Shown one piece after another: positions 1-64,000 of a DNA stretch of 64,000 nucleotides. Each line of letters opens with the position of its first letter. The first letter of the stretch is position 1. The stretch lies in NCBI GenBank assembly GCA_947623205.1, contig CANQGM010000002.1, positions 121,410 to 185,409 of the forward strand, read 5' to 3'. The position numbers and the translations under genes were made by a program. Under the pieces are notes generated by a model. That model searched no databases and was not told the DNA's origin. It saw only the letters and a program-made list of their open reading frames with translations. Origin of the DNA: an uncultured Clostridia bacterium (lineage in GTDB: Bacteria; Bacillota; Clostridia; Oscillospirales; Acutalibacteraceae).

Positions 1-849
1 TGCAAGGTCGGAATACAGATAGCCGGGATATCCTTTACGTCCGGGGATTTCACCTTTTGACGAAGAAAATTCACGCAGGGCCTCGGCGTAAGATGTCATA
101 TCCGTCATAATTACAAGAATGTGCATATCAAGCTCAAATGCAAGATATTCTGCAATTGTAAGCGCGCAGCGAGGTGTAAGAGTTCTTTCAATAATAGGGT
201 CATTTGAAAGATTAAGAAGCATTACAACACGCGACAAAACGCCGCTTTCTTCAAAGCTGTTTCTAAAATATTCGGCAACATCTTTCTGAACGCCCATAGC
301 GGCAAAAACAACACCGAAATTTGTACTGTCGGCGCCGCTGATTTTTGCCTGACGAACGATTTGAACGGCAAGGTCGTTGTGCTTCATACCCGAGCCTGAA
401 AAAATAGGCAGCTTTTGACCTCTTATAAGCGTCATAAGAGTATCAATTGTAGAAATACCCGTATTAATATAGTTGTTTGGATAAATACGCGACACGGGGT
501 TAATGGGAGTTCCGTTTATATTTGAACGCTTAACAGGGAAAATATCGCCGAGTCCGTCAATCGGTTTGCCCGAACCGTTAAGCACACGGCCTATTATTTC
601 GGGTGAAAGCGGCATTTCCATTGGGTGTCCGGTAAGTCTTGTTTTAGTATTTTTAAGGCTTATTCTTCTTGTACCCTCAAAAACCTGAATGACAATTTTG
701 TCACCCTCGATTTGCACAACACGCCCCTGACGCATTGTGCCGTTGTCAAGATGAATATCAACAATTTCTTCGTTGGAAACGCCCTTAATGCCATCCATTA
801 CTATAAGAGAGCCGTTAATTTCTTTAACTCCTACATAATCTATAATCAT
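1..849 (-). CDS. ntpB: V-type ATPase subunit B, N-terminal part (cut by window edge)
   Basis: Non-catalytic nucleotide-binding subunit of the V1 head of a V/A-type ATPase, alternating with subunit A in the hexamer. Reading from ATG at 849 gives 283 codons with no stop to the window edge, so the C-terminal part is outside; the frame is absent from the ORF track because it is open-ended. The beta-barrel start ([13 protein letters not shown]) and the degenerate P-loop region ([14 protein letters not shown]) are typical of B, which lacks the true Walker A found in A. A strong AAGGAGGG lies 9 bases before the ATG, inside the 15-base gap after subunit A. Last visible gene of the operon; subunit D is expected beyond the window. 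Confidence 0.95.
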
Positions 850-864
850 TATTGCGTTCCCTCC

Positions 865-2619
865 TTATAAAAATGCAGCAAGTTTTTCATCAATTTCTTT
901 AATGTAATCGTCAAACATTTCAGGTTTATTATTTGGAATGTCATATTTCATTTTAGTAAGTTTATCAAAAAGTCCAAGCTGCAATACTTTAGAAAGCGGA
1001 ATTTCTTTTGCAACAATTTCTTTTGATTTTGAATGTAAATGCAGAATGGTTTTCATCATCAATTTTTGTTTTTCAAGAGGTACAAAAGTATCTTCAGCGT
1101 GAAAAGCATTTTGCTGTAAAAAACCTACTCTTATTACCTTTGCCGTTTCAATTACAAGTTTTTGATCGTCCGGCAGGACATCCGAACCTATAAGCTTAAC
1201 AATCTCCATAAGAGAGTTTTCTTCCTGAAGCAGAGCGCTGATTTTGTTTCTGTATTCAATAAAGTCTTCTCCGCACTTCTCTCTGAACCAGGAGTCAAGG
1301 TCGTTAAAATAATCGCTGTAACTCTCGATCCAGTTAATTGCGGGATAATGCCTTGCATAAGCAAGCGACTTGTCAAGCGCCCAGAAACAGCGCGTAAATC
1401 TTTTTGTGTTTTGAGTTACGGGTTCAGAAAAGTCAGAACCTTGCGGAGAAACAGCGCCTATAAGCGTTACGGAGCCTTCACCGCCGCTTAACACCTCGGC
1501 ACGGCCGCTTCGCTCATAAAATTCGGCAAGACGAGAGGGAAGATATGCTGGAAAGCCTTCCTCTGCGGGCATTTCTTCAAGTCTGCCTGAAATTTCACGA
1601 AGAGCCTCCGCCCAGCGTGATGTTGAGTCTGCCATAAGTGCTACGTGGTAACCCATATCTCTATAATATTCACCTAAAGTTATGCCAGTGTAAATTGACG
1701 CTTCACGGGCAGCAACAGGCATATTTGACGTATTTGCAATCAAAACAGTTCGGTCGGTCATAGGGCGCTGCGACTTAGGGTCGATAAGCTCAGAAAATTC
1801 TTCAAGAACTTGGCTCATTTCGTTGCCTCGTTCGCCGCAGCCGACATAAATAATAATGTCTGCGTCGCACCACTTTGCCAACTGATGCTGCGTCATTGTT
1901 TTGCCGGTGCCAAAACCGCCGGGAATAGCAGCTGTGCCGCCTTTTGCAATGGGGAAAAGCGTGTCAATTATACGCTGACCTGTAATAAGCGGAACAGAAG
2001 AAGTCAGACGTTCTTTTACCGGACGGGACGTCCGGATAGGCCATTTTTGGCAAAGAGTAAGATTATGTTCAACGCCGTTGTCATCTTTTATAACAGCAAC
2101 GGTATCAAAAATTTTGTATTCGCCATCGGGCATAACCTTTGTTACAACTCCTGAAATATCAGGGTGTACCATAAGCTTGTGTTCAATAAGGGGAGTTTCG
2201 GGAAGCGTTGCATAAATTTGACCTCCCTCAAGTTTGTCTCCTACATTGACTTTCACGGTAACGCTCCAAAGCTTTTGGTCGTCAAGGGAAGAGACCGCGG
2301 AGCCTCTGTTAATAAATGAGCCCGACTGTTCCTCAATGGCTTTAAGAGGACGTTCAATACCGTCGAATATATTGTCAATAATTCCCGGTCCTAAAAGTAC
2401 GTTCATCGGAGCGCCGGTTCCGGTAACGGGATCTCCCGGTTTAAGGCCTGTTGTCTCTTCATAAACCTGAATTGTGGTCAAGTCGTCTGTAATTCCTATA
2501 ACCTCGCCGACAAGCCTCTGCTTTCCGACATGAACCATTTCCATCATTTCAAAGCAGTCGGCCTTTTTTACAGTTACAACAGGTCCGTTTATTCCGTATA
2601 TAACATTGTTGTTTTCCAT
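865..2619 (-). CDS. ntpA: V-type ATPase catalytic subunit A
   Basis: Catalytic ATP-hydrolysing (or synthesising) subunit of the V1 head. The 584-residue length matches the family. Walker A GGFGTGKT lies at residues 234-241, followed by the catalytic CGERGNEM segment near 261-268; the long non-homologous insertion that distinguishes A from B and from F-type beta occupies roughly residues 110-195. The start ATG follows a GAGATGG ribosome site. It sits between subunits E and B in an all-minus operon with short gaps, so expression is coupled to the complex. Direction of rotation (ATP synthesis or ion pumping) cannot be told from sequence. Confidence 0.97.
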
Positions 2620-2657
2620 TTATATTACCATCTCTTTCGGTTGAAATTAACAGTTAA

Positions 2658-3251
2658 TTAAAGTACGCTTAGACCGGAATTTTCAATGAACCATTCTCTT
2701 TGTGCATATAGCTTGCTGTCAAGCGTTTCATCTGCAACAATGCCCAAAGCCTCGCAATAGCCTTTTATTCCTCCGATTTTTATTGAATTAGCGGCAATAA
2801 CTTCGGCTTTGCCGCTAAAAGCTGCGCTGATTTTATCTGCATTTTCCAAATCCTTTTCATTCACATAAAGAACGCAATCGTTACTGCCAAAAAGCCCTGC
2901 GATATCTTTTGCACTTTTAATCAGTTTGTCAGTATATTGCGGTGTATTTGTATAGTCAATAAGTTTTTCCTCAGCCTTTTTAAACACATTTTCAGTCATT
3001 TTTGACCTTTCAAGGAAGAGCTCTTTCTGGCTGTCCTGCATCATTTTTGCAAGCCGGCTTGTTTCTTCGCTTCTTTTTTTCTCAAGCCTTTCATTAATGT
3101 ACTTTTCGCTGTCAAATCTTCCTTTTTTTTCAGCCGCATTTATCTTTTCCTCTTTTAACTGCTCAACCTCTTTATGCATGGCGTTTCTTTGCTCGTCTGC
3201 ATATTTGTGTATGGCCTGTAAAAAATTATCGGTTTTTGCGGATTTTTCCAT
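2658..3251 (-). CDS. ntpE: V-type ATPase peripheral stalk subunit E
   Basis: Peripheral stalk (stator) subunit. The 197-residue protein has a long charged N-terminal half (roughly residues 15-90, rich in K, E, R with hydrophobic spacing) expected to form the coiled coil with the small G/H-type stalk protein, then a globular C-terminal domain ending near WFIENSGLSVL that binds the A/B head. Identification rests on architecture, size and position between the F-type subunit and A in a complete V-ATPase operon, since sequence conservation in this family is weak. GAGAGG precedes the ATG. Confidence 0.88.
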   Translation of the reverse strand: MEKSAKTDNFLQAIHKYADEQRNAMHKEVEQLKEEKINAAEKKGRFDSEKYINERLEKKRSEETSRLAKMMQDSQKELFLERSKMTENVFKKAEEKLIDYTNTPQYTDKLIKSAKDIAGLFGSNDCVLYVNEKDLENADKISAAFSGKAEVIAANSIKIGGIKGYCEALGIVADETLDSKLYAQREWFIENSGLSVL

Positions 3252-3294
3252 ATAAATAACCTCTCAGCTTTCGCGATTTAAAAGTAAGTAATAA

Positions 3295-3603
3295 TCAAAG
3301 CTTTACACCAATGGCTTCTTGAACATATTTAGTAATGCTGTCTTTTGTTCTTCCGTTGCCGTGACGGTCGGGAATTTCAACAATGAGCGGCTGCTTTCGG
3401 TTAAGCTTTAGTTCATAGATCAAATCGGGGCAAAGAGATACAAGGTGTTCCGTCATAAGAATTACAGCTATGTCTTCTCTGTTCATAGCTTTTTTAAGCT
3501 GGATGCGCACTTCGTCCTCTTTGTGAACGACAACACCCTCAATACCTGCAAAACGCATTCCCATTTTTGTATCTACGTTATCACTTATCAGAAAAAATTT
3601 CAT
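3295..3603 (-). CDS. ntpG: V-type ATPase central stalk subunit F (NtpG type)
   Basis: Small central-stalk subunit that binds subunit D and rotates with it. The 102-residue length and the Rossmann-like start (MKFFLISDNVDTKMGMRFAG), followed by a predicted strand IAVILMTEHLV and the PLIVEIPD segment, match the archaeal-type F / enterococcal NtpG family. An AAAGGA site precedes the ATG, and the gene lies between proteolipid K and stalk E. Naming varies: subunit F in archaeal usage, NtpG in Enterococcus. Confidence 0.9.
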   Translation of the reverse strand: MKFFLISDNVDTKMGMRFAGIEGVVVHKEDEVRIQLKKAMNREDIAVILMTEHLVSLCPDLIYELKLNRKQPLIVEIPDRHGNGRTKDSITKYVQEAIGVKL

Positions 3604-3636
3604 TCTTAATCAAATCCTTTTAACTATCTGTAAGAA

Positions 3637-4065
3637 TTATCTTGCAAAGATAAGAAGGATAGAAACCAGCATACCGTAAATAGCAATACCTTCACCGAGA
3701 ACAACGAAGATAATAGCCTTACCGAATGCTTTCGGGTCTTCGCTTGTTGCTCCGATAGCCGCGGGAGCAGCGTTGCCAACGGCAATACCGCCGCCTATAC
3801 ATGAAAGGCCGGTTGCAAGGGCGGCGCCGATGTAAGCCATACCGTCGGCAGCAGTTGACGCTGCGGCGGCTGCGTCGCCTGTTGCAGCGCTTGCTGCAAT
3901 TGGACATATCATACAAAAAGCAAATACTGCCGCAAATGAACAAATCTGCATTAAAACAGTTTTCTTTCTGTCTTTTCCACGTTCAAATGCCTTAATTGCT
4001 ATAATGGCTGAAGCCATAAGGAATAAAACGGGGATAGCCAACATAATTAAATCGAATACTAACAT
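3637..4065 (-). CDS. ntpK: V-type ATPase proteolipid subunit K (c-ring)
   Basis: Membrane rotor-ring subunit that carries the transported ion. The 142 residues form four hydrophobic helices (about 5-25, 38-60, 74-100, 113-140). The conserved carboxylate is Glu125 in LGEGIAIYG of the last helix; the third helix has the Gly-rich GGGIAVGNAAPAA. The first hairpin lacks an equivalent acid, so one ion site per subunit is likely. The Gln residue that helps bind Na+ in the Enterococcus hirae subunit is not evident in the ion-site helices, but I cannot decide between H+ and Na+. A GGAGG site lies right after the subunit I gene. Confidence 0.95.
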   Translation of the reverse strand: MLVFDLIMLAIPVLFLMASAIIAIKAFERGKDRKKTVLMQICSFAAVFAFCMICPIAASAATGDAAAAASTAADGMAYIGAALATGLSCIGGGIAVGNAAPAAIGATSEDPKAFGKAIIFVVLGEGIAIYGMLVSILLIFAR

Positions 4066-4083
4066 AAAAAAACCTCCATAAAT

Positions 4084-6018
4084 TTAATCAATTTTTAATC
4101 TAACCGGTTCATAAGGTCTGCCCTCACCGGAGTAGAATCTGTTAAACATTTCATAATACTCAAGACGAAGTACCTGAATTGATACAAGCAAGGCTTCAAG
4201 AACCATAACAAATACATTACCTAAAACAACAACAGGCCAGTAGGCGATTGAACCGGCCGTTTCGGCAAGTACAAACACTACCATCATCATGCCTGCATGA
4301 ACAAGTACAAATGCGCCTACTCTTAAGAAACTGACTGTATTTGTTATATATTCAAGCAGAAATTCTATTGACTCAATAAGATGCTCCATAATGTATCCGC
4401 CCCAGCTTTCAGGCTGCCAGTCAGGTTCACCGCTTATAAGTTTAGACAGCGGTTCAGAGAAGAAAATAAGCAGATACGGCAAAACAATCAGTCCAAGAAT
4501 ATAGGGGAGAGAGAATACACTTAAACCGAGCAAAAGCTGTCCTGCAACTCCGAAAATAATGGCAGAGTAAAAAACAATGCCCGCAACACCGCTTGAGCCA
4601 AACAGGGCTTTGCCGATGTTATTCTGCTTTAACGAACTGTAAACATTCAGTCCCATAGCAGACAAAACAAGTAAAATACCTATTACGACGGCGGAAAGCA
4701 AAATCATAATAATGGAATTTGATGTCATAATTTCTATCGGCTTTTCATCAAGTCCTAACAAAGCCTTGTATATCGGGTCAAGCAGATGTTCAAAACCGAA
4801 CACGCTTCCAAAAACAAGTCCGAAAACTGTTGATGAAATTCCGCAAGGAAACAGTATCTTACCGATTTTCATCTTTTTAAGCTTCCACATTAGAACTCCG
4901 ATAATTGAAAGGCAAATGCCCTGCCCGACATCGGCGAACATAATGCCGAAAAGAATAATGTAGGTGATCGCCACAAACAGCGACGGATCAATTTCATTAT
5001 ACTTTGGCATACCGTACATTTCAGTGTAAAATTCAAACGGCTTTGCAAGAAAACAGTTTTTTAATTTTACGGGCGGGGATTTTTTAATTTCTTTTTTCGC
5101 GTCCGTAAAATCCAAGTTTACACTGCTTATTTTTTTAAGACTGTGTTTAAGCGGTTTTGCAAATTCTGTAGGGACCCATCCTGTTATTATAAAACTTTGG
5201 TTATATTGCAGTGCCTTTGTCCGTATTGAAGCATACAGATAAAGTTCCTCAAGTTTTGACAAATATCTTATAATTCTGTCTGAATAGGTATTAAGATAGT
5301 TATCAATACGTTTATTGGTCTCATTAAGCTTTTGTTCAAGCGTGGGAATAAGTTGCTTTAGTTTCTCCAGGTGTTTTTGAGGTGTATCGTTAACGCCGAT
5401 AACATCACATTTTTCAAAATACAATCCGGAAAAAATTCTGTCTATTTCTTCGCTTTTTTCGATAGGAGCAAAATAAACTCCCCAGTAATGGGACCTGTCT
5501 TCGGTGAATATCGTAAAGTCGATGTACGGATTATTTTTGTAAGCAGAAAGTTTATTGTAGCTTTCTTTGGGAAGTCTGCCGAAACGTGAATTAATGTATT
5601 TTAAGTTAAGAACCTTTTGAATTTCAACATCAAGTCCTACAAAATGACTTGTATCGTTAAAATTCTGCTTTGCCTCAAACAACTGCTCGGCAATAAAATC
5701 TCTGTCTTCTACAAGAATTGCAATTTCCTCAGAAATTTTATTTGAAAAAATTTCCATTTCTTTAAAGCTTGGATTGAAATCGTTTACGTCAACAATAGGA
5801 AATTTACGTTTTGTCAGACCGATTGCAGCTTTAAGATTTGTAAGAGGTTCGGCATAGATATTTTTATTTTGCAAATGCGTGAAATTTTTTGTGTCACTGT
5901 AAAAATTTGAAACATCGTCGGGATGAAAAACCCCTGATTCGCCCAAGACTGAAATTACATTATCAATATCTTTCATAAGTCCGATAACGTTAACGGCCTG
6001 CATTGTTGATACAGCCAA
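4084..6018 (-). CDS. ntpI: V-type ATPase membrane subunit I (a-subunit)
   Basis: Stator membrane subunit that forms the ion half-channels against the K ring. The 644-residue protein has a cytosolic N-terminal half with coiled-coil segments (about 1-340) and a C-terminal half with about seven to eight membrane helices from near residue 350. The functionally essential arginine is probably Arg566 in VSFLRVGAF, with a second conserved block VLRLEYYEMFNRFYSG near 616-631. The start is TTG: GAGGTGATTTTAT TTG gives a good ribosome site and no nearby in-frame ATG matches the family N-terminus better. Confidence 0.95.
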   Translation of the reverse strand: MAVSTMQAVNVIGLMKDIDNVISVLGESGVFHPDDVSNFYSDTKNFTHLQNKNIYAEPLTNLKAAIGLTKRKFPIVDVNDFNPSFKEMEIFSNKISEEIAILVEDRDFIAEQLFEAKQNFNDTSHFVGLDVEIQKVLNLKYINSRFGRLPKESYNKLSAYKNNPYIDFTIFTEDRSHYWGVYFAPIEKSEEIDRIFSGLYFEKCDVIGVNDTPQKHLEKLKQLIPTLEQKLNETNKRIDNYLNTYSDRIIRYLSKLEELYLYASIRTKALQYNQSFIITGWVPTEFAKPLKHSLKKISSVNLDFTDAKKEIKKSPPVKLKNCFLAKPFEFYTEMYGMPKYNEIDPSLFVAITYIILFGIMFADVGQGICLSIIGVLMWKLKKMKIGKILFPCGISSTVFGLVFGSVFGFEHLLDPIYKALLGLDEKPIEIMTSNSIIMILLSAVVIGILLVLSAMGLNVYSSLKQNNIGKALFGSSGVAGIVFYSAIIFGVAGQLLLGLSVFSLPYILGLIVLPYLLIFFSEPLSKLISGEPDWQPESWGGYIMEHLIESIEFLLEYITNTVSFLRVGAFVLVHAGMMMVVFVLAETAGSIAYWPVVVLGNVFVMVLEALLVSIQVLRLEYYEMFNRFYSGEGRPYEPVRLKID

Positions 6019-6051
6019 ATAAAATCACCTCTTTGTTAGAGTCACGCTCCG

Positions 6052-7086
6052 TCAGAAAATGAGCATAGACTGTATTTTTTTGCTTTCTAATTTATATCTT
6101 GTTCCCTCAATCAAACAGATAACATTCATAAGCTCCGTTTCGGCAATAAACATAAATGAAATCAACACAACAGAAGGGTTATTTGAAAAATACATATTTT
6201 TCTTTGCCAGTCTGTATTTTACCCTTGGGCTGATGTCGCTTGCATAAACATAACCAATTTTATCAATAAGCCCTCCGTTGTGAGTGGTCTGCATTATTGA
6301 AAAAACCTCGGCAGAGGACTCGGCGTTGCACATCATATCAATTGTTTTGGGACTGATATTACAAAAAGAAATAAACAAATTTTTTTTAATTACATCAGGC
6401 GGAAGGCTGAAATATTTTTTCAGACGCAATATTCGTGAAAAAATATTATAGTCATTAATTGTGTAAAATAAATCCAAAAGCTCCTGCTTTTCGCTGCCTC
6501 TGGTGTTTTTATTGATCAACTCCGACATATTTTTAAAAACATACTCATAAAGTCTGTTTTCAATTTCCGATATGGGCAAACGCCCTTTTTCGTCAGGAGA
6601 GTATTTGCTTAATATTTCATAATACGAAGAATTGGAAAGCACATCCAGCAACTCGGAATAGCTTTTTGCATTGGCAAGTCTGTTAATGTCGATCTTCGTA
6701 TGCTTTGAAAAATATGCAGGGAACTGATAAATAAATTTTTCGGTTGAGTTTGAGTTAAGAAGAATAAGAAATCTTACAATCTGTTCAACTTCAATTGTTT
6801 CAATTACATATTGAGAAAAACCGGAGCTTATGCTTGAATCGTATCTGCATAATGAATCAAATTCATAGAAAAGCTCCTGCCTAAGCAGAGATTCAAGCCT
6901 GCCTCTGTGTATGTCATGCTCGTTTATGTCACGAAGTGCAAATGAATAGTGGGTATAAGATTTTAAGTATGACATAACCTCTGCAACGCTCTGGCAGGCC
7001 AAAAGACTTGTGTAATCTTTTTCGGTAAGTATTTTGCCAAACTTTGCCCTCGCTTTTGTCAGAACCGCAAAAGAAGTAGTTGACAT
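6052..7086 (-). CDS. ntpC: V-type ATPase subunit C (d-type rotor cap)
   Basis: Funnel-shaped subunit (NtpC/AtpC, eukaryotic d) that caps the K ring and couples it to the central stalk. The length of 344 residues is normal. The sequence is largely helical with repeated V-ATP_synt_AC39-type segments, for example LRDINEHDIHRGRLESLLRQ near the N-terminus and YEFDSLCRYD; such proteins are recognised mostly by repeat pattern and operon position. An AGGAGATG site precedes the ATG. It lies between the small stalk gene and subunit I. Confidence 0.88.
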   Translation of the reverse strand: MSTTSFAVLTKARAKFGKILTEKDYTSLLACQSVAEVMSYLKSYTHYSFALRDINEHDIHRGRLESLLRQELFYEFDSLCRYDSSISSGFSQYVIETIEVEQIVRFLILLNSNSTEKFIYQFPAYFSKHTKIDINRLANAKSYSELLDVLSNSSYYEILSKYSPDEKGRLPISEIENRLYEYVFKNMSELINKNTRGSEKQELLDLFYTINDYNIFSRILRLKKYFSLPPDVIKKNLFISFCNISPKTIDMMCNAESSAEVFSIMQTTHNGGLIDKIGYVYASDISPRVKYRLAKKNMYFSNNPSVVLISFMFIAETELMNVICLIEGTRYKLESKKIQSMLIF

Positions 7087-7118
7087 TTTCGGACATCTCC
7101 TAAAAAGTAGTTAGATAA

Positions 7119-7427
7119 TTACGCCAAAGTACGTTTTACAATCTGTTCAGTCCATTTGTCGCAGTTAAGTTTGTAATCGGACTGTAATTTTATCAAAACC
7201 GACTTGTGTTTGTTTTGTATTTCTTCCCATTGCAGCTTTGCTTTTTTTTCTTCCTCAATATCGTTGTGCTCTGCGGTGATTTTGGCCTGCGTCATATATC
7301 GTTCGTATATTTCTTTTGATTCTTTTTCGATTTTTTTGCTTAATTCTTCTTTTTCAATCAGAGTTTCTTCTTCCATAGCCTTAGCTTCTTTGTCGGCATC
7401 AACAATTTTTTTAATCATATTTTCCAC
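7119..7427 (-). CDS. ntpF: V-type ATPase small stalk subunit (G/H type, NtpF-like)
   Basis: The 102-residue, highly charged protein is predicted to be almost entirely coiled coil (K/E-rich, e.g. EETLIEKEELSKKIEKESKE), as expected for the small peripheral-stalk partner of subunit E. It is the first ATPase gene of the operon. The start taken is GTG at 7427, seven bases after GGAGG; an ATG three codons later is possible. Only 23 bases separate it from the upstream PFL-family gene and no promoter is visible in that gap, so transcription probably enters from upstream. Confidence 0.8.
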   Translation of the reverse strand: MENMIKKIVDADKEAKAMEEETLIEKEELSKKIEKESKEIYERYMTQAKITAEHNDIEEEKKAKLQWEEIQNKHKSVLIKLQSDYKLNCDKWTEQIVKRTLA

Positions 7428-7450
7428 AAAAACACCTCCGCAAAAATAAA

Positions 7451-8812
7451 TTAATTTTTAAGTGCCTGAAGCGGCGCTGGGATCCTTCCTCCACGGCTGA
7501 TAAAAGCTTCGGGCGAGCCCTTTCTTACACGCATTACCGGGCCTCTTCCTAAAAGCCCGCCAAAGTTCAGCTCATCGCCGGCCTTTTTGCCGATGGCGGG
7601 AATTAAACGCACAGCGGTAGTTTTGGAGTTTACCATACCGATTGCCGCCTCGTCGGCAATAATTGCCGAAATGACGTCGGCTGTGATGTCCCCCGGTACA
7701 ACTATCATATCAAGACCTACCGAGCATACGGCGGTCATTGATTCAAGCTTTGTTATATCAAGATAACCGTTTTCAGCGGCGCTTATCATGCCTGCGTCCT
7801 CCGACACCGGAATAAATGCGCCGCTAAGTCCTCCAACATGAGAAGATGCCATTACACCGCCTTTTTTAACTGCGTCATTAAGCAGAGCAAGAGCCGCAGT
7901 TGTGCCGTGACATCCGCACGCTTCAAGTCCCATTTCCTCAAGAATATGCGCAACGCTGTCGCCGACAGCAGGTGTAGGCGCAAGTGAAAGGTCAACAATA
8001 CCAAAGGGAACACAGAGCCTTTTGCTTGCTTCTTTTGCAACAAGCTGACCCATTCGTGTGATTTTAAAGGCAGTTTTCTTAACCATATCGGCAATTTCAG
8101 TTATGTCTTTTCCTGCTCCGTCCTTTGCAAGAGCCGCTCTTACTACGCCGGGACCAGAAACACCGACATTAATGACGGTGTCAGCCTCACCGACACCGTG
8201 GAAAGCGCCTGCCATAAACGGATTATCCTCGGGAGCATTGCAGAACACAACAAGCTTTGCCGCTCCTATGCAGTTTTTGTCCGAGGTGGCTTCGGCGGTC
8301 TGTTTTATTATTTTGCCCATCATTTTAACCGCATCCATATTAAGTCCGGCCTTTGTTGAACCTATATTTACTGACGAGCATACAAAGTCGGTTTCCGCAA
8401 GAGCCTCGGGAATGCTTTCTATAAGCGCGTAGTCTCCGCTTGAAAAACCCTTTTGCACAAGCGCGGAATAACCTCCAACAAAGTTTACGCCGAGCTGTTT
8501 TGCCGCTTTGTCAAGTGCATAGGCAAATTTGACTACTTTTTTGCTCTGGCAGGGTGCTGCGACCATACCGATAGGAGTAACCGAAATTCTTTTGTTGATA
8601 ATGGGAATGCCGTACTCTTTTTCTATGTCTTCGCCTGTTTTAACAAGATCCTTTGCCGAGCGGCAGATTTTGTCGTAAACTTTGGCGCAGGCCCTGTCAA
8701 TATCCTCATCTATGCAGTCAAGAAGTGAAATACCCATTGTAATTGTTCTTACATCGAGGTTTTCATTATCTATCATATTTATTGTTTCAAGAATATCTTT
8801 TGTTTCCAACAT
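7451..8812 (-). CDS. PFL family protein (UPF0210/DUF711)
   Basis: Conserved protein of the UPF0210 family, also called PFL family for weak similarity to pyruvate formate-lyase; no glycyl-radical motif is visible and its reaction is unknown. I place the start at ATG 8812 ([15 protein letters not shown]), giving 453 residues as usual for the family, because AAAGGATT lies just before it; the 13 extra residues in the ORF track have no ribosome site. Small-residue-rich blocks such as [16 protein letters not shown] and the terminal RGGRIPAPL are family hallmarks. It follows an ACT-domain gene, the standard pairing for this family in Firmicutes. Confidence 0.93.
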
Positions 8813-8859
8813 TTTTTTAATCCTTTCAGTGCGAATATTTTTAAAGTACAATATTCACA

Positions 8860-9129
8860 TCATATCTTATGCATACTGTTAAAAATATCTTCATGCATTA
8901 TATGAATCTTAGTTCCTGTCTTATCGCCGACTTCATTTAAGTTCTCTTTAAGCTTATCAAAGCCGACAATTGATTTTTCAATGTCAACAAGCATAATCAT
9001 TGCAAACATATCCTGAAGAACGCTTTGTGTAACCTCAATTATGTTTACATCATACTTAGCGCAGGTTTCGGAAACTTTTGCAAGAATTCCTATAGTGTCC
9101 TTGCCTATTACAGTAATTATAGCTTTCAT
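8860..9129 (-). CDS. ACT domain-containing regulatory protein (UPF0237)
   Basis: A single ACT domain of 89 residues (MKAIITVIGKDTIGILAKVS...) of the UPF0237 type. ACT domains bind small ligands, usually amino acids, and act as regulatory modules. The GKDTIGILAKVSE segment supplies the ligand-site loop and first helix. The gene is first in the minus-strand unit, 47 bases ahead of the PFL gene, and has its own promoter at 9173-9201. The constant pairing with UPF0210 suggests the ACT protein regulates or partners that protein; this is inference. Confidence 0.93.
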   Translation of the reverse strand: MKAIITVIGKDTIGILAKVSETCAKYDVNIIEVTQSVLQDMFAMIMLVDIEKSIVGFDKLKENLNEVGDKTGTKIHIMHEDIFNSMHKI

Positions 9130-9141
9130 AAGTTGCCTCCG

Positions 9142-9175
9142 ATTTTGCAGGATTTAGTCTGCAATCTTGCAAAAT
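9142..9175. promoter_or_regulatory. 13-bp inverted repeat over the ACT promoter -10
   Basis: Arms 9142-9154 (ATTTTGCAGGATT) and 9163-9175 (AATCTTGCAAAAT) pair with one G-T exception around an 8-base centre. The right arm overlaps the minus-strand -10 at 9173-9178, so it fits a DNA operator better than an RNA hairpin. The half-site AATCTTGCA recurs at 9237-9245 over the -35 of the divergent gene. Confidence 0.55.
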
Positions 9176-9201
9176 ATAAAAAAATTTAATTTATTTGTCA
9201 T
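9173..9201 (-). promoter_or_regulatory. Sigma-A-type promoter for ACT-PFL (and probably V-ATPase) unit
   Basis: On the minus strand: -35 ATGACA (9196-9201), 17-base spacer, -10 TATATT (9173-9178). It points at the ACT gene; no other promoter is evident before the ATPase genes. Confidence 0.6.
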
Positions 9202-9240
9202 ATATTATATAATTAATTTTCGATAAAGTAAAGCTAAATC

Positions 9241-9269
9241 TTGCATAAATTTATTTGTTATGCTATTAT
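9241..9269 (+). promoter_or_regulatory. Sigma-A-type promoter for PHP phosphatase gene
   Basis: -35 TTGCAT (9241-9246), 17-base spacer, -10 TATTAT (9264-9269), about 22 bases ahead of the start codon. The -35 shares bases with the AATCTTGCA half-site. Confidence 0.6.
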
Positions 9270-9291
9270 TTTTTTGGGAGGTATAGCGTTT

Positions 9292-10110
9292 ATGAAAATA
9301 TGTGATATGCACACACATTCCAATAACTCTTTTGACGCATTAAATTCGGTTGATGAAATGTGCCAAAGCGCAATAAACAAGGGATTATATGCAATTTCAA
9401 TAACCGACCATTGTGAAGCGCCAATGATTAAAGAGGGGAAATTATGTAGGTTTGGATATTTTGACGAGTTGATTCCAAAGTCGAATATGGAAACAATGCG
9501 TGCAAAAGAAAAATATTCGTCTGAAATCAAGGTTTTATGCGGTATAGAACTCGGTGAGCCTATGCACGATGAAAAATGCACCCAAAAAGCGCTTTCTTAC
9601 GGAGAATATGATTTTATTCTTGCCTCGGTACACAATCTTAGGGGTATGGAGGATTTTTATTATATTGATTTTTCCGCGGTTGATATAAAAAAAATTTTGA
9701 ATTTATATTTTGATGAACTTGCGGAAACCGCAAATTTTAATAACTTTGACAGTCTTGCACATTTGACATATCCGCTGCGTTATATTAAGGAAAAAACAGG
9801 AGTGATTCCTGATTTGACGGAGTATCAGAATAAAATTGATTTAATATATAATACTCTAATAAAGAACAATAAGGCGCTTGAAATAAATGTATCGGGACTT
9901 TATAAAGGTCTTGGAACTACTTTACCTGATGAAACGCAGATAAAACGCTTTAGAGAGCTTGGCGGAAAATACATTACTCTTGGCAGTGATTCTCACAGCA
10001 GCGAGTATGTGGGAAAGGATATTGACCAGGGAATAGAGCTTGCAAAAAAATGCGGATTTACACATTATACTATCTATGAAAAACGCAGACCAATTCTGAT
10101 TGAAATATAA
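9292..10110 (+). CDS. PHP-domain phosphatase, histidinol-phosphatase HisJ family
   Basis: A PHP-fold metal-dependent phosphoesterase of 272 residues. Metal-binding motifs are visible: DMHTHSNNS at residues 5-13, DHCE, the ASVHN segment, and DSHS near the C-terminus. HisJ-type enzymes remove phosphate from histidinol phosphate, but no histidine genes are nearby, so the substrate is open. I moved the start from the ORF-track TTG to ATG 9292, which has GGGAGG ten bases upstream. The 3' end converges with galU across a shared terminator. Confidence 0.85.
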   Translation: MKICDMHTHSNNSFDALNSVDEMCQSAINKGLYAISITDHCEAPMIKEGKLCRFGYFDELIPKSNMETMRAKEKYSSEIKVLCGIELGEPMHDEKCTQKALSYGEYDFILASVHNLRGMEDFYYIDFSAVDIKKILNLYFDELAETANFNNFDSLAHLTYPLRYIKEKTGVIPDLTEYQNKIDLIYNTLIKNNKALEINVSGLYKGLGTTLPDETQIKRFRELGGKYITLGSDSHSSEYVGKDIDQGIELAKKCGFTHYTIYEKRRPILIEI

Positions 10111-10155
10111 AAAAGAGGTTTTCTCCAGTTTTTGAGAAAGCCTCCTTGCTTTTTA
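10111..10155. terminator. Bidirectional terminator between PHP gene and galU
   Basis: Stem GAGGTTTTCTC (10115-10125) with GAGAAAGCCTC (10134-10144), one G-T pair, flanked by AAAAAA on the left and a T-rich tail on the right, so it can act in both directions. The right end slightly enters the galU 3' end. Confidence 0.75.
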
Positions 10156-11025
10156 TAAAGTTTTTGCAATATTTTTAATGTATTCTTTGAGCTGCTTGCC
10201 TGTTTCGGGGTGAGTAAGACCAACCTCGATCTGCGCTTGCAAAATGCCGAATTTATTTCCCATATCATACCGTCTGCCCTCAAACTCAACAGCGGTCATA
10301 CCTTTTGAAACGGCAATTTCACGCATTGCGTCGGTTAATTGGATCTCACCGCCCGCACCGGGCTTTGTTCTTTCAAGAATTTCAAAAATTTCGGCAGGAA
10401 GAACGCAACGGTCAAGAATTGAATATAGTGAAAGCACTTCTTCGGGTGTTTGCGGCTTTTCTTTCATATCAGTGCAGGCAAACACATTGTCGTGTATATT
10501 TTTAACTTTAAGTGAACCGTATTTGTGAATATCCTTTTCGTCAACCTTTTTAACTCCTACTACACCTTCTCCAAATTCTCCGTAACAGTCAATAAGCTGC
10601 TTTATGGCCGGAGTTTTGCTGATTATTACACCGTCGCCGTATAAAACGGCGAAAGGCTCGTTCCCGACAAATGACTTTGCCTTGAGAACCGCGTGCCCCA
10701 AACCTTTCATTTCTTTTTGTCTTATAAAAGAAATGTTTGCAAGTTCAGAAAGATTTTTCACAATATTTAATAATTCTGTTTTTCCGTTTTTTTCAAGCAA
10801 TGCCTCAAGCTCCGGAGATTTATCAAAATGGTCCTCCAAAAGCCCCTTGCCCCTGTTTGTAATAATTAAAATATCAGTAATTCCGGCGTCAACGGCCTCT
10901 TCAACAATATACTGAATAGTAGGCTTGTCAACGATCGGAAACATTTCTTTGGGCATATTTTTAGTGGCCGGCAAAACCCTTGTGCCGAATCCTGCCGCCG
11001 GAATTACAGCTTTGGTAATCTTCAT
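10153..11025 (-). CDS. galU: UTP-glucose-1-phosphate uridylyltransferase
   Basis: Makes UDP-glucose from UTP and glucose-1-phosphate for glycolipid, teichoic acid and polysaccharide synthesis. The 290-residue length is normal. The nucleotide-binding signature AVIPAAGFGTRVLPATKNMP sits at the N-terminus with the activating GTR, followed by KEMFPIVDKPTIQY; the second sugar-nucleotide block VLYGDGVI and the PGAGGEIQLTDAM segment are also present. GGAGG precedes the ATG. It is probably co-transcribed with the upstream zinc-ribbon membrane protein gene (21-base gap). Confidence 0.96.
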   Translation of the reverse strand: MKITKAVIPAAGFGTRVLPATKNMPKEMFPIVDKPTIQYIVEEAVDAGITDILIITNRGKGLLEDHFDKSPELEALLEKNGKTELLNIVKNLSELANISFIRQKEMKGLGHAVLKAKSFVGNEPFAVLYGDGVIISKTPAIKQLIDCYGEFGEGVVGVKKVDEKDIHKYGSLKVKNIHDNVFACTDMKEKPQTPEEVLSLYSILDRCVLPAEIFEILERTKPGAGGEIQLTDAMREIAVSKGMTAVEFEGRRYDMGNKFGILQAQIEVGLTHPETGKQLKEYIKNIAKTL

Positions 11026-11046
11026 TACTTTCCTCCATATAACTTT

Positions 11047-12072
11047 TTAAATGAACAGCGGAATATATATAATTGCTATATAAGCGGCCGCAATGCATAT
11101 TGCAAGCGGAAGATTTACCCCTCCTTTTTTTTCAAGTTGTTCATTTATATTTGAGCCTTCATAATTGTTTTTTATAAAATTTATCTTCTTTATACAGTGT
11201 TTATAATATGAACGGTTTGCAATAAATCCGCATATAATCATTGTAAATCCTTTTAATGCGGAAAAAACAATCGGAAGATAAAGCAGAACAATGTCCTGAA
11301 CCGAGAAACCGTTTAAAACAGAAGACATATTATATATATTGTAATTGCCTTGAATATTTAAAATTTCGTTTGCCAGGGACTGATACTGCGGCGTAAGACG
11401 AACCAATGTTTCACATACGGTAAATCCTATTACAAGAATTGAAAACAGAATACCCAGACCTATCATTTTTCGGTATAAAAAATATATTCCCGAAAAAAGA
11501 AAGGCAGAAAAATTATAACGTGATTTATTAAAATGTTTTATGTTTCCAAAAACTCTTAAATAATATTGCGTGTTTTTACCGACAAATTTAGACATTTCTC
11601 CTGCGGTGACATTTTCACCTATGGGTTCATCGTTTTTAAACCCTGCCATCGGGTCAAAAGATATATTAATTTGTTGTACGTTTGGCGGAAATGGCATTCC
11701 GTACGGAGGCATTTTGCCGTTATTATTCTGAGTTTGATTTTGCTGACCCGGGTCTGATACCGTGTTTTTATCCTGAATATTCAGAGGATATCCGCATTTA
11801 TTGCAATAAAATATTTCTTTAGGATTTTCAGCTTTACAGCTGGGGCAAATTATGGTTTCACAATCTTCAGAGGTGTCGTTATCAACTTTGTTCTGACTGC
11901 TTACATTGTCAAAAGAGAAGTTCTGTGAGTGTCTGTCTTCATAATAACAATGACCTTCGCTTTCATAACATTCTCTGTGATGCGGCGTACCGCATTCGGG
12001 ACAAACAACAATGTCATCGCCGGTTGTAAACTGATTGTCGCAAACAGGGCATTTATAGTTTGTAAATTCCAT
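11047..12072 (-). CDS. Zinc-ribbon membrane protein with DUF2628-like domain
   Basis: Function unknown. The 341-residue protein starts with a RING/treble-clef-like cysteine cluster (CPVCDNQF, CPECGTPHHRECY, about residues 9-38), then a second zinc ribbon (CPSCKAENPKEIFYCNKCG, about 76-95), a Gln/Asn/Pro-rich linker, and a C-terminal part with several membrane helices (about 190-340) that resembles DUF2628 proteins. Topology suggests a cytosolic zinc-binding head on a membrane anchor. It has its own divergent promoter and a GGAGGGG ribosome site. Confidence 0.7.
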   Translation of the reverse strand: MEFTNYKCPVCDNQFTTGDDIVVCPECGTPHHRECYESEGHCYYEDRHSQNFSFDNVSSQNKVDNDTSEDCETIICPSCKAENPKEIFYCNKCGYPLNIQDKNTVSDPGQQNQTQNNNGKMPPYGMPFPPNVQQINISFDPMAGFKNDEPIGENVTAGEMSKFVGKNTQYYLRVFGNIKHFNKSRYNFSAFLFSGIYFLYRKMIGLGILFSILVIGFTVCETLVRLTPQYQSLANEILNIQGNYNIYNMSSVLNGFSVQDIVLLYLPIVFSALKGFTMIICGFIANRSYYKHCIKKINFIKNNYEGSNINEQLEKKGGVNLPLAICIAAAYIAIIYIPLFI

Positions 12073-12101
12073 TTTTCCCCTCCGCTTTTCTATTTCAAAA
12101 T

Positions 12102-12130
12102 ATTATAACAAAATAATCCAATAATTGCAA
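12102..12130 (-). promoter_or_regulatory. Sigma-A promoter for zinc-ribbon protein-galU
   Basis: On the minus strand: -35 TTGCAA (12125-12130), 17-base spacer, consensus -10 TATAAT (12102-12107). Confidence 0.75.
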
Positions 12131-12155
12131 CAATAATATTTTGTTCAAAATTCAG

Positions 12156-12184
12156 TTTACAATAAAGTATAAATTTGTTATAAT
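12156..12184 (+). promoter_or_regulatory. Sigma-A promoter for prfB
   Basis: -35 TTTACA (12156-12161), 17-base spacer, consensus -10 TATAAT (12179-12184), about 40 bases ahead of the prfB start codon. Confidence 0.8.
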
Positions 12185-12224
12185 AATAAATCGTGAATAC
12201 TTTTATATGAAAGGTATATGTTTT

Positions 12225-13343
12225 ATGATACAGTTTGAAGAATTGCTGTTAAAACTTCAGTCAATCAAACCAGAAATCGACGATTTGGCAGATGCTCTCG
12301 GAATGAACGCAATGCTTTCTGAAATTCAGCAGCTTGAGTTAAAAGCAACGGAGCCCGGATTTTGGGACGATGTTGAAAAGTCTCAAAAGGTGCTGCAGCG
12401 TACCGGAACTCTTAAAGGCAAGGTTGAAGCCTATGAAAATCTTACGGCAAAATATGAAGATACCCTTGCTTTAATTGAACTTGCCGATGAGGAAGAGGAT
12501 ATTTCTCTGCTTGAAGAGGCTGAAAGCGAAGTTGCCGCTGTTATTGAAAACCTTGAAAAGCAGCGTTTGCAGACTTTGCTTACGGGCGAATACGACAAAA
12601 ATAACGCAATTCTTACATTTCATGCCGGTTCGGGCGGAACAGAGGCGCAGGATTGGGCGGAAATGCTGTACAGAATGTACACCCGTTGGGCTGAGGCTCA
12701 CCAATTTAAAGTAAAAGAGGTTGACTACCTTGACGGCGACGAGGCAGGGCTTAAAAGCGCCGTTCTTCTTGTTGAGGGTGAAAATGCCTACGGCTATTTA
12801 AAAAGTGAGGCCGGTGTTCACCGCCTTGTTCGCGTGTCGCCGTTTGACTCGGCAGGACGCCGCCATACAAGCTTTTCATCTTTAGAGGTTATGCCCGAAA
12901 TGGACGATAATATACAGGTAAACATAGCTCCCGAAGACATAAAAATGGATGTTTACCGTGCAAGCGGAGCAGGAGGTCAGAAAGTAAACAAAACGTCATC
13001 CGCCGTTCGTCTTACTCATATTCCTACCGGAATTGTTGTTGCAAGTCAGGTTGAGAGAAGTCAGTATCAGAACCGTGACGTTGCCATGAAAATGCTTATT
13101 TCAAAACTTGTTGAAATCAAAGAGAGAGAACATCTTGAAAAAATTGAAGATATTAAAGGCGTTCAAAAAGAAATTACATGGGGGTCGCAAATACGCAGCT
13201 ATGTATTTATGCCTTACACAATGGTAAAGGACCACAGAACAGGCTTTGAAACAGGTAATATTCAGGCCGTAATGGACGGAGAAATCGACGGTTTTATCAA
13301 TGCATATCTAAAGTGCGAAAGCCTTGGTACTCTTCAAAAATAA
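12225..13343 (+). CDS. prfB: Peptide chain release factor 2
   Basis: Recognises UGA and UAA stop codons and triggers peptide release. With ATG 12225 the product is 372 residues, and the key motifs fall at the same numbers as in Escherichia coli RF2: SPF stop-codon tripeptide at 205-207 and GGQ catalytic loop at 250-252; residue 246 is Ala. The ORF-track extension is rejected: it runs through the promoter and GAAAGGT lies before MIQFEELL. The usual in-frame UGA near codon 25 with +1 frameshift is absent; codons read straight through DLADALGMNAML. Probably a single-gene unit or linked to apgM 56 bases downstream. Confidence 0.97.
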   Translation: MIQFEELLLKLQSIKPEIDDLADALGMNAMLSEIQQLELKATEPGFWDDVEKSQKVLQRTGTLKGKVEAYENLTAKYEDTLALIELADEEEDISLLEEAESEVAAVIENLEKQRLQTLLTGEYDKNNAILTFHAGSGGTEAQDWAEMLYRMYTRWAEAHQFKVKEVDYLDGDEAGLKSAVLLVEGENAYGYLKSEAGVHRLVRVSPFDSAGRRHTSFSSLEVMPEMDDNIQVNIAPEDIKMDVYRASGAGGQKVNKTSSAVRLTHIPTGIVVASQVERSQYQNRDVAMKMLISKLVEIKEREHLEKIEDIKGVQKEITWGSQIRSYVFMPYTMVKDHRTGFETGNIQAVMDGEIDGFINAYLKCESLGTLQK

Positions 13344-13399
13344 CTTAAAAATACTGTAAAAATGAATTTTTTCCATTGATTAAATAAAGGGTGGTTAAA

Positions 13400-14611
13400 G
13401 TGAAATATTTTGTAATGCTTTGTGACGGAATGGCGGATGAGCCTGTTGAACAGCTTGGAAATGTTACTCCCATGCAAAAGGCTGAAAAACCTTGTATGGA
13501 TTATCTTGCATCAAAAGGCGAGGTTGGAATGGTCAAAACCGTTGCAGAGGGCTTAAAGCCGGGCAGCGACGTGGCTAATCTTTCCGTTTTGGGATATGAA
13601 CCCGCCGTATATTACAGCGGACGTTCTCCGCTTGAAGCCGCAAGTATCGGAATTTCTTTAAAAGATACCGATGTCACGCTCAGGTGTAACCTTGTTACTC
13701 TTTCGGATGAACCGAATTATGAAGATAAAAAAATGGTGGATTATTGCGCAGGCGACATCTCAACGGCAGAGGCTAAGATTTTAATTGATTATATTCAGGA
13801 AAAACTCGGGGACGAAACATTCAGATTTTATTCAGGAGTTTCATACCGCCATTGTCTTGTGTGGAACAGCGGAAACCCACATCCCGGTGTGCTTACGCCT
13901 CCTCACGATATTTCAAACCGTGTAATTACCGAGTATGTTCCAAAGGGAAAAGACACGGAAAAGCTTTATGAACTTATGAAAAAAAGCTATGATTTGCTAA
14001 AAGATCACCCCGTAAACAAAGACAGAATCGCACGCGGAAAACGCCCTGCAAACTCTATTTGGCTTTGGGGCGAGGGAACAAAACCGCAGCTTGACAGCTT
14101 TTACGGAAAATTCGGCAAAAAGGGCAGCATGATCTCGGCAGTCGACCTTTTAAAGGGCATAGCAATTTGTGCAGGAATGAACAGCGTTGACGTTGAGGGC
14201 GCAACAGGATACATTGACACTGATTTTGACGGCAAATGCAGAGCCGCCGTCAATGAATTTAAAAACGGCGCTGATTTTGTTTATGTTCACGTTGAAGCTC
14301 CTGACGAATGCGGTCACCGCGGCGAAACTGAAAATAAAGTTAAGTCAATAGAGCTTATTGATAAGCATATTCTAAAACCTGTTGTAGAGTTTCTTAAATC
14401 TTATGATGACTTTGCCGTACTTGTTTGTCCCGACCACCCGACTCCGCTTTCTATTCGTACGCACAGTGCAAAAGCTGTTCCGTATCTCATATATGACAGT
14501 AAAAATGAAACTGACAGCGGTGTAAAATGCTTTTGTGAAAAAGAGGCTGAAACAACAGGCAATTATATTGCTAAAGGATTTACAATGATGGATCATTTTC
14601 TTTCTAAATAA
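13400..14611 (+). CDS. apgM: 2,3-bisphosphoglycerate-independent phosphoglycerate mutase, ApgM type
   Basis: Interconverts 3- and 2-phosphoglycerate in glycolysis. The protein belongs to the archaeal-type iPGM (alkaline phosphatase superfamily) rather than the long GpmI family: 403 residues, with metal-site segments YFVMLCDGMADEP at the start, LKPGSDVANLSVLGYEP containing the catalytic Ser, and VHVEAPDECGHRGE plus CPDHPTP near the C-terminus. I prefer GTG 13400 over the ORF-track GTG 13391 because AAGGGTGG is then correctly spaced. The gene ends just ahead of a hairpin that overlaps the next small gene. Confidence 0.93.
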   Translation: MKYFVMLCDGMADEPVEQLGNVTPMQKAEKPCMDYLASKGEVGMVKTVAEGLKPGSDVANLSVLGYEPAVYYSGRSPLEAASIGISLKDTDVTLRCNLVTLSDEPNYEDKKMVDYCAGDISTAEAKILIDYIQEKLGDETFRFYSGVSYRHCLVWNSGNPHPGVLTPPHDISNRVITEYVPKGKDTEKLYELMKKSYDLLKDHPVNKDRIARGKRPANSIWLWGEGTKPQLDSFYGKFGKKGSMISAVDLLKGIAICAGMNSVDVEGATGYIDTDFDGKCRAAVNEFKNGADFVYVHVEAPDECGHRGETENKVKSIELIDKHILKPVVEFLKSYDDFAVLVCPDHPTPLSIRTHSAKAVPYLIYDSKNETDSGVKCFCEKEAETTGNYIAKGFTMMDHFLSK

Positions 14612-14641
14612 ATTCAGTCTACATATTTCCTTAAAAAAATT

Positions 14642-14690
14642 ACATCCTTACATTTATAATTAACTTATCATTAAATGTAAGGATGTTTTA
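14642..14690 (+). terminator. Hairpin after apgM that also covers the next ribosome-binding site
   Basis: Perfect 15-bp stem, 14642-14656 (ACATCCTTACATTTA) with 14672-14686 (TAAATGTAAGGATGT), loop 15, then TTTTATT. It can terminate apgM transcription, but its 3' arm also contains AAGGA, the ribosome site of the 56-residue ORF starting at 14693. Confidence 0.7.
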
Positions 14691-14692
14691 TT

Positions 14693-14863
14693 ATGTCTGT
14701 GTGGTTGATTATTTTTTTGGCTGTATTTATTATAACATTAATAATCGTAATTATTTCAATGTTAATTAAATTGCTTTCAAGCGCATTGTTTTCAAAGTTA
14801 AAGACAATCAGACCAAAAATAATAGTTTATCGTCCCGCAAAAGAACACAAAAAAGAAAATTGA
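14693..14863 (+). CDS. Small single-pass membrane peptide (56 aa)
   Basis: Too short for the ORF track. ATG 14693 opens a 56-residue frame: an N-terminal hydrophobic helix (about residues 4-30, VWLIIFLAVFIITLIIVIIS), then a basic tail ending PAKEHKKEN, so a membrane anchor with a short cationic tail. AAGGATG lies nine bases before the ATG but inside the 3' arm of a strong hairpin, so translation may be gated. No family recognised. Coding status is supported by the ribosome site, helix and clean frame, not by homology. Confidence 0.5.
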   Translation: MSVWLIIFLAVFIITLIIVIISMLIKLLSSALFSKLKTIRPKIIVYRPAKEHKKEN

Positions 14864-14865
14864 TG

Positions 14866-15120
14866 TTATATTTTTTCAAGAGCCTCTTCAAGCGCATTTG
14901 CAAGCTGGTCGGGACACGAGGTTCCTCTGCCTCTGCAATCAATGCCTTTAAGACGTCTTATTGCTTCCTGGGCGTCCATTCCCTTTACAAGCATACAAAT
15001 ACCCGTAGTATTACCTGCGCATCCTCCGATAAATTCGCAGTTTAAAATCTTACCGTTCTCATCAAGCTCAACATTTATCTGCCTTGAACAAACTCCCAAA
15101 GGGAAAAATGTATGTGTCAT
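14866..15120 (-). CDS. TSCPD domain protein, TIGR03905 family
   Basis: Small conserved protein of unknown function, 84 residues. The signature TSCPDQLANAL that names the domain is at residues 67-77, and the N-terminal CSRQINVELDENGKI and EFIGGCAGNTTGIC segments match the TIGR03905 family. The TSCPD domain also occurs at the C-terminus of some ribonucleotide reductases, where its cysteines may bind metal; stand-alone versions are unassigned. It is transcribed against the neighbouring small membrane peptide, with stops only 2 bases apart. Confidence 0.88.
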   Translation of the reverse strand: MTHTFFPLGVCSRQINVELDENGKILNCEFIGGCAGNTTGICMLVKGMDAQEAIRRLKGIDCRGRGTSCPDQLANALEEALEKI

Positions 15121-15216
15121 ATTTTCCGTTCCTTTCGATGTATTGAATATATGTTATCATATAATTTAAAAAAAATATACAAATTTCTTATTTTATATTT
15201 TAAAAATACAAAAGTG

Positions 15217-15225
15217 TGTTATAAT
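15217..15225 (+). promoter_or_regulatory. Extended -10 promoter for the DnaD/DnaC-like pair
   Basis: TGTTATAAT (TGnTATAAT), with -10 at 15220-15225, 31 bases ahead of the DnaD-like start. No good -35 is visible at 17 bases, which fits extended -10 promoters. Confidence 0.55.
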
Positions 15226-15255
15226 CAAAATATTAAGAAATGGGATGTAGATCAA

Positions 15256-16287
15256 ATGGCGGTTAAAATAAATCTTGGAGCGTGGGATTCTGTTTTTGCG
15301 GTTCCTTCTCAGGTGGTTGATGAGGGCTTGAAATTTTCGGACGGAGTAAAGCTTAAAGTTCTTCTTTTTGTCCTCAGAAATGCAGGCAGTAATTTTACGG
15401 ACAAGGATATATCGGAGGCAACCGGTGTTAATATTACCGATATTCCCGAGGCGCTCGATTATTGGGTGAGTATGGGAATACTTCAAAAAAGCAGCGGTGA
15501 ATATTCACCTGCCCAAATTACAGATAATTCTGTTGAAGAAATAAAACCGATTAATAATATTAAAGAAAAAAACGCTGAAATTTCAGATTCGGCGAATAAA
15601 ACTGATAATAAAGACGAAAATTCTAAGCCTAAATTCACGGTAAGCCGCCCTCAAAAGCCCGACTATGTTTTTACATCGCAAAGACTTGCTGTTGACGAAG
15701 AACTGCAAATGCTTGTTAACGAGGCTCAGGTCGCACTCGGAAAAACATTGTCAAATTCCGATATTTCAACCCTGCTTATGCTTAAAGATACCTGCGGAGT
15801 ACCTCTTGATGTTATTTTAATGCTCATTCAGTATTGTATAAGCATTGACAAAGGAAATATGAGAACCGTTGAGAAAATAGGAATACAGTGGGCGGATGAG
15901 GGAATTAATTCTGTTGAAGATGCTGACAATAAAATAAGGCAGATAAAGCAGACGAGTAAATATTTTTCTGTTATTTCATCTGCATTCGGATTAAAAAATG
16001 CAGGTTCACCGACTAAAAAGCAGCTTGAATACGGCAATAAATGGGTTGGTGAGTGGAAGTTTTCTCCGGAGCTTCTGCGCGAGGCATACGAAAGATGCGT
16101 AGACACAAAAGGAGAAACAAATTTCAGATACATAGACGGAATCTTAAAACGCTGGAATGCAAACAACATTCGCAGCGAGGAGGATTTGCAAAAGTTTGAA
16201 AATTCTGCGGCAAAAAATAAGTTTAAGCAAAAATCGTCATACAATATTGACGAGCTTGAAAAAATAGATACACTTGATAATTTTTAA
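15256..16287 (+). CDS. DnaD domain replication initiation protein
   Basis: Primosomal protein of the DnaD/DnaB(Bacillus) type that helps load the replicative helicase. The product is 343 residues from ATG 15256. The N-terminal third looks like a winged-helix (GVKLKVLLFVLRNAG...DISEATGVNITDIPEALDYWVSMGIL, about 27-76), then a low-complexity linker (about 85-140), then DnaD-type helical domains containing LSNSDISTLLMLKDTCGVPLDVI and ending with the YIDGILKRW motif. The track start is rejected as it runs through the promoter; the ribosome site (GGGATG) is weak. It forms an operon with the DnaC/DnaI-like loader 15 bases downstream. Confidence 0.87.
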   Translation: MAVKINLGAWDSVFAVPSQVVDEGLKFSDGVKLKVLLFVLRNAGSNFTDKDISEATGVNITDIPEALDYWVSMGILQKSSGEYSPAQITDNSVEEIKPINNIKEKNAEISDSANKTDNKDENSKPKFTVSRPQKPDYVFTSQRLAVDEELQMLVNEAQVALGKTLSNSDISTLLMLKDTCGVPLDVILMLIQYCISIDKGNMRTVEKIGIQWADEGINSVEDADNKIRQIKQTSKYFSVISSAFGLKNAGSPTKKQLEYGNKWVGEWKFSPELLREAYERCVDTKGETNFRYIDGILKRWNANNIRSEEDLQKFENSAAKNKFKQKSSYNIDELEKIDTLDNF

Positions 16288-16302
16288 ATAAGGGAGTAAA
16301 AA

Positions 16303-17289
16303 ATGGGATACAGCAGCAGTGTATATAAAACGGCGGCAGATAGGCTTTTTGAACGCAGACTAAAGGCAGAACGCGACGCCGACAGACGCCGTAAGGCGAT
16401 TTATTCCGAAATACCTCGCGTAAAAGAACTTGAAAAGGAGATTTCCGCCTGCGGTATAAAGGCGGCGAGGGCGGTAATAAAGGGAAACAACGTACAACCC
16501 GAAATTGAAAAGCTGCGTGATAAAAATCTTGTTATGCAAAAAGAGCTGAAAGATTTGCTTGCATCAAACGGATATTCGGAAAATGTTTTTGAACCGCACT
16601 ATATATGCAAAAAGTGCGGCGATACAGGATATTACGATGAAAACGGCAAAACACTTGTATGTTCGTGCCTTAAAAATATGCTTGTTGCCTGTGCCTGCGA
16701 GGAGCTTAACCGCACCGCGCCTTTGGCTCTTTCAACCTTTGATTCCTTCAGTCTTGATTATTATGATAAGAGGGAAGACCCCGATTTAGGAACTTCTCCT
16801 TACATTCAGATGAGCAAAATCCTTGCTTACTGCCGTAATTATGCTGAAAAATTCAGAAAAAATTCCGAAAGTCTGTTAATGAAAGGCGCAACCGGTCTCG
16901 GAAAAACCCATTTGTCGCTTGCAATTGCAAACGAAGTAATAAAAAAAGGCTTTGGCGTCATATATGCGTCTGCACCATCGCTTATGACCCGGCTTGAAAA
17001 AAGTTACTTTTCAAAATCCGATGATGACTCTGCTCTTAATATGCTTATAGAATCTGATTTATTAATTATTGATGACCTTGGAACGGAATTTCACGGACAG
17101 TTTTCGGTTTCTCTGCTTTACAATATTTTTAATTCACGAATGTTATTAAACAAACCGATTATAATAAATACAAACCTTACAATGCGCGAACTTGAAAAAA
17201 TATATACCGAAAGATTTGTGTCCCGAATAAACGGAAATGCCCGAAAACTTGATTTTCTCGGCGATGATATACGAATAAGGCGAAAATAG
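16303..17289 (+). CDS. DnaC/DnaI-like helicase loader ATPase
   Basis: AAA+ ATPase that loads the replicative helicase, paired with the DnaD-like protein just upstream. The 328-residue protein has a charged helical N-terminus, a cysteine cluster (CKKCGDTGYYDENGKTLVCSC, about residues 101-121) typical of DnaI-type loaders, Walker A GATGLGKTH and Walker B LLIIDDLGTE, then a sensor segment IINTNL. IstB transposition ATPases share the fold, but the zinc-like cluster and the DnaD neighbour favour a chromosomal loader. AGGGAG lies before the ATG. Confidence 0.88.
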   Translation: MGYSSSVYKTAADRLFERRLKAERDADRRRKAIYSEIPRVKELEKEISACGIKAARAVIKGNNVQPEIEKLRDKNLVMQKELKDLLASNGYSENVFEPHYICKKCGDTGYYDENGKTLVCSCLKNMLVACACEELNRTAPLALSTFDSFSLDYYDKREDPDLGTSPYIQMSKILAYCRNYAEKFRKNSESLLMKGATGLGKTHLSLAIANEVIKKGFGVIYASAPSLMTRLEKSYFSKSDDDSALNMLIESDLLIIDDLGTEFHGQFSVSLLYNIFNSRMLLNKPIIINTNLTMRELEKIYTERFVSRINGNARKLDFLGDDIRIRRK

Positions 17290-17318
17290 AAAATAATTGA
17301 AAAAAATTTAAAAATCTA

Positions 17319-17347
17319 TTGACAAGTTAACTGTTATAATCTATAAT
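17319..17347 (+). promoter_or_regulatory. Perfect consensus sigma-A promoter for the tRNA pair
   Basis: TTGACA (17319-17324), 17-base spacer, TATAAT (17342-17347). An exact match in both boxes, 34 bases before the mature tRNA-Gln 5' end. Confidence 0.92.
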
Positions 17348-17381
17348 TATTTCTGTTGCACATTCGGTAGCAATTAGATTT

Positions 17382-17455
17382 TGTGGAATAGTGTAACGGT
17401 AGCACGACAGACTCTGACTCTGTTTGTTGGGGTTCGAATCCCTATTCCACAGCCA
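17382..17455 (+). tRNA. tRNA-Gln (anticodon CTG)
   Basis: 74 bases including encoded CCA. The acceptor stem TGTGGAA pairs with TTCCACA, discriminator G, T arm GGGGTTCGAATCCC, anticodon stem ACAGA/TCTGT with loop CTCTGAC, anticodon CTG at 17414-17416. It reads CAG. Confidence 0.95.
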
Positions 17456-17461
17456 CATAAT

Positions 17462-17486
17462 AGCCCCGAATTTTCGGGGCTGTTTT
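17462..17486 (+). terminator. Terminator-like hairpin between the two tRNAs
   Basis: AGCCCCGAA (17462-17470) pairs with TTCGGGGCT (17473-17481), followed by GTTTT. The T-run is short, so it may attenuate rather than fully end transcription, or guide processing. Confidence 0.6.
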
Positions 17487-17491
17487 AAATT

Positions 17492-17568
17492 CGAGGTGTA
17501 GCGCAGTTTGGTAGCGCACATCGTTCGGGACGATGGGGTCGCAAGTTCGAATCTTGTCACCTCGACCA
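17492..17568 (+). tRNA. tRNA-Pro (anticodon CGG)
   Basis: 77 bases including encoded CCA. The acceptor stem CGAGGTG pairs with CACCTCG, discriminator A, anticodon stem CATCG/CGATG with loop TTCGGGA, anticodon CGG at 17526-17528. It reads CCG. No separate promoter is seen before it. Confidence 0.95.
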
Positions 17569-17576
17569 CAATTTAA

Positions 17577-17614
17577 ACGCCGGATTCCGTCAGGGGGACG
17601 GCGTTTTATTTTTT
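17577..17614 (+). terminator. Terminator of the tRNA unit
   Basis: Stem ACGCCG (17577-17582) with CGGCGT (17599-17604), then TTTATTTTTT. Confidence 0.8.
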
Positions 17615-17634
17615 AATATGTACGGAGGTATTTT

Positions 17635-18093
17635 GTGAAAAAGGTAATTTCTTTTGCAACAATTATTTTTATGTGCATTTCAATGCTTACAGGCTGCGGC
17701 GCATCTGACGTTAAACTTGAGGAAGTAATGGAAAAAATCAATTCTGATTTCAGTCTTTCTCTTACACAGCTTGAAAGCGCCGATGAATTAAAAACTTATT
17801 ACAGCATTTCTCCTGATGACGTAAAGCAGTTTGCTGCTGAAATTGATTCAAACAACAATGCCCCTGTTGAAATTGTAATGATCGAAGCTGTTGATTCAAC
17901 AGCGGCAGATAACATAGAACAGGCTCTCACAACACGATATAATTCAATTTACAGCCAGTATTCTTCTTACAGTACTGACCGGCTTGATGTTGTAAGAAAC
18001 AGCAAGGTTACAAAAGACGGCAATTTTGTAAGTATGATCGTTGCGGAAAAATCATCGGAAATGCTTGAAGTTTATTATCAGTATGTAAAATAA
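17635..18093 (+). CDS. DUF4358 lipoprotein
   Basis: Secreted lipoprotein of unknown function, 152 residues. The signal peptide ends in a lipobox LTGCG with the lipidated Cys at residue 21. The remainder resembles DUF4358 proteins common in Clostridia, with the segment YYSISPDDVKQFAAEID and a C-terminal IVAEKSSEMLEVYYQYVK. It starts with GTG, eight bases after GGAGG. It sits 73 bases ahead of pcrA in the same direction, but no functional link is suggested. Confidence 0.82.
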   Translation: MKKVISFATIIFMCISMLTGCGASDVKLEEVMEKINSDFSLSLTQLESADELKTYYSISPDDVKQFAAEIDSNNNAPVEIVMIEAVDSTAADNIEQALTTRYNSIYSQYSSYSTDRLDVVRNSKVTKDGNFVSMIVAEKSSEMLEVYYQYVK

Positions 18094-18166
18094 TATTGGC
18101 TTCTTGACAGTTAAATTAACGCGCACACCGCACGTTTGTTTCATAATTTTTAAGGCAGGAAGTACA

Positions 18167-20419
18167 ATGACACAGTCCGAAATTCAAAAAGACTTTTTTC
18201 ATATGAACCCAATGCAGCAACAGGCTGTTTTTACGACCGAAGGGCCTTTGCTTATTCTTGCAGGCGCAGGCTCGGGTAAAACCACGGTTCTTGTAAACAG
18301 AATTGCATACATTTTAAAATGTGGACTTTGCAAACCTTGGAATATACTTGCAATTACCTTTACCAATAAGGCGGCAGGTGAACTTAAAGAGCGTATCTGT
18401 AATGCCGTCCCTGAGGGCGGCGCAGATATTTGGGCGGCAACATTTCATTCGACCTGTGCAAGAATACTTCGCAGGTACGGCGACAGAATCGGTTATACAT
18501 CGCATTTCACAGTTTATGGAACAGATGACCAGAAAAAACTAATTAAAGATATTTTAAAGCAGCTTCATATAGATGAAAAAATATTGCCCGCAAAGGTAAT
18601 ACTTTCTGAGATTTCAAAGGCCAAAGACAAAATGCAAAAGCCGTCCGAAATGCTTAAAGAAGCCGAATACGACAGCCGAAAAGCGTCGATTGCCAAGGCT
18701 TATGAAATTTATCAGACGCGTTTGAAAACAGCCGACGCAATGGATTTTGACGATATGCTTTGCAATACGGTTCTGCTCTTTGAAAAATATCCCGAAATTC
18801 TTGAGTATTATCAGAATCAGTTTAAATACATAATGGTTGACGAGTACCAGGATACAAATAAAATTCAGTATAAATTTGTAAGTATGCTTGCAGAAAAATA
18901 CGGTAATATATGTGTTGTGGGCGACGACGACCAGAGTATCTATAAATTCCGCGGAGCAACAATAGAAAACATTCTTTCTTTTGAAAACACCTTTAAGGGT
19001 GCAAAAATTATCAGACTTGAGCAAAATTACCGCAGCACTAAAAATATTCTTAATGCGGCAAACGGTGTTATTGCCAATAATAAAATGCGCAAGGGCAAAA
19101 CTTTGTGGACAGAAAATTCAAAGGGAGATAAAATAGAAGTTCATACCTCATCATCTGAACGCGAAGAGGCTGCATTTATTGCTCAAACTATCCTTAACGG
19201 AGTCGAAAAGGGAAGAAAATTCTCTGATTTTGCAGTGCTTTACAGAATGAATGCTCAGTCAAACGCTGTTGAGCAGGCAATGTCACGCAGCGGGATTCCT
19301 CACCGTGTTATAGGGGGACACCGTTTTTATGACCGTGAAGAGATCCGCGATATGGTAGCATATTTACAGGTAATAAATAATCCTCACGATGATGTTCGCC
19401 TGAGCCGCATTATAAATGTACCTAAGAGGTCAATAGGCGCTGCTACCGTTCAGTATGCCGCTGATATTGCTTCGGGTATCGGCGAAAGCATTTATACTGT
19501 GATTAAAAACGCAGAAAGTTATCCTCAGCTTTCGCGCGCCGCCTCAAAATTAAAATCATTTGTTCAGCTTATTGACGGACTTATTGACGCTGAACAGAGC
19601 GGAGATTATTCTTTATCAGAATTATATAACCTTGTTATAGAGCATACAAATTATAAGGATTATTTAACTAACGAAAAAGAAAACAGCGAAGTTAGAATTG
19701 AAAATATTGAGGAACTCTCTTCAAATATTATTAAATTTGAAGAGGATTACGGCGAAGAAGCAGATTTATCGTCGTTCCTTGAAGAAATTTCTCTGCAAAC
19801 TGATATTGACAATTACGACGCCGATGCCGACTCTTGTGTAATGATGACCTTGCACAGTGCAAAAGGTCTTGAATTTCCCGTAGTATTTATTGCCGGAATG
19901 GAGGACGGAATTTTTCCGTCAATGTCGTCTGTTTTAAATCCGGACGAGCTTTACGAAGAGCGCCGTCTTGCATATGTGGGAATTACAAGAGCTAAGGAAA
20001 AGCTTTATTTAACAAAGACCAACTCAAGAATGCTTTTCGGATACACAACACATAATAAAGCATCACGTTTTATTAATGAAATACCGGATGAGCTGATTGA
20101 TTTTACCGGAGGCGGCAGCCTTTATAACAATTTTACTTCTCAATCCGATTCTTCAGGTCTATTTTCATCTGACAGAATTTCGATAGGTGAAGCAAATAAA
20201 TCTCCATATTCAAAAAAATTATTCGGCGGTTTCACAAAACCTGCCGTTCAGAGCGGAACTGTATATAATGTCGGCGATGTTGTTCTGCATAAAGTTTTTG
20301 GAAAAGGTATGGTAATGAAAGCTGAGAAAATGGGCAGCGATACCATGCTTGAAATTGCTTTTGATAAGGCAGGAACAAAAACACTAATGGCTAATTTCAG
20401 TAAAATGCAGAAAATTTAA
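18167..20419 (+). CDS. pcrA: ATP-dependent DNA helicase PcrA/UvrD family
   Basis: Superfamily 1A 3'-5' helicase used in repair and in resolving replication-transcription conflicts. 750 residues from ATG 18167, which has AGGAAG upstream; the longer track start has no ribosome site. Motifs: Walker A GAGSGKT (33-39), Ia ITFTNKAA, II VDEYQDTN, III GDDDQSIYKFRGA, IV QNYRS, V MTLHSAKGLEFPVVFIAG, VI YVGITRAK. The C-terminal GDVVLHKVFGKGMV block is the Tudor-like domain that binds RNA polymerase in PcrA. No LexA-like box is seen upstream. Confidence 0.95.
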   Translation: MTQSEIQKDFFHMNPMQQQAVFTTEGPLLILAGAGSGKTTVLVNRIAYILKCGLCKPWNILAITFTNKAAGELKERICNAVPEGGADIWAATFHSTCARILRRYGDRIGYTSHFTVYGTDDQKKLIKDILKQLHIDEKILPAKVILSEISKAKDKMQKPSEMLKEAEYDSRKASIAKAYEIYQTRLKTADAMDFDDMLCNTVLLFEKYPEILEYYQNQFKYIMVDEYQDTNKIQYKFVSMLAEKYGNICVVGDDDQSIYKFRGATIENILSFENTFKGAKIIRLEQNYRSTKNILNAANGVIANNKMRKGKTLWTENSKGDKIEVHTSSSEREEAAFIAQTILNGVEKGRKFSDFAVLYRMNAQSNAVEQAMSRSGIPHRVIGGHRFYDREEIRDMVAYLQVINNPHDDVRLSRIINVPKRSIGAATVQYAADIASGIGESIYTVIKNAESYPQLSRAASKLKSFVQLIDGLIDAEQSGDYSLSELYNLVIEHTNYKDYLTNEKENSEVRIENIEELSSNIIKFEEDYGEEADLSSFLEEISLQTDIDNYDADADSCVMMTLHSAKGLEFPVVFIAGMEDGIFPSMSSVLNPDELYEERRLAYVGITRAKEKLYLTKTNSRMLFGYTTHNKASRFINEIPDELIDFTGGGSLYNNFTSQSDSSGLFSSDRISIGEANKSPYSKKLFGGFTKPAVQSGTVYNVGDVVLHKVFGKGMVMKAEKMGSDTMLEIAFDKAGTKTLMANFSKMQKI

Positions 20420-20430
20420 GGGTGATTTTT

Positions 20431-21642
20431 ATGGTTGATCGTTTTAAAACTATGGTTTGCCTTATTTTATCTTTTACTATGATCATCTCCCTTGCGGGAT
20501 GTGTTAAAGAATCAGATAATGATAATATACAAACAACCGCTGTACAGACCACTCAAGAGGAAACTGTACAGACTTCATTAGCTACAGCTGACACGGCGGC
20601 ACCGGAAACTAAAAAAATTACTTTAAATTACAATAGAATAAAGCAGAATTCAGATAAAATTAAAAAGGATTTTGACAACCTTATTACAAGAAAAAGATTT
20701 AAAGGCGTTGTATATACAAAAATCGGCAATGACTTTGAATATATAGGCTCAAACGGATTTTCAAATCAGGATTCTCATAAAAAAAATTCTTTAAATACAA
20801 ACTACTATGCAGGTCCGGTAACACAACAACTTACTGCGGCGGCAATTATGCTGCTTCAGGAGGACGAAAAGCTGACTACCTCGGACAAACTTGAAAAATA
20901 TTATCCCGACTATAAATACGGTGATAAAATAACTATAAAGAATCTTCTTACTATGACGGCAGGACTTCCGGATTGTTATTATAAAGGCACAAGTACAGAA
21001 AAGGGAAGCGTGTACCGATTAAGCGAGCTGCCTTATGATGTTTTTGAAGAAGCTGACGCGGACGATAACCGCAGGTCTGTATTAAATTGGATTTTGTCAC
21101 AGGATACTGTGTTTAAACCGGGCGAAAAGTTTGCTTATTCAAACAGTTCGTATTATGTTCTTGGCGATATAATAGAAAAAGTCAGCGGTATGTCATATGA
21201 AACTTATGTAACTGAAAACATTCTTGACCCCCTCGGAATGACCTCAAGCGGATTTAAAGCAACAGATTCTCTCGCAACGGGTTATCAGGATATATATGAA
21301 AATAACTGGATACTTTATCCCGGGGTCGCTTATTCTGCGTCAGGATTAATTACAAATGTTCCCGATATAATTAAATGGGTCGGAGCTGTTACCGGCGATG
21401 ATTTTCTGACTGAAAAATCACGCAATGAAATGTTTGCTTCATTAAATTCAAACTATTCATACGGAGTTTTTGCGGACGATAAAAATTATCAAGCAGGCGG
21501 TTCTTTCTACCGCTTTAGTTCATTTTTGTATTATAACGCAGATATGTCAAATGTATTTATAGCATTTTCAAACTATACTCAGTCAGACCCAAAAGAAATC
21601 TATAATGAATATTCAAATATTTTAAAACCATTTTACGGTTGA
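20431..21642 (+). CDS. Serine hydrolase-fold (beta-lactamase family) lipoprotein with lost catalytic residues
   Basis: 403 residues from ATG 20431 (AAGGGTG upstream). A lipobox SLAGC gives lipidated Cys24, then a Thr-rich linker, then a class C beta-lactamase/PBP4*-like domain. The expected SxxK nucleophile motif, normally like GSVTKQ, here reads GPVTQQ: Pro129 replaces Ser and Gln132 replaces Lys. The second motif YSN is kept in FAYSNSSYYVLGD, while the usual HxG near the C-terminus is QAGG. Fold is clear; hydrolase activity by the usual mechanism is not possible. Probably a pseudo-enzyme that binds peptidoglycan or peptide. Starts 11 bases after pcrA. Confidence 0.82.
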   Translation: MVDRFKTMVCLILSFTMIISLAGCVKESDNDNIQTTAVQTTQEETVQTSLATADTAAPETKKITLNYNRIKQNSDKIKKDFDNLITRKRFKGVVYTKIGNDFEYIGSNGFSNQDSHKKNSLNTNYYAGPVTQQLTAAAIMLLQEDEKLTTSDKLEKYYPDYKYGDKITIKNLLTMTAGLPDCYYKGTSTEKGSVYRLSELPYDVFEEADADDNRRSVLNWILSQDTVFKPGEKFAYSNSSYYVLGDIIEKVSGMSYETYVTENILDPLGMTSSGFKATDSLATGYQDIYENNWILYPGVAYSASGLITNVPDIIKWVGAVTGDDFLTEKSRNEMFASLNSNYSYGVFADDKNYQAGGSFYRFSSFLYYNADMSNVFIAFSNYTQSDPKEIYNEYSNILKPFYG

Positions 21643-21659
21643 TTATCACAAAATATAAA

Positions 21660-21724
21660 AACCTCCATAAAATGTATTGTTACAGTGCCGCTAAATACAG
21701 CCTGTTAATACTTTTACGGAGGTT
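21660..21724 (+). promoter_or_regulatory. Long-range hairpin pairing with the Cys-rich gene's Shine-Dalgarno
   Basis: AACCTCC-A-TAAAA (21660-21672) pairs with TTTTA-C-GGAGGTT (21712-21724), 12 of 13 positions. The GGAGG in the 3' arm is the ribosome site of the gene at 21731, so an upstream anti-Shine-Dalgarno can hide it; the same structure followed by ATTTTT could act as a terminator for the previous gene. Confidence 0.55.
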
Positions 21725-21730
21725 ATTTTT

Positions 21731-22585
21731 ATGCCAGATGTACCTTTCGATTCAGGTCAAAATCAAAGTCAGTCTGACACGCTGTCAAATGCCAATAGTG
21801 AAACAGTATGCATAGATGCAAATCGCATTTATGACAGCTGTGGGGCAAAAGACTGTCTGAGTGACTTGACGCTTTTGTTTACCGAAGAAAATCAAAATTT
21901 GGTAAACAGCGCTTGTTCAGTACGTATTTGTAATGCAACCGTAATTACTGCTACTGTTGATGTTGAACCTGTTGCATTCCACAGAGGATTTTATGCAATT
22001 GATATGGTATTTTACTTTGATGTAAGCTGTGAAATTTATACATCAACAGGTACCATTCCCACAACAGTAAACGGTCTTGCGGTATATGGAAAACGTGTTG
22101 TTCTTTACGGAAGCGAAGGCTGTACAAAAACTTTTACAAGTGACAGCGAAACAGTTTGTGAAGAATTAAATAATTCCTGTAATTCATGCACATACCAGAG
22201 TAATCTGCCCAGAGCAAGTGTACAAATTTCAAATCCAATGGCTCTTTCTGCAAAGCTGAATGAACACGGACGCTGCCGCCAAATACCGTGCGGTAACATT
22301 CCGCAGTGCGTTGCTGCACATTTCGGAGGAGAACTTGTACAGCCGGGTCCAAGGTGGATTTCCGCAACAATAGGTATTTTCACAATTACTCAGCTTGAAC
22401 GCAGCGTACAGCTTATGATACCGTCATATGACTTCTGCGTTCCGCGCAAAGAATGTGCTGCAAGAACAGACGACCCTTGCGAAGTTTTCAGTAAAATTGA
22501 ATTTCCTACTGATTCTTTTTTCCCCCCTACTGTTGGAGAGTGCGACAGAGAAAGCACGCCGTTTGAATGTTCTTGTCAGGAATGA
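21731..22585 (+). CDS. Cys-rich conserved clostridial protein of unknown function
   Basis: Not assigned to a named function. 284 residues with 19 cysteines, no signal peptide or membrane helix. The pattern SETVCIDANRIYDSCGAKDCLSD at the N-terminus, VEPVAFHRGFYAIDMVFYF, KRVVLYGSEG and the C-terminal YDFCVPRKEC...DDPCEVFSKIEFP recalls a conserved hypothetical family that I remember from spore-forming Firmicutes; a spore-coat or exosporium role is only a guess. Rich in beta-type alternation. GGAGG precedes ATG but is sequestered by an inverted repeat. A clear terminator follows. Confidence 0.65.
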   Translation: MPDVPFDSGQNQSQSDTLSNANSETVCIDANRIYDSCGAKDCLSDLTLLFTEENQNLVNSACSVRICNATVITATVDVEPVAFHRGFYAIDMVFYFDVSCEIYTSTGTIPTTVNGLAVYGKRVVLYGSEGCTKTFTSDSETVCEELNNSCNSCTYQSNLPRASVQISNPMALSAKLNEHGRCRQIPCGNIPQCVAAHFGGELVQPGPRWISATIGIFTITQLERSVQLMIPSYDFCVPRKECAARTDDPCEVFSKIEFPTDSFFPPTVGECDRESTPFECSCQE

Positions 22586-22602
22586 GAAAAATAATATAAG
22601 AA

Positions 22603-22637
22603 AAGCGAGGCTGTATATTTAGTCTCGCTTTTTTTAT
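22603..22637 (+). terminator. Terminator after the Cys-rich gene
   Basis: AAGCGAGGCT (22603-22612) pairs with AGTCTCGCTT (22621-22630), one G-T pair, then TTTTTTATT. Confidence 0.88.
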
Positions 22638-22665
22638 TCTTAATTCGTAATAATGTCGTTTTATC

Positions 22666-23232
22666 TTACTTATTAAAATTCCATTCGTAAATTTTATTTT
22701 TATTAACAACATACGCTTCTTTTGCTAAATTTGCAAGAGGGGCGTCACTTATACTGTCAGAGTAAAATTTTTCTATTTGTACATTTCCTAAACATTCATT
22801 TAATCTTCTTACTTTTTCTTCTCCGTGACAGTTAATGCCGGAATATTTACCGGTTTTGCTGTTTACCTTTGAGGCAATAACATATTTAATGCCAAGTTCT
22901 TTGCAAATCGGTTTAATCAAAAATTCGGGTGAGGCCGAAATTATAATGTCGTCATCCCTATGTTGGTTTAAGTAAAAACCTTTGATTTTTGTTTTATTGA
23001 CACTCCAAAAATCGAAAACATCTTTTTCTGTATTGCAAAAATTAAGAAATCGGTACATTTTTTCTTTAAACTGTGTTTTAGTACCGATTTTAAATATGTA
23101 GAATTTTATAAATGAAAACAAAAGAGAGGGGAAAAGAGCAATAATTTTTTTGTGCCTTTTCAAACAAAAAAAATAAAAGTCGGCTGTTGAATCACCGTCA
23201 TATATTGTGTTGTCAAAGTCATATATGTTCAT
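22666..23232 (-). CDS. HAD superfamily phosphatase (subfamily IB-like)
   Basis: Haloacid-dehalogenase-fold phosphatase of 188 residues. Motif I YDFDNTIYDGDST is at residues 4-16 with the nucleophilic Asp5 and acid/base Asp7; motif II IISASPEF near 98; motif III/IV lysine and FYSDSISDAPL with the metal aspartates near 157-164. A hydrophobic cap segment (about 26-52) resembles phosphoserine phosphatase-like IB members that act on membrane-lipid precursors. Substrate unknown. Single-gene unit with its own promoter. Confidence 0.82.
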   Translation of the reverse strand: MNIYDFDNTIYDGDSTADFYFFCLKRHKKIIALFPSLLFSFIKFYIFKIGTKTQFKEKMYRFLNFCNTEKDVFDFWSVNKTKIKGFYLNQHRDDDIIISASPEFLIKPICKELGIKYVIASKVNSKTGKYSGINCHGEEKVRRLNECLGNVQIEKFYSDSISDAPLANLAKEAYVVNKNKIYEWNFNK

Positions 23233-23276
23233 AAAAATTTCAAGTCTTTCTCACAAAACTGTTAGGTTTATTTTTT

Positions 23277-23305
23277 ATTATAATATTAATTACAGTTTTT
23301 TTCAA
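23277..23305 (-). promoter_or_regulatory. Sigma-A promoter for HAD phosphatase
   Basis: On the minus strand: -35 TTGAAA (23300-23305), 17-base spacer, consensus -10 TATAAT (23277-23282). Confidence 0.75.
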
Positions 23306-23341
23306 GAAAAACAGAATTTTCAACTTATTTTAATTCTTTCA

Positions 23342-23370
23342 TTGCGTTTTTTAATAAATTATTGTATAGT
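23342..23370 (+). promoter_or_regulatory. Sigma-A promoter for DUF5685-J-domain cluster
   Basis: -35 TTGCGT (23342-23347), 17-base spacer, -10 TATAGT (23365-23370), 36 bases ahead of the GTG start. Confidence 0.65.
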
Positions 23371-23406
23371 ATAGAATAAGATTTTTTATAATAAGGGAGT
23401 AAACCG

Positions 23407-24267
23407 GTGTTTGGTTATTTGCAGGTTCAGAAAAGCGAGCTTTTGGTGCGTGAATTTGAAGCGTACAAAGCAGTGTACTGCGGCTTGTGCAAACAAATGG
23501 GAAAAGACTACTCGTTTTTAACCCGTTTCAGTTTAAGCTATGACTGCGCCTACTATGCAATGCTGTTAATGTCCTTTCACCGTTCTTGCAGCGGATTTAT
23601 AGACAGACGCTGTACTTTTAATCCTCTTAAAAAATGCAGGTTTGCTCTCACCGAATCTGACAGCTATGGCAAAGCGGCAGCGTTTTCTGTTATTTCGGCT
23701 TATTTTAAGCTGAAGGATGATATATCGGACAGCAGGCTTTTTAAGCGTATAATGTACAGAATGATTTTGCCGTTTTTTTCACACTGGCGCAAAAAGGCGG
23801 CAAAAAAATATGCCGATATTGATAACCTTATTTCACAAATGATGGACTTGCAGTATGAGGCGGAACATAATTTGGAGTGCTCGGTTGACAGGGCGGCACA
23901 TCCAACGGCCTTTTTGCTTGGAAACATATTTTCGCTTGAAGCAAAAGATGAAACAGACAGGCGTGTGCTTTATGAGTTTGGCTATCAACTCGGCAGGTGG
24001 ATATATCTTATAGATGCGGCAGATGATGTAGTTCAGGATAAAAAGAGCGGAAATTATAATCCTTTTATTGACAGCAACGGAAAAATTGCAAAAGTTGATT
24101 ATATTGCGGCAGTTTTAAATCAATCGTTGGCGCGCGCCTATGACGCATATAACCTTATAGACTTAACTGATTTTAAGGGTATTTTGGATAATATGATTTT
24201 AAAAGGTTTTCCGACTGTTCAAAATAAAATAACCGATAAACTTTACACGGAGGTAAAAAATGAATAA
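23407..24267 (+). CDS. DUF5685 family protein
   Basis: Function unknown. 286 residues starting at GTG with AAGGGAG eight bases upstream. The N-terminal [20 protein letters not shown] followed by [14 protein letters not shown] is the DUF5685 hallmark, with conserved cysteines (CGLC, SCSGF, RRCTF, KKCRF) that could bind metal. The helical second half contains [27 protein letters not shown], an Asp-rich arrangement reminiscent of all-alpha terpenoid-synthase-like metal sites, though this is only resemblance. Its last 8 bases overlap the J-domain gene, implying translational coupling. Confidence 0.82.
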
Positions 24268-24868
24268 TCCTTATGAGGTACTGGGTGTATCTGAAACGGC
24301 GTCCGATGAAGAAATTAAAGATGCGTACCGCAGGCTTGCAAAAAAATATCATCCGGACAATTACACAGACAGTCCTCTTTCTGATATTGCAGAGCAGAAG
24401 ATGAAAGAAATAAATGAGGCATATGACCAAATAAACCAAATTCGCCAAAAGGGCAGGGGAACCGGTTCTGCTGGCAGCGGTAATTATTCCGGAAACGGCT
24501 CAAGCTCTCAGTTTTACAGCGTAAGAATTTATATTCAGCGAAATATGATAGACCAGGCCGAGCAAATTCTTGATTCTGCTCCGCAGGGAAACAGAACTGC
24601 CGAATGGTTTTACCTGAAGGGAATGTGCGCTTACCGCAGAGGATGGTCGGAACAAGCGTTCAGTTACTTTACTACGGCATGCAATATGAACCCCGGTAAC
24701 GGAGAGTATCGCGCGGCATTGAACAATATGCAGAATCAGCGGGCGTACAACTACGGAGGCTATAATCAGACAAATGTCGGAAATCAATCAGATTGTACTT
24801 GCTGCGACATATGCACCACTATTATGTGTGCGGATTGTTTGTGTGACTGTTGCAGAATGGGATGCTGA
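24260..24868 (+). CDS. J-domain protein with C-terminal cysteine cluster
   Basis: Putative Hsp70 co-chaperone, 202 residues. The J-domain spans residues 3-60 with the essential HPD at 31-33. A Gly/Ser-rich linker (about 68-84) follows, then a TPR-like helical region ([16 protein letters not shown]...[21 protein letters not shown]) and a tail with 10 cysteines in the last 26 residues (CTCCDIC...CADCLCDCC). It lacks the G/F and zinc-finger arrangement of canonical DnaJ, so it is a specialised J-protein. The start overlaps the DUF5685 stop by 8 bases; GGAGG is present. Confidence 0.9.
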
Positions 24869-24870
24869 AA

Positions 24871-25425
24871 ATGAAAAATAACGGTATAAATAATTCAACT
24901 TTAAGAGTAGCATTGTGCGGTATAATTGCGGCGCTCTGTCTTGTTCTTATGATTATGACAGGATTGATACCTATAGGAACTTATGCATTTCCGTGCTTTG
25001 CTGGTATTTTTATTTCTGCCATTGTAATTGAATACGGATGTAAATGGGCGTGGGGAGTTTATGTTGTAGCCTCAGTTCTGTCTTTGTTTCTTGCCGCAGA
25101 CAAAGAAGCTGTAATTTATTTTATTATGCTTTTCGGATATTATCCTATATTAAAGGGTGTTATTGAGAACAAGGTAAAAAAAAGACTTTTTCAGTATATG
25201 CTCAAATTTATAATTTTTAATGCGGCTGCCGTTGCGTCATTTTTTGCAGGTACATTTTTGCTGTCAATTCCGGCAGAGGAATATACCTTATTCGGCATAT
25301 ATGTTCCATGGATATTTTTAATAATTGGAAACCTGTTCTTTTTGCTGTATGATTTTGCCGTATCTGTTTTTATAGCTCAGTATATACAGCGCATTAGAGG
25401 AAAAATTTTCAAAAAAAATAAGTAG
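24871..25425 (+). CDS. Polytopic membrane protein, unknown function
   Basis: 184 residues with about five to six membrane helices. Not recognised with confidence; the N-terminal pattern LRVALCGIIAALCLVLMIMTGLIPIG followed by short loops resembles S-components of energy-coupling-factor transporters, but no substrate motif is visible. The start is uncertain: ATG 24871 is taken, two bases after the J-domain stop, but ATG 24862 is also in frame and would overlap it. Coupled to the two upstream genes. Confidence 0.6.
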   Translation: MKNNGINNSTLRVALCGIIAALCLVLMIMTGLIPIGTYAFPCFAGIFISAIVIEYGCKWAWGVYVVASVLSLFLAADKEAVIYFIMLFGYYPILKGVIENKVKKRLFQYMLKFIIFNAAAVASFFAGTFLLSIPAEEYTLFGIYVPWIFLIIGNLFFLLYDFAVSVFIAQYIQRIRGKIFKKNK

Positions 25426-25434
25426 TCCTTTTGC

Positions 25435-25463
25435 TTGCGATAACAGGTAAAATGTGTTACAAT
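25435..25463 (+). promoter_or_regulatory. Promoter for the secreted lysozyme-like gene
   Basis: -35 TTGCGA (25435-25440), 17-base spacer, -10 TACAAT (25458-25463). An inverted repeat TTACAAT (25457-25463) with ATTGTAA (25476-25482) overlaps the -10. Confidence 0.55.
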
Positions 25464-25531
25464 TAAATACATATTATTGTAATTGGTAAACTAATGGAAT
25501 TTTTTAATAAAAAATAAAAACAGGTGATTTT

Positions 25532-28222
25532 ATGAAACAAAAAGCCTTTACAAAAACTATATGTATTATTTTGGCAATAGCTTTTGTTGCGTCGGCAGTT
25601 TTTGTAGTTGCATCATCTTTTTCTTTTAATGCAGCTGTTATATCCGGCAATAAGACAAATTCAATATCCGCAAAACCTTCATCAGGTTCACATGGCTATG
25701 TAAATGGTGATTATGTTAATTTTCGCTCCGGTGCAGGCACAAATTATTCCGTCATAACAACTATGAGAAAAAACACTAAATTTATTTTTGTAGACGGAAA
25801 ACTGTATAATAACGACTGGTACAAAATTAAACTTGACTCTAATTTACAAACAGGTTACATAAATAAAGACTACGCTTCTGTATCAGATACGTCATCAAAT
25901 ACCAATACTACATATGTTAAACTCAACAAATCATCGTTAAATCTTGGTGTTGGCGAAAACTACACTCTTACAAAGTCTGTTTCTCCGTCAAATTCAAAAA
26001 CAGATTATAAATGGAGCAGCAGCAACACAAAGGCTGCAACCGTGAACAGCAATGGTTATATATCTGCAAAGAAAACCGGCACATCAAACATTACGGTTAA
26101 AATTTCCAACGGCAAGACGGCAACCTGTAAGGTAACGGTAAAATCCGCGCCTAAAAGCGTAAAGGTGAGTAGCTCAAGCCTGAAACTCGGCAAGGGAGAA
26201 ACATTTATAATTTCTGAAAGCACGAACAGCGGCTCTTATGCAAACAGCTTTAGCTGGAGCAGCAGCAATAAATCTGTTGCCACCGTTGAAAAAACCACGT
26301 CAAACAAGGCAAAAATCACCGCAAAAGCTGAGGGTACGGCTAAAATCACCATAAAAACTTACAACGGCAAAACAGCAGTCTGTAATGTAACGGTAAAATC
26401 CGCGCCTAAAAGCGTAAAGGTGAGCAATTCAAGCCTTACGCTTGACGTAAATAAAACCTTTGTAATTTCTGAAAGCACAAACAGCGGCTCTTATGCAAAC
26501 AGCTTTAGCTGGAGCAGCAGCAACACATCTGTTGCCACCGTTGAAAAAACCACGTCAAACAAGGCAAAAATTACGGCAATAGGTGAAGGCACTGCGACAA
26601 TTACCATAAAAACTTACAACGGCAAAACGGCAACCTGTAAAGTGACGGTAAAATCTCCGCCGTCAAGCATAAAACTCTCTGATACAAGTGAAACTCTTTA
26701 TAAGGGCAACTACTATACTGTTACCGCAACAGCGTCCGGCTCTGTAAAATGGAGCAGCTCAAACAATTCGGTAGCCACTGTTTCTAACGGTGTAATTTAC
26801 GCAAAATCCAACGGTACCGCTGAAATTAAGGCAACGTGCGGTTCTTCATCTGCAATCTGTGAAATTACCGTAAAGTCAGGCTCGGACGTTGATATTTCAA
26901 ACACAAAAGTATCCATAAGAAAAACCAAGTCAATTCTTCTTACCTCGTCAACAGGCGGAGTTAAATGGAATTCTTCAAATACTTCGATTGCAACTGTTAA
27001 TAACGGTATTGTCTACGCAAAAAATTCAGGTACCGCAGTAATAACCGCATACACTTCAAGCGGTGCGGCAACCTGTCTGCTGACTGTCGGAACCAGGGAC
27101 AACATTCGGTTTACTTACGCGTCGCCGAACTCTGCGCCGCTTAATTCTGCGGTTGATTTTAAGGCGATTACGGACACCGACAGAGTTGCAGTGCGTTTTG
27201 TAGTTACAAACGGTTCACAATCCTATACGGTTAATGCCGCCAAAAAAGAGAAAGACGGCAATACATATGTTTGGACAGGCACACAAAAGCTGTCAAAATC
27301 AGGCAAGTGGACTGTAAAAGCCTATGCAAAGTACAAAACTTCTAACGAATTTCTGACAACACCCGGAAACGGTGAGGGGGAAGTATTTGTTACTTCTTCA
27401 ACCGATAAAACAACTCCGGTATGCGCCGAACGCAGAGCAAGCGATGAGGTTATAAACCTTATCGCAAACTACGAGGGATTTTTATCTTCCGTTACGGCCG
27501 ACAGCATTACTTCTGACCCCACGTTGGGATACGGTAAGGTTGTAACATCAGGAGAACAATTTTATAATAATCTTACAAAAAATGAGGCGTATGCTTATCT
27601 TTGTCAAACTGTAAATAAAGGCGGCTACACTACAAGGACAAATAAATATCTTTTGGATAATGATATAAAGTTCAATCAGCGCCAGTTCGATTCGCTTGTT
27701 TGTTTTACCTACAATGTCGGAGCAGGTGTAATTTATAACGATTCAGAACTTCAGGCTGTTCTGCTTAATACAGGCAATAACTCAAGCATAAAAAAAGGTG
27801 CCGCAGGTTATGTTAATGCAAGTGATGTAAATCTTAGGAAAGGCTCCGGTACAAACTATGACGTTATAACTTGTATGCCTAAAAATACAAAATTTACATT
27901 TGTTGACGGTAAAGTATATAATTCCGATTGGTATAAAATAAAACTGTCAAACGGTACAACAGGATACATTTTCAAGTCTTACGCTTCTGTTTCAAGCGGT
28001 TCAAACGGTTCAAGAAATCTTAATAATGTTGATAAACAGCAGTATCTCAACGCATTTTTGCAGTATCATCATGCCGCGGGTTCATGTTATTGGGGACTTA
28101 TGTACAGAAGAATAGATGAGGCAGAAGTATTTTTCTACGGCGACTATGAACGAAACGGCGAATATAATAACCATAATTTTAAATTTACTTGTCAGTCGTA
28201 TAGTAATTTCAGTATAGCCTGA
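25532..28222 (+). CDS. Secreted multi-domain cell-wall protein: SH3b, Big2 repeats and lysozyme-like domain with an inserted SH3b
   Basis: 896 residues. Order: signal peptide or anchor (about 8-30), SH3b (about 55-118), five Big2 Ig-like repeats (about 128-204, 209-289, 294-374, 378-448, 458-520), another Ig-like segment (525-622), then a phage-lysozyme-like (GH24-type) domain. The first part of the lysozyme domain (637-747) holds the candidate catalytic Glu648 in NYEGF, DPTLGYGK and the NVG motif CFTYNVG; a second SH3b (758-820) follows, and the lysozyme domain then resumes with YWGLMYRRIDEAEVFFYGDY (853-872). SH3b domains bind cell wall. Likely a muralytic enzyme acting on the cell's own or a competitor's wall. 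Confidence 0.85.
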   Translation: MKQKAFTKTICIILAIAFVASAVFVVASSFSFNAAVISGNKTNSISAKPSSGSHGYVNGDYVNFRSGAGTNYSVITTMRKNTKFIFVDGKLYNNDWYKIKLDSNLQTGYINKDYASVSDTSSNTNTTYVKLNKSSLNLGVGENYTLTKSVSPSNSKTDYKWSSSNTKAATVNSNGYISAKKTGTSNITVKISNGKTATCKVTVKSAPKSVKVSSSSLKLGKGETFIISESTNSGSYANSFSWSSSNKSVATVEKTTSNKAKITAKAEGTAKITIKTYNGKTAVCNVTVKSAPKSVKVSNSSLTLDVNKTFVISESTNSGSYANSFSWSSSNTSVATVEKTTSNKAKITAIGEGTATITIKTYNGKTATCKVTVKSPPSSIKLSDTSETLYKGNYYTVTATASGSVKWSSSNNSVATVSNGVIYAKSNGTAEIKATCGSSSAICEITVKSGSDVDISNTKVSIRKTKSILLTSSTGGVKWNSSNTSIATVNNGIVYAKNSGTAVITAYTSSGAATCLLTVGTRDNIRFTYASPNSAPLNSAVDFKAITDTDRVAVRFVVTNGSQSYTVNAAKKEKDGNTYVWTGTQKLSKSGKWTVKAYAKYKTSNEFLTTPGNGEGEVFVTSSTDKTTPVCAERRASDEVINLIANYEGFLSSVTADSITSDPTLGYGKVVTSGEQFYNNLTKNEAYAYLCQTVNKGGYTTRTNKYLLDNDIKFNQRQFDSLVCFTYNVGAGVIYNDSELQAVLLNTGNNSSIKKGAAGYVNASDVNLRKGSGTNYDVITCMPKNTKFTFVDGKVYNSDWYKIKLSNGTTGYIFKSYASVSSGSNGSRNLNNVDKQQYLNAFLQYHHAAGSCYWGLMYRRIDEAEVFFYGDYERNGEYNNHNFKFTCQSYSNFSIA
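26144..26653 (+). repeat. Tandem 255-bp near-identical repeats encoding Big2 modules 2 and 3
   Basis: Two copies, 26144-26398 and 26399-26653, with period 255 bases (85 residues). Runs such as CGCGCCTAAAAGCGTAAAGG recur exactly, as do the codons for SGSYANSFSWSSSN. This is an in-frame recent duplication prone to copy-number change. Confidence 0.85.
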
Positions 28223-28253
28223 TAAGGCTAAATTGCGCAAGAAAGGTTAAATT

Positions 28254-29054
28254 ATGAAGAAAATAGGTTTTATCGGCGCAGGCAATATGGCTACTGCAAT
28301 TATAAAAGGTTTATTATCACAAAATAACGGCAATCCTGAACTTGTCAATGTGTTTGATTTAAGCGTTGAAAAGTGTGATATTATTAAAAAAATGGGTGTT
28401 AATGTCTGCAAAACCGGCGTTGATGTTATGAAGAACAGCGACATAATAGTTCTTGCGGTAAAACCGCAGAACTATTCAGAGGTTTTGGAGGAACTAAAAA
28501 ATGACGTGACCCCCGACAAAACATTTGTTTCAATTGCCGCGGGTATCTCAATTGAATTTGTAAGAAACAGTCTTAACTGCAATTGTCCTGTCGTTCGTGT
28601 TATGCCAAACACACCGCTATTGTTAAAAAAAGGAGCTACTGCGCTCTGTCCCTCCGATAATATAAGCGATGAGGACAAACAGATAGTATATGATATGTTT
28701 GCAGGCAGCGGTATATGTGAATATATATCGGAAGAACATATGAACGAAGTCATAGCAGTTAACGGCAGCAGCCCTGCGTATATTTATCTGTTTGCAAAGG
28801 CAATGGCCGAATATGCCGAGAATCACGGCATTGAGTATAACAAGGCTATGAATTTAATTTGCGCCGCTCTTGAGGGTTCAGCCGCTATGCTGCGAGAAAG
28901 CGGCGACAGTGCCGACATACTTATTGAAAAGGTAAGTTCAAAAGGCGGCACTACAATAGCCGCTCTTGAAAAACTCAGAGAGCACGGATTTTATAAAGCT
29001 GTTCAGGATGCAATGGACGCCTGCACAAAAAGAGCAGAGGAACTTGGCAAATAG
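28254..29054 (+). CDS. proC: Pyrroline-5-carboxylate reductase
   Basis: Last step of proline synthesis, reducing pyrroline-5-carboxylate with NAD(P)H. The 266 residues match the family. N-terminal Rossmann motif GFIGAGNMATAIIKGL (residues 4-19), the VLAVKPQNY segment, VRVMPNTPLLLKKGATAL, and the C-terminal signature VSSKGGTTIAALEKL are all present. AAAGGTT lies before the ATG. No other proline genes are adjacent; a terminator-like hairpin follows. Confidence 0.96.
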   Translation: MKKIGFIGAGNMATAIIKGLLSQNNGNPELVNVFDLSVEKCDIIKKMGVNVCKTGVDVMKNSDIIVLAVKPQNYSEVLEELKNDVTPDKTFVSIAAGISIEFVRNSLNCNCPVVRVMPNTPLLLKKGATALCPSDNISDEDKQIVYDMFAGSGICEYISEEHMNEVIAVNGSSPAYIYLFAKAMAEYAENHGIEYNKAMNLICAALEGSAAMLRESGDSADILIEKVSSKGGTTIAALEKLREHGFYKAVQDAMDACTKRAEELGK

Positions 29055-29067
29055 AGTTTCATAAACT

Positions 29068-29123
29068 AAAAACATTCCGCATACGTTTTAAAGGGACAAC
29101 CTGAAAACGAAAGGAATGTTTTT
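29068..29123 (+). terminator. Hairpin after proC that overlaps the next ribosome-binding site
   Basis: Perfect 11-bp arms, AAAAACATTCC (29068-29078) and GGAATGTTTTT (29113-29123), loop 34 bases. The U-rich 3' arm suits termination of proC, yet AAAGGA of the next gene overlaps the same arm. Third case of this design in the window. Confidence 0.55.
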
Positions 29124-29124
29124 T

Positions 29125-29796
29125 ATGAAAGGTGTAGTATTTTCGTTAAAGAAATCTGATTTTGCCAGAAGAAATCGCAGAAAAATAACAGTTTCCGATC
29201 TGCGTTATTTTTTTAAGCGGTACGGAGTAATGGTTATGTGCGTTACGCTTCTTTTTGCCGGACTGATATTTGGTTCTGCCTATGCGCAAAATTCCACTTC
29301 ATCTCTGCTTGATTCGCTTGATTTTTTATTTACCACAAACCTTGATGTGCGTCTGTCACAAAATGCCGCAGAAACATTCTGCGCGTGCTTTGCTTCAGAT
29401 TTTATATTTCTTTTTGTTGTATTTTTGCTCGGTCTTGCTCCTTGGGGAATACCGATGCTTTTATTTGTATTGTTTTTTAAAGGCTTTGGTACGGGACTCA
29501 CGGCGGGGTATCTTTATATGGCTCACTCTTTAAAAGGAGTTGGATTTTACCTGATTGTTTTGCTTCCGGGAACGTTTTTGTTCTGTATGGCGCTTTCACT
29601 GTTTTCGACATCGGCTTTTTATATATCAAAGCGAATGTTTTTTTATACAATAGGCCGTAATGTTCCTGCGCAGCCCCTTCGTAAAGGAGTTATAAATTTT
29701 TGCTCGCGTTCAATGTCGTCGCTTATTATGACATTTTTTTCCGCCCTGCTTGATGTTGTTTTATGGACATTGTTTGCCGGAGTATTTAATTTTTAG
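29125..29796 (+). CDS. SpoIIM-like membrane protein (stage II sporulation protein M family)
   Basis: 223 residues with about five membrane helices. The basic N-terminus (KKSDFARRNRRKITVSDL), the first helix near residues 33-53, and the loop LGLAPWGIPMLLFVLFFKGFGTGLTAGYLY are consistent with the SpoIIM/DUF95 family; SpoIIM recruits the SpoIID/SpoIIP wall-degrading complex during forespore engulfment. ATG 29125 is preferred over ATG 29116 because AAAGGA is then spaced nine bases away. It is followed 16 bases later by another membrane protein gene. Assignment is moderate. Confidence 0.55.
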   Translation: MKGVVFSLKKSDFARRNRRKITVSDLRYFFKRYGVMVMCVTLLFAGLIFGSAYAQNSTSSLLDSLDFLFTTNLDVRLSQNAAETFCACFASDFIFLFVVFLLGLAPWGIPMLLFVLFFKGFGTGLTAGYLYMAHSLKGVGFYLIVLLPGTFLFCMALSLFSTSAFYISKRMFFYTIGRNVPAQPLRKGVINFCSRSMSSLIMTFFSALLDVVLWTLFAGVFNF

Positions 29797-29812
29797 TCAT
29801 CGGAGGTTTATA

Positions 29813-30775
29813 ATGGCATCTGAGAAAAATATATTTGCTCTGTCTGACTTTTTTTCATCTTTATTTCATAATTTTCCGAAACTACTGTTTACAAATGTAT
29901 TGTTTGCGGTTCCTTTCGCCGTATTTTTCGGAATTTTTTGGTTTATAAATACAGCCTCGTCAATAAACTCAAACTTTATTTTATTTCTTACGGCAATTCC
30001 GCTGTTTCCGTTTTATGCGGGAGTTACACAGGTAACTTCGCATATGGCAAGAGGAGAAAAAGATGTTAAAGTTTTTCAGACCTTTATTAACGGAGTCAAA
30101 GAGAATTTTCTCAGATTTTTATTATACGGGTTTATTTTTTATGCCGCAATTTTTTTCAGTTATTATTCAATTATAATGTACTCCGGATTTGGAAGATATA
30201 ACAATGCGTTTTATGTTTTACTTGTTTTGTGCGTTATAATTTCGGTTTTTTTTCTGTTTGTATTTTACTATGTACCGCCTATGTCAGTTACCTTTGACCT
30301 TTCTGTCAAAAACATATTAAAAAACAGCGCGTTAATGACCTTTGGCGAGATAAAAAGTAATTTTATTGCAACATTCGGCTTATTTGTTTTGTTTCTTGTT
30401 TGTGCCACGGTACTGTTTTGCTGTAAATACGCTGCTGCAATAATAATTGCTACCGTTGTTCTTGCGCTTTTCTTTGTTCCGTCGCTTATGTCATTTATAA
30501 TTAATTCGTCAATATATAAAGCGATGTATTCTATGATTACGGGCAAGGATGAGAAAAGCACTGAAATTGATAAAAAAATAAAGAACCGAAAAAAAGGTCA
30601 GTTTTATGATAATTTTGAAGATAAAAAAAACAGCGTTGCGGAAAGCTTTGCCGGCTTAAAGGTTGACGAATCAAAAGACGGCGATGAATACATTTTTTAT
30701 AACGGAAGAATGATAAAGCGCAGCGTATTGATAAAGCTTAAAAAAGAGTCAGAAGAAAAAAAGGAGAATGAATAA
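29813..30775 (+). CDS. Polytopic membrane protein, DUF624/YesL-like
   Basis: 320 residues from ATG 29813 (GGAGG upstream; the longer track start lies inside the previous gene). About six membrane helices in the first 240 residues, then a charged cytosolic tail (about 245-320, many Lys/Glu) that contains DEYIFYNGRMIKRSVLIKLK. The order of helices and the PFYAGVTQVTSHMARGEKDV loop resemble DUF624 proteins of unknown function. Its stop lies 1 base ahead of the next ATG, so the two are coupled. Confidence 0.55.
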   Translation: MASEKNIFALSDFFSSLFHNFPKLLFTNVLFAVPFAVFFGIFWFINTASSINSNFILFLTAIPLFPFYAGVTQVTSHMARGEKDVKVFQTFINGVKENFLRFLLYGFIFYAAIFFSYYSIIMYSGFGRYNNAFYVLLVLCVIISVFFLFVFYYVPPMSVTFDLSVKNILKNSALMTFGEIKSNFIATFGLFVLFLVCATVLFCCKYAAAIIIATVVLALFFVPSLMSFIINSSIYKAMYSMITGKDEKSTEIDKKIKNRKKGQFYDNFEDKKNSVAESFAGLKVDESKDGDEYIFYNGRMIKRSVLIKLKKESEEKKENE

Positions 30776-30776
30776 T

Positions 30777-31379
30777 ATGAACGGTAAATACAGTGATAAA
30801 AAATCAAAGACAGTTGTAATAATAATTTGTGCGGCCGTCATTGCCGCAATTGCTGTTTTATGTGTGTTTTTGTTTATTAATTTGAACAGTTCATCAAATA
30901 CACAGCCGACAGAACAAACTCTTCAAACCGCGCAGTCAACAGATTCACAGACACAGCCTGATATGGGGCAGACATCTGAAACAACTTTGCCGCCGGACGA
31001 CTCGTCTGCCGAGACTAAGGAAACGCAGAAGGTCGTTGTTCCTACAAATAATAACATTTCTGATAAAGTTTATTACTTTAGCAAAACATTTTCACCCTAT
31101 AAGGCAATTGATTCGGAAACGGGAGATCCCTGCCCTCTAAAAGAAGTTTTCGGCAGTTCATATGCCGGAGGCAGTATCAGTTTTAATAATGACGGTACTT
31201 TTTCCGACACACTGAGTATTTCATCCGTTAATTCCGGGGCATATGCCGTTCAGGGAGATACAATAAAGGCCACTTATACTAATGATAAAAATGTATCTGT
31301 GAACATAGTGCAATGGAATGGTGATGTTCCTGCGGAAATCAGCATTAATTATGGCGGATATGATGTTTATTTCAACTGA
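30777..31379 (+). CDS. Membrane-anchored extracytoplasmic protein, tandem paralogue 1
   Basis: 200 residues from ATG 30777, chosen because AAGGAG lies ten bases upstream whereas the track ATG is only one base from it. One membrane helix (about 10-34) is followed by a Thr/Gln/Ser-rich linker (about 35-80), then a small beta-rich domain with GGSISFNNDGTFSDTL. The same domain occurs in the next gene. No named family; a lipocalin-like or META-like barrel is possible from the strand pattern, but this is inference. Confidence 0.6.
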   Translation: MNGKYSDKKSKTVVIIICAAVIAAIAVLCVFLFINLNSSSNTQPTEQTLQTAQSTDSQTQPDMGQTSETTLPPDDSSAETKETQKVVVPTNNNISDKVYYFSKTFSPYKAIDSETGDPCPLKEVFGSSYAGGSISFNNDGTFSDTLSISSVNSGAYAVQGDTIKATYTNDKNVSVNIVQWNGDVPAEISINYGGYDVYFN

Positions 31380-31394
31380 TAAATTGAGGATTTT

Positions 31395-31889
31395 ATGAGC
31401 AAGTCAAAAAAGAGATCTATAAATACACAACAAAAACCTAAGAAAAAATCAATTAAGAAAAGAACTGCCATTACACTGACGGTTGCAGCAGTTTTTGCGA
31501 CTGCGGCTGTTGTATTGCTTATTTTTCGCTCTGTTACGCAGTCGGCAAAGCTGTCTCAATTTACCGACGCTTCGTGGGTGTGTACGTCGGCATATAATGC
31601 AAGCGGCGACGAGGTAGAGCTTAGCGAAATTTATAACACCAACTATTCGTCGTACAAGGGTTCTTTAAACTTTAGAGACGACGGCACGTTTTCACTCTGG
31701 CTCTCACCGGGTTCGCCGGATGACGGTACCCATGTAGGAAATTACAAAATTGAGAGCGACGCTGAAATTAAAGTTACTTTCAGCGGAGGATATGAGTGCT
31801 CTTTTGATGTGAACCGAAAAAACGGTGAAATCACCTCAATAGTTGTGCCGTATAACGATAATTATGAAGTGTATTTTACAAGAAAATAA
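31395..31889 (+). CDS. Membrane-anchored extracytoplasmic protein, tandem paralogue 2
   Basis: 164 residues. A very basic N-terminus (SKSKKRSINTQQKPKKKSIKKR), one helix (about 25-45), then a beta-rich domain with KGSLNFRDDGTFSLWL and a C-terminal NYEVYFTRK that matches the DGTFS and YDVYFN features of the preceding gene. The two are diverged tandem duplicates. GAGGA precedes the ATG. Last gene before a strong shared terminator. Confidence 0.6.
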   Translation: MSKSKKRSINTQQKPKKKSIKKRTAITLTVAAVFATAAVVLLIFRSVTQSAKLSQFTDASWVCTSAYNASGDEVELSEIYNTNYSSYKGSLNFRDDGTFSLWLSPGSPDDGTHVGNYKIESDAEIKVTFSGGYECSFDVNRKNGEITSIVVPYNDNYEVYFTRK

Positions 31890-31898
31890 AAGCAGTTT

Positions 31899-31929
31899 CC
31901 CTGACCTGTAAAAGGTCAGGGCTTTTCTT
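31899..31929. terminator. Bidirectional terminator between paralogue 2 and the dinB operon
   Basis: Perfect 9-bp stem CCCTGACCT (31899-31907) with AGGTCAGGG (31913-31921), loop of 5, then CTTTTCTTTT on the plus strand. It extends into the 3' end of the minus-strand gene. Confidence 0.85.
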
Positions 31930-32155
31930 TTGCATCAACAAACCACCTGTTTTCCTCAAGAAACAAAAAGCGCTCTCTGCCCATAATTATACAGGTGTAG
32001 CGTATTCCTGCGCCGCCGGCTTTAAGCGACGCGGCATATCTTATATCGGTAATTCTGTCAATCTGGTATCTTTTGCCGTTATCCCAGCAAATGTATTCGG
32101 GCAGTAAATTTCCGTCACAGTCAAAAGTGGCGTTTACTTTTACATACTGTTTCAT
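31916..32155 (-). CDS. Small conserved protein co-transcribed with dinB
   Basis: 79 residues, function unknown. MKQYVKVNATFDCDGNLLPE begins a beta-rich domain with WDNGKRYQIDRI, SLKAGGAGIRYTCIIMGRERFLFLEENRWFV. I recall similar small proteins next to Y-family polymerase genes in Clostridia. It starts 14 bases after dinB with GAGG before the ATG, so it should be made from the same LexA-type promoter; it may assist or regulate the polymerase. Confidence 0.7.
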   Translation of the reverse strand: MKQYVKVNATFDCDGNLLPEYICWDNGKRYQIDRITDIRYAASLKAGGAGIRYTCIIMGRERFLFLEENRWFVDAKEKP

Positions 32156-32169
32156 TTTAATAACCTCTT

Positions 32170-33444
32170 TTATAAATATCCTATGGGATGAATTGTATGG
32201 TCGTCTTTAGGATTAAACGCAGATAAACCGCTGTCACCGAGCAGAACTGCGGGACGTATGATATAGTTTCCAAATCGTTTTTTAAGCCTGTCAATCGTTT
32301 TGTCAAGCTGAATGTTCCGCAACATTTTTTCTTCGTTGTTCAAAAGACTCATTTGACGCGGAACATCGTCGTGTACAAAATCCGTTACACTTACTCCAAT
32401 ACTTCTCAGGGGACGCTGCATTTTATAATTTTTTACAAAAAGATTTATTGCGGCGTTGGTTATCTCCTTTGTAACATTGGTAAAATCGTCAAGCGTACAT
32501 TGTCTTATAAATGAGCAAAGCTCATTGTCACGCACGCTGATCCCCACGGTATGAGCCATAAACCCCTGTTCTCGCATTCTGCGGCATACGCTGTCACACA
32601 AAACGTACATCACCATTTTTACGTCCTCATATGTTTTCATATCACGGGGAGTTGTTGTTGAATTTCCTATTGATTTAACTTCGCTGTTTTCATTCATATG
32701 AGAAACTGGAGATGAGTCATACCCGTTTGCAAAGCCGTAAATCAGTTCGCCCCACTTGCCGAGCTGCGCACGCAAAAGTTCAACAGAAGAGTTTGCAATA
32801 TCGCCTATGGTGTAAATGCCTATATTATGCAGTTTTTTCTTTGTTGCTTTGCCTACATACAGAAGATCCTCCGCTGGAGCGTTCCATATTATTTTTTTAT
32901 AATTATCCCTTGTAATATTTGTTATCGCATCGGGCTTTTTATAGTCGCTCCCGAACTTGGCAAATATTTTATTAAAGCTTACTCCTATGCTTACCGTAAT
33001 GCCAAGCTCTTCTTTAACGCGCCTGTTTATCTCAAATGCAATTTCTGTTCCGCTTTTATCTGTGTTCTGCGTAACGTCAAGCCATGCCTCGTCAAGCCCG
33101 AACGGTTCAATCATATCGGTATAGTCGCTGTAAATTCTCCTTGCCATTTTTGAGAACCTCTTGTAAAGCTCAAAGTGGGGAGGAACGGTAATAACTTCGG
33201 GACACTTCTGTTTTGCCTGCCATATGGCTTCTCCTGTTTTAATGCCGTATTTTTTTGCAATTTCATTTTTTGCAAGAATAATTCCATGCCTGTTTTCAGC
33301 ATTGCCGCTGACCGCAACGGGTTTGTTGCGTATTTTGGGGTTATACAGACACTCCACGCTTGCGTAAAAACCGTTACAGTCGCTGTGCAAAATCACCCTG
33401 TCTTTTTTATATTTGTTTTTATCAACAGCACTATTAATGTTCAT
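32170..33444 (-). CDS. dinB: Y-family DNA polymerase (Pol IV type)
   Basis: Translesion polymerase that copies damaged templates at low fidelity. 424 residues. The catalytic acids lie in LHSDCNGFYASVE (Asp23) and FGLDEAWLDVT (Asp/Glu near 118-119); the helix-hairpin-helix segment DLLYVGKATKKKLHNIGIYTIGDIA follows; the little-finger domain is C-terminal. A clear beta-clamp-binding peptide is not certain, though RQMSLL near residue 364 fits the QxxLF-type pattern. The start ATG is only about 22 bases from the predicted transcription start and has a weak GAGATG site. Controlled by two LexA-like boxes. Confidence 0.95.
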   Translation of the reverse strand: MNINSAVDKNKYKKDRVILHSDCNGFYASVECLYNPKIRNKPVAVSGNAENRHGIILAKNEIAKKYGIKTGEAIWQAKQKCPEVITVPPHFELYKRFSKMARRIYSDYTDMIEPFGLDEAWLDVTQNTDKSGTEIAFEINRRVKEELGITVSIGVSFNKIFAKFGSDYKKPDAITNITRDNYKKIIWNAPAEDLLYVGKATKKKLHNIGIYTIGDIANSSVELLRAQLGKWGELIYGFANGYDSSPVSHMNENSEVKSIGNSTTTPRDMKTYEDVKMVMYVLCDSVCRRMREQGFMAHTVGISVRDNELCSFIRQCTLDDFTNVTKEITNAAINLFVKNYKMQRPLRSIGVSVTDFVHDDVPRQMSLLNNEEKMLRNIQLDKTIDRLKKRFGNYIIRPAVLLGDSGLSAFNPKDDHTIHPIGYL

Positions 33445-33454
33445 AAAATCATCT

Positions 33455-33468
33455 CGAACAAATGTTTT
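33455..33468 (-). promoter_or_regulatory. LexA-like box 1 of dinB operon
   Basis: CGAACAAATGTTTT on the plus strand matches the Gram-positive LexA pattern CGAACnnnnGTTyg except at the right end. It covers the predicted transcription start of dinB. Confidence 0.65.
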
Positions 33469-33473
33469 ATTTA

Positions 33474-33502
33474 ATTATAGAACAGATGTTCTAATTTGTC
33501 AA
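33474..33502 (-). promoter_or_regulatory. Perfect consensus sigma-A promoter for dinB operon
   Basis: On the minus strand: TTGACA (33497-33502), 17-base spacer, TATAAT (33474-33479). LexA-like box 2 lies within the spacer. Confidence 0.9.
33479..33492 (-). promoter_or_regulatory. LexA-like box 2 in dinB promoter spacer
   Basis: AGAACAGATGTTCT, with palindromic AGAAC/GTTCT arms, close to the Gram-positive LexA consensus GAACnnnnGTTC. It sits between -35 and -10, the position for tight repression. Confidence 0.8.
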
Positions 33503-33591
33503 TACACAATATTTACTAAAATTTCGTTGTTAATTTTCGTTTGGGAAAGGCTCATTTTAACTGTATATTGATTACATCTGTGTAATTCCCA

Positions 33592-33620
33592 TTTACAAAA
33601 ACAATATGTTGTGTTAAAAT
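33592..33620 (+). promoter_or_regulatory. Sigma-A promoter for pyrE
   Basis: -35 TTTACA (33592-33597), 17-base spacer, -10 TAAAAT (33615-33620), 43 bases ahead of the start codon. No PyrR-type attenuator was seen. Confidence 0.65.
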
Positions 33621-33662
33621 TTTAAATGTTTAATTATGTAAAAAAATATTGGGAGATCAATT

Positions 33663-34337
33663 ATGGAGACTTATAAAAAAGAATTTATTGAATTTATGGT
33701 TGACTGTCAGGTGCTCAAATTCGGTGATTTTATAACAAAAAGCGGAAGAAAAACTCCTTTTTTTATAAATACGGGATTTTACAGAACCGGAGCGCAGCTA
33801 AGGAGGCTGGGTCAGTATTATGCGTCTGCAATAGCAGAAAAATTCGGCCTCGATTTTGACGTTCTTTTCGGACCCGCTTACAAGGGGATCCCGCTGTCTG
33901 TCGCCGCATCAATAGCAATCAACGAAAAGTACGGAAAAGACATACGTTACTGCTCAAACCGCAAAGAGGTAAAGGATCATGGCGACAAGGGGATTCTTCT
34001 TGGAAGTCCTATAACAGACAAAGACCGCATTGTAATTATTGAGGATGTTACAACCGCAGGCACTTCAATTGAAGAAACATTGCCTATAATAAAAGCGCAG
34101 GGAGACGTATGTCCAATTGGTTTGGTCGTATCGGTTGACCGTATGGAGAGAGGCAAAGGCGAAAAGAGCGCGCTTTCGGAAATTGAAGAGAAGTACGGAC
34201 TGAAAACAACTGCGATAGTTACAATGGCAGAGGTAGTTGAACATCTTTACAACAAAGAGTACAACGGAAAAGTAATAATTGACGACAATATAAAATCGGC
34301 AATTGATTCTTATTATGAGCAATACGGAGTAAAATAG
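33663..34337 (+). CDS. pyrE: Orotate phosphoribosyltransferase
   Basis: Converts orotate and PRPP to OMP in pyrimidine synthesis. 224 residues. The PRPP-binding motif VIIEDVTTAGTSIEE is near residues 121-135 and the substrate segment FGDFITKSGRKTPFFINTG near 20-40 matches the longer clostridial form of the enzyme. GGGAG precedes the ATG. It stands apart from other pyrimidine genes, ahead of radC and uvrB, with which it may be co-transcribed. Confidence 0.95.
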   Translation: METYKKEFIEFMVDCQVLKFGDFITKSGRKTPFFINTGFYRTGAQLRRLGQYYASAIAEKFGLDFDVLFGPAYKGIPLSVAASIAINEKYGKDIRYCSNRKEVKDHGDKGILLGSPITDKDRIVIIEDVTTAGTSIEETLPIIKAQGDVCPIGLVVSVDRMERGKGEKSALSEIEEKYGLKTTAIVTMAEVVEHLYNKEYNGKVIIDDNIKSAIDSYYEQYGVK

Positions 34338-34371
34338 CAGGAATTGATCTTTGTAAAAAGAGGGTTATTTA

Positions 34372-35079
34372 ATGGCTTCATCAACAGGAAATGAACATTC
34401 GGGACACCGGCAGCGTATGAGAAAAAAGTTCATAGAAAACGGCTTTGATGTTTTTGAACCACATGAAGCACTTGAAATGTGTCTTTTCTATGCGATCCCG
34501 AGAAAAGATACAAATCCTCTTGCGCACAAGCTGCTTGACAGATATATTACAATAGGCGGAGTTTGCGACGCTCCTATTGATGAGCTTATGAATGAATTCG
34601 GTTTGTCGGAGTCGGCAGCCGCATATATTAAAATGCTGCCGGAAATCGCAAGGCTGTATAAAGAATCAAAAATGTCGGATGATAACATTATCAATTATGA
34701 GAACTTGGGAGAGATGTTCCAAACAAAATTTATAGGAAGAACAAGCGAGGCAGTTGCGCTTTTGCTTGGAGACGCAAAGGGCAAAATGATTTATTTTAAT
34801 ATAATTTCAAAAGGCTCTATCAATTCTTCCGATATGCCGGTACGAAAAATAGTTGACCTTGCACTGCGCCACAATGCAAAAACCGCTTTTATTGCGCACA
34901 ATCATCCCAGCGGAACCGCTCTTCCGTCACACAGTGACCTTGTTACCACAAAAACAGTGCGTGAAACTCTTTTTGGCGTTGGAGTTGAGCTTGTAGACCA
35001 TTTTATAGTAACTGACGATGACTATGTGTCTTTAAGAGAAAGCGGAATGGCAGGCAACATTTTCTTTTATGATGAATAA
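34372..35079 (+). CDS. radC: RadC family protein (JAB/MPN domain)
   Basis: 235 residues. The N-terminal helix-hairpin-helix region (HRQRMRKKFIENGFDVFEPHEALEM) is followed by a JAMM metalloprotease-fold domain with HNHPSGTALPSHSD (about 181-194), the zinc-binding signature. Named for DNA repair, but that role is disputed and the real substrate is unknown. AGAGGG lies before the ATG. It is encoded between pyrE and uvrB in the same direction. Confidence 0.92.
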   Translation: MASSTGNEHSGHRQRMRKKFIENGFDVFEPHEALEMCLFYAIPRKDTNPLAHKLLDRYITIGGVCDAPIDELMNEFGLSESAAAYIKMLPEIARLYKESKMSDDNIINYENLGEMFQTKFIGRTSEAVALLLGDAKGKMIYFNIISKGSINSSDMPVRKIVDLALRHNAKTAFIAHNHPSGTALPSHSDLVTTKTVRETLFGVGVELVDHFIVTDDDYVSLRESGMAGNIFFYDE

Positions 35080-35153
35080 ACAGCAGTATGTTCGGCGTTC
35101 TGTTTTTGTCTGAATCAAAGGTCGAAAAACAAATATAAATTTAGTGATGTGTT

Positions 35154-37112
35154 ATGGAATTTAAAATTCATTCAAAATACAAGCCCACAGGGGATCAGCC
35201 TCAGACTATTGAAAGGCTTACAGAAAGCATTAACTCAGGCAACAGGGAACAGACGTTATTGGGTGTTACAGGGTCTGGCAAAACCTTTACAATGGCTAAT
35301 GTAATTGAACGTGTACAGCGCCCTACTCTTGTGCTTGCGCACAACAAAACTCTTGCGGCGCAGCTTTGCAGCGAGTTTAAGGAGTTTTTTCCCGAAAACG
35401 CGGTGGAATATTTTGTAAGCTATTATGATTACTATCAGCCCGAGGCATATGTTGCACAGACTGACACATATATTGAGAAGGACAGCGCAATTAATGATGA
35501 AATAGACAAGCTTCGTCACAGCGCGACCCTTGCACTGTCGGAACGCCGCGATGTAATTATTGTGGCGTCCGTTTCCTGCATATACAGCTTAGGCGACCCT
35601 ATTGATTACCGCAATATGGTCATTTCTCTGCGACCGGGAATGGAGAAAACACGGGATGAACTTGTTAAAAAACTTGTTGAACTGCAATACGAACGCAATG
35701 ACGTCAATTTTATTCGCAATAAATTCAGAGTAAGGGGAGATGTAGTTGAGATTTTCCCTGCGGCTTCAAACGACTCAATTATACGGGTTGAATTTTTCGG
35801 AGATGAAATTGACAGGATCTCGGAGATAAATCCACTTACAGGCGAACTTAAAGCATTATTAAAGCACGCTGCGATTTATCCGGCCTCTCACTATATTGTG
35901 TCAAAAGAAAAAATGCAGGTCGCAATTGAGCAAATTGAAAAAGAGCTTCAGGAACGTCTTGAATTTTTCAGAGAAAACGGCAAATTGCTTGAAGCACAGC
36001 GAATTGAACAGCGAACTCACTACGATATTGAAATGCTTCAGGAGATCGGATTTTGTACCGGAATTGAAAACTATTCAAGAATTTTATCGGGCAGGGTGCC
36101 GGGTTCGTCACCGTTTACGCTGCTTGATTATTTTCCTAAGGATTTTCTTCTGTTTGTTGACGAATCACACGTTACGCTTCCTCAGGTCAGGGGAATGTAT
36201 GCGGGCGACCATGCAAGAAAGAAAAGCCTTGTTGATTACGGTTTCAGACTTCCCTCGGCATATGATAACCGCCCTCTGAATTTTGATGAATTTTACGACC
36301 GAATTAATCAGGTCGTATTTGTCAGCGCAACACCGGGCGACCTTGAACTTTCAAAAAGCAAGGTGGTTGCGGAGCAGATTATAAGACCTACGGGACTTCT
36401 TGACCCTGAAATTTCCGTTCGCCCCACCGAAGGTCAGCTTGACGACCTTGTGTCCGAAATTAATATAAGGGCGGCTAAAAAGCAGCGCACATTGGTCACG
36501 ACTCTTACAAAAAAGATGGCGGAGGATTTAACTGCCTATCTTGAAACAATGGGCATAAGAGTGCGTTATATGCATCACGATATAGATACAGTTGAGCGAA
36601 TGGAAATAGTGCGGGACTTACGTCTTGGTGAGTTTGACGTGCTTGTGGGAATTAACCTTCTCAGAGAAGGTCTTGACATACCCGAGGTTTCTCTGGTTGT
36701 AGTGCTTGACGCTGACAAAGAGGGATTTTTGCGAAGCACCCGCTCACTTATTCAAATTACCGGACGTGCGGCACGCAACAGCGAGGGTATGGTAATTATG
36801 TACGCCGACAGCGTAACCGAATCAATGCGCACGGCAATAACCGAAACTGAACGCCGCCGTGAAATTCAAAGAAAATACAACAAGGAACACGGCATAACGC
36901 CAAAGACCATAGTTAAAAAAGTCAGCGATGTGCTTGAAATTTCAACTCACACCGACAGTGAGTTTAAAAATACAAAAAAGCTTTCAAAAGCACAGAGACA
37001 GCAGTTGATAGAAAGCCTTACAAAAGAGATGAAAGCTGCCGCCAGACTGCTTGAATTTGAACACGCTGCCTATTTGCGAGATAAAATTAAAAAACTGCGC
37101 GGCGAAAAATAA
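35154..37112 (+). CDS. uvrB: Excinuclease ABC subunit B
   Basis: Damage-verification helicase of nucleotide excision repair, acting with UvrA and UvrC, which are not in the window. 652 residues. Walker [11 protein letters not shown] (about 38-47), the beta-hairpin [20 protein letters not shown] used for strand clamping, motif II VDESH, motif [11 protein letters not shown], and a C-terminal UVR domain ([20 protein letters not shown]) that binds UvrC. The ribosome site is weak (GTGATG). Unlike dinB there is no LexA-like box upstream. Confidence 0.97.
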
Positions 37113-37127
37113 TAAAGGAAGATGTAA

Positions 37128-39113
37128 ATGCCAAGAAAGAAAATTAACGAATATGACAATACCAGCATAACAACTCTTAAAGGCGCCGACCGGGTCCGCA
37201 AAAGACCCGCGGTAATATTCGGTTCTGACGGAATTGAAGGATGTCAGCATTCGGTATTTGAAATTCTTTCAAACTCCATTGACGAAGCGAGAGAGGGTTA
37301 CGGCAAAAAGATTTCGGTGACGCGTTTTTCTGACGGTTCAATTGAAGTTGAAGATTTTGGCAGAGGGATCCCGGTCGATTACAATGAAAATGAAAAAATG
37401 TTCAACTGGGAGCTTGTTTTCTGCGAGATGTACGCAGGCGGAAAATACAATAATAATGAGGGAGAAAGCTATGAATTTTCTCTTGGTATGAACGGACTCG
37501 GACTTTGCTCTACGCAGTACAGTTCAGAGTATATGGACGTTGACATACGCAGGGACGGCTTTCGTTACACTCTGCATTTTGAAAAAGGCAAAAATATAGG
37601 CGGACTTAAAAAAGAACCTTACAGTAAAAATGATACCGGAACAAAAATACATTGGAAACCCGACCTTGAGGTTTTTACCGACATAGATGTTCAGCCTGAA
37701 TATTTTCTTGATATTATGAAACGTCAGGCAATTGTAAACGCAGGCGTTGAGTTTAAATTCAAAAATCAAAACGGAAAATCATTTGATATCACAACATACA
37801 ATTATGCAAACGGAATCGTTGACCATGTTGCGGAGGTAATAGGTGAAAACGGGCTTACGGCGGTTCAGCACTGGACTGCTGAAAGCAGAACCCGAGACCG
37901 TGAAGACAAACCCGAGTACAAATGTAAAATGGACATTGCCGTTGCATTTTCAAATAAAGTCAGCTTAACAGAGTATTATCATAATTCAAGCTGGCTTGAA
38001 CACGGCGGCGCTCCCGACAAGGCGGTTCGCAACGCTTTTGTATATCAAATAGACAATTACTTAAAACAGAACAACAAATATAATAAAACCGAGAGTAAAA
38101 TAAAATATGAAGATGTTGAAGACAGTCTTGTGTGTGTTATTTCGTCGTTTTCAAGCGTTTCATCATATGAAAATCAAACTAAAAAGGCTGTTACAAATAA
38201 AGGTATTCAGGATTCAATGACTGCGTTTCTGCGCAAAAGTCTTGAAGTTTATTTTATTGAAAATCCGCTTGAGGCAGAAAAAATTGCAGAACAGGTGCTT
38301 ATTAATAAGCGCAGCCGTGAAAATGCCGAAAAGACACGCCTCAACATAAAAAAGAAGCTTTCGGGCAGTCTCGATATAACAAACAGGGTCGCAAAGTTTG
38401 TGGACTGCAGAAGTAAAGACGTTTTAAAACGCGAATTGTTCATAGTAGAGGGCGATTCTGCTCTCGGCGCGTGTAAACAGGCAAGAAACCCGGATTTTCA
38501 GGCTATTATGCCAATCAGGGGCAAAATACTTAACTGTTTGAAAGCCGATTACGATAAAATATTCAAAAGCGAAATAATAACAGACCTTCTCAAGGTTCTC
38601 GGCTGCGGAGTTGAGGTAAAGTCAAAGGCAAACAAAAATCTCTCGGTCTTTGATATGGATGCGCTGCGCTGGAACAAGGTTATTCTTTGTACAGACGCCG
38701 ATGTAGACGGATTTCAAATCAGAACTCTGCTGCTTACAATGCTTTACAGACTTACGCCTACATTGATTGAAGCGGGAAAAGTGTTCATTGCTGAATCTCC
38801 GCTATATGAAATTACATCAAAAAACGATGTTTACTTTGCATATGATGAGGCCGAAAAGGACAAATTTATAAGTCAAATAGGAAACGAAAAGTTTACTGTT
38901 CAGCGAAGCAAGGGTCTTGGCGAAAACGAACCCGATATGATGAATCTCACAACAATGAATCCCGACACCCGACGTCTTATTAAAGTAATGCCGGACGACG
39001 CGGCACAAACGGCTAATATATTTGATATTCTGCTGGGAGATAATTTGCAGGGAAGAAAAGATTATATTGTTGAACACGGTAACGAGTACATTGATAACCT
39101 TGATGTAAGCTGA
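37128..39113 (+). CDS. parE: Type IIA DNA topoisomerase subunit B, ParE-like
   Basis: ATPase/TOPRIM subunit of a second type IIA topoisomerase. 661 residues. The GHKL ATP site has ILSNSIDEA (canonical N.xxDE), DFGRGIPV and GMNGLGL; TOPRIM has EGDSALGACKQ, DADVDG and PIRGKILN. Several canonical positions are altered (VRKRPAVIFGS for IRKRPGMYIGS; EGDSALG for EGDSAGG), so this is a divergent lineage. It is 16 bases ahead of the A-subunit gene, whose product lacks a GyrA box, so the pair is topoisomerase IV-like. AAGGAAG precedes the ATG. Confidence 0.85.
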   Translation: MPRKKINEYDNTSITTLKGADRVRKRPAVIFGSDGIEGCQHSVFEILSNSIDEAREGYGKKISVTRFSDGSIEVEDFGRGIPVDYNENEKMFNWELVFCEMYAGGKYNNNEGESYEFSLGMNGLGLCSTQYSSEYMDVDIRRDGFRYTLHFEKGKNIGGLKKEPYSKNDTGTKIHWKPDLEVFTDIDVQPEYFLDIMKRQAIVNAGVEFKFKNQNGKSFDITTYNYANGIVDHVAEVIGENGLTAVQHWTAESRTRDREDKPEYKCKMDIAVAFSNKVSLTEYYHNSSWLEHGGAPDKAVRNAFVYQIDNYLKQNNKYNKTESKIKYEDVEDSLVCVISSFSSVSSYENQTKKAVTNKGIQDSMTAFLRKSLEVYFIENPLEAEKIAEQVLINKRSRENAEKTRLNIKKKLSGSLDITNRVAKFVDCRSKDVLKRELFIVEGDSALGACKQARNPDFQAIMPIRGKILNCLKADYDKIFKSEIITDLLKVLGCGVEVKSKANKNLSVFDMDALRWNKVILCTDADVDGFQIRTLLLTMLYRLTPTLIEAGKVFIAESPLYEITSKNDVYFAYDEAEKDKFISQIGNEKFTVQRSKGLGENEPDMMNLTTMNPDTRRLIKVMPDDAAQTANIFDILLGDNLQGRKDYIVEHGNEYIDNLDVS

Positions 39114-39129
39114 TTGGAGAGGAAGAGTA

Positions 39130-41370
39130 ATGGCTTCAAAAAAGAAAAGCACAAATAAAACCGCCGTACCTAAAACTCACGGTGTGATAAACGGTGCCGG
39201 CGAAGTGGTTGAACAGCCGATAGTTTCCACCATTCGTGAAAACTATATGCCGTATGCTATGAGCGTAATTATGTCAAGAGCAATTCCTGAGATCGACGGT
39301 TTTAAACCGTCGCACAGGAAGCTTCTTTATACAATGTACAAAATGGGGCTTTTGACAGGCGGCAGAACAAAATCGGCAAATATCGTGGGAGCAACAATGA
39401 AGTTAAATCCTCACGGTGACTCGGCTATTTATGACACTATGGTGCGTTTGTCAAGGGGATATGAGGCGCTTTTGCACCCATATGTTGACTCAAAGGGCAA
39501 CTTCGGTAAGTTTTACAGCCGCGATATGGCGTGGGCGGCATCAAGATATACAGAGGCAAAGCTTGACCCGATTTGTAACGAGATTTTCCGTGACATTGAC
39601 AAGGATACGGTTGATTTTGTTGATAACTATGATAATACAATGAAGGAACCTTCGCTTCTTCCAACGGCGTTTCCTTCGGTTTTAGTAAATGCAAACACGG
39701 GTATTGCCGTTGGAATGGCGTCAAATATATGCTCATTTAATTTAAAAGAAATTTGTGAAACTACCGCAGCTTTAATACGCGACCCTGACCATGACATACT
39801 TTCAACTTTGCCTGCTCCGGATTTTATCGGCGGCTGTCAGATTATTTATGACGAAAAGGCAATTAAGCAGGTTTACGGTACCGGCAGAGGAAGTATAAAA
39901 CTTCGGGCTAAGTATGAGTACGACAAGTCGGAAAACTGCATTGACATTCTGTCAATTCCAAGCACTACAACGTGCGAGATAATTATTGAAAAGGTAATTG
40001 ACCTTGTAAAACAGGGAAAAATCAAAGAAATTTCTGATATACGCGATGAAACGGGTATAGACGGACTGAAAATTACAATAGATTTAAAACGCGGCGCGGA
40101 CCCCGAAAAACTTATGGCCAAGCTGTACCGTTTTACAACACTTGAGGATTCATACGCTTGTAATTTTAATGTACTTATTGCAGGAATACCGAAAGTTTTG
40201 GGCGTAAAAGAACTGCTTGAAGAATGGATAGCTTTCAGAATTGAGTGCGTAAGACGCAGAACATATTATGATAAAAATAAAAAGTCCGACAGGCTTCACC
40301 TTTTAAAAGGACTTGAAAAAATTCTTCTTGATATAGATAAGGCAGTTAAAATAGTCCGTGAAACAGATGAAGAGGTCGAAGTAGTTCCAAACCTTATGAT
40401 CGGCTTTGGAATCGACAAAATACAGGCCGAGTATGTTGCCGAAATAAAACTACGCCACCTGAACAGAGAGTATATTCTTAAAAGGACTAAAGACATAGAA
40501 GACCTTGAAAAAGAAATTGCAGAGCTTGACGAAATATTAAAAAGCAAGTCAAGAATCAAGACGATTATAGTAAAAGAATTAAAAGAAATATCTGAAAAAT
40601 ACGGTAAACCCCGCAAAAGTATAATAATTTACGGCTACATTGCTAAATATGAAGATGATACAGAGGAAATTCCCGATTACCCGGTTACGCTTTTCTTTAC
40701 AAAGGAAGGATATTTCAAAAAAATTACTCCTCAGTCGCTAAGAATGAGCGGAGCACACAAGCTGAAGGACGGCGACGAAATAATTCAGGAGGTTGAGTTT
40801 TCAAACAATTGCGACTTGCTTTTCTTTACTGACAAATGCAGGGTTTATAAAGCAAAGGCCTCTGATTTTGCAGATACAAAAACAAGTGTTCTCGGCGATT
40901 ATGTTCCCGCAAAGCTGTCAATGGATGAGGGTGAAAACGCCATTAAAATGATAGCTACAAAAGATTACAAGGGTATTATTTTGTTTGCTTTTGAAAACGG
41001 AAAGGTTGCAAAAATACCACTTGATTTATATATGACAAAAACCAACCGAAAAAAACTTACCGGAGCATATTCCGATAAATCACCTGTTGCAGGAATTTTA
41101 TTCCTACATGAAGATAAAGAATTTTTACTTAAATCATCTTCCGGCAGAATGCTTCTTACTCACTCCGGCGCGCTCACACTTAAATCAACGCGTTCCACGC
41201 AGGGAGTTGCGGTAATGAAACTTAAAAAAGGTCACAGATTATTTGAAATAAGCGAGTACACCGAAGGTACGTTTGCAAAACCGCAGCGTTACAGAACCCG
41301 TACTTTGCCTGCATTAGGCGCATTGCCGTCAAATGAAGATGCCGCGGATAAGCAGCTTTCGTTAATTTAA
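39130..41370 (+). CDS. parC: Type IIA DNA topoisomerase subunit A, ParC-like
   Basis: DNA cleavage subunit. 746 residues. The catalytic Tyr lies in AASRYTEAKL, and the quinolone-determining region reads PHGDSAIYDT, retaining the Ser and Asp of drug-sensitive enzymes. The coiled-coil gate segment is near 420-480. The C-terminal domain ends with LKSTRSTQGVAVMKLKKG and has no GyrA box (QRRGGKG-like), arguing for decatenation rather than supercoiling. Operon partner of the B-subunit gene. GGAGAGG upstream of the ATG. Confidence 0.87.
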   Translation: MASKKKSTNKTAVPKTHGVINGAGEVVEQPIVSTIRENYMPYAMSVIMSRAIPEIDGFKPSHRKLLYTMYKMGLLTGGRTKSANIVGATMKLNPHGDSAIYDTMVRLSRGYEALLHPYVDSKGNFGKFYSRDMAWAASRYTEAKLDPICNEIFRDIDKDTVDFVDNYDNTMKEPSLLPTAFPSVLVNANTGIAVGMASNICSFNLKEICETTAALIRDPDHDILSTLPAPDFIGGCQIIYDEKAIKQVYGTGRGSIKLRAKYEYDKSENCIDILSIPSTTTCEIIIEKVIDLVKQGKIKEISDIRDETGIDGLKITIDLKRGADPEKLMAKLYRFTTLEDSYACNFNVLIAGIPKVLGVKELLEEWIAFRIECVRRRTYYDKNKKSDRLHLLKGLEKILLDIDKAVKIVRETDEEVEVVPNLMIGFGIDKIQAEYVAEIKLRHLNREYILKRTKDIEDLEKEIAELDEILKSKSRIKTIIVKELKEISEKYGKPRKSIIIYGYIAKYEDDTEEIPDYPVTLFFTKEGYFKKITPQSLRMSGAHKLKDGDEIIQEVEFSNNCDLLFFTDKCRVYKAKASDFADTKTSVLGDYVPAKLSMDEGENAIKMIATKDYKGIILFAFENGKVAKIPLDLYMTKTNRKKLTGAYSDKSPVAGILFLHEDKEFLLKSSSGRMLLTHSGALTLKSTRSTQGVAVMKLKKGHRLFEISEYTEGTFAKPQRYRTRTLPALGALPSNEDAADKQLSLI

Positions 41371-41402
41371 AATTAAAAATTTAAAAATATTTGCAAAATT
41401 AC

Positions 41403-41431
41403 TTGAAAAATATAGATTCGTATGTTAATAT
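41403..41431 (+). promoter_or_regulatory. Sigma-A promoter for secG
   Basis: -35 TTGAAA (41403-41408), 17-base spacer, -10 TAATAT (41426-41431). Confidence 0.65.
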
Positions 41432-41487
41432 AAATTAGTTATCAGAATATTTGATTAAATTATCTGTTTTATGAAAGGATGATATAA

Positions 41488-41739
41488 ATGAGTGTTTGGG
41501 GAATTATTCTCGGAATAATACTTTGCGTTATATCAATTGCAATTATAGTTGTTATTATTCTTCAGCAGGGCAATCAGCAGGGTCTCGGTGTGGTAACCGG
41601 TGCGGCTGATTCATATTTCTCAAAAAATAAAGCGCGTTCCATCGACGCTTTTCTTTCTCGCTGGACAAAGGCTTTTGCGGCAATTTTTGTAATTTTTGTA
41701 CTTGCTCTTAACGTGCTTGCGCATTTTGACATTCTGTAA
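41488..41739 (+). CDS. secG: Preprotein translocase subunit SecG
   Basis: Small membrane subunit of the SecYEG channel. 83 residues with two membrane helices (about 4-26 and 60-80) joined by the conserved cytosolic loop QQGNQQGLGVVTGAADSYF. Gene size and motif are typical. AAAGGATG lies before the ATG. A hairpin terminator follows, before the BofA-family gene. Confidence 0.95.
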   Translation: MSVWGIILGIILCVISIAIIVVIILQQGNQQGLGVVTGAADSYFSKNKARSIDAFLSRWTKAFAAIFVIFVLALNVLAHFDIL

Positions 41740-41769
41740 AGAATATTTGTACAAATATAAGCATAATTA

Positions 41770-41802
41770 TAGACCGTCAGATGTTTCTGACGGTCTATTT
41801 TA
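41770..41802 (+). terminator. Terminator after secG
   Basis: Perfect 12-bp stem TAGACCGTCAGA (41770-41781) with TCTGACGGTCTA (41786-41797), loop TGTT, then TTTT. Confidence 0.85.
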
Positions 41803-41819
41803 ATTTGGAGTTGTTGAAA

Positions 41820-42080
41820 ATGCCTTGGTGGGGAATATGTCTTATAATTTTTTCTGTAATTATTATTTTTGCAATTATTCATTATATCGGCAAAAATAAA
41901 CATCCGTTCAGACGTGCGTGCATATCAATTGCGTGCGGAGGACTGACTTTATTAGCCGTAAATTTAAGCGGGGCATTCACGGGGGTTTATCTGCCGGTTA
42001 GCTTGTTGTCGATTTTAGTTTCTCTTATCGGCGGCATACCGGGCGTTACACTTATGCTCGGACTCAATTTGTTTTTTTAA
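41820..42080 (+). CDS. Pro-sigma-K processing inhibitor BofA family protein
   Basis: 86 residues from ATG 41820 (GGAG nine bases upstream; the track start is inside the terminator). Two to three hydrophobic segments, with the C-terminal block LPVSLLSILVSLIGGIPGVTLMLGLNLFF that defines the BofA family. In Bacillus, BofA holds the SpoIVFB protease inactive until the SpoIVB signal arrives. SpoIVB is encoded 15 kb away in this window, so the checkpoint parts are present; no SpoIVFB gene is here. Confidence 0.82.
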   Translation: MPWWGICLIIFSVIIIFAIIHYIGKNKHPFRRACISIACGGLTLLAVNLSGAFTGVYLPVSLLSILVSLIGGIPGVTLMLGLNLFF

Positions 42081-42112
42081 AAATATTATACTGTCCGATT
42101 TTCGGATAAGCC

Positions 42113-42715
42113 TCAAAGAATACTGTACAGCTCTTCAAGCGCTTCGCCTACATTGTCTTTGTCTTTGGTAAGCAATGCAAGCATAACTTTATAAATAATT
42201 GACGGACTTTCATAAAAGTTATTTTTTATCATAATTGCCTGTTCCACACTCGGGGCATAGAGCGTAAAGCTGAAAAGCTCATAATTACCGCCCGATATTT
42301 TGCATATAACATTATATCCGTTTTCAATTTTTTCGATTTCTGCGGAATTTTCACGTTCAATCTTTTTTTGACTGAGAAGTTTGGTCGCACAGGCGTACGC
42401 TTTTTCTTTTACGGTATATGCAAGGGTTGTATTAAGCTGACGAGCTATCATTTTTCCGTTTTCAGTAAGGATATATGTTTTTTCTTTTTCGTTACTGCCT
42501 GATTCCTGTAAGTTATTATTATTTATAAGATCATCAAAAGCCGCACTCGTTTCAAAATAATTTGCAAGTCCCTGTTTTTGAACAGCCTGAATAACTAAAT
42601 TCTTGCTTAAACCCTCATTAACCGAATTAAAAAGATAGCAAATCAATATTTTAATTTCGTTTTTACTTCGTATTCCGCCGGGAACAATACCCTCATCAAA
42701 TGTGTCAAAAGCCAT
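42113..42715 (-). CDS. DUF4364 family protein
   Basis: 200 residues, function unknown. The N-terminal region (NEIKILICYLFNSVNEGLSKNLVIQAVQKQGLANYFETSAAFDDLINNNNL) reads like a winged-helix DNA-binding domain followed by YILTENGKMIARQL, the typical wing; the C-terminal half is a separate alpha/beta domain. DUF4364 proteins are annotated as possible transcription regulators. GGGTGA precedes the ATG. Transcribed divergently from the NfeD/SPFH pair, which could be its target; this is inference. Confidence 0.82.
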   Translation of the reverse strand: MAFDTFDEGIVPGGIRSKNEIKILICYLFNSVNEGLSKNLVIQAVQKQGLANYFETSAAFDDLINNNNLQESGSNEKEKTYILTENGKMIARQLNTTLAYTVKEKAYACATKLLSQKKIERENSAEIEKIENGYNVICKISGGNYELFSFTLYAPSVEQAIMIKNNFYESPSIIYKVMLALLTKDKDNVGEALEELYSIL

Positions 42716-42745
42716 TTAATCACCCGTTTATCAATATTCTTATAA

Positions 42746-42774
42746 ATTATAGCACATAATAAATTAAATGTGTA
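42746..42774 (-). promoter_or_regulatory. Promoter for DUF4364 gene
   Basis: On the minus strand: -35 TACACA (42769-42774), 17-base spacer, extended -10 TGCTATAAT with TATAAT at 42746-42751. Confidence 0.65.
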
Positions 42775-42793
42775 TATCATTTTATAAAATAAA

Positions 42794-42822
42794 TTGACTA
42801 TTAAATTCGGTTATGATAAAAT
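42794..42822 (+). promoter_or_regulatory. Promoter for NfeD-SPFH operon
   Basis: -35 TTGACT (42794-42799), 17-base spacer, -10 TAAAAT (42817-42822), which lies inside a 20-bp palindrome. Confidence 0.7.
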
Positions 42823-42830
42823 TATCATAA
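42811..42830. promoter_or_regulatory. Perfect 20-bp palindrome over the NfeD promoter -10
   Basis: TTATGATAA-AA-TTATCATAA, 9-bp arms around a 2-base centre. It covers the -10 and the bases up to the transcription start; a candidate operator. Confidence 0.6.
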
Positions 42831-42845
42831 AGGAGGGGTTTAATA

Positions 42846-43286
42846 ATGGAACAATATATGCCTTTTATTTGGATAGGTTTTGCAGTGTTAATGGCCGTAT
42901 GCGAAGCATTTACAACTCAGCTTGTCTCAATATGGTTTGTGCTTGGAGCTGTATTTGCGGCTGTAACAACCATTTTTACACCGTCAATTCCCATTCAGTC
43001 GGCTGTATTTCTGTTTGTCTCGCTGATAACACTCATTGTAACAAGACCTCTTGTAAAAAAATTCAAGAAAAAGCACGGTAACGTAAGCACTAATGCGGAC
43101 AGGCTGATAGGCAAAACCGGAATTTTACTCTCAGACCTTAATGATAATGAAGCAATAGGTCAAGTAAAAGTGGGAAGTGAAATTTGGAGCGCAAAATCTG
43201 AAAATACACCTTTAAGCAAAAGCACAAAAGTAATGATACTCTCAATTGAGGGCGTAAAACTTATTGTAAAGCCAATTGATCAATAA
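42846..43286 (+). CDS. NfeD family protein (short form)
   Basis: Membrane partner of the SPFH protein encoded next. 146 residues: N-terminal hydrophobic region with two to three helices (about 5-65) and a C-terminal OB-fold domain (about 85-145, DRLIGKTGILLSDLNDNEAIGQVKVG). This is the short form without the ClpP-like protease domain. AGGAGGGG gives a strong ribosome site. 18 bases separate it from the SPFH gene. Such pairs organise membrane microdomains. Confidence 0.9.
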   Translation: MEQYMPFIWIGFAVLMAVCEAFTTQLVSIWFVLGAVFAAVTTIFTPSIPIQSAVFLFVSLITLIVTRPLVKKFKKKHGNVSTNADRLIGKTGILLSDLNDNEAIGQVKVGSEIWSAKSENTPLSKSTKVMILSIEGVKLIVKPIDQ

Positions 43287-43304
43287 TTTTGGAGGGAATT
43301 AAAA

Positions 43305-44228
43305 ATGAATGCATTAAGCGGTATTATAGGATTTGCAATAATTGCTGTTATAATTTTAATAGTAATTCTTGTAATAATAAGCAATGTAAAAATAGTTCCG
43401 CAGGCTCACGCATATGTAATTGAACGTCTCGGAGCTTACTTTGCAACATGGGACACGGGACTTCATTTAAAAATACCTTTTATTGATAAAGTCTCAAAAA
43501 AGGTTTCACTCAAAGAACAGGTTGTCGATTTTCCGCCTCAGCCTGTAATTACACGAGACAATGTTACAATGCAGATTGATACCGTAGTATATTTTGAAAT
43601 TACCGACCCTAAGCTTTACTGCTACGGCGTTGAACGTCCGTTAAGTGCAATTGAAAATCTTACGGCTACAACGCTTCGTAATATAATCGGCGACCTTGAG
43701 CTTGATAATACGCTGACTTCGCGCGATACGATAAACGACAAAATCAGAATAATTCTTGACGAAGCAACGGATGCGTGGGGAATCAAGGTTATTCGTGTTG
43801 AACTTAAAAATATTCTTCCGCCGCGTGAAATTCAGGACGCAATGGAAAAGCAGATGAAAGCTGAACGCGAACGCCGTGCCAGAATTCTTGACGCCGAAGG
43901 TGAAAAACGTAGTCAGATCCTTGTTGCGGAAGGTATGAAAGAATCTGCAATTCTTAAAGCTGACGCCGTAAAAGAACAAAAAATCAGAGAAGCGCAGGGT
44001 GAGGCCGAGGCTATTCTGACAGTTCAAAAGGCTAATGCCGACGCTCTAAAAATGCTTAATGAAGCGGCTCCTACTGATAAAATTATTCAGCTTAAATCTC
44101 TTGAAGCATTTGGAAAAGCAGCCGACGGCAAAGCAACAAAAATTATAATTCCTTCAGAAATACAAGGTCTTGCAGGAAACATTGCCGCAATAAAAGAGAT
44201 ATGGCAGGACACTGACCAAAAAGAATAA
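43305..44228 (+). CDS. SPFH/Band 7 domain protein (stomatin/QmcA type)
   Basis: 307 residues. An N-terminal membrane helix (about 7-28), then the Band 7 domain from VPQAHAYVIERLGAYFATWDTGLHLKIPF (about 33-61) to about 190, then a charged helical region (KQMKAERERRARILDAEGEKRSQILVAEG) and a C-terminal segment. These proteins oligomerise into membrane rings and can control proteases such as FtsH or NfeD partners. GGAGGG before the ATG. A terminator follows. Confidence 0.93.
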   Translation: MNALSGIIGFAIIAVIILIVILVIISNVKIVPQAHAYVIERLGAYFATWDTGLHLKIPFIDKVSKKVSLKEQVVDFPPQPVITRDNVTMQIDTVVYFEITDPKLYCYGVERPLSAIENLTATTLRNIIGDLELDNTLTSRDTINDKIRIILDEATDAWGIKVIRVELKNILPPREIQDAMEKQMKAERERRARILDAEGEKRSQILVAEGMKESAILKADAVKEQKIREAQGEAEAILTVQKANADALKMLNEAAPTDKIIQLKSLEAFGKAADGKATKIIIPSEIQGLAGNIAAIKEIWQDTDQKE

Positions 44229-44250
44229 AAATTATAATTTTATCAATAAA

Positions 44251-44278
44251 GGCGCGGTAAACTTTGCCGCGTCTTTTT
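44251..44278 (+). terminator. Terminator after NfeD-SPFH operon
   Basis: GGCGCGGTAA (44251-44260) pairs with TTGCCGCGTC (44264-44273) with two G-T pairs, then TTTTT. Confidence 0.85.
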
Positions 44279-44313
44279 GCAGTAATTAATTTTTGAAAGT
44301 AAGGAAATGGAAA

Positions 44314-45720
44314 ATGCTTTTAAATATTCTTTGGTATTTTGTCATATTTTCTTTTTGCGGTTGGTTTGCCAATGGATTACGCACAATGTTTGTTGATAAA
44401 AGGTTTTATAATAAAGGTTTTTTGACATCGCCTTTTTGTCCGTCGTACGGTTTTTGCTCAGTAATATGTTACATTGTTATGAATCCGTTTTCCGGCAATA
44501 AAATTATTTTATTTTTAGGTTCAGCTATTTTGCTGTCGGCACTTGTTGTATTGATCGGTTTTACAACTAAAAAGGTTTTAGGCTTTAATCCATGGGATTT
44601 TACCGATTCTTTTTTAAACATCGGAATCTACATAACCCTGCCGTATGCGCTTTTTCTGGGAGTGCTCGGTACAATACTCGTTGGCTTAATAATTCCCATT
44701 TTAAATACTGTGCTTGAAATTGTTCCGTTTAAAGTAAGCCTTATAATCGTACTGTCTGTTTTTGCTCTTATTCTTATTGACTATGTTTTTTCTATTGTTA
44801 CTGTCATTAAGCTTAAACATAAAATCAAACAATTTAACGGTATATCCGATTTAATAGGCAACGACATTCCAAAAGAAAAGGTAAATGAACTTGAACAAAA
44901 CTACAACAAGCTGTTTAAAGAAAATATTTTGCGCAGACGGCTTACATCTGCATTTCCCGATTTAACAAGCACGTTTTATGTTAAACAGATTGCCGCAAAA
45001 ATATCGGAAATAAAAGCCGATAATATGAAAGAATACACTCAGGTGTATGAAAGCAAAGATGAAAAACCGTTTGCGTTCGGACTTTGTTTTACAAAATTAT
45101 TTTATTTATTTTTCATAGGTTCGTTGCTCGGCACAATTTTTGAAACTGTATGGACAATCATAACCGAAGGTCATTTTGAAATCAGAGTAGGCATGGTTTA
45201 CGGACCATTTATTCCTGTTTACGGCGGCGGCGCGTGTTTTCTTTCGCTGGTTTTGTACAAGCTATATAAGCTCAGCGATACTTTTATATTTGTTATCAGC
45301 GCATTTGTCGGCGCAGGTTTTGAGTATTTCTGTTCTTGGATTCAGGAAACCCTGCTTGGAACCGTTTCGTGGGATTACAGCGACACGCCGTTTAATTTTA
45401 ACGGCAGAACAAACCTGATGTTTGCGCTTATTTGGGGATTTTTAGGTCTTGTTTGGGTACGTTATCTTTACCCATGGATTGCAAAACTTATTGAGAAAAT
45501 TCCTAAAAAGACAGGGGCAATTATAACTACGTTCCTTATTGTATTTATGATGTTTAACGCAATTATGTCCTGTTCTTCAATATACCGATGGCAGCAGCGT
45601 GATTTGGGAGTTTCAGCTTCAAACAGCTTTGAAAAATATCTTGACGTGCATTTTAATGATGAACATATGAATTTTCTGTTTCCGCATATGCAAAACGCAG
45701 ATGAAACAGGCGTTTCATAA
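44314..45720 (+). CDS. Duplicated PF06541-type membrane protein (putative ABC-transporter type IV permease)
   Basis: 468 residues from ATG 44314 (AAGGA ten bases upstream). Two related halves: the first has SFCGWFANGLRTMFVDKRFYNKGFLTSPFCPSYG (about 13-46), the second GSLLGTIFETVWTIITEGHFEIRVGMVYGPFIPVYGGG (about 270-307), the motif of the PF06541 family. Between them is a cytosolic helical linker (about 175-255). About 12 membrane helices in total. No ATPase partner is adjacent, so the transporter label is nominal. Confidence 0.75.
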   Translation: MLLNILWYFVIFSFCGWFANGLRTMFVDKRFYNKGFLTSPFCPSYGFCSVICYIVMNPFSGNKIILFLGSAILLSALVVLIGFTTKKVLGFNPWDFTDSFLNIGIYITLPYALFLGVLGTILVGLIIPILNTVLEIVPFKVSLIIVLSVFALILIDYVFSIVTVIKLKHKIKQFNGISDLIGNDIPKEKVNELEQNYNKLFKENILRRRLTSAFPDLTSTFYVKQIAAKISEIKADNMKEYTQVYESKDEKPFAFGLCFTKLFYLFFIGSLLGTIFETVWTIITEGHFEIRVGMVYGPFIPVYGGGACFLSLVLYKLYKLSDTFIFVISAFVGAGFEYFCSWIQETLLGTVSWDYSDTPFNFNGRTNLMFALIWGFLGLVWVRYLYPWIAKLIEKIPKKTGAIITTFLIVFMMFNAIMSCSSIYRWQQRDLGVSASNSFEKYLDVHFNDEHMNFLFPHMQNADETGVS

Positions 45721-45734
45721 TATGTTGTAATTCT

Positions 45735-45765
45735 GACCGAACAGCATTGTATGTTCGGTCTTTTT
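45735..45765 (+). terminator. Terminator after the PF06541 gene
   Basis: Perfect 9-bp stem GACCGAACA (45735-45743) with TGTTCGGTC (45752-45760), then TTTTTATT. Confidence 0.88.
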
Positions 45766-45802
45766 ATTAAATGCGATTTTTAAAATTAATTGTCGGTTGC
45801 TA

Positions 45803-45831
45803 TTGAAATTTATATGGATTTTTAATATAAT
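45803..45831 (+). promoter_or_regulatory. Sigma-A promoter of the purine operon
   Basis: -35 TTGAAA (45803-45808), 17-base spacer, consensus -10 TATAAT (45826-45831), 38 bases ahead of purE. The leader is too short for a purine riboswitch. Confidence 0.78.
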
Positions 45832-45869
45832 AATAAAGAAGTTGAATATATAATTAAAAGGAGCAGGTT

Positions 45870-46367
45870 ATGAAGAAGGTAGCTATCATAATGGGTTCTG
45901 ACAGTGATTTTCCCGTAGTGTCGAAGGCTGTCAAAAAGCTTAAAGAATTTGACGTACCGTTTGAGGTTCATATTATGAGCGCTCACAGAACACCCGACGA
46001 GGCAATAAGGTTCTCTTCAAATGCAAAGAAAAACGGTTTTGGAGTAATTATTGCCGCGGCAGGAATGGCAGCTCATCTTGCGGGAGTTTTGGCGGCAAAA
46101 ACAACATTGCCTGTTATAGGGATCCCCTGTAAGTCCGCACAGCTTGACGGTATGGACGCACTGCTTGCAACGGTTATGATGCCAACAGGCATTCCGGTGG
46201 CTACAGTTGCGGTTGACGGCGCGGCTAACGCTGCTATTCTTGCGGTTGAAATACTTGCTCTTTCAGATGATACACTTGCTCAAAGGCTTGAAGATATGAA
46301 AACAGATATGGAAAAGGGAGTTGCAGAAAAAGACAAGGCAATTCAGCTTAAGGTGGAAGAACTTTGA
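45870..46367 (+). CDS. purE: N5-carboxyaminoimidazole ribonucleotide mutase
   Basis: Converts N5-CAIR to CAIR in purine synthesis. 165 residues. The class I PurE signatures are visible: [13 protein letters not shown] (about 8-20), SAHRTPDEA (about 39-47), [15 protein letters not shown], and [37 protein letters not shown] precedes the ATG. First gene of a seven-gene operon; PurK, which would supply N5-CAIR, is not in the window. Its stop overlaps the TTG start of purF. Confidence 0.97.
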
Positions 46368-47818
46368 TTAATAGTTTTATAGATATTGACTCAAAACTTG
46401 ATAAGATAAATGATGAATGCGGCGTATTTGGACTGTATAAAAAAGATGAGGAACTTAACAGCGTATCAATAACTCACGCTGCGCTTTTCGGTCTTCAGCA
46501 CAGGGGACAGGTGAGTGCCGGAATTACGGTTAATGTAAACGGTGAATTAACTACCGTAAAAGAGCTTGGTATGGTGACCGAGGTGTTTACTCCTAAGATT
46601 TTATCTAATATTCCAAACGGAAACATCACTATCGGTCATGTAAGATATACATCAAGCGAAAGTCTTGACCGCGCGTCAAATCAGCCGCTTGTAATGCGTT
46701 ATATTCAAGGTTCTATCGCAATTGCTGCAAACGGTTCAATTACAAACTTTGCAGATATTAGAAAGGAACTTGAGCACGGAGGAGCTATTTTTCAGTCAAA
46801 TTCGAATGCTGAAATAATGTCTTATGTAATTGCAAGCGAAAGATGCACAACTCAAAATCTTGAAGATGCGGTTTTATCCGCAATGGATAAGCTTGACGGT
46901 GCATATTCAGCGGTGATATGCGCTCCGACGCGCTTAATAGGGTTTCGTGACAAGTACGGTTTTCGTCCGCTTTGCATAGGCAAAATCAAAAACAGCTATG
47001 TAATTACGTCTGAAAGCTGCGTAATAGACAGCATAGGCGGAGAGTTTATTCGGGATGTTGAACCCGGAGAAATGGTTGTAATCAATGAGGACGGTTTCCG
47101 CAGTTATAAAGCAAAAGTAACCGCGGATAAAACCTCACTTTGTTTGTTTGAATATGTTTATGTAGCTCGTCCCGACAGTATTATTGACGGTGTAAGTGTT
47201 CATAATGCCAGATTTAAAGCCGGAGAGCTTCTTTATGAAGAGTTTCCTATCGACGCCGATATAGTTTGCGGCGTTCCCGATTCCGGATTGATTGCCGCGG
47301 AGGGTTATTCAAAAGCCTCGGGCATTCCGTTTGGAATGGGCTTTGTAAAGAATAAATACATAGGCAGAACAGTCGGGACCGGAAAAGATAAAAAGAAGAG
47401 ATTGCTTAAGACCCGTATAACCGCACTGAAAGCTAATGTAAAGGGAAAACGTGTTATAATAATAGACGACTCAATTGTAAGAGGTGAGACGTCACAGCAT
47501 ATTGTAAATTTAATGCGCCTTGCAGGCGCAAAAGAAGTGCATATGCTTATAAGCTCGCCGCCTTTTATATGTCCTTGTTACTTCGGAATTGATATACACG
47601 ATAAGGAAAATCTTATTGCTAACAAAATGACAATTGAAGAGATACGCCAATTTATCGGAGCGGATTCGCTTGGTTATCTCAGTATTGACAACATCCACAA
47701 AATAGCGGCTAATGCAAAAATCAATTTTTGCGACAGTTGTTTCAGCGGTCATTATAATGCGAAAATTCCTAAAACGTTGTTTGTAGATAAATATGCCAAA
47801 AAAATAAAAAGACAGTAA
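46364..47818 (+). CDS. purF: Amidophosphoribosyltransferase
   Basis: Commits PRPP to purines. 484 residues beginning at TTG 46364 within the TTGA overlap with purE; AAGGTGG is correctly placed and no in-frame ATG precedes the active-site Cys. The nucleophilic Cys19 (DECGVFGLY) implies an 18-residue propeptide to be removed. Cysteines in SLCLFEYVY, FICPCYFG and FCDSC match the four-Cys [4Fe-4S] site of the Bacillus-type enzyme. PRPP motif VIIIDDSIVRGETS is at the usual place. Confidence 0.96.
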   Translation: MINSFIDIDSKLDKINDECGVFGLYKKDEELNSVSITHAALFGLQHRGQVSAGITVNVNGELTTVKELGMVTEVFTPKILSNIPNGNITIGHVRYTSSESLDRASNQPLVMRYIQGSIAIAANGSITNFADIRKELEHGGAIFQSNSNAEIMSYVIASERCTTQNLEDAVLSAMDKLDGAYSAVICAPTRLIGFRDKYGFRPLCIGKIKNSYVITSESCVIDSIGGEFIRDVEPGEMVVINEDGFRSYKAKVTADKTSLCLFEYVYVARPDSIIDGVSVHNARFKAGELLYEEFPIDADIVCGVPDSGLIAAEGYSKASGIPFGMGFVKNKYIGRTVGTGKDKKKRLLKTRITALKANVKGKRVIIIDDSIVRGETSQHIVNLMRLAGAKEVHMLISSPPFICPCYFGIDIHDKENLIANKMTIEEIRQFIGADSLGYLSIDNIHKIAANAKINFCDSCFSGHYNAKIPKTLFVDKYAKKIKRQ

Positions 47819-47830
47819 CGGAGTGATCAA

Positions 47831-48865
47831 ATGAACAGTTTTTCAGAAAGCTACAAGGCTGCGGGCGTTGACGTAACCGCAGGTTACAAAGCGGTTGAAC
47901 TTATGAAAGAGCACGTTGCCCGCACAAAAATTGACGGCGTTGTTTCGGGTATCGGCGGATTTGGCGGACTTTTTGCACCAAATTTCAAAGGCATGGAGGA
48001 ACCTGTTCTTGTCAGCGGCACGGACGGCGTGGGCACAAAGCTTAAACTCGCATTTCTTCTTGATAAGCACGACACCATAGGAATAGACGCTGTTGCAATG
48101 TGTGTAAACGACGTTGTTTGCTGCGGAGCCGAGCCGTTGTTTTTTCTCGATTATATTGCTGTCGGAAAGAACTTTCCGGAAAAAGTTGCGCAGATTGTTT
48201 CGGGCATTGCAGAGGGTTGCGTTCAGTCAGGCTGTGCTCTTGTTGGCGGTGAAACCGCCGAAATGCCCGGATTTTATCCTATGAACGAATATGACGTTGC
48301 CGGATTTTGCGTAGGTATGGCAGATAAGCCGAAAATGATCGACGGTTCAAAGCTTAAATCGGGAGATGTGTTGATAGGACTTCGTTCGTCAGGCGTTCAT
48401 TCAAACGGTTTTTCACTTGTAAGAAAAGTTTTTGGCATAGATGAAAATACAATTAATAACACTTATCCCGAACTTGACAAACCGCTTGGAGAAACGCTCC
48501 TTACTCCTACAAAAATTTATGTAAAACCGATTCTTGCTCTTATTAATGAAGTTGAGGTCAAGGCAGTTTCTCACATTACGGGCGGCGGCTTTTACGAGAA
48601 TATTCCGCGTATGCTCAAAAGCGGTCTGAGTGCAAAAATAAGCAGATACACCGTTCCCGTTCTTCCTATTTTTAAACTTATTCAGAGAATAGGCGGCATA
48701 TCCGAGCATGATATGTTCAACACTTTTAATATGGGCGTAGGTATGGTTGCTGCCGTTGCAAAAGAGAACGCTCAAAAAGCTGTTGATGTACTCAAAGCGA
48801 ATGGTGAAGATGCGGTAATTCTCGGCGAGGTTATTGAGGGTAATGACGGAGTTGTAATTGAATAA
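47831..48865 (+). CDS. purM: Phosphoribosylformylglycinamidine cyclo-ligase
   Basis: AIR synthetase, closing the imidazole ring with ATP. 344 residues, normal length. Motifs: [19 protein letters not shown] at the start, [15 protein letters not shown] (ATP-site region), [34 protein letters not shown] and the C-terminal [25 protein letters not shown]. 12 bases after purF; the stop overlaps the purN start in TAATG. Confidence 0.97.
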
Positions 48866-49491
48866 TGAAAAACATAGCAGTTCTTGTATCGGGCGGAGGA
48901 ACAAATTTGCAGGCTCTTATTGATGCCGAAAAAAGAGGAGAAATCAAAAACGGAAAAATCAATTGCGTTATTTCTTCAAATCCCGACGCCTATGCTTTAA
49001 AACGCGCACAGAATAACAGTATTCATACAGAGGTTATCAGACGTAAGGACTACGCTCGGTTTGATGATTACGACAAGGCTCTTACCGAGCTTTTGCAAAG
49101 CAGAAATGCCGACCTTGTAGTTTTGGCAGGATTTATGACTATACTTGGCTCAAGGGTCATAAGCACGTTTAAAAACAAAATTATTAATATACATCCTTCA
49201 CTTATACCGTCATTTTGCGGAGAGGGATTTTACGGACTTCGTGTTCACGAAGCGGCGCTTGCTAAGGGCGTTAAGGTTACGGGCGCAACTGCTCACTTTG
49301 TAAATGAGGTTTGCGACGGAGGTCCAATAATTATTCAGAAAGCAGTTGAAATCAAAAACGGCGACACTCCCCAAGTGCTTCAAAAGCGTGTAATGGAGCA
49401 GGCTGAGTGGAATATACTACCCAAAGCCGTTTCACTGTTTTGTGATGATAAAATAATTATAAAAAACAATATAACCGAAATTATTGATTAA
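48865..49491 (+). CDS. purN: Phosphoribosylglycinamide formyltransferase
   Basis: Folate-dependent GAR transformylase. 208 residues. The N-terminal LVSGGGTNLQALIDA binds the substrate phosphate; FMTILGSRVI and NIHPSLIPSF carry the catalytic His; AHFVNEVCDGGPIIIQKAVEI supplies the catalytic Asp. The start codon shares one base with the purM stop (TAATG), so translation is coupled. Confidence 0.96.
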   Translation: MKNIAVLVSGGGTNLQALIDAEKRGEIKNGKINCVISSNPDAYALKRAQNNSIHTEVIRRKDYARFDDYDKALTELLQSRNADLVVLAGFMTILGSRVISTFKNKIINIHPSLIPSFCGEGFYGLRVHEAALAKGVKVTGATAHFVNEVCDGGPIIIQKAVEIKNGDTPQVLQKRVMEQAEWNILPKAVSLFCDDKIIIKNNITEIID

Positions 49492-49504
49492 TCGGAGGTA
49501 AAAA

Positions 49505-50221
49505 ATGAAACCGGTTTCGCTTGAAAAAGAAATTGCATCAACCTCATATCCCGGCAGAGGTATTGTATTAGGCAAAAGTACAGACGGTACAAAAGCCGTG
49601 ATTGCATACTTTATTATGGGAAGAAGTGAAAACAGCAGAAACAGAATTTTTGTTGAAACAGACGACGGTATTAAAACTCAGGCATTTGACCCTTCAAAGC
49701 TTGTTGACCCTTCTCTCATCATTTATTCACCTGTCCGTCAGCTTGGCAACAAAACAATTGTAACAAACGGCGACCAGACCGATACTGTTTATGAGCTTAT
49801 GAATCAGCAGCAGACTTTTGAGCAGTCGCTTCGTACGCGTGAATTTGAGCCGGATGCCCCTAACTACACTCCGAGAATATCAGGCATTGTTAAATGCAGC
49901 GACGGCAAAATGAATTATGCAATGTCAATAATCAAAAGTGCCGACGGCAACCCCGAGTGCTGTGAAAGATATACCTTTTCTTACTCGTCGCCTATTGCGG
50001 GACTCGGCAGATTTATTCATACATATATGGGCGACGGAAATCCTTTGCCGAGCTTTGAGGGCGAACCGACCCTTGTTGAAATAGGCAATGATGATATTGA
50101 TACTTTTGCAGAAAAAATTTGGAATGCTCTTGACGATGACAATAAGGTTTCATTATTTGTTCGTTACATCGACATTGCGGAAAACAAGGCTACTTCAAGA
50201 ATAATTAATAAAAACAAATAA
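49505..50221 (+). CDS. IMP cyclohydrolase, PurO-like family
   Basis: Closes FAICAR to IMP, the last step. 238 residues, related to the stand-alone IMP cyclohydrolase (PF07826, archaeal PurO-like) rather than the N-terminal domain of PurH. Features are YPGRGIVLGKSTDGTKAVIAYFIMGRSENSRNRIF (about 15-49), with the Arg/Asn-rich segment lining the active site in this Ntn-hydrolase-like fold, and YSPVRQLGN. Identification is supported by its position beside a separate AICAR formyltransferase. GGAGG lies before the ATG. Confidence 0.87.
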   Translation: MKPVSLEKEIASTSYPGRGIVLGKSTDGTKAVIAYFIMGRSENSRNRIFVETDDGIKTQAFDPSKLVDPSLIIYSPVRQLGNKTIVTNGDQTDTVYELMNQQQTFEQSLRTREFEPDAPNYTPRISGIVKCSDGKMNYAMSIIKSADGNPECCERYTFSYSSPIAGLGRFIHTYMGDGNPLPSFEGEPTLVEIGNDDIDTFAEKIWNALDDDNKVSLFVRYIDIAENKATSRIINKNK

Positions 50222-50230
50222 TTTTTGTTG

Positions 50231-50269
50231 ATACCGTATTAATGACGGCGTGCATTATTTGTACGGTAT
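50231..50269 (+). other. Intercistronic hairpin before the AICAR formyltransferase gene
   Basis: ATACCGTA (50231-50238) pairs with TACGGTAT (50262-50269), with an inner AATG/CATT pairing. No U-run follows, so it is more likely a processing or stability element than a terminator. Confidence 0.5.
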
Positions 50270-50294
50270 TTACTTGATGAAAGGATGTCAATAA

Positions 50295-51473
50295 ATGAAT
50301 GAACTGTCTTTAAAATATGGCTGCAACCCTAATCAGAAGCCATCAAGAATTTTTATGCAGGGCGGAAAAGACCTGCCGGTCGAAGTGTTGAACGGAAAGC
50401 CGGGTTACATAAACTTTCTTGACGCTTTTAACTCATGGCAGCTTGTAAAAGAACTTAAAGAAGCTGTCGGACTTCCTGCTGCAGCTTCTTTTAAACATGT
50501 AAGTCCGGCAGGTGCGGCAGTTGCAACAGAGCTTTCGAATACGCTTAAGAAAATCTATTTTGTCGATGATTTAGAGCTTTCTCCGATTGCATCGGCCTAC
50601 GCAATGGCAAGAGGTGCAGACAGAATGTCATCTTACGGTGACTGGGTGGCGATTTCCGACACCTGCGATGTTCAGACAGCGCTTCTTTTGAAAAGAGAAG
50701 TTTCAGACGGCATTATAGCGCCCGATTATACCCCTGAGGCGCTTGAAGTTTTGAAATCAAAGAGAAAAGGAACATACAATATTGTAAAGATTGACCCAAA
50801 TTATGTTCCTGCTCCCGTTGAAAATAAAGATGTGTTCGGAATTACTTTTGAACAGGGCAGAAATGAGCTTAAAATTGATGATGCAATGCTTATGCAGAAC
50901 ATAGTTACAAAAAATAAAAATCTTACCGATGACGCAAAGCGCGACCTGCTTATTGCACTTATCACTCTGAAATACACTCAGTCAAATTCTGTATGTTATG
51001 CAAAGGGCGGTCAGGCAATAGGCGTGGGAGCCGGTCAGCAGTCAAGAATACACTGCACCCGTCTTGCAGGCAATAAAGCCGACATCTGGTATTTAAGGCA
51101 GCATCCCAAGGTTATGAATCTTGATTTTGTTGATAATATTAGACGTCCCGACAGAGACAATACAATTGATGTTTACATTTCTGACGACTGTGAAGATGTA
51201 CTTGCCGAAGGCATTTGGCAGCAGTTCTTCAAAACAAAGCCCGAACCTCTTACAAAACAAGAGAAAAAAGAATGGCTTTCTACTTTAAGCGGCGTATCTC
51301 TCGGCTCAGATGCATTCTTCCCGTTTGGCGATAATATAGAACGCGCAAGACGTTCAGGCGTGCAGTATGTTGCTCAGCCCGGGGGTTCGATTCGTGACGA
51401 TAATGTAATTGATACCTGTAACAAGTACAATATGACTATGTCGTTTACCGGCATCAGATTGTTCCACCACTGA
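50295..51473 (+). CDS. AICAR formyltransferase, stand-alone (PurH C-domain type)
   Basis: Transfers formyl from 10-formyl-THF to AICAR. 392 residues, equal to the AICARFT half of PurH with no IMP cyclohydrolase domain. The catalytic Lys-His is in SFKHVSPAGAAV (about 66-77); DLELSPIASAYAMARGADRMS, LKYTQSNSVCYAKGGQAIGVGAGQQSR and the terminal DAFFPFGDNIERARRSGVQYVAQPGGSIRDD are conserved blocks. GAAAGGATG precedes the ATG. Partner of the IMP cyclohydrolase upstream. Confidence 0.95.
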   Translation: MNELSLKYGCNPNQKPSRIFMQGGKDLPVEVLNGKPGYINFLDAFNSWQLVKELKEAVGLPAAASFKHVSPAGAAVATELSNTLKKIYFVDDLELSPIASAYAMARGADRMSSYGDWVAISDTCDVQTALLLKREVSDGIIAPDYTPEALEVLKSKRKGTYNIVKIDPNYVPAPVENKDVFGITFEQGRNELKIDDAMLMQNIVTKNKNLTDDAKRDLLIALITLKYTQSNSVCYAKGGQAIGVGAGQQSRIHCTRLAGNKADIWYLRQHPKVMNLDFVDNIRRPDRDNTIDVYISDDCEDVLAEGIWQQFFKTKPEPLTKQEKKEWLSTLSGVSLGSDAFFPFGDNIERARRSGVQYVAQPGGSIRDDNVIDTCNKYNMTMSFTGIRLFHH

Positions 51474-51487
51474 TAAGAGGTGTTGAT

Positions 51488-52753
51488 ATGAAAATTTTAA
51501 TGATAGGTTCGGGCGGACGTGAACATGCCCTTATCAAAAAGCTTCTTGAAAGTCCAAAATGCACAAAGCTTTATTGCGCGCCGGGCAACGGCGGAATTTC
51601 AAGAGACGCCGAGGTTGTAAACATAGGCGTTATGGACAAAGAAAATATGGTTAAATTTGCAAAAGACAATGAAATTGACCTTGCTTTTGTTGCTCCGGAC
51701 GACCCGCTTGCAGACGGTATGGTTGACGCTTTTCAAAATGCAGGTATCCGTGCTTTCGGTCCTAATGCGAACGCCGCAATCATTGAGGCGTCTAAAGTGT
51801 TTTCTAAAAACCTTATGAAAAAATATAACATTCCCACTGCAAAGTATGAAGTATTTGACAATGCAAAAAAAGCAATTGAATATGTCAAAATCCACAACAC
51901 AACTCCTGTTGTTGTAAAGGCCGACGGTCTTGCATTGGGAAAAGGCGTAATAATTGCACAAACCGTTGATGAGGCTGTGAATGCCATTAAATCAATTATG
52001 GAAGACAAAAAGTTCGGCGCCTCAGGCAATAACATTGTTATAGAGGAGTTCCTAACCGGACCCGAGGTTTCTGTTCTTACATTTACGGACGGAAAGTGTG
52101 TTAAACCTATGGTCAGTTCAAAAGACCATAAGCGTGCTTTCGACAATGACGAGGGTCTTAATACCGGCGGAATGGGTACTGTCAGTCCTAATCCGTATTA
52201 TACCGATGAAATTGCAGATGTTTGTATGGAAACCATCTTTAAACCTACTATAAATGCAATGAACAGAGAGGGAAGACCCTTTAAAGGCTGTTTGTATTTT
52301 GGTCTTATGCTCACGCCAAACGGACCTAAGGTAATTGAGTACAATGCACGCTTTGGCGACCCCGAGGCACAGGTGGTGCTTCCAAGACTTAAAACCGACC
52401 TTGTTGATATATGCGAGGCTGTAATTGACGAAAGACTCAGCGACATTGATATTGAATGGTATGACGGTGCGGCGGCTTGTGTGGTAATGGCAAGCGGCGG
52501 TTATCCCGTATCTTATAAAAAGGGCATTGAAATCTTCGGCCTTGATGATAACGGACAGGTCGAAAATTCAATTGTTTACCATGCAGGAACAAAGTATGAA
52601 GACGGAAAGTTTTACACAAGCGGCGGTCGCGTGCTTGGCGTAACGGCAAAGGCGCCTACACTTGATGAGGCGCTCTCAGCAGCGTATTCTGCCGTTGATA
52701 AAATCAGGTTTGACGGTGCGCATTTCAGGCATGATATCGGCAAAACAAAATAG
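51488..52753 (+). CDS. purD: Phosphoribosylamine-glycine ligase
   Basis: GAR synthetase, an ATP-grasp enzyme. 421 residues. Start MKILMIGSGGREHALIKKL is the family signature; the ATP-grasp core includes VVKADGLALGKGVIIA, EEFLTGPEVSVLTF, KDHKRAFDNDEGLNTGGMGT and EYNARFGDPEAQV. AAGAGGTG precedes the ATG. Last gene of the purine operon; purB, purC, purK, purL, purQ and purS are absent from the cluster and must lie elsewhere. Confidence 0.97.
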   Translation: MKILMIGSGGREHALIKKLLESPKCTKLYCAPGNGGISRDAEVVNIGVMDKENMVKFAKDNEIDLAFVAPDDPLADGMVDAFQNAGIRAFGPNANAAIIEASKVFSKNLMKKYNIPTAKYEVFDNAKKAIEYVKIHNTTPVVVKADGLALGKGVIIAQTVDEAVNAIKSIMEDKKFGASGNNIVIEEFLTGPEVSVLTFTDGKCVKPMVSSKDHKRAFDNDEGLNTGGMGTVSPNPYYTDEIADVCMETIFKPTINAMNREGRPFKGCLYFGLMLTPNGPKVIEYNARFGDPEAQVVLPRLKTDLVDICEAVIDERLSDIDIEWYDGAAACVVMASGGYPVSYKKGIEIFGLDDNGQVENSIVYHAGTKYEDGKFYTSGGRVLGVTAKAPTLDEALSAAYSAVDKIRFDGAHFRHDIGKTK

Positions 52754-52763
52754 ATGAATATAA

Positions 52764-52805
52764 AGATACAGAGCAGGGTTTACATAAACCCTGCTCTGTG
52801 TCTTT
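52764..52805. terminator. Strong shared hairpin between purD and the copper ATPase
   Basis: ACAGAGCAGGGTTT (52768-52781) pairs with AAACCCTGCTCTGT (52786-52799), with AAAGA/TCTTT extending the base. U-runs are short on both sides. Confidence 0.75.
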
Positions 52806-52863
52806 ACAAAATAATATAATTTAAATTTTAAATTATATTATTATCATAACAGAAATAAAGTGG

Positions 52864-55359
52864 TCATTCCGTAATCTGAGTAACGGTATATCCTGCCTCG
52901 GCAACGGCATTGATTATTTCTTCATTTGATACATTGCCTTTTATTTCTGCAATTCCAGTTTCAAGGTTTACCTCTGCGTTAACACCTTCAATAGAATTTA
53001 ATGCCTTTGAAACGTGTGCTTTGCAATGTTCGCACATCATACCGTCTATCAATACTTTTTTCAATTTAATAACTTCCTTTCTGTTTTCAGGCACAATTGT
53101 TTCAAAAATTTTTGCGCCTGTATTTTTATTAGAATATTTAGATGGTTTATTTTTAAAGCCTTTAAGTCTTAAGGCATTTAAAACAACGCAAATTGAACTT
53201 AGGCTCATTGCAATTGTGCCATACATGGGGTCAAGCTTTAAACCAAATGAAGGATAAAATACACCCGCCGCAAACGGAATAAATATAACATTGTATATAA
53301 AAGCCCAGAACAGGTTTTCTTTAATATTTTTAATTGTAGCCCTGCTGAGTTTAACTGTTGTTACAACGTCATTTAAGTCGTCTCTCATTAACACTGCGTC
53401 AGCCGCTTCAATAGCAATGTCTGTTCCTGTTCCTATTGCAATGCCGATGTCTGCGCTCGCAAGGGCAGGGGAGTCGTTGATTCCGTCGCCTACCATGGCA
53501 ACCTTGCCGTCGCTCTTATATTTTGACACTATTTCCTCTTTGTCCTGCGGCAATACTTTTGCATAGGCGGTTCTGATACCCGATTTTTCCTGAACCGCGC
53601 GTGCCGAAAATTCATTATCGCCAGTTAGCATAACAGTATTTATGCCCATATTTTCAAGCTCGTTTATAGCTGCATTTGCATTAGTTTTAATTTCATCTGC
53701 AACGGCAATAATACCCAAAACATTATTTTCATCAGCAAAAATAAGCGGAGTTTTACCGGCTTTAGCAAAATTTTCAGACAATTTATCTGATTTGCCGATA
53801 TTATTTGTAACACTTTTTATATAATCAATATTTCCCGAGAAATATTGACGGTTTTCAATAACTGCGCTTACACCGCTGCCGATTTTATTTTCAAAATTTT
53901 CAGCATTAAGAGTCTTTATATTGGGGAAATTATCGCAAACTGCTTTTGCCAGAGGGTGTTCGCTCATCTTTTCAAGTGAAACAGCTATCTTTATAAATTC
54001 GTTTTCGTTAATATCACAAGTTATTTTAACATCAGTTACTTTTGGACGTCCATAGGTAATTGTACCTGTTTTATCAAAAACAATAGTTTTAAGTTTTCCG
54101 GCAGTTTCAAGAGTTTCAGCCGATTTAATCAGTATTCCGTTCTGAGCGGCCTTTCCGGTTCCGACCATAATAGCCGTAGGTGTAGCAAGACCAAGCGCAC
54201 AGGGACACGAAATTACAAGAACTGCAATAGAAAAAGATATTGCAGAGCCGGCTTCAAAACCTGCCAGACACCAGACAACAAGTGTTATAAGAGCTATTGT
54301 TACAACACCGGGAACAAAGTATTTTGCAACCTTATCTGCAAGGCGGGCAATAGGCGCTTTTGTTGCGGAGGCGTCTTCAACAAGCGTAATAATTTTTGAA
54401 AGTACGGTATCGCTGCCTACCTGCTTTGCACAAAATTTAATATATCCAGATTTAATTATTGTTCCGCCGGTAACTTCATCACCTGTTGTTTTGTCGGCAG
54501 GAATACTTTCGCCTGTAATTGCCGATTCATCAACAGAGCAGAATCCTTCGGTTATTATTCCGTCACATGGAATACTCATACCGTTTTTTACAATAATAAT
54601 GTCGCCAACGCTAACTTTTTCAACGGATACTTCAGTTTCTTTGCCGTCTTTTTCAATTAAAGCCGTTTTAGGCGCAAGCTCAACTAACTTTGTTATAGCG
54701 TCGGAGGTTCTGCTTTTGCTTTTGCTTTCAAGATATTTTCCTATCGTAATAAAAGTGAGTATCATTCCGGCGGCTTCAAAATAAAAGTGCGGGGAGGAGT
54801 GCATTAAAGAGTGATTTACTGTTTGATAGGTGAGAGCATAAAGTTCGTACAGGCTGTAACCGATTGAAACGCTTGCGCCCATTGCTATTAGTGTATCCAT
54901 ATTTGGGCTAAGACCGATTACGGCTTTAAAACCGTTTATAAAATAGCTTTTATTAATTATTACAATGGGAATAAGGAGCAATAATTCTGAAAGACCTTGT
55001 GCAATAGGGTTTGAGCCGAATATATCTGTAACCATACTGCCCATAGAAATAATCATAAGCAAAACAAGAAAAACAATTGAAGCTATTAAACGCCTTTTTA
55101 TGTTGACTTCATCGCTTTTTAATTTTTTATCTTCAGTTTTCTGTTCACCTTTTACTTTGGCAGAATATCCCGCATTTTCAACAGAGCTTATAATTTCATT
55201 AACAGTAGTAATACTATCATCAAAGGTCACTTTCATTGAATTGGTAAGCAAATTAACATTTACGCTTTTAACACCGTTTGTGCTGCTTACTGCCTTTTCA
55301 ACGTGACTGCTGCAATTTGAACAGGTCATTCCAAAAACATCAAAAATTTCATTTTTCAA
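52864..55359 (-). CDS. copA: Copper-translocating P-type ATPase (CopA type)
   Basis: Heavy-metal efflux pump. 831 residues from TTG 55359, preceded by GGTG five bases away; the longer track start runs into the promoter. N-terminal heavy-metal domain GMTCSNC (Cys13, Cys16), then eight membrane helices with the ion motif SCPCALGLATPTA, actuator ITGES, phosphorylation DKTGT, SEHPLAKAV and hinge MVGDGINDSPAL. A second heavy-metal domain with MMCEHC is fused at the C-terminus, like an attached CopZ. A palindromic operator overlaps the transcription start. Confidence 0.93.
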   Translation of the reverse strand: MKNEIFDVFGMTCSNCSSHVEKAVSSTNGVKSVNVNLLTNSMKVTFDDSITTVNEIISSVENAGYSAKVKGEQKTEDKKLKSDEVNIKRRLIASIVFLVLLMIISMGSMVTDIFGSNPIAQGLSELLLLIPIVIINKSYFINGFKAVIGLSPNMDTLIAMGASVSIGYSLYELYALTYQTVNHSLMHSSPHFYFEAAGMILTFITIGKYLESKSKSRTSDAITKLVELAPKTALIEKDGKETEVSVEKVSVGDIIIVKNGMSIPCDGIITEGFCSVDESAITGESIPADKTTGDEVTGGTIIKSGYIKFCAKQVGSDTVLSKIITLVEDASATKAPIARLADKVAKYFVPGVVTIALITLVVWCLAGFEAGSAISFSIAVLVISCPCALGLATPTAIMVGTGKAAQNGILIKSAETLETAGKLKTIVFDKTGTITYGRPKVTDVKITCDINENEFIKIAVSLEKMSEHPLAKAVCDNFPNIKTLNAENFENKIGSGVSAVIENRQYFSGNIDYIKSVTNNIGKSDKLSENFAKAGKTPLIFADENNVLGIIAVADEIKTNANAAINELENMGINTVMLTGDNEFSARAVQEKSGIRTAYAKVLPQDKEEIVSKYKSDGKVAMVGDGINDSPALASADIGIAIGTGTDIAIEAADAVLMRDDLNDVVTTVKLSRATIKNIKENLFWAFIYNVIFIPFAAGVFYPSFGLKLDPMYGTIAMSLSSICVVLNALRLKGFKNKPSKYSNKNTGAKIFETIVPENRKEVIKLKKVLIDGMMCEHCKAHVSKALNSIEGVNAEVNLETGIAEIKGNVSNEEIINAVAEAGYTVTQITE

Positions 55360-55397
55360 ATAATTCACCACACTTTTAATTGTTTCCCTAATTAACA

Positions 55398-55431
55398 ATA
55401 ATACATATGAATAATTGTTCATATGTATTAT
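55398..55431. promoter_or_regulatory. 14-bp-arm palindromic operator at the copper ATPase promoter
   Basis: ATAATACATATGAA (55398-55411) and TTCATATGTATTAT (55418-55431), perfect arms around TAATTG. The form ATATGAA-N6-TTCATAT resembles sites of ArsR/SmtB-family metal sensors. It lies from the -10 across the start of transcription. Confidence 0.65.
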
Positions 55432-55455
55432 ATCATCACGAATATATAATGTCAA
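55427..55455 (-). promoter_or_regulatory. Perfect consensus sigma-A promoter of the copper ATPase
   Basis: On the minus strand: TTGACA (55450-55455), 17-base spacer, TATAAT (55427-55432). A leader of about 60 bases precedes the TTG start. Confidence 0.88.
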
Positions 55456-55464
55456 TATATATTA

Positions 55465-55507
55465 TAATTAAAAATAAAATAAGAGCTGTCCCATAAGGAA
55501 CAGCTCT
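55465..55507 (-). terminator. Terminator of spo0A
   Basis: On the minus strand AGAGCTGTTCC pairs with GGGACAGCTCT (one mismatch) around TTAT, followed by TTATTTTATTTTT. The hairpin is at 55482-55507. Confidence 0.85.
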
Positions 55508-55520
55508 CGCAATTGCTAAA

Positions 55521-56291
55521 TCAGCTGGCACTTTTAATTTGTAATCTAAGCTTGTCTGAAATCATTGCTATAAACTCACTGTTTGTCGGCTTGCCTCTGT
55601 CGTTGTGAATTGTATATCCAAAGTAAGAATTAAGCACATCAATATCTCCTCTGTCCCAGGCAACCTCAATTGCATGACGAATTGCACGTTCAACACGAGA
55701 AGAAGTGGTCTCATACTTTTTGGCAACAGACGGATAAAGTTGTTTTGTAACAGCGTTTATGATTTCCGGTCTTTCAACAGCCATAATAATAGAATCCCTG
55801 AGATAATGATAACCCTTGATGTGAGCCGGTACTCCAATTTCATGCAAAATATCGGTTACTTTAAGCTCAATGCCAAACGTGTCGAACATAATAGGATTAT
55901 TAAGAACATTATCTCTTCCTTTTCTCACCATATTAATAATATTCTCGCACATTTCAGTCATATTATAAGGCTTTAAAACAAAATATGACGCACCCGATGA
56001 CATTATTTCTCGCTCAAGTACGGGACTGTGAAAAGATGAAAAAACTATAAACAACGGTGATTTAATATTTTGTCTTTTAATGCTGCGCATTACACCTATT
56101 GCATCAAGTCTTGTCATAAAAGAGTCCATTAAAACGACATCCGGCTGTTCGTGTTTGATTCGGTCGCATAGTTCGTTTCCGTCTTTTGAGCAAAATGCAG
56201 CAGAAATATTAAAGTTTTGTAATATTTTAATATTTTCCTGAGAAAACTCAACTGCATCTTCTGTGATAATAAGTTTAATTCTGTTCTCCAT
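55521..56291 (-). CDS. spo0A: Sporulation master regulator Spo0A
   Basis: Response regulator that starts sporulation. 256 residues. The receiver domain has the acidic pair Glu11-Asp12 (ITEDA), phosphorylation site Asp56 (VVLMDSF), and Lys in FVLKPYN near residue 112. The C-terminal DNA-binding domain shows [46 protein letters not shown] and [25 protein letters not shown] precedes the ATG. The spoIVB-spo0A order is the classical one, but here a promoter lies between them. Confidence 0.98.
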
Positions 56292-56328
56292 TGAAAGTTT
56301 CCCCCAGTAATTTTATTTGGATGTGATA

Positions 56329-56357
56329 ATATTACCACAAATTGGTAAAGTTGGCAA
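56329..56357 (-). promoter_or_regulatory. spo0A promoter with palindrome in spacer
   Basis: On the minus strand: -35 TTGCCA (56352-56357), 17-base spacer, -10 TAATAT (56329-56334). The palindrome TTACCA-CAAAT-TGGTAA (56332-56348) overlaps the -10 and spacer. Confidence 0.6.
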
Positions 56358-56440
56358 TAGTTTCCAAAAATTTTTTTTTAAAAAAGAGGAAAATTTTTTA
56401 ACAAAAAAACTTAAAAATCAATTTTCAACAATATATAGTA

Positions 56441-57457
56441 TTAAATCTGATAATTCAACGCCATATTTTGAGCAAATATTCCATATCCTTCATTTGGAGA
56501 ATTTACAAAAACATGAGTTACAGCACCGACAAGTTTTCCATTCTGAATAATAGGACTGCCGCTCATTCCTTGTACGATACCTCCGCATTTCCGCAACAAA
56601 TCATCATCTGTAATTGTTATTACAAAATTTTCATTAGATTTAAGAGAATTGTTGCAAATTTTGCTGATTTTAATATCATAACAGTCTACTTTATCGTTGT
56701 TTAATGTCGTGTATATTTGAGCTTTTCCGGTTCTGACTTCATTGCTTGCAGCAATTTTCACTTTTTTCTTATATTGCCATAAATTATCTTTTATTGTTCC
56801 GTAGATACCAATATCAGTATTTTTTGTCAAAGAACCTATAACCTTATCTGTAAAATAGCCGTTAAGACTTCCCACGTTTCCTGATGTGCTTTTTGTAATG
56901 CCGCTGATGTTTGCTTTTACGGTTTCGCCTGATGCAAGCGGAAGCAGTAAAGATGTGTCGCTGTCGCAAATTCCGTGTCCCAATGCAGCAAAATATGATT
57001 TTTCGCTGTCGTAATAGGTTACTGTGCCAATACCTGCACAGCTGTCACGTACCCATGCTCCTATAAGGTAAACACCTGTGGTGTTTTTTACCGGAGTAAT
57101 TTTCTTTTCGCATTTATTTCCGTTTCGTTCAATTGTCAGTTTAACGGTATTGCCGTTACAATTTTGAGTTATTTTCTGCAAATCCTCATTGCAGGTAATT
57201 TTTTCCCCGTTTGCTTCTTTAATAATATCGTTTACTTTTAATCCGCCGTCTTTGGCAGGACATTTATACATTTGTCCGTCATAATAGCTTTCAAGTTGAA
57301 TTACAATAACTCCGTTTGTATAAAACTTAACACCGAAGGATTCGCCTCCGACATAAACACTTCTGTCAGTTTCCTGCGCATTTGCCGCAAATGGACTTGC
57401 GCTGAATATAATTACTGCTGAAATGGCAACTGATAATAATTTTTTAAATTTTTTCAA
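56441..57457 (-). CDS. spoIVB: SpoIVB serine peptidase (S55)
   Basis: Signalling protease secreted from the forespore that relieves the BofA/SpoIVFA block on sigma-K processing. 338 residues, shorter than the Bacillus protein. A signal peptide or anchor (about 8-27), a PDZ domain (about 58-118, with GGLKVNDIIKEANGEKI), then the S55 domain with the catalytic His in FAALGHGI and Ser in VQGMSGSPIIQNGKLVGAVTHV (about 295-316). No sigma-F/G promoter could be identified with confidence in the 174-base upstream gap shared with the divergent P-type ATPase. Confidence 0.93.
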   Translation of the reverse strand: MKKFKKLLSVAISAVIIFSASPFAANAQETDRSVYVGGESFGVKFYTNGVIVIQLESYYDGQMYKCPAKDGGLKVNDIIKEANGEKITCNEDLQKITQNCNGNTVKLTIERNGNKCEKKITPVKNTTGVYLIGAWVRDSCAGIGTVTYYDSEKSYFAALGHGICDSDTSLLLPLASGETVKANISGITKSTSGNVGSLNGYFTDKVIGSLTKNTDIGIYGTIKDNLWQYKKKVKIAASNEVRTGKAQIYTTLNNDKVDCYDIKISKICNNSLKSNENFVITITDDDLLRKCGGIVQGMSGSPIIQNGKLVGAVTHVFVNSPNEGYGIFAQNMALNYQI

Positions 57458-57631
57458 AAAATCACCTTCTTTCCGTTGCCTTTAATATCTTTTGCATTTA
57501 TAATGTAAGTAAAATCGTGTTTTAAATTATTAAAAATAAACTTGGCATTAGAAAAAAGAATCTTTTGATAAAATCGTTTTCTTTTCAAATAATTTTCTTA
57601 GAATTAATTTTTTACTTTTTTTGAGGTTAAT

Positions 57632-59977
57632 ATGGCTGAAAACAACACAAAACTTTCCGGGTTGTCTGAAAGCGAAGTTGCGCAAAGGATAAACGAAGGA
57701 AAGGTAAATATATCTGCAAATTTAAAAACAAAATCAATAAAACAAATTTTTTATGAAAATATATGCACTTTGTTTAATGCAATTAATGTGGTTTTATTTA
57801 TTGCGCTTTTGATTGTCGGCTCATACAAAAATATGCTTTTTATGGGCGTAGTGCTTGCGAATATCGTTATTGGAATTACACAGGAGATCCGCTCAAAAAT
57901 CAGCGTAGATAAACTGACAATTTTATCCGAAAAAAAAGTTGAGATACTTCGAAGCGGAAAAATAATTGAAATAAGCAAAGAAGATATTGTGCTCGACGAT
58001 ATTATTGTTTTATCGCGCGGAAGTCAAATACCTGCCGATTGCGTAGTTTGCGAAGGCGAGTGCAAGGTCAACGAAAGTCTGCTTACAGGCGAGTCTGATT
58101 TAATTTTGAAAAAAACAAATGACGAAATGCTGTCGGGCAGTTTTGTTGCTTCGGGTAAATGTTTTGCAAAGGTAACAAAAGTGGGAGCGGAGTGTTATGC
58201 GGCTAAAATTAATAATGAAGCCAAATACATTAAAAAGGTTAATTCGCATATTTTAAAATCATTCAATTTTATTATAAAGCTTTGCACCTTAATAATTTTT
58301 CCGGTAGGAATATGCTTTTTTGTTCGCCAGTTCGGAATACAGGGCGGTGACATACATAGTACGGTTGTAAGTACGGTTGCGGCTCTTATAGGTATGATTC
58401 CCAAAGGAATGATTTTGCTCACAAGTTCTGTTCTTGCAGTTTCTGTTATCAGACTTTCCAAAAGAAAAGTGCTTGTGCAGGATATGTACTGCATTGAAAC
58501 TCTTGCAAGGGTGGACGTACTGTGTCTTGATAAAACCGGCACGCTGACCACAGATAAAATGAGCGTAACAGACGTAATAACATTTAACTGCGATATTAAT
58601 GAGGTTAATACGGCGCTTTCGTCAATTGCAAACGCTTCGGATGAAATTAATGCGACTTTGTTTGCAATAAAAGATTATGCTGATAATATAGAACCTGTTC
58701 AATGCAAAAGGTTTGTTCCGTTTTCGTCCGAAACAAAATGGTCGGGCGGAATGTTTGCAAACGGAAAAACGTATGTGATGGGTGCTGCCGAATTTATTTT
58801 TCAAAATAAAGAAAAATATAAACAAGTTTTTGAAAAAATTGAAAACATCAGCCAAACAGTCCGCGTTATTGCATTGGCGTGTACTCAAAACTCGTTTAGC
58901 GGCTGTAATTTGCCTAAAGATCTTACCCCTATGGCATTAGTACTTATAAAAGATAATTTGCGCGATAATGTAAATGAAACCATTAACTATTTTAAAAGTC
59001 AGGGTGTAACTCTTAAGGTAATATCGGGAGACAGCGTTAATACTGTTAAAAATATCGCCGCCGATGCAGGTATTGAAGGGGCTGAAAAAGCCGTTGATAT
59101 GACAACAGTAACCACCGACGAGCAGCTTAAAGAGGTTTGTGAAAGCTGCAATGTGTTTGGAAGAGTTACGCCTGAACAAAAGAAAAAGCTTGTGCTTGCC
59201 TTAAAAGAACACGGACACTCCGTTGCAATGACGGGCGACGGGGTAAATGATGTTCTTGCGCTGAGAGAAGCGGACTGCTCTGTCGCAATGGCTTCCGGCA
59301 GCGACGCCGCGCGAAATGTATCGCAGCTTGTGCTTGTAAACAATGACTTTGCTTCAATGCCCGACGTTGTGGCAGAGGGCAGACGCACAATAAATAATCT
59401 TGAAAGAAGCTCGGCACTTTATATTGTAAAAACAATTTACTCAATAATTCTTTCAATATTTTTTATATTCTTTCATATGGAATATCCTTTTGAACCGATT
59501 CAGCTTACCCTAATAGGGTCGTTCACAGTTGCTCTGCCGTCTTTTGTTCTTGCGCTTCAGCCCAACAAAAACAGAATTACAGGTAATTTTACCGTAAACA
59601 TAATTGCCAGAGCCTTGCCGTCGGGACTATGCACAGTAATTAACATAATAGCAATTGCATTAATAAGCAGATTCTTTTCATTGTTAAACGGTGAGTTTTC
59701 AACAATATCGGTATATCTTACCGCCTTATCTTGTTTGCTTCTTGTATTGCGCCTGTCATCGCCTATAAATGCAATGCGCGGAACAATGCTTGTGTTTTGC
59801 AGTGTGTGTTTAGTAATAAACTGCATATTCTTCAGCGGCTTTTTCTCGCTTACTTTTTTATCATTTAAAGGTTGGATCGTATTCCTTACATTTTCTGCGG
59901 TAACGGTTATATTATTTAATTTGTTTTATAATATAGCACAGCATTTTATAGATAAATTTATAACAAGTACAAAATAA
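57632..59977 (+). CDS. HAD-IC P-type cation ATPase (CtpE-like)
   Basis: P-type ATPase of 781 residues resembling the CtpE-type, Ca2+-like group, not the heavy-metal group. Seen: actuator LLTGESD, phosphorylation site CLDKTGTLT, hinge TGDGVNDVLAL, and ten predicted helices. The helix-4 ion motif, usually P-E-G-L or P-S-G-M, is IPKGM, with Lys where an ion-binding acid is common. The N-terminal cytosolic segment starts LSESEVAQRINEGKVN. GAGG lies before the ATG. Ion specificity is open. Its stop overlaps the next start by one base. Confidence 0.85.
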   Translation: MAENNTKLSGLSESEVAQRINEGKVNISANLKTKSIKQIFYENICTLFNAINVVLFIALLIVGSYKNMLFMGVVLANIVIGITQEIRSKISVDKLTILSEKKVEILRSGKIIEISKEDIVLDDIIVLSRGSQIPADCVVCEGECKVNESLLTGESDLILKKTNDEMLSGSFVASGKCFAKVTKVGAECYAAKINNEAKYIKKVNSHILKSFNFIIKLCTLIIFPVGICFFVRQFGIQGGDIHSTVVSTVAALIGMIPKGMILLTSSVLAVSVIRLSKRKVLVQDMYCIETLARVDVLCLDKTGTLTTDKMSVTDVITFNCDINEVNTALSSIANASDEINATLFAIKDYADNIEPVQCKRFVPFSSETKWSGGMFANGKTYVMGAAEFIFQNKEKYKQVFEKIENISQTVRVIALACTQNSFSGCNLPKDLTPMALVLIKDNLRDNVNETINYFKSQGVTLKVISGDSVNTVKNIAADAGIEGAEKAVDMTTVTTDEQLKEVCESCNVFGRVTPEQKKKLVLALKEHGHSVAMTGDGVNDVLALREADCSVAMASGSDAARNVSQLVLVNNDFASMPDVVAEGRRTINNLERSSALYIVKTIYSIILSIFFIFFHMEYPFEPIQLTLIGSFTVALPSFVLALQPNKNRITGNFTVNIIARALPSGLCTVINIIAIALISRFFSLLNGEFSTISVYLTALSCLLLVLRLSSPINAMRGTMLVFCSVCLVINCIFFSGFFSLTFLSFKGWIVFLTFSAVTVILFNLFYNIAQHFIDKFITSTK

Positions 59978-61335
59978 TGGTGAATAAATTGAAAATTAAA
60001 TTGCCTGAAAAAGTAAAAAATATAATTGAACATTTAAATAATAACGGATTTGAGGCGTTTGCCGTAGGCGGCTGCGTGCGAGATACCCTGCTTGGGCTTC
60101 ATCCACACGACTGGGACATATGCACAAACGCAAAGCCGGTGCAGATTAAAAACTGCTTTGCTGACTGCAAAACCTTTGACGCGGGAATACAGCATGGCAC
60201 GGTGTCGGTTGTTGTTGACGGAGAAGTATTTGAAATTACCACATACAGAATCGACGGAGAGTACAACGACAACAGACATCCTGATAATGTAACATTTACC
60301 GACGATATTGAAAAAGACCTTGCCCGACGCGATTTTACAATAAACGCAATGGCATATAACGATAAAATCGGACTTATTGACCCGTTTAACGGTCAGCATG
60401 ATATAAAAAACAGGACAGTAAGATGTGTAGGTGATCCCGACAGGCGTTTTAAAGAGGATTCGCTCCGCATATTGCGCGCGCTTCGCTTTGCCTCAACATA
60501 TAATTTATCAATTGATAAAAATACGGAAAATTCTCTTCTTTACAATTCAAATCTGCTTTCCAACATAACTGCGGAACGAATTTCATCGGAGCTTAACCGT
60601 ATTGTCTGCGGTAAAAATGCGGAAAAAATACTCAATAAATTCGGTGAGGTGTTTGCAGTATTTATTCCCGAAATCAAACCGATGTTTAATTACGAGCAGC
60701 ATAACAAGCACCACGACAAAGAATTGTGGCGGCATACAACTTCTGCAATTGACGCAATTGAGGCAGCGCCGCTTTTGAGAATTACAATGCTGTTTCACGA
60801 CCTTGGCAAGCCTGCGACATGCAGGCGTGATTCTGACGGCACCTGCCATTTTAAAGGACATCAGAATATAAGCGCGGAAATGACTGATAAAATACTGCAC
60901 AGATTAAAATACCCAAACGATTTTATTAATGACTGCATTACGTTAATAAAATATCACGATGTAAGGTTTTCAGGCAATAAACGCAGATTAAAGCACGTTA
61001 TGAGCGCAATCGGCGAAGAAAATGTACTTCAGCTTTTAAAGGTTCAGCGCGCCGATATTATGGCGCAGTCAATGTATATGCGTAAAGAAAAAATCCACAA
61101 CCTTGACCTTACCTGCAAAGTACTTGATGAAGTAATTGCCGAAAAGGAATGTTTTACATTAAAACAGCTTGCAGTAAACGGAAACGACCTTATTAATATT
61201 GGAATTGGCGAGGGGCGGGAGATAGGCAGAATTTTAAAATTGCTTCTCAACCTTGTAATAGACGAAAAAATCGACAACGAAAAAACAGTGTTGCTTAATA
61301 AGGCGGCAGAATTGCACAGTAATAATTATTATTAA
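59977..61335 (+). CDS. cca: CCA tRNA nucleotidyltransferase
   Basis: Adds or repairs the CCA end of tRNAs. 452 residues. Class II signature VGGCVRDTLLGLHPHDWDI (about 32-50) with the catalytic acids in HDWDI, RRDFTINAMAYN, RCVGDPDRRFKEDSLRILRALRFAS, and a C-terminal HD domain (LFHDLGKPATCRRD) found in many clostridial members. The ATG shares its first base with the previous stop (TAATG). The two encoded tRNAs in this window already carry CCA, so a repair role is plausible. It converges with the malic enzyme gene, with a 2-base gap. Confidence 0.94.
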   Translation: MVNKLKIKLPEKVKNIIEHLNNNGFEAFAVGGCVRDTLLGLHPHDWDICTNAKPVQIKNCFADCKTFDAGIQHGTVSVVVDGEVFEITTYRIDGEYNDNRHPDNVTFTDDIEKDLARRDFTINAMAYNDKIGLIDPFNGQHDIKNRTVRCVGDPDRRFKEDSLRILRALRFASTYNLSIDKNTENSLLYNSNLLSNITAERISSELNRIVCGKNAEKILNKFGEVFAVFIPEIKPMFNYEQHNKHHDKELWRHTTSAIDAIEAAPLLRITMLFHDLGKPATCRRDSDGTCHFKGHQNISAEMTDKILHRLKYPNDFINDCITLIKYHDVRFSGNKRRLKHVMSAIGEENVLQLLKVQRADIMAQSMYMRKEKIHNLDLTCKVLDEVIAEKECFTLKQLAVNGNDLINIGIGEGREIGRILKLLLNLVIDEKIDNEKTVLLNKAAELHSNNYY

Positions 61336-61337
61336 AC

Positions 61338-62507
61338 TTAAATTCTTGCAGCGCCAGTTTTTGCGGCGGCGGCTTTAACCGCTTTTGCCACGGCTTTGCC
61401 TATTCTTTTATCAAAGGCTTCAGGCAGAATATAATCCGCCGAGAGTCTGCAATCTTCAACAAGCGAAGAAATTGCATAAGCTGCGGCAAGCTTCATTTCT
61501 TCGTTAATTTCTTTTGCGCGGCAGTCGAGCGCGCCTCTGAAAATTCCCGGGAAAGCAAGAACATTATTAATTTGGTTCGGAAAATCACTTCTGCCTGTTC
61601 CAACAACAGCCGCGCCCGCTTTTTTGGCAAGCTCGGGCATAATTTCGGGAGTGGGATTAGCCATTGGGAACACTACCGCTCCGTCAGCCATAGACTTAAT
61701 CATTTCTTCGCTGACGATTCCGGGTGCAGAGACGCCTATAAATACATCCGCGCCTTTCATAGCGTCAGCAAGAGTACCGCTCCTGTTTTCAAGATTTGTA
61801 TATTTGCACATTTCTTTTTGAGCATCGTTTGCGGCAGTTTCATAGCTGACAATACCCGCGCGGTCGCAGTATGTAAGGTTTTTTACACCGTATCTCAGCA
61901 AAAGTTTTCCTATTGCAATGCCTGCAGAGCCTGCGCCGTTTATTACAAATTTGCAGTTATCTGCACATTTGTCAACTACCTTTAAGGCGTTTATGACCGC
62001 GGCAAGAACAACAACCGCCGTTCCGTGCTGGTCGTCGTGAAATACGGGAATGTCACAGAGCTTTTTGAGCTTTTCTTCAATTTCAAAACAGCGCGGGGCG
62101 GCAATATCCTCAAGGTTTATTCCGCCGAAAGAACCGCTTATAAGATAAACCGTCCGCACAAATTCGTTTGTGTCCTTGCTTTTAATGCACAAAGGGAATG
62201 CGTCAACGTCGGCAAATTCTTTAAACAGTGCGCATTTGCCCTCCATAACGGGCATACCGGCTTCGGGTCCTATGTCGCCGAGACCTAAAACTGCCGTACC
62301 GTCTGTTACTACTGCAACAAGGTTGTTTCGCCTTGTAAGCTCAAACGATTTGTTATAATCCTTGTTTATTTCAAGACAAGGCTCGGCAACACCGGGGGTG
62401 TAGGCGAGAGACAGATCGTTTGACGAGTTGATTTTAACGCGCGATACAACTTCGATTTTTCCGTTCCATTCATAATGCTTTTGCAGAGAATTTTCCTTTA
62501 TGCCCAT
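61338..62507 (-). CDS. NAD(P)-dependent malic enzyme
   Basis: Oxidative decarboxylation of malate to pyruvate. 389 residues, the short prokaryotic form without a phosphotransacetylase domain. Conserved segments: [12 protein letters not shown] (about 33-44), [37 protein letters not shown] (metal and active site), [16 protein letters not shown] (NAD-binding Rossmann), and ANPTPEI. AAAGGAG precedes the ATG. Its own promoter lies at 62535-62563, next to and divergent from rnpB. Confidence 0.95.
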
Positions 62508-62534
62508 AAAATACTCCTTTTTCTACCTTTTTTT

Positions 62535-62563
62535 ATTATATAACAAAAAAATTTGTAAATCAA
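62535..62563 (-). promoter_or_regulatory. Sigma-A promoter for malic enzyme
   Basis: On the minus strand: -35 TTGATT (62558-62563), 17-base spacer, consensus -10 TATAAT (62535-62540). Confidence 0.78.
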
Positions 62564-62582
62564 GACATTTTTTTTATTTTAT

Positions 62583-62611
62583 TTGACTTTTTTAATTTTT
62601 TGATTTAATAT
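62583..62611 (+). promoter_or_regulatory. Promoter for rnpB
   Basis: -35 TTGACT (62583-62588), 17-base spacer, -10 TAATAT (62606-62611); transcription should start about where stem P1 begins. Confidence 0.75.
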
Positions 62612-62619
62612 ACTACTTG

Positions 62620-62966
62620 CGAGTGTATTGAACAGCCGCGGGCAAGATCCGAAAGGATTTGTACGAGGAAAGTCCGGGCTTCACAGAGCAATAATAACGG
62701 CTAACGGCCGCCGGAGGCGACTCCAGGGATAGTGCAACAGAAAATGACCGCCAAATAATTTTTTGGCAAGGATGGAAAGGTGAGGTAAGAGCTCACCGGA
62801 GGTTGGGGAACCAATCTGCCGTGCAAACCCTATTTGAAGCAACACCGTGGTAGGACATTATGCGCTTGCTCGGCGCGTCCTTAGGAGGTGGCATTGAGCA
62901 GTTCCGGCAACGGACTGCCAAGATAAATGGCTGTTCACGACAGAACCCGGCTTACAGATACAGTCG
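62620..62966 (+). ncRNA. rnpB: RNase P RNA, class A
   Basis: Catalytic RNA that trims tRNA 5' ends. The hallmark conserved regions are present: GAGGAAAGTCCGGGCTTC near the 5' end, AGTGCAACAGAAAATGACCGCC in the middle, and ACAGAACCCGGCTTACAG at the 3' end. Stem P1 pairs 62620-62628 with 62958-62966 with one mismatch. The arrangement fits the ancestral A type, not the Bacillus B type. About 347 bases. Confidence 0.95.
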
Positions 62967-62967
62967 T

Positions 62968-63008
62968 AAAAACCCCCGTAACTTTTAGTTACGAGGGTTT
63001 ATTTTTTG
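62968..63008. terminator. Terminator of rnpB, shared with the minus-strand small gene
   Basis: AACCCCCGTAAC (62971-62982) pairs with GTTACGAGGGTT (62988-62999) with one C-A mismatch, then TATTTTTT; A-rich on the left, so usable both ways. Confidence 0.88.
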
Positions 63009-63181
63009 CTAATTTTTTCTGATATTAATTTACGAATAAAACTATTAACTTTAAATTGATTTTTCTTACAATAATCTTTTAATTGTTCCGCTTCGTCAAT
63101 GGGCAAATCAAGCGGAATCCTTTTATAATGTATTTTATTATATTCAACTTTCTTTTGCTTTTTATTGTTTGTATTTTGCAT
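62999..63181 (-). CDS. Small ribbon-helix-helix-like protein 1
   Basis: 60 residues from ATG 63181, with GGAG eight bases upstream; the longer track start has none. A Lys/Asn-rich N-terminus precedes HYKRIPLDLPIDEAEQLKDYCKKNQFKVNSFIRKLI, the strand-helix-helix pattern of Arc/MetJ-like DNA-binding proteins. It ends inside the rnpB terminator. Probably a regulator of the adjacent integrase region. Very AT-rich codon use compared with the genes left of rnpB. Confidence 0.65.
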   Translation of the reverse strand: MQNTNNKKQKKVEYNKIHYKRIPLDLPIDEAEQLKDYCKKNQFKVNSFIRKLISEKISKK

Positions 63182-63203
63182 AAGATTTGCTCCAAATATT
63201 AAA

Positions 63204-63440
63204 TCAGTCACTATGTTTTTTTACAAACTCTTTAATTAATTTTTTTATCATTGTTGCAATAGGGGTGTTTTTCTTTTTGCAAATTTTTTCAAACTCTGCA
63301 TAATCAGCATTTTGCATACTGACAGTGACCTTTTTTGTATGAGTATCGGCATATTTTTTATTAGCTCTATATCGTGATTCTTTACGCTTTTGCTCTTTTT
63401 CCTCTTTAATTTTTTCTAATATTTCTTTTTCGCTTTCCAT
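63204..63440 (-). CDS. Small ribbon-helix-helix-like protein 2
   Basis: 78 residues from ATG 63440 (GGGGAG upstream); the longer track start crosses the intergenic operators. A charged helical N-terminus (KEILEKIKEEKEQKRKESRYRANKKY) precedes KKVTVSMQNADYAEFEKICKKKNTPIATMIKKLIKEF, a ribbon-helix-helix pattern. It is 22 bases upstream of the first such gene and forms a two-gene unit with it, divergent from the integrase. Confidence 0.65.
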   Translation of the reverse strand: MESEKEILEKIKEEKEQKRKESRYRANKKYADTHTKKVTVSMQNADYAEFEKICKKKNTPIATMIKKLIKEFVKKHSD

Positions 63441-63493
63441 ATTATTATACTCCCCAAACAGTCTTATATTATTAATAATGATAAAAATAATGA

Positions 63494-63504
63494 AATACAG
63501 TATT
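63494..63504. promoter_or_regulatory. Palindromic site ATACWGTAT, copy 1
   Basis: AATACAGTATT, a perfect palindrome about an A centre, 54 bases upstream of the minus-strand ribbon-helix-helix gene. Confidence 0.45.
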
Positions 63505-63557
63505 ACATATTTGTGCATATTTTAAAGCGTATAATTCTTTAAAATAATTATAATTAC

Positions 63558-63567
63558 AATACTGTAT
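63558..63567. promoter_or_regulatory. Palindromic site ATACWGTAT, copy 2, near integrase -10
   Basis: AATACTGTAT, same 9-base core as copy 1 and 64 bases away (about six helical turns). It lies just upstream of TATAAT at 63570-63575, the likely -10 for the integrase gene; the -35 there is poor. Confidence 0.45.
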
Positions 63568-63683
63568 GGTATAATCATATATATAAAAGATAAAAGAATA
63601 AATTTTATTTATCTTTATCTTATTATTATAACTTTTCTGTTGTAAACTGTCAAACAAAATAATTTTAAAAGAAGATGATCCAT

Positions 63684-64000
63684 ATGCGAACACAACTAAA
63701 CATTTTCAAAAGAAAAGACAGTCGTTCAAATAAACGTATTACAGTTGATTTTCGTACAGTTTGTTATGAATGGCTTAAAAACATAAAAAACTCGGTCAGG
63801 CAGTCCACTTATGCAACATACCTGTATATAATTGAAAATTATTTAAATTTGTATTTTGGTAGTTTTTATCTTTATGAATTAGATAAAAACTGTTTTGATA
63901 TTATTATAAAAAATAATCCGCAGCTTTCTCAAAAATCTTTAAAAGATTTTTTTACTGTTTTTAAATCTATAATTAGATTTGCAAATGAAAATTATAATGC
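63684..64000 (+). CDS. Tyrosine-type site-specific integrase, N-terminal part (cut by window edge)
   Basis: Open to the window edge, 105 codons visible, so absent from the ORF track. From ATG 63684: a basic start, then an SAM-like core-binding domain with VCYEWLKNIKNSVRQSTYATYLYIIENYL followed by LYELDK, the pattern of phage/ICE integrases before the catalytic domain. The catalytic R-H-R-Y residues are outside, so activity cannot be judged. AGAAG lies about nine bases upstream; ATG 63675 is an in-frame alternative. It marks the start of a probable integrated element next to rnpB. Confidence 0.72.
   Translation, partial: MRTQLNIFKRKDSRSNKRITVDFRTVCYEWLKNIKNSVRQSTYATYLYIIENYLNLYFGSFYLYELDKNCFDIIIKNNPQLSQKSLKDFFTVFKSIIRFANENYN

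Follow-up and report, generated by a model that had tools for sequence, protein, structure and literature searches.

An SH3b domain nested within the GH24 catalytic fold of a predicted secreted muramidase from one family of gut Clostridia

In the 64,000-nucleotide stretch of DNA analysed here (the window), which comes from a gut member of the Ruminococcus bromii group, an open reading frame of 896 amino acids, with its coordinates (25532-28222) and plus strand confirmed, most likely encodes, as judged from its sequence, a secreted muramidase of the GH24 (T4-lysozyme) type. The insertion of an SH3b domain into the GH24 catalytic fold of this protein is well supported by sequence comparison and by structural models. 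The layout of the protein is as follows:

25532-28222, plus strand: open reading frame for a secreted Big_2 / SH3b / GH24 protein with a nested SH3b (896 aa)
25532-25636, plus strand: putative signal peptide-like segment, hydrophobic and N-terminal, after a K-rich start (about residues 1-35; from hydropathy)
25694-25882, plus strand: N-terminal SH3b (about residues 55-117; Pfam SH3_3)
25910-27076, plus strand: five Big_2 (bacterial Ig-like) repeats (about residues 127-515; Pfam Big_2, five stretches)
27092-27406, plus strand: Ig-like stretch (about residues 521-625; from sequence comparison, no Pfam match)
27437-27772, plus strand: GH24 part 1 (residues 636-747), with catalytic Glu648, Asp657 and Thr664 (Pfam, alignment and model)
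27800-27994, plus strand: nested SH3b (residues 757-821; Pfam SH3_3 at 764-817; fold match to 2krs; low-pLDDT linkers on either side)
28019-28219, plus strand: GH24 part 2 (residues 830-896), the last helices of the fold, with the GL-RR-DE motif (alignment, model and plain homologues)

In the Pfam search, Phage_lysozyme (PF00959) matched residues 646-761 with 53.4 bits against a cut-off of 22.3, covering profile positions 2-108 of 125, and SH3_3 (PF08239) matched twice, the best match being at 764-817 and the other at the N-terminal copy. The GH24 catalytic positions were aligned with Glu648, Asp657 and Thr664, in order and at the usual spacing. The last ~65 residues of the product include HHAAGSCYWGLMYRRIDEAEVFFYGDY, and the second GH24 part ends in a short C-terminal extension carrying Cys887; this residue and Cys852, both in the tail, are invariant among close relatives and perhaps form a disulfide. 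The Ig-like stretch was also found ahead of GH24 in the shortest homologues. At the DNA level, two adjacent Big_2 repeats (26199-26418 and 26454-26673) are 88% identical at a spacing of 255, probably by recent tandem duplication.

Position of the SH3b domain relative to the GH24 fold

The first-pass annotation of this DNA had placed a break in the lysozyme-like domain near residue 747, followed by an SH3b domain (758-820) similar to the N-terminal one. The boundaries determined here, about 757-821, agree with that placement, and the two SH3b copies of the window protein are 73% identical. The same annotation had assigned the tail (833-896, with RR-DEAE-FFYGDY) to the C-terminal part of the GH24 fold, an assignment that is borne out by PHAb11 (9kbs), which has its LN-GD...FL-W-AGGK-GL-RR-E end at the place matching the tail of the window protein. 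Furthermore, the uninterrupted homologues that it had proposed to search for were found (L033-L041 and L043); in these, the parts matching 630-747 and 830-880 are joined directly, with the tail contiguous with the lysozyme part and no separate domain. In L034, L036 and L039 a single Phage_lysozyme match spans both halves and reaches position 125 of 125, whereas in nested proteins this match ends near the insert. Both GH24 halves hold residues that are invariant across the alignment of nested and plain proteins, among them the RR and E of the tail.

The number of residues between the GH24 halves fell into three classes, with none between them: -10 to 9 (110 loci, 69 of them viral), 77-95 (188 loci) and 146-159 (three loci, which carry two nested SH3b domains), these being counts of loci rather than species, with some genes present twice. 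A continuous catalytic chain is usual in GH24 enzymes, although the family definition does not demand it; in this clade the chain is interrupted, with 77-95 amino acids separating the halves. Since the same nesting recurs in 191 loci, some of which represent the same gene twice, it is not due to chance. From the alignment with PHAb11, the insertion point directly follows the LLN-GD segment and precedes the next helix, a position that we take to correspond to the loop of T4 lysozyme between C-lobe helices F and G. Because Glu648, Asp657 and Thr664 are in the N-lobe, the SH3b would be added on the opposite side of the cleft.

An AlphaFold2 model built from 59 sequences had a mean pLDDT of 88, with values of ~97 in the tail helices and low values in both linkers. 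It was superposed on 6et6, the uninterrupted muramidase of an A. baumannii prophage, with a TM of 0.76 (by target length) over 239 columns, spanning the SH3b and placing both halves; comparison with 8hp8, 4zpu and 3hde gave TM values of 0.67-0.70. A second AlphaFold2 model, of a protein 48% identical, had a pLDDT of 87 and a TM of 0.77 to 6et6. In both models the SH3b is looped out when the two GH24 parts are superposed on 6et6, and the fold of the nested SH3b matched 2krs (TM 0.71) and 2kt8 (TM 0.62). The first-pass annotation had named as adverse to its proposal a tail that does not pack with 637-747; instead, the flanking parts are modelled as one GH24 domain, and both halves are predicted to fold together as a single two-lobed domain of the T4-lysozyme type.

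In this context, we considered it highly improbable that the domains simply stand side by side, with GH24 ending near residue 760, SH3b following, and 830-896 being a separate small domain that resembles the end of a GH24. Such an arrangement is what Pfam alone gives (GH24 at 646-761 followed by SH3_3, the layout of an ordinary GH24-SH3b endolysin), the tail by itself has no Pfam match, and the conventional order does exist in the viral contig locus L316. However, the GH24 of L316 is already complete before its SH3b starts, the plain homologues place the tail within the Phage_lysozyme profile, its RR and E are shared by both forms, and the models set both halves on 6et6; the uninterrupted homologues together with the models largely rule the side-by-side arrangement out.

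Distribution, origin and conservation of the nested form

Among the sampled genomes, nested proteins were confined to the family to which the window belongs. For this family, 300 genomes were searched and the matches retrieved; a GH24 gene was present in 106 of them, and, as counted from the match listings, ~84 were nested, 8 were plain but fell in the same clade, and 14 belonged to other plain lineages. All 80 named genome matches were nested, including Ruminococcus bromii ATCC 27255, 5AMG and YE282, a species that we take to fall in Acutalibacteraceae according to GTDB. No full-length nested match was obtained outside the family among genomes sampled at the order (394), class (391) and phylum (399) levels, where only the first half was matched, and the GH24s retrieved from other families were plain. 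The nesting that the first-pass annotation had described as unusual is so across GH24s at large, but within its own lineage it is the rule.

The insert was likewise absent from all 69 viral-contig GH24s in which both halves were resolved, and neither viral contigs nor 50,697 phage records yielded a nested form that would point to a phage or otherwise horizontally moving origin. One candidate for a nested phage endolysin, the 237-aa BFVD entry A0A8S5NUM4 (Siphoviridae sp. ctqrl18), aligned over its full length with the nested model, although at an rmsd of 13; this protein is probably conventional, with GH24 followed by SH3b, because the similar viral protein L316 has that order.

In a tree built from the catalytic domain after removal of the insert, all nested proteins formed one clade, with support of 99/97 against the outgroup, and five plain proteins were placed inside it. 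The minimum number of changes was 4, as was the 5-95% range over bootstrap trees, which on these sequences we read as one gain and three losses. The five plain GH24s (L033, L034, L039, L036 and L040) would thereby represent three secondary losses and constitute natural controls. As these three lineages lost the insert yet kept the catalytic residues, catalysis probably does not require the insert. L045, L046 and L042, which lie on two separate branches, carry a tandem pair of SH3b domains at this GH24 insertion site.

All 191 nested copies have the catalytic Glu and Asp, and 175 have the Thr, the Thr664 position being replaced in the other 16. Sequence comparison shows purifying selection on the insert as well as on the lysozyme part and the tail: between the window protein and 14 relatives, synonymous sites were near saturation and pN was 0.07-0.24 in the three parts.

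The best match of a nested SH3b was another nested SH3b in 148 of 151 cases, and that of an N-terminal SH3b was another N-terminal one in 318 of 322, so that the nested copy is a long-term resident. Recent replacement of the nested SH3b by the N-terminal copy was considered, and the pairing of nested with nested copies across species stands against it; a test of homogenisation within proteins gave a weak signal (34 of 56). N-terminal SH3b domains varied in number from none to nine, and 26 of the 116 nested proteins had no other SH3b at all, the shortest architecture among these being a signal peptide, a Big_2-like region, an Ig-like region and GH24 with the nested SH3b. With the outer copies so variable, the nested SH3b seems to be the constant wall-binding element. 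The alignment shows some nested copies with an eroded form of the usual SH3b motif, and their ligand binding may therefore differ.

Gene neighbourhood and possible modes of action

The gene is flanked by conserved neighbours, as established by neighbourhood comparison:

23407-25425, plus strand: upstream conserved neighbours (DUF5685, DnaJ-TPR and a membrane protein)
28254-30775, plus strand: downstream conserved neighbours (proC, a SpoIIM-family protein and a DUF624-like (DUF624/MusI-like) membrane protein)

The order DUF5685, DnaJ-TPR, membrane protein, muramidase, proC, SpoIIM-like, DUF624-like was kept in most of 80 related loci (53-75 per gene, flanks being limited), which favours a vertically inherited housekeeping gene. 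Beyond these loci, the neighbourhood was partly kept in four other genera and not in most of the clade. A single GH24 gene and a single SpoIIM-family gene were found in the genome of the window. Elsewhere in the window, a class A RNase P RNA was located at 62620-62970, and tRNA-Gln and tRNA-Pro at 17382-17568.

Taken as a whole, the protein is very probably a secreted muramidase with a discontinuous GH24 domain and an SH3b in one of its loops, acting as a housekeeping wall hydrolase in which the SH3b holds peptidoglycan by the cleft. In the mechanism that we propose, both halves would fold into one normal GH24 domain, from which the SH3b would hang on two flexible linkers; the nested SH3b would probably bind peptide parts of peptidoglycan beside the C-terminal lobe and thereby hold the glycan strand at the cleft, where the MurNAc-GlcNAc bond would be cleaved by Glu648, Asp657 and Thr664. 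A tether or stalk may be provided by the Big_2 repeats together with the N-terminal SH3b, which is variable. The enzyme would likely serve the producing cell in housekeeping turnover of its wall or in the separation of daughter cells, and the target is likely the cell's own wall rather than that of others. Steering of the active site by the nested SH3b is plausible by analogy, being consistent with what SH3b domains do.

Other accounts of the insert have to be weighed against this proposal. It is possible, if rather doubtful, that an SH3b entered a tolerant loop by accident and has been kept by history, working like an ordinary terminal SH3b; a single gain with several losses and two independent doublings would fit such passive inheritance, as would the free variation in the number of outer SH3b domains. 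Nevertheless, the insert was kept in ~84 of the 92 sampled genomes carrying the clade's gene, it is under purifying selection, and 26 of 116 proteins have no SH3b besides it. We find it unlikely that the nested SH3b acts mainly as a gate or regulator, that is, as an allosteric or steric switch that opens and closes the cleft and couples catalysis to wall binding. Its attachment inside the C-lobe through two linkers, the long retention of one site and the lasting distinctness of nested from N-terminal copies would all suit a switch, whereas the low confidence of the modelled linkers suggests free movement, and the naturally occurring loss and doubling of the insert at this one site point to tolerance and not to a tuned device. 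A clamp, in which binding of a stem or bridge peptide to the SH3b would shift the C-lobe helices flanking the insertion and so couple catalysis to correct engagement of the wall, is given a similarly low probability; to our knowledge, such coupling has not been known as a control mode for GH24 enzymes. Overall, gating is less supported than steering.

A link between the muramidase and SpoIIM is possible, although there seems to be only a slim chance that the enzyme serves sporulation rather than vegetative growth, joining the SpoIIM-family protein encoded nearby in engulfment or in digestion of the mother-cell wall. Of the 80 related loci, 75 have the SpoIIM-family gene as the second gene downstream, and in the window this neighbour is the only SpoIIM of the genome; however, its proximity to the muramidase gene was restricted to the R. 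bromii group and a few other genera, most other genera with the nested enzyme lack the neighbourhood, and several bearers have genomes of ~1 Mb and may be asporogenous.

Relation to known wall hydrolases

The GH24 enzymes of phages and prophages (T4 lysozyme, P22, P21/R21 and 6et6) share with the window protein the Glu/Asp/Thr residues, the fold and the final RR-E helices, but they are without the insert (69 viral-contig cases), mostly small and without Big_2 stalks. The conventional GH24-SH3b phage endolysin at L316 has the same two domain types, but with the SH3b after a complete GH24. In TsGH24 of Trichophaea saccata (8b2s), an SH3-like domain has been proposed, from manual docking, to guide peptidoglycan into the active site (PMC10394673). 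Both this enzyme and the window protein pair GH24 with an SH3-like wall-binding domain, which in TsGH24 is N-terminal on a flexible linker (PMC10394673) and in the window protein is nested. The autolysin CpAcp of Clostridium perfringens, as summarised in its abstract, consists of a signal peptide, ten SH3b domains and then a catalytic domain, and is tied to cell separation (PMC8470621); it is, like the window protein, a secreted wall hydrolase with SH3b domains, and the abstract makes no mention of nesting.

No precedent for an SH3b or other wall-binding domain inserted in a GH24 or another wall hydrolase was found in the open-access literature, of which coverage was limited, so that one may exist. 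Both GH24 and SH3b are known domains; it is their nesting that differs and that seems not to have been described before.

The usual picture of a wall hydrolase is one of beads on a string, in which binding and catalytic modules follow one another along the chain; in this protein, one binding module sits within the catalytic one. The arrangement also reveals a tolerated insertion site in GH24 enzymes, apparently unused by lysin engineering. In brief, our data indicate that this nesting arose once and has been kept in most members since early in one family of gut Clostridia, and the existence of relatives that lost the insert, and of others with two inserts, makes the effect of nesting on activity and specificity directly testable with natural controls.
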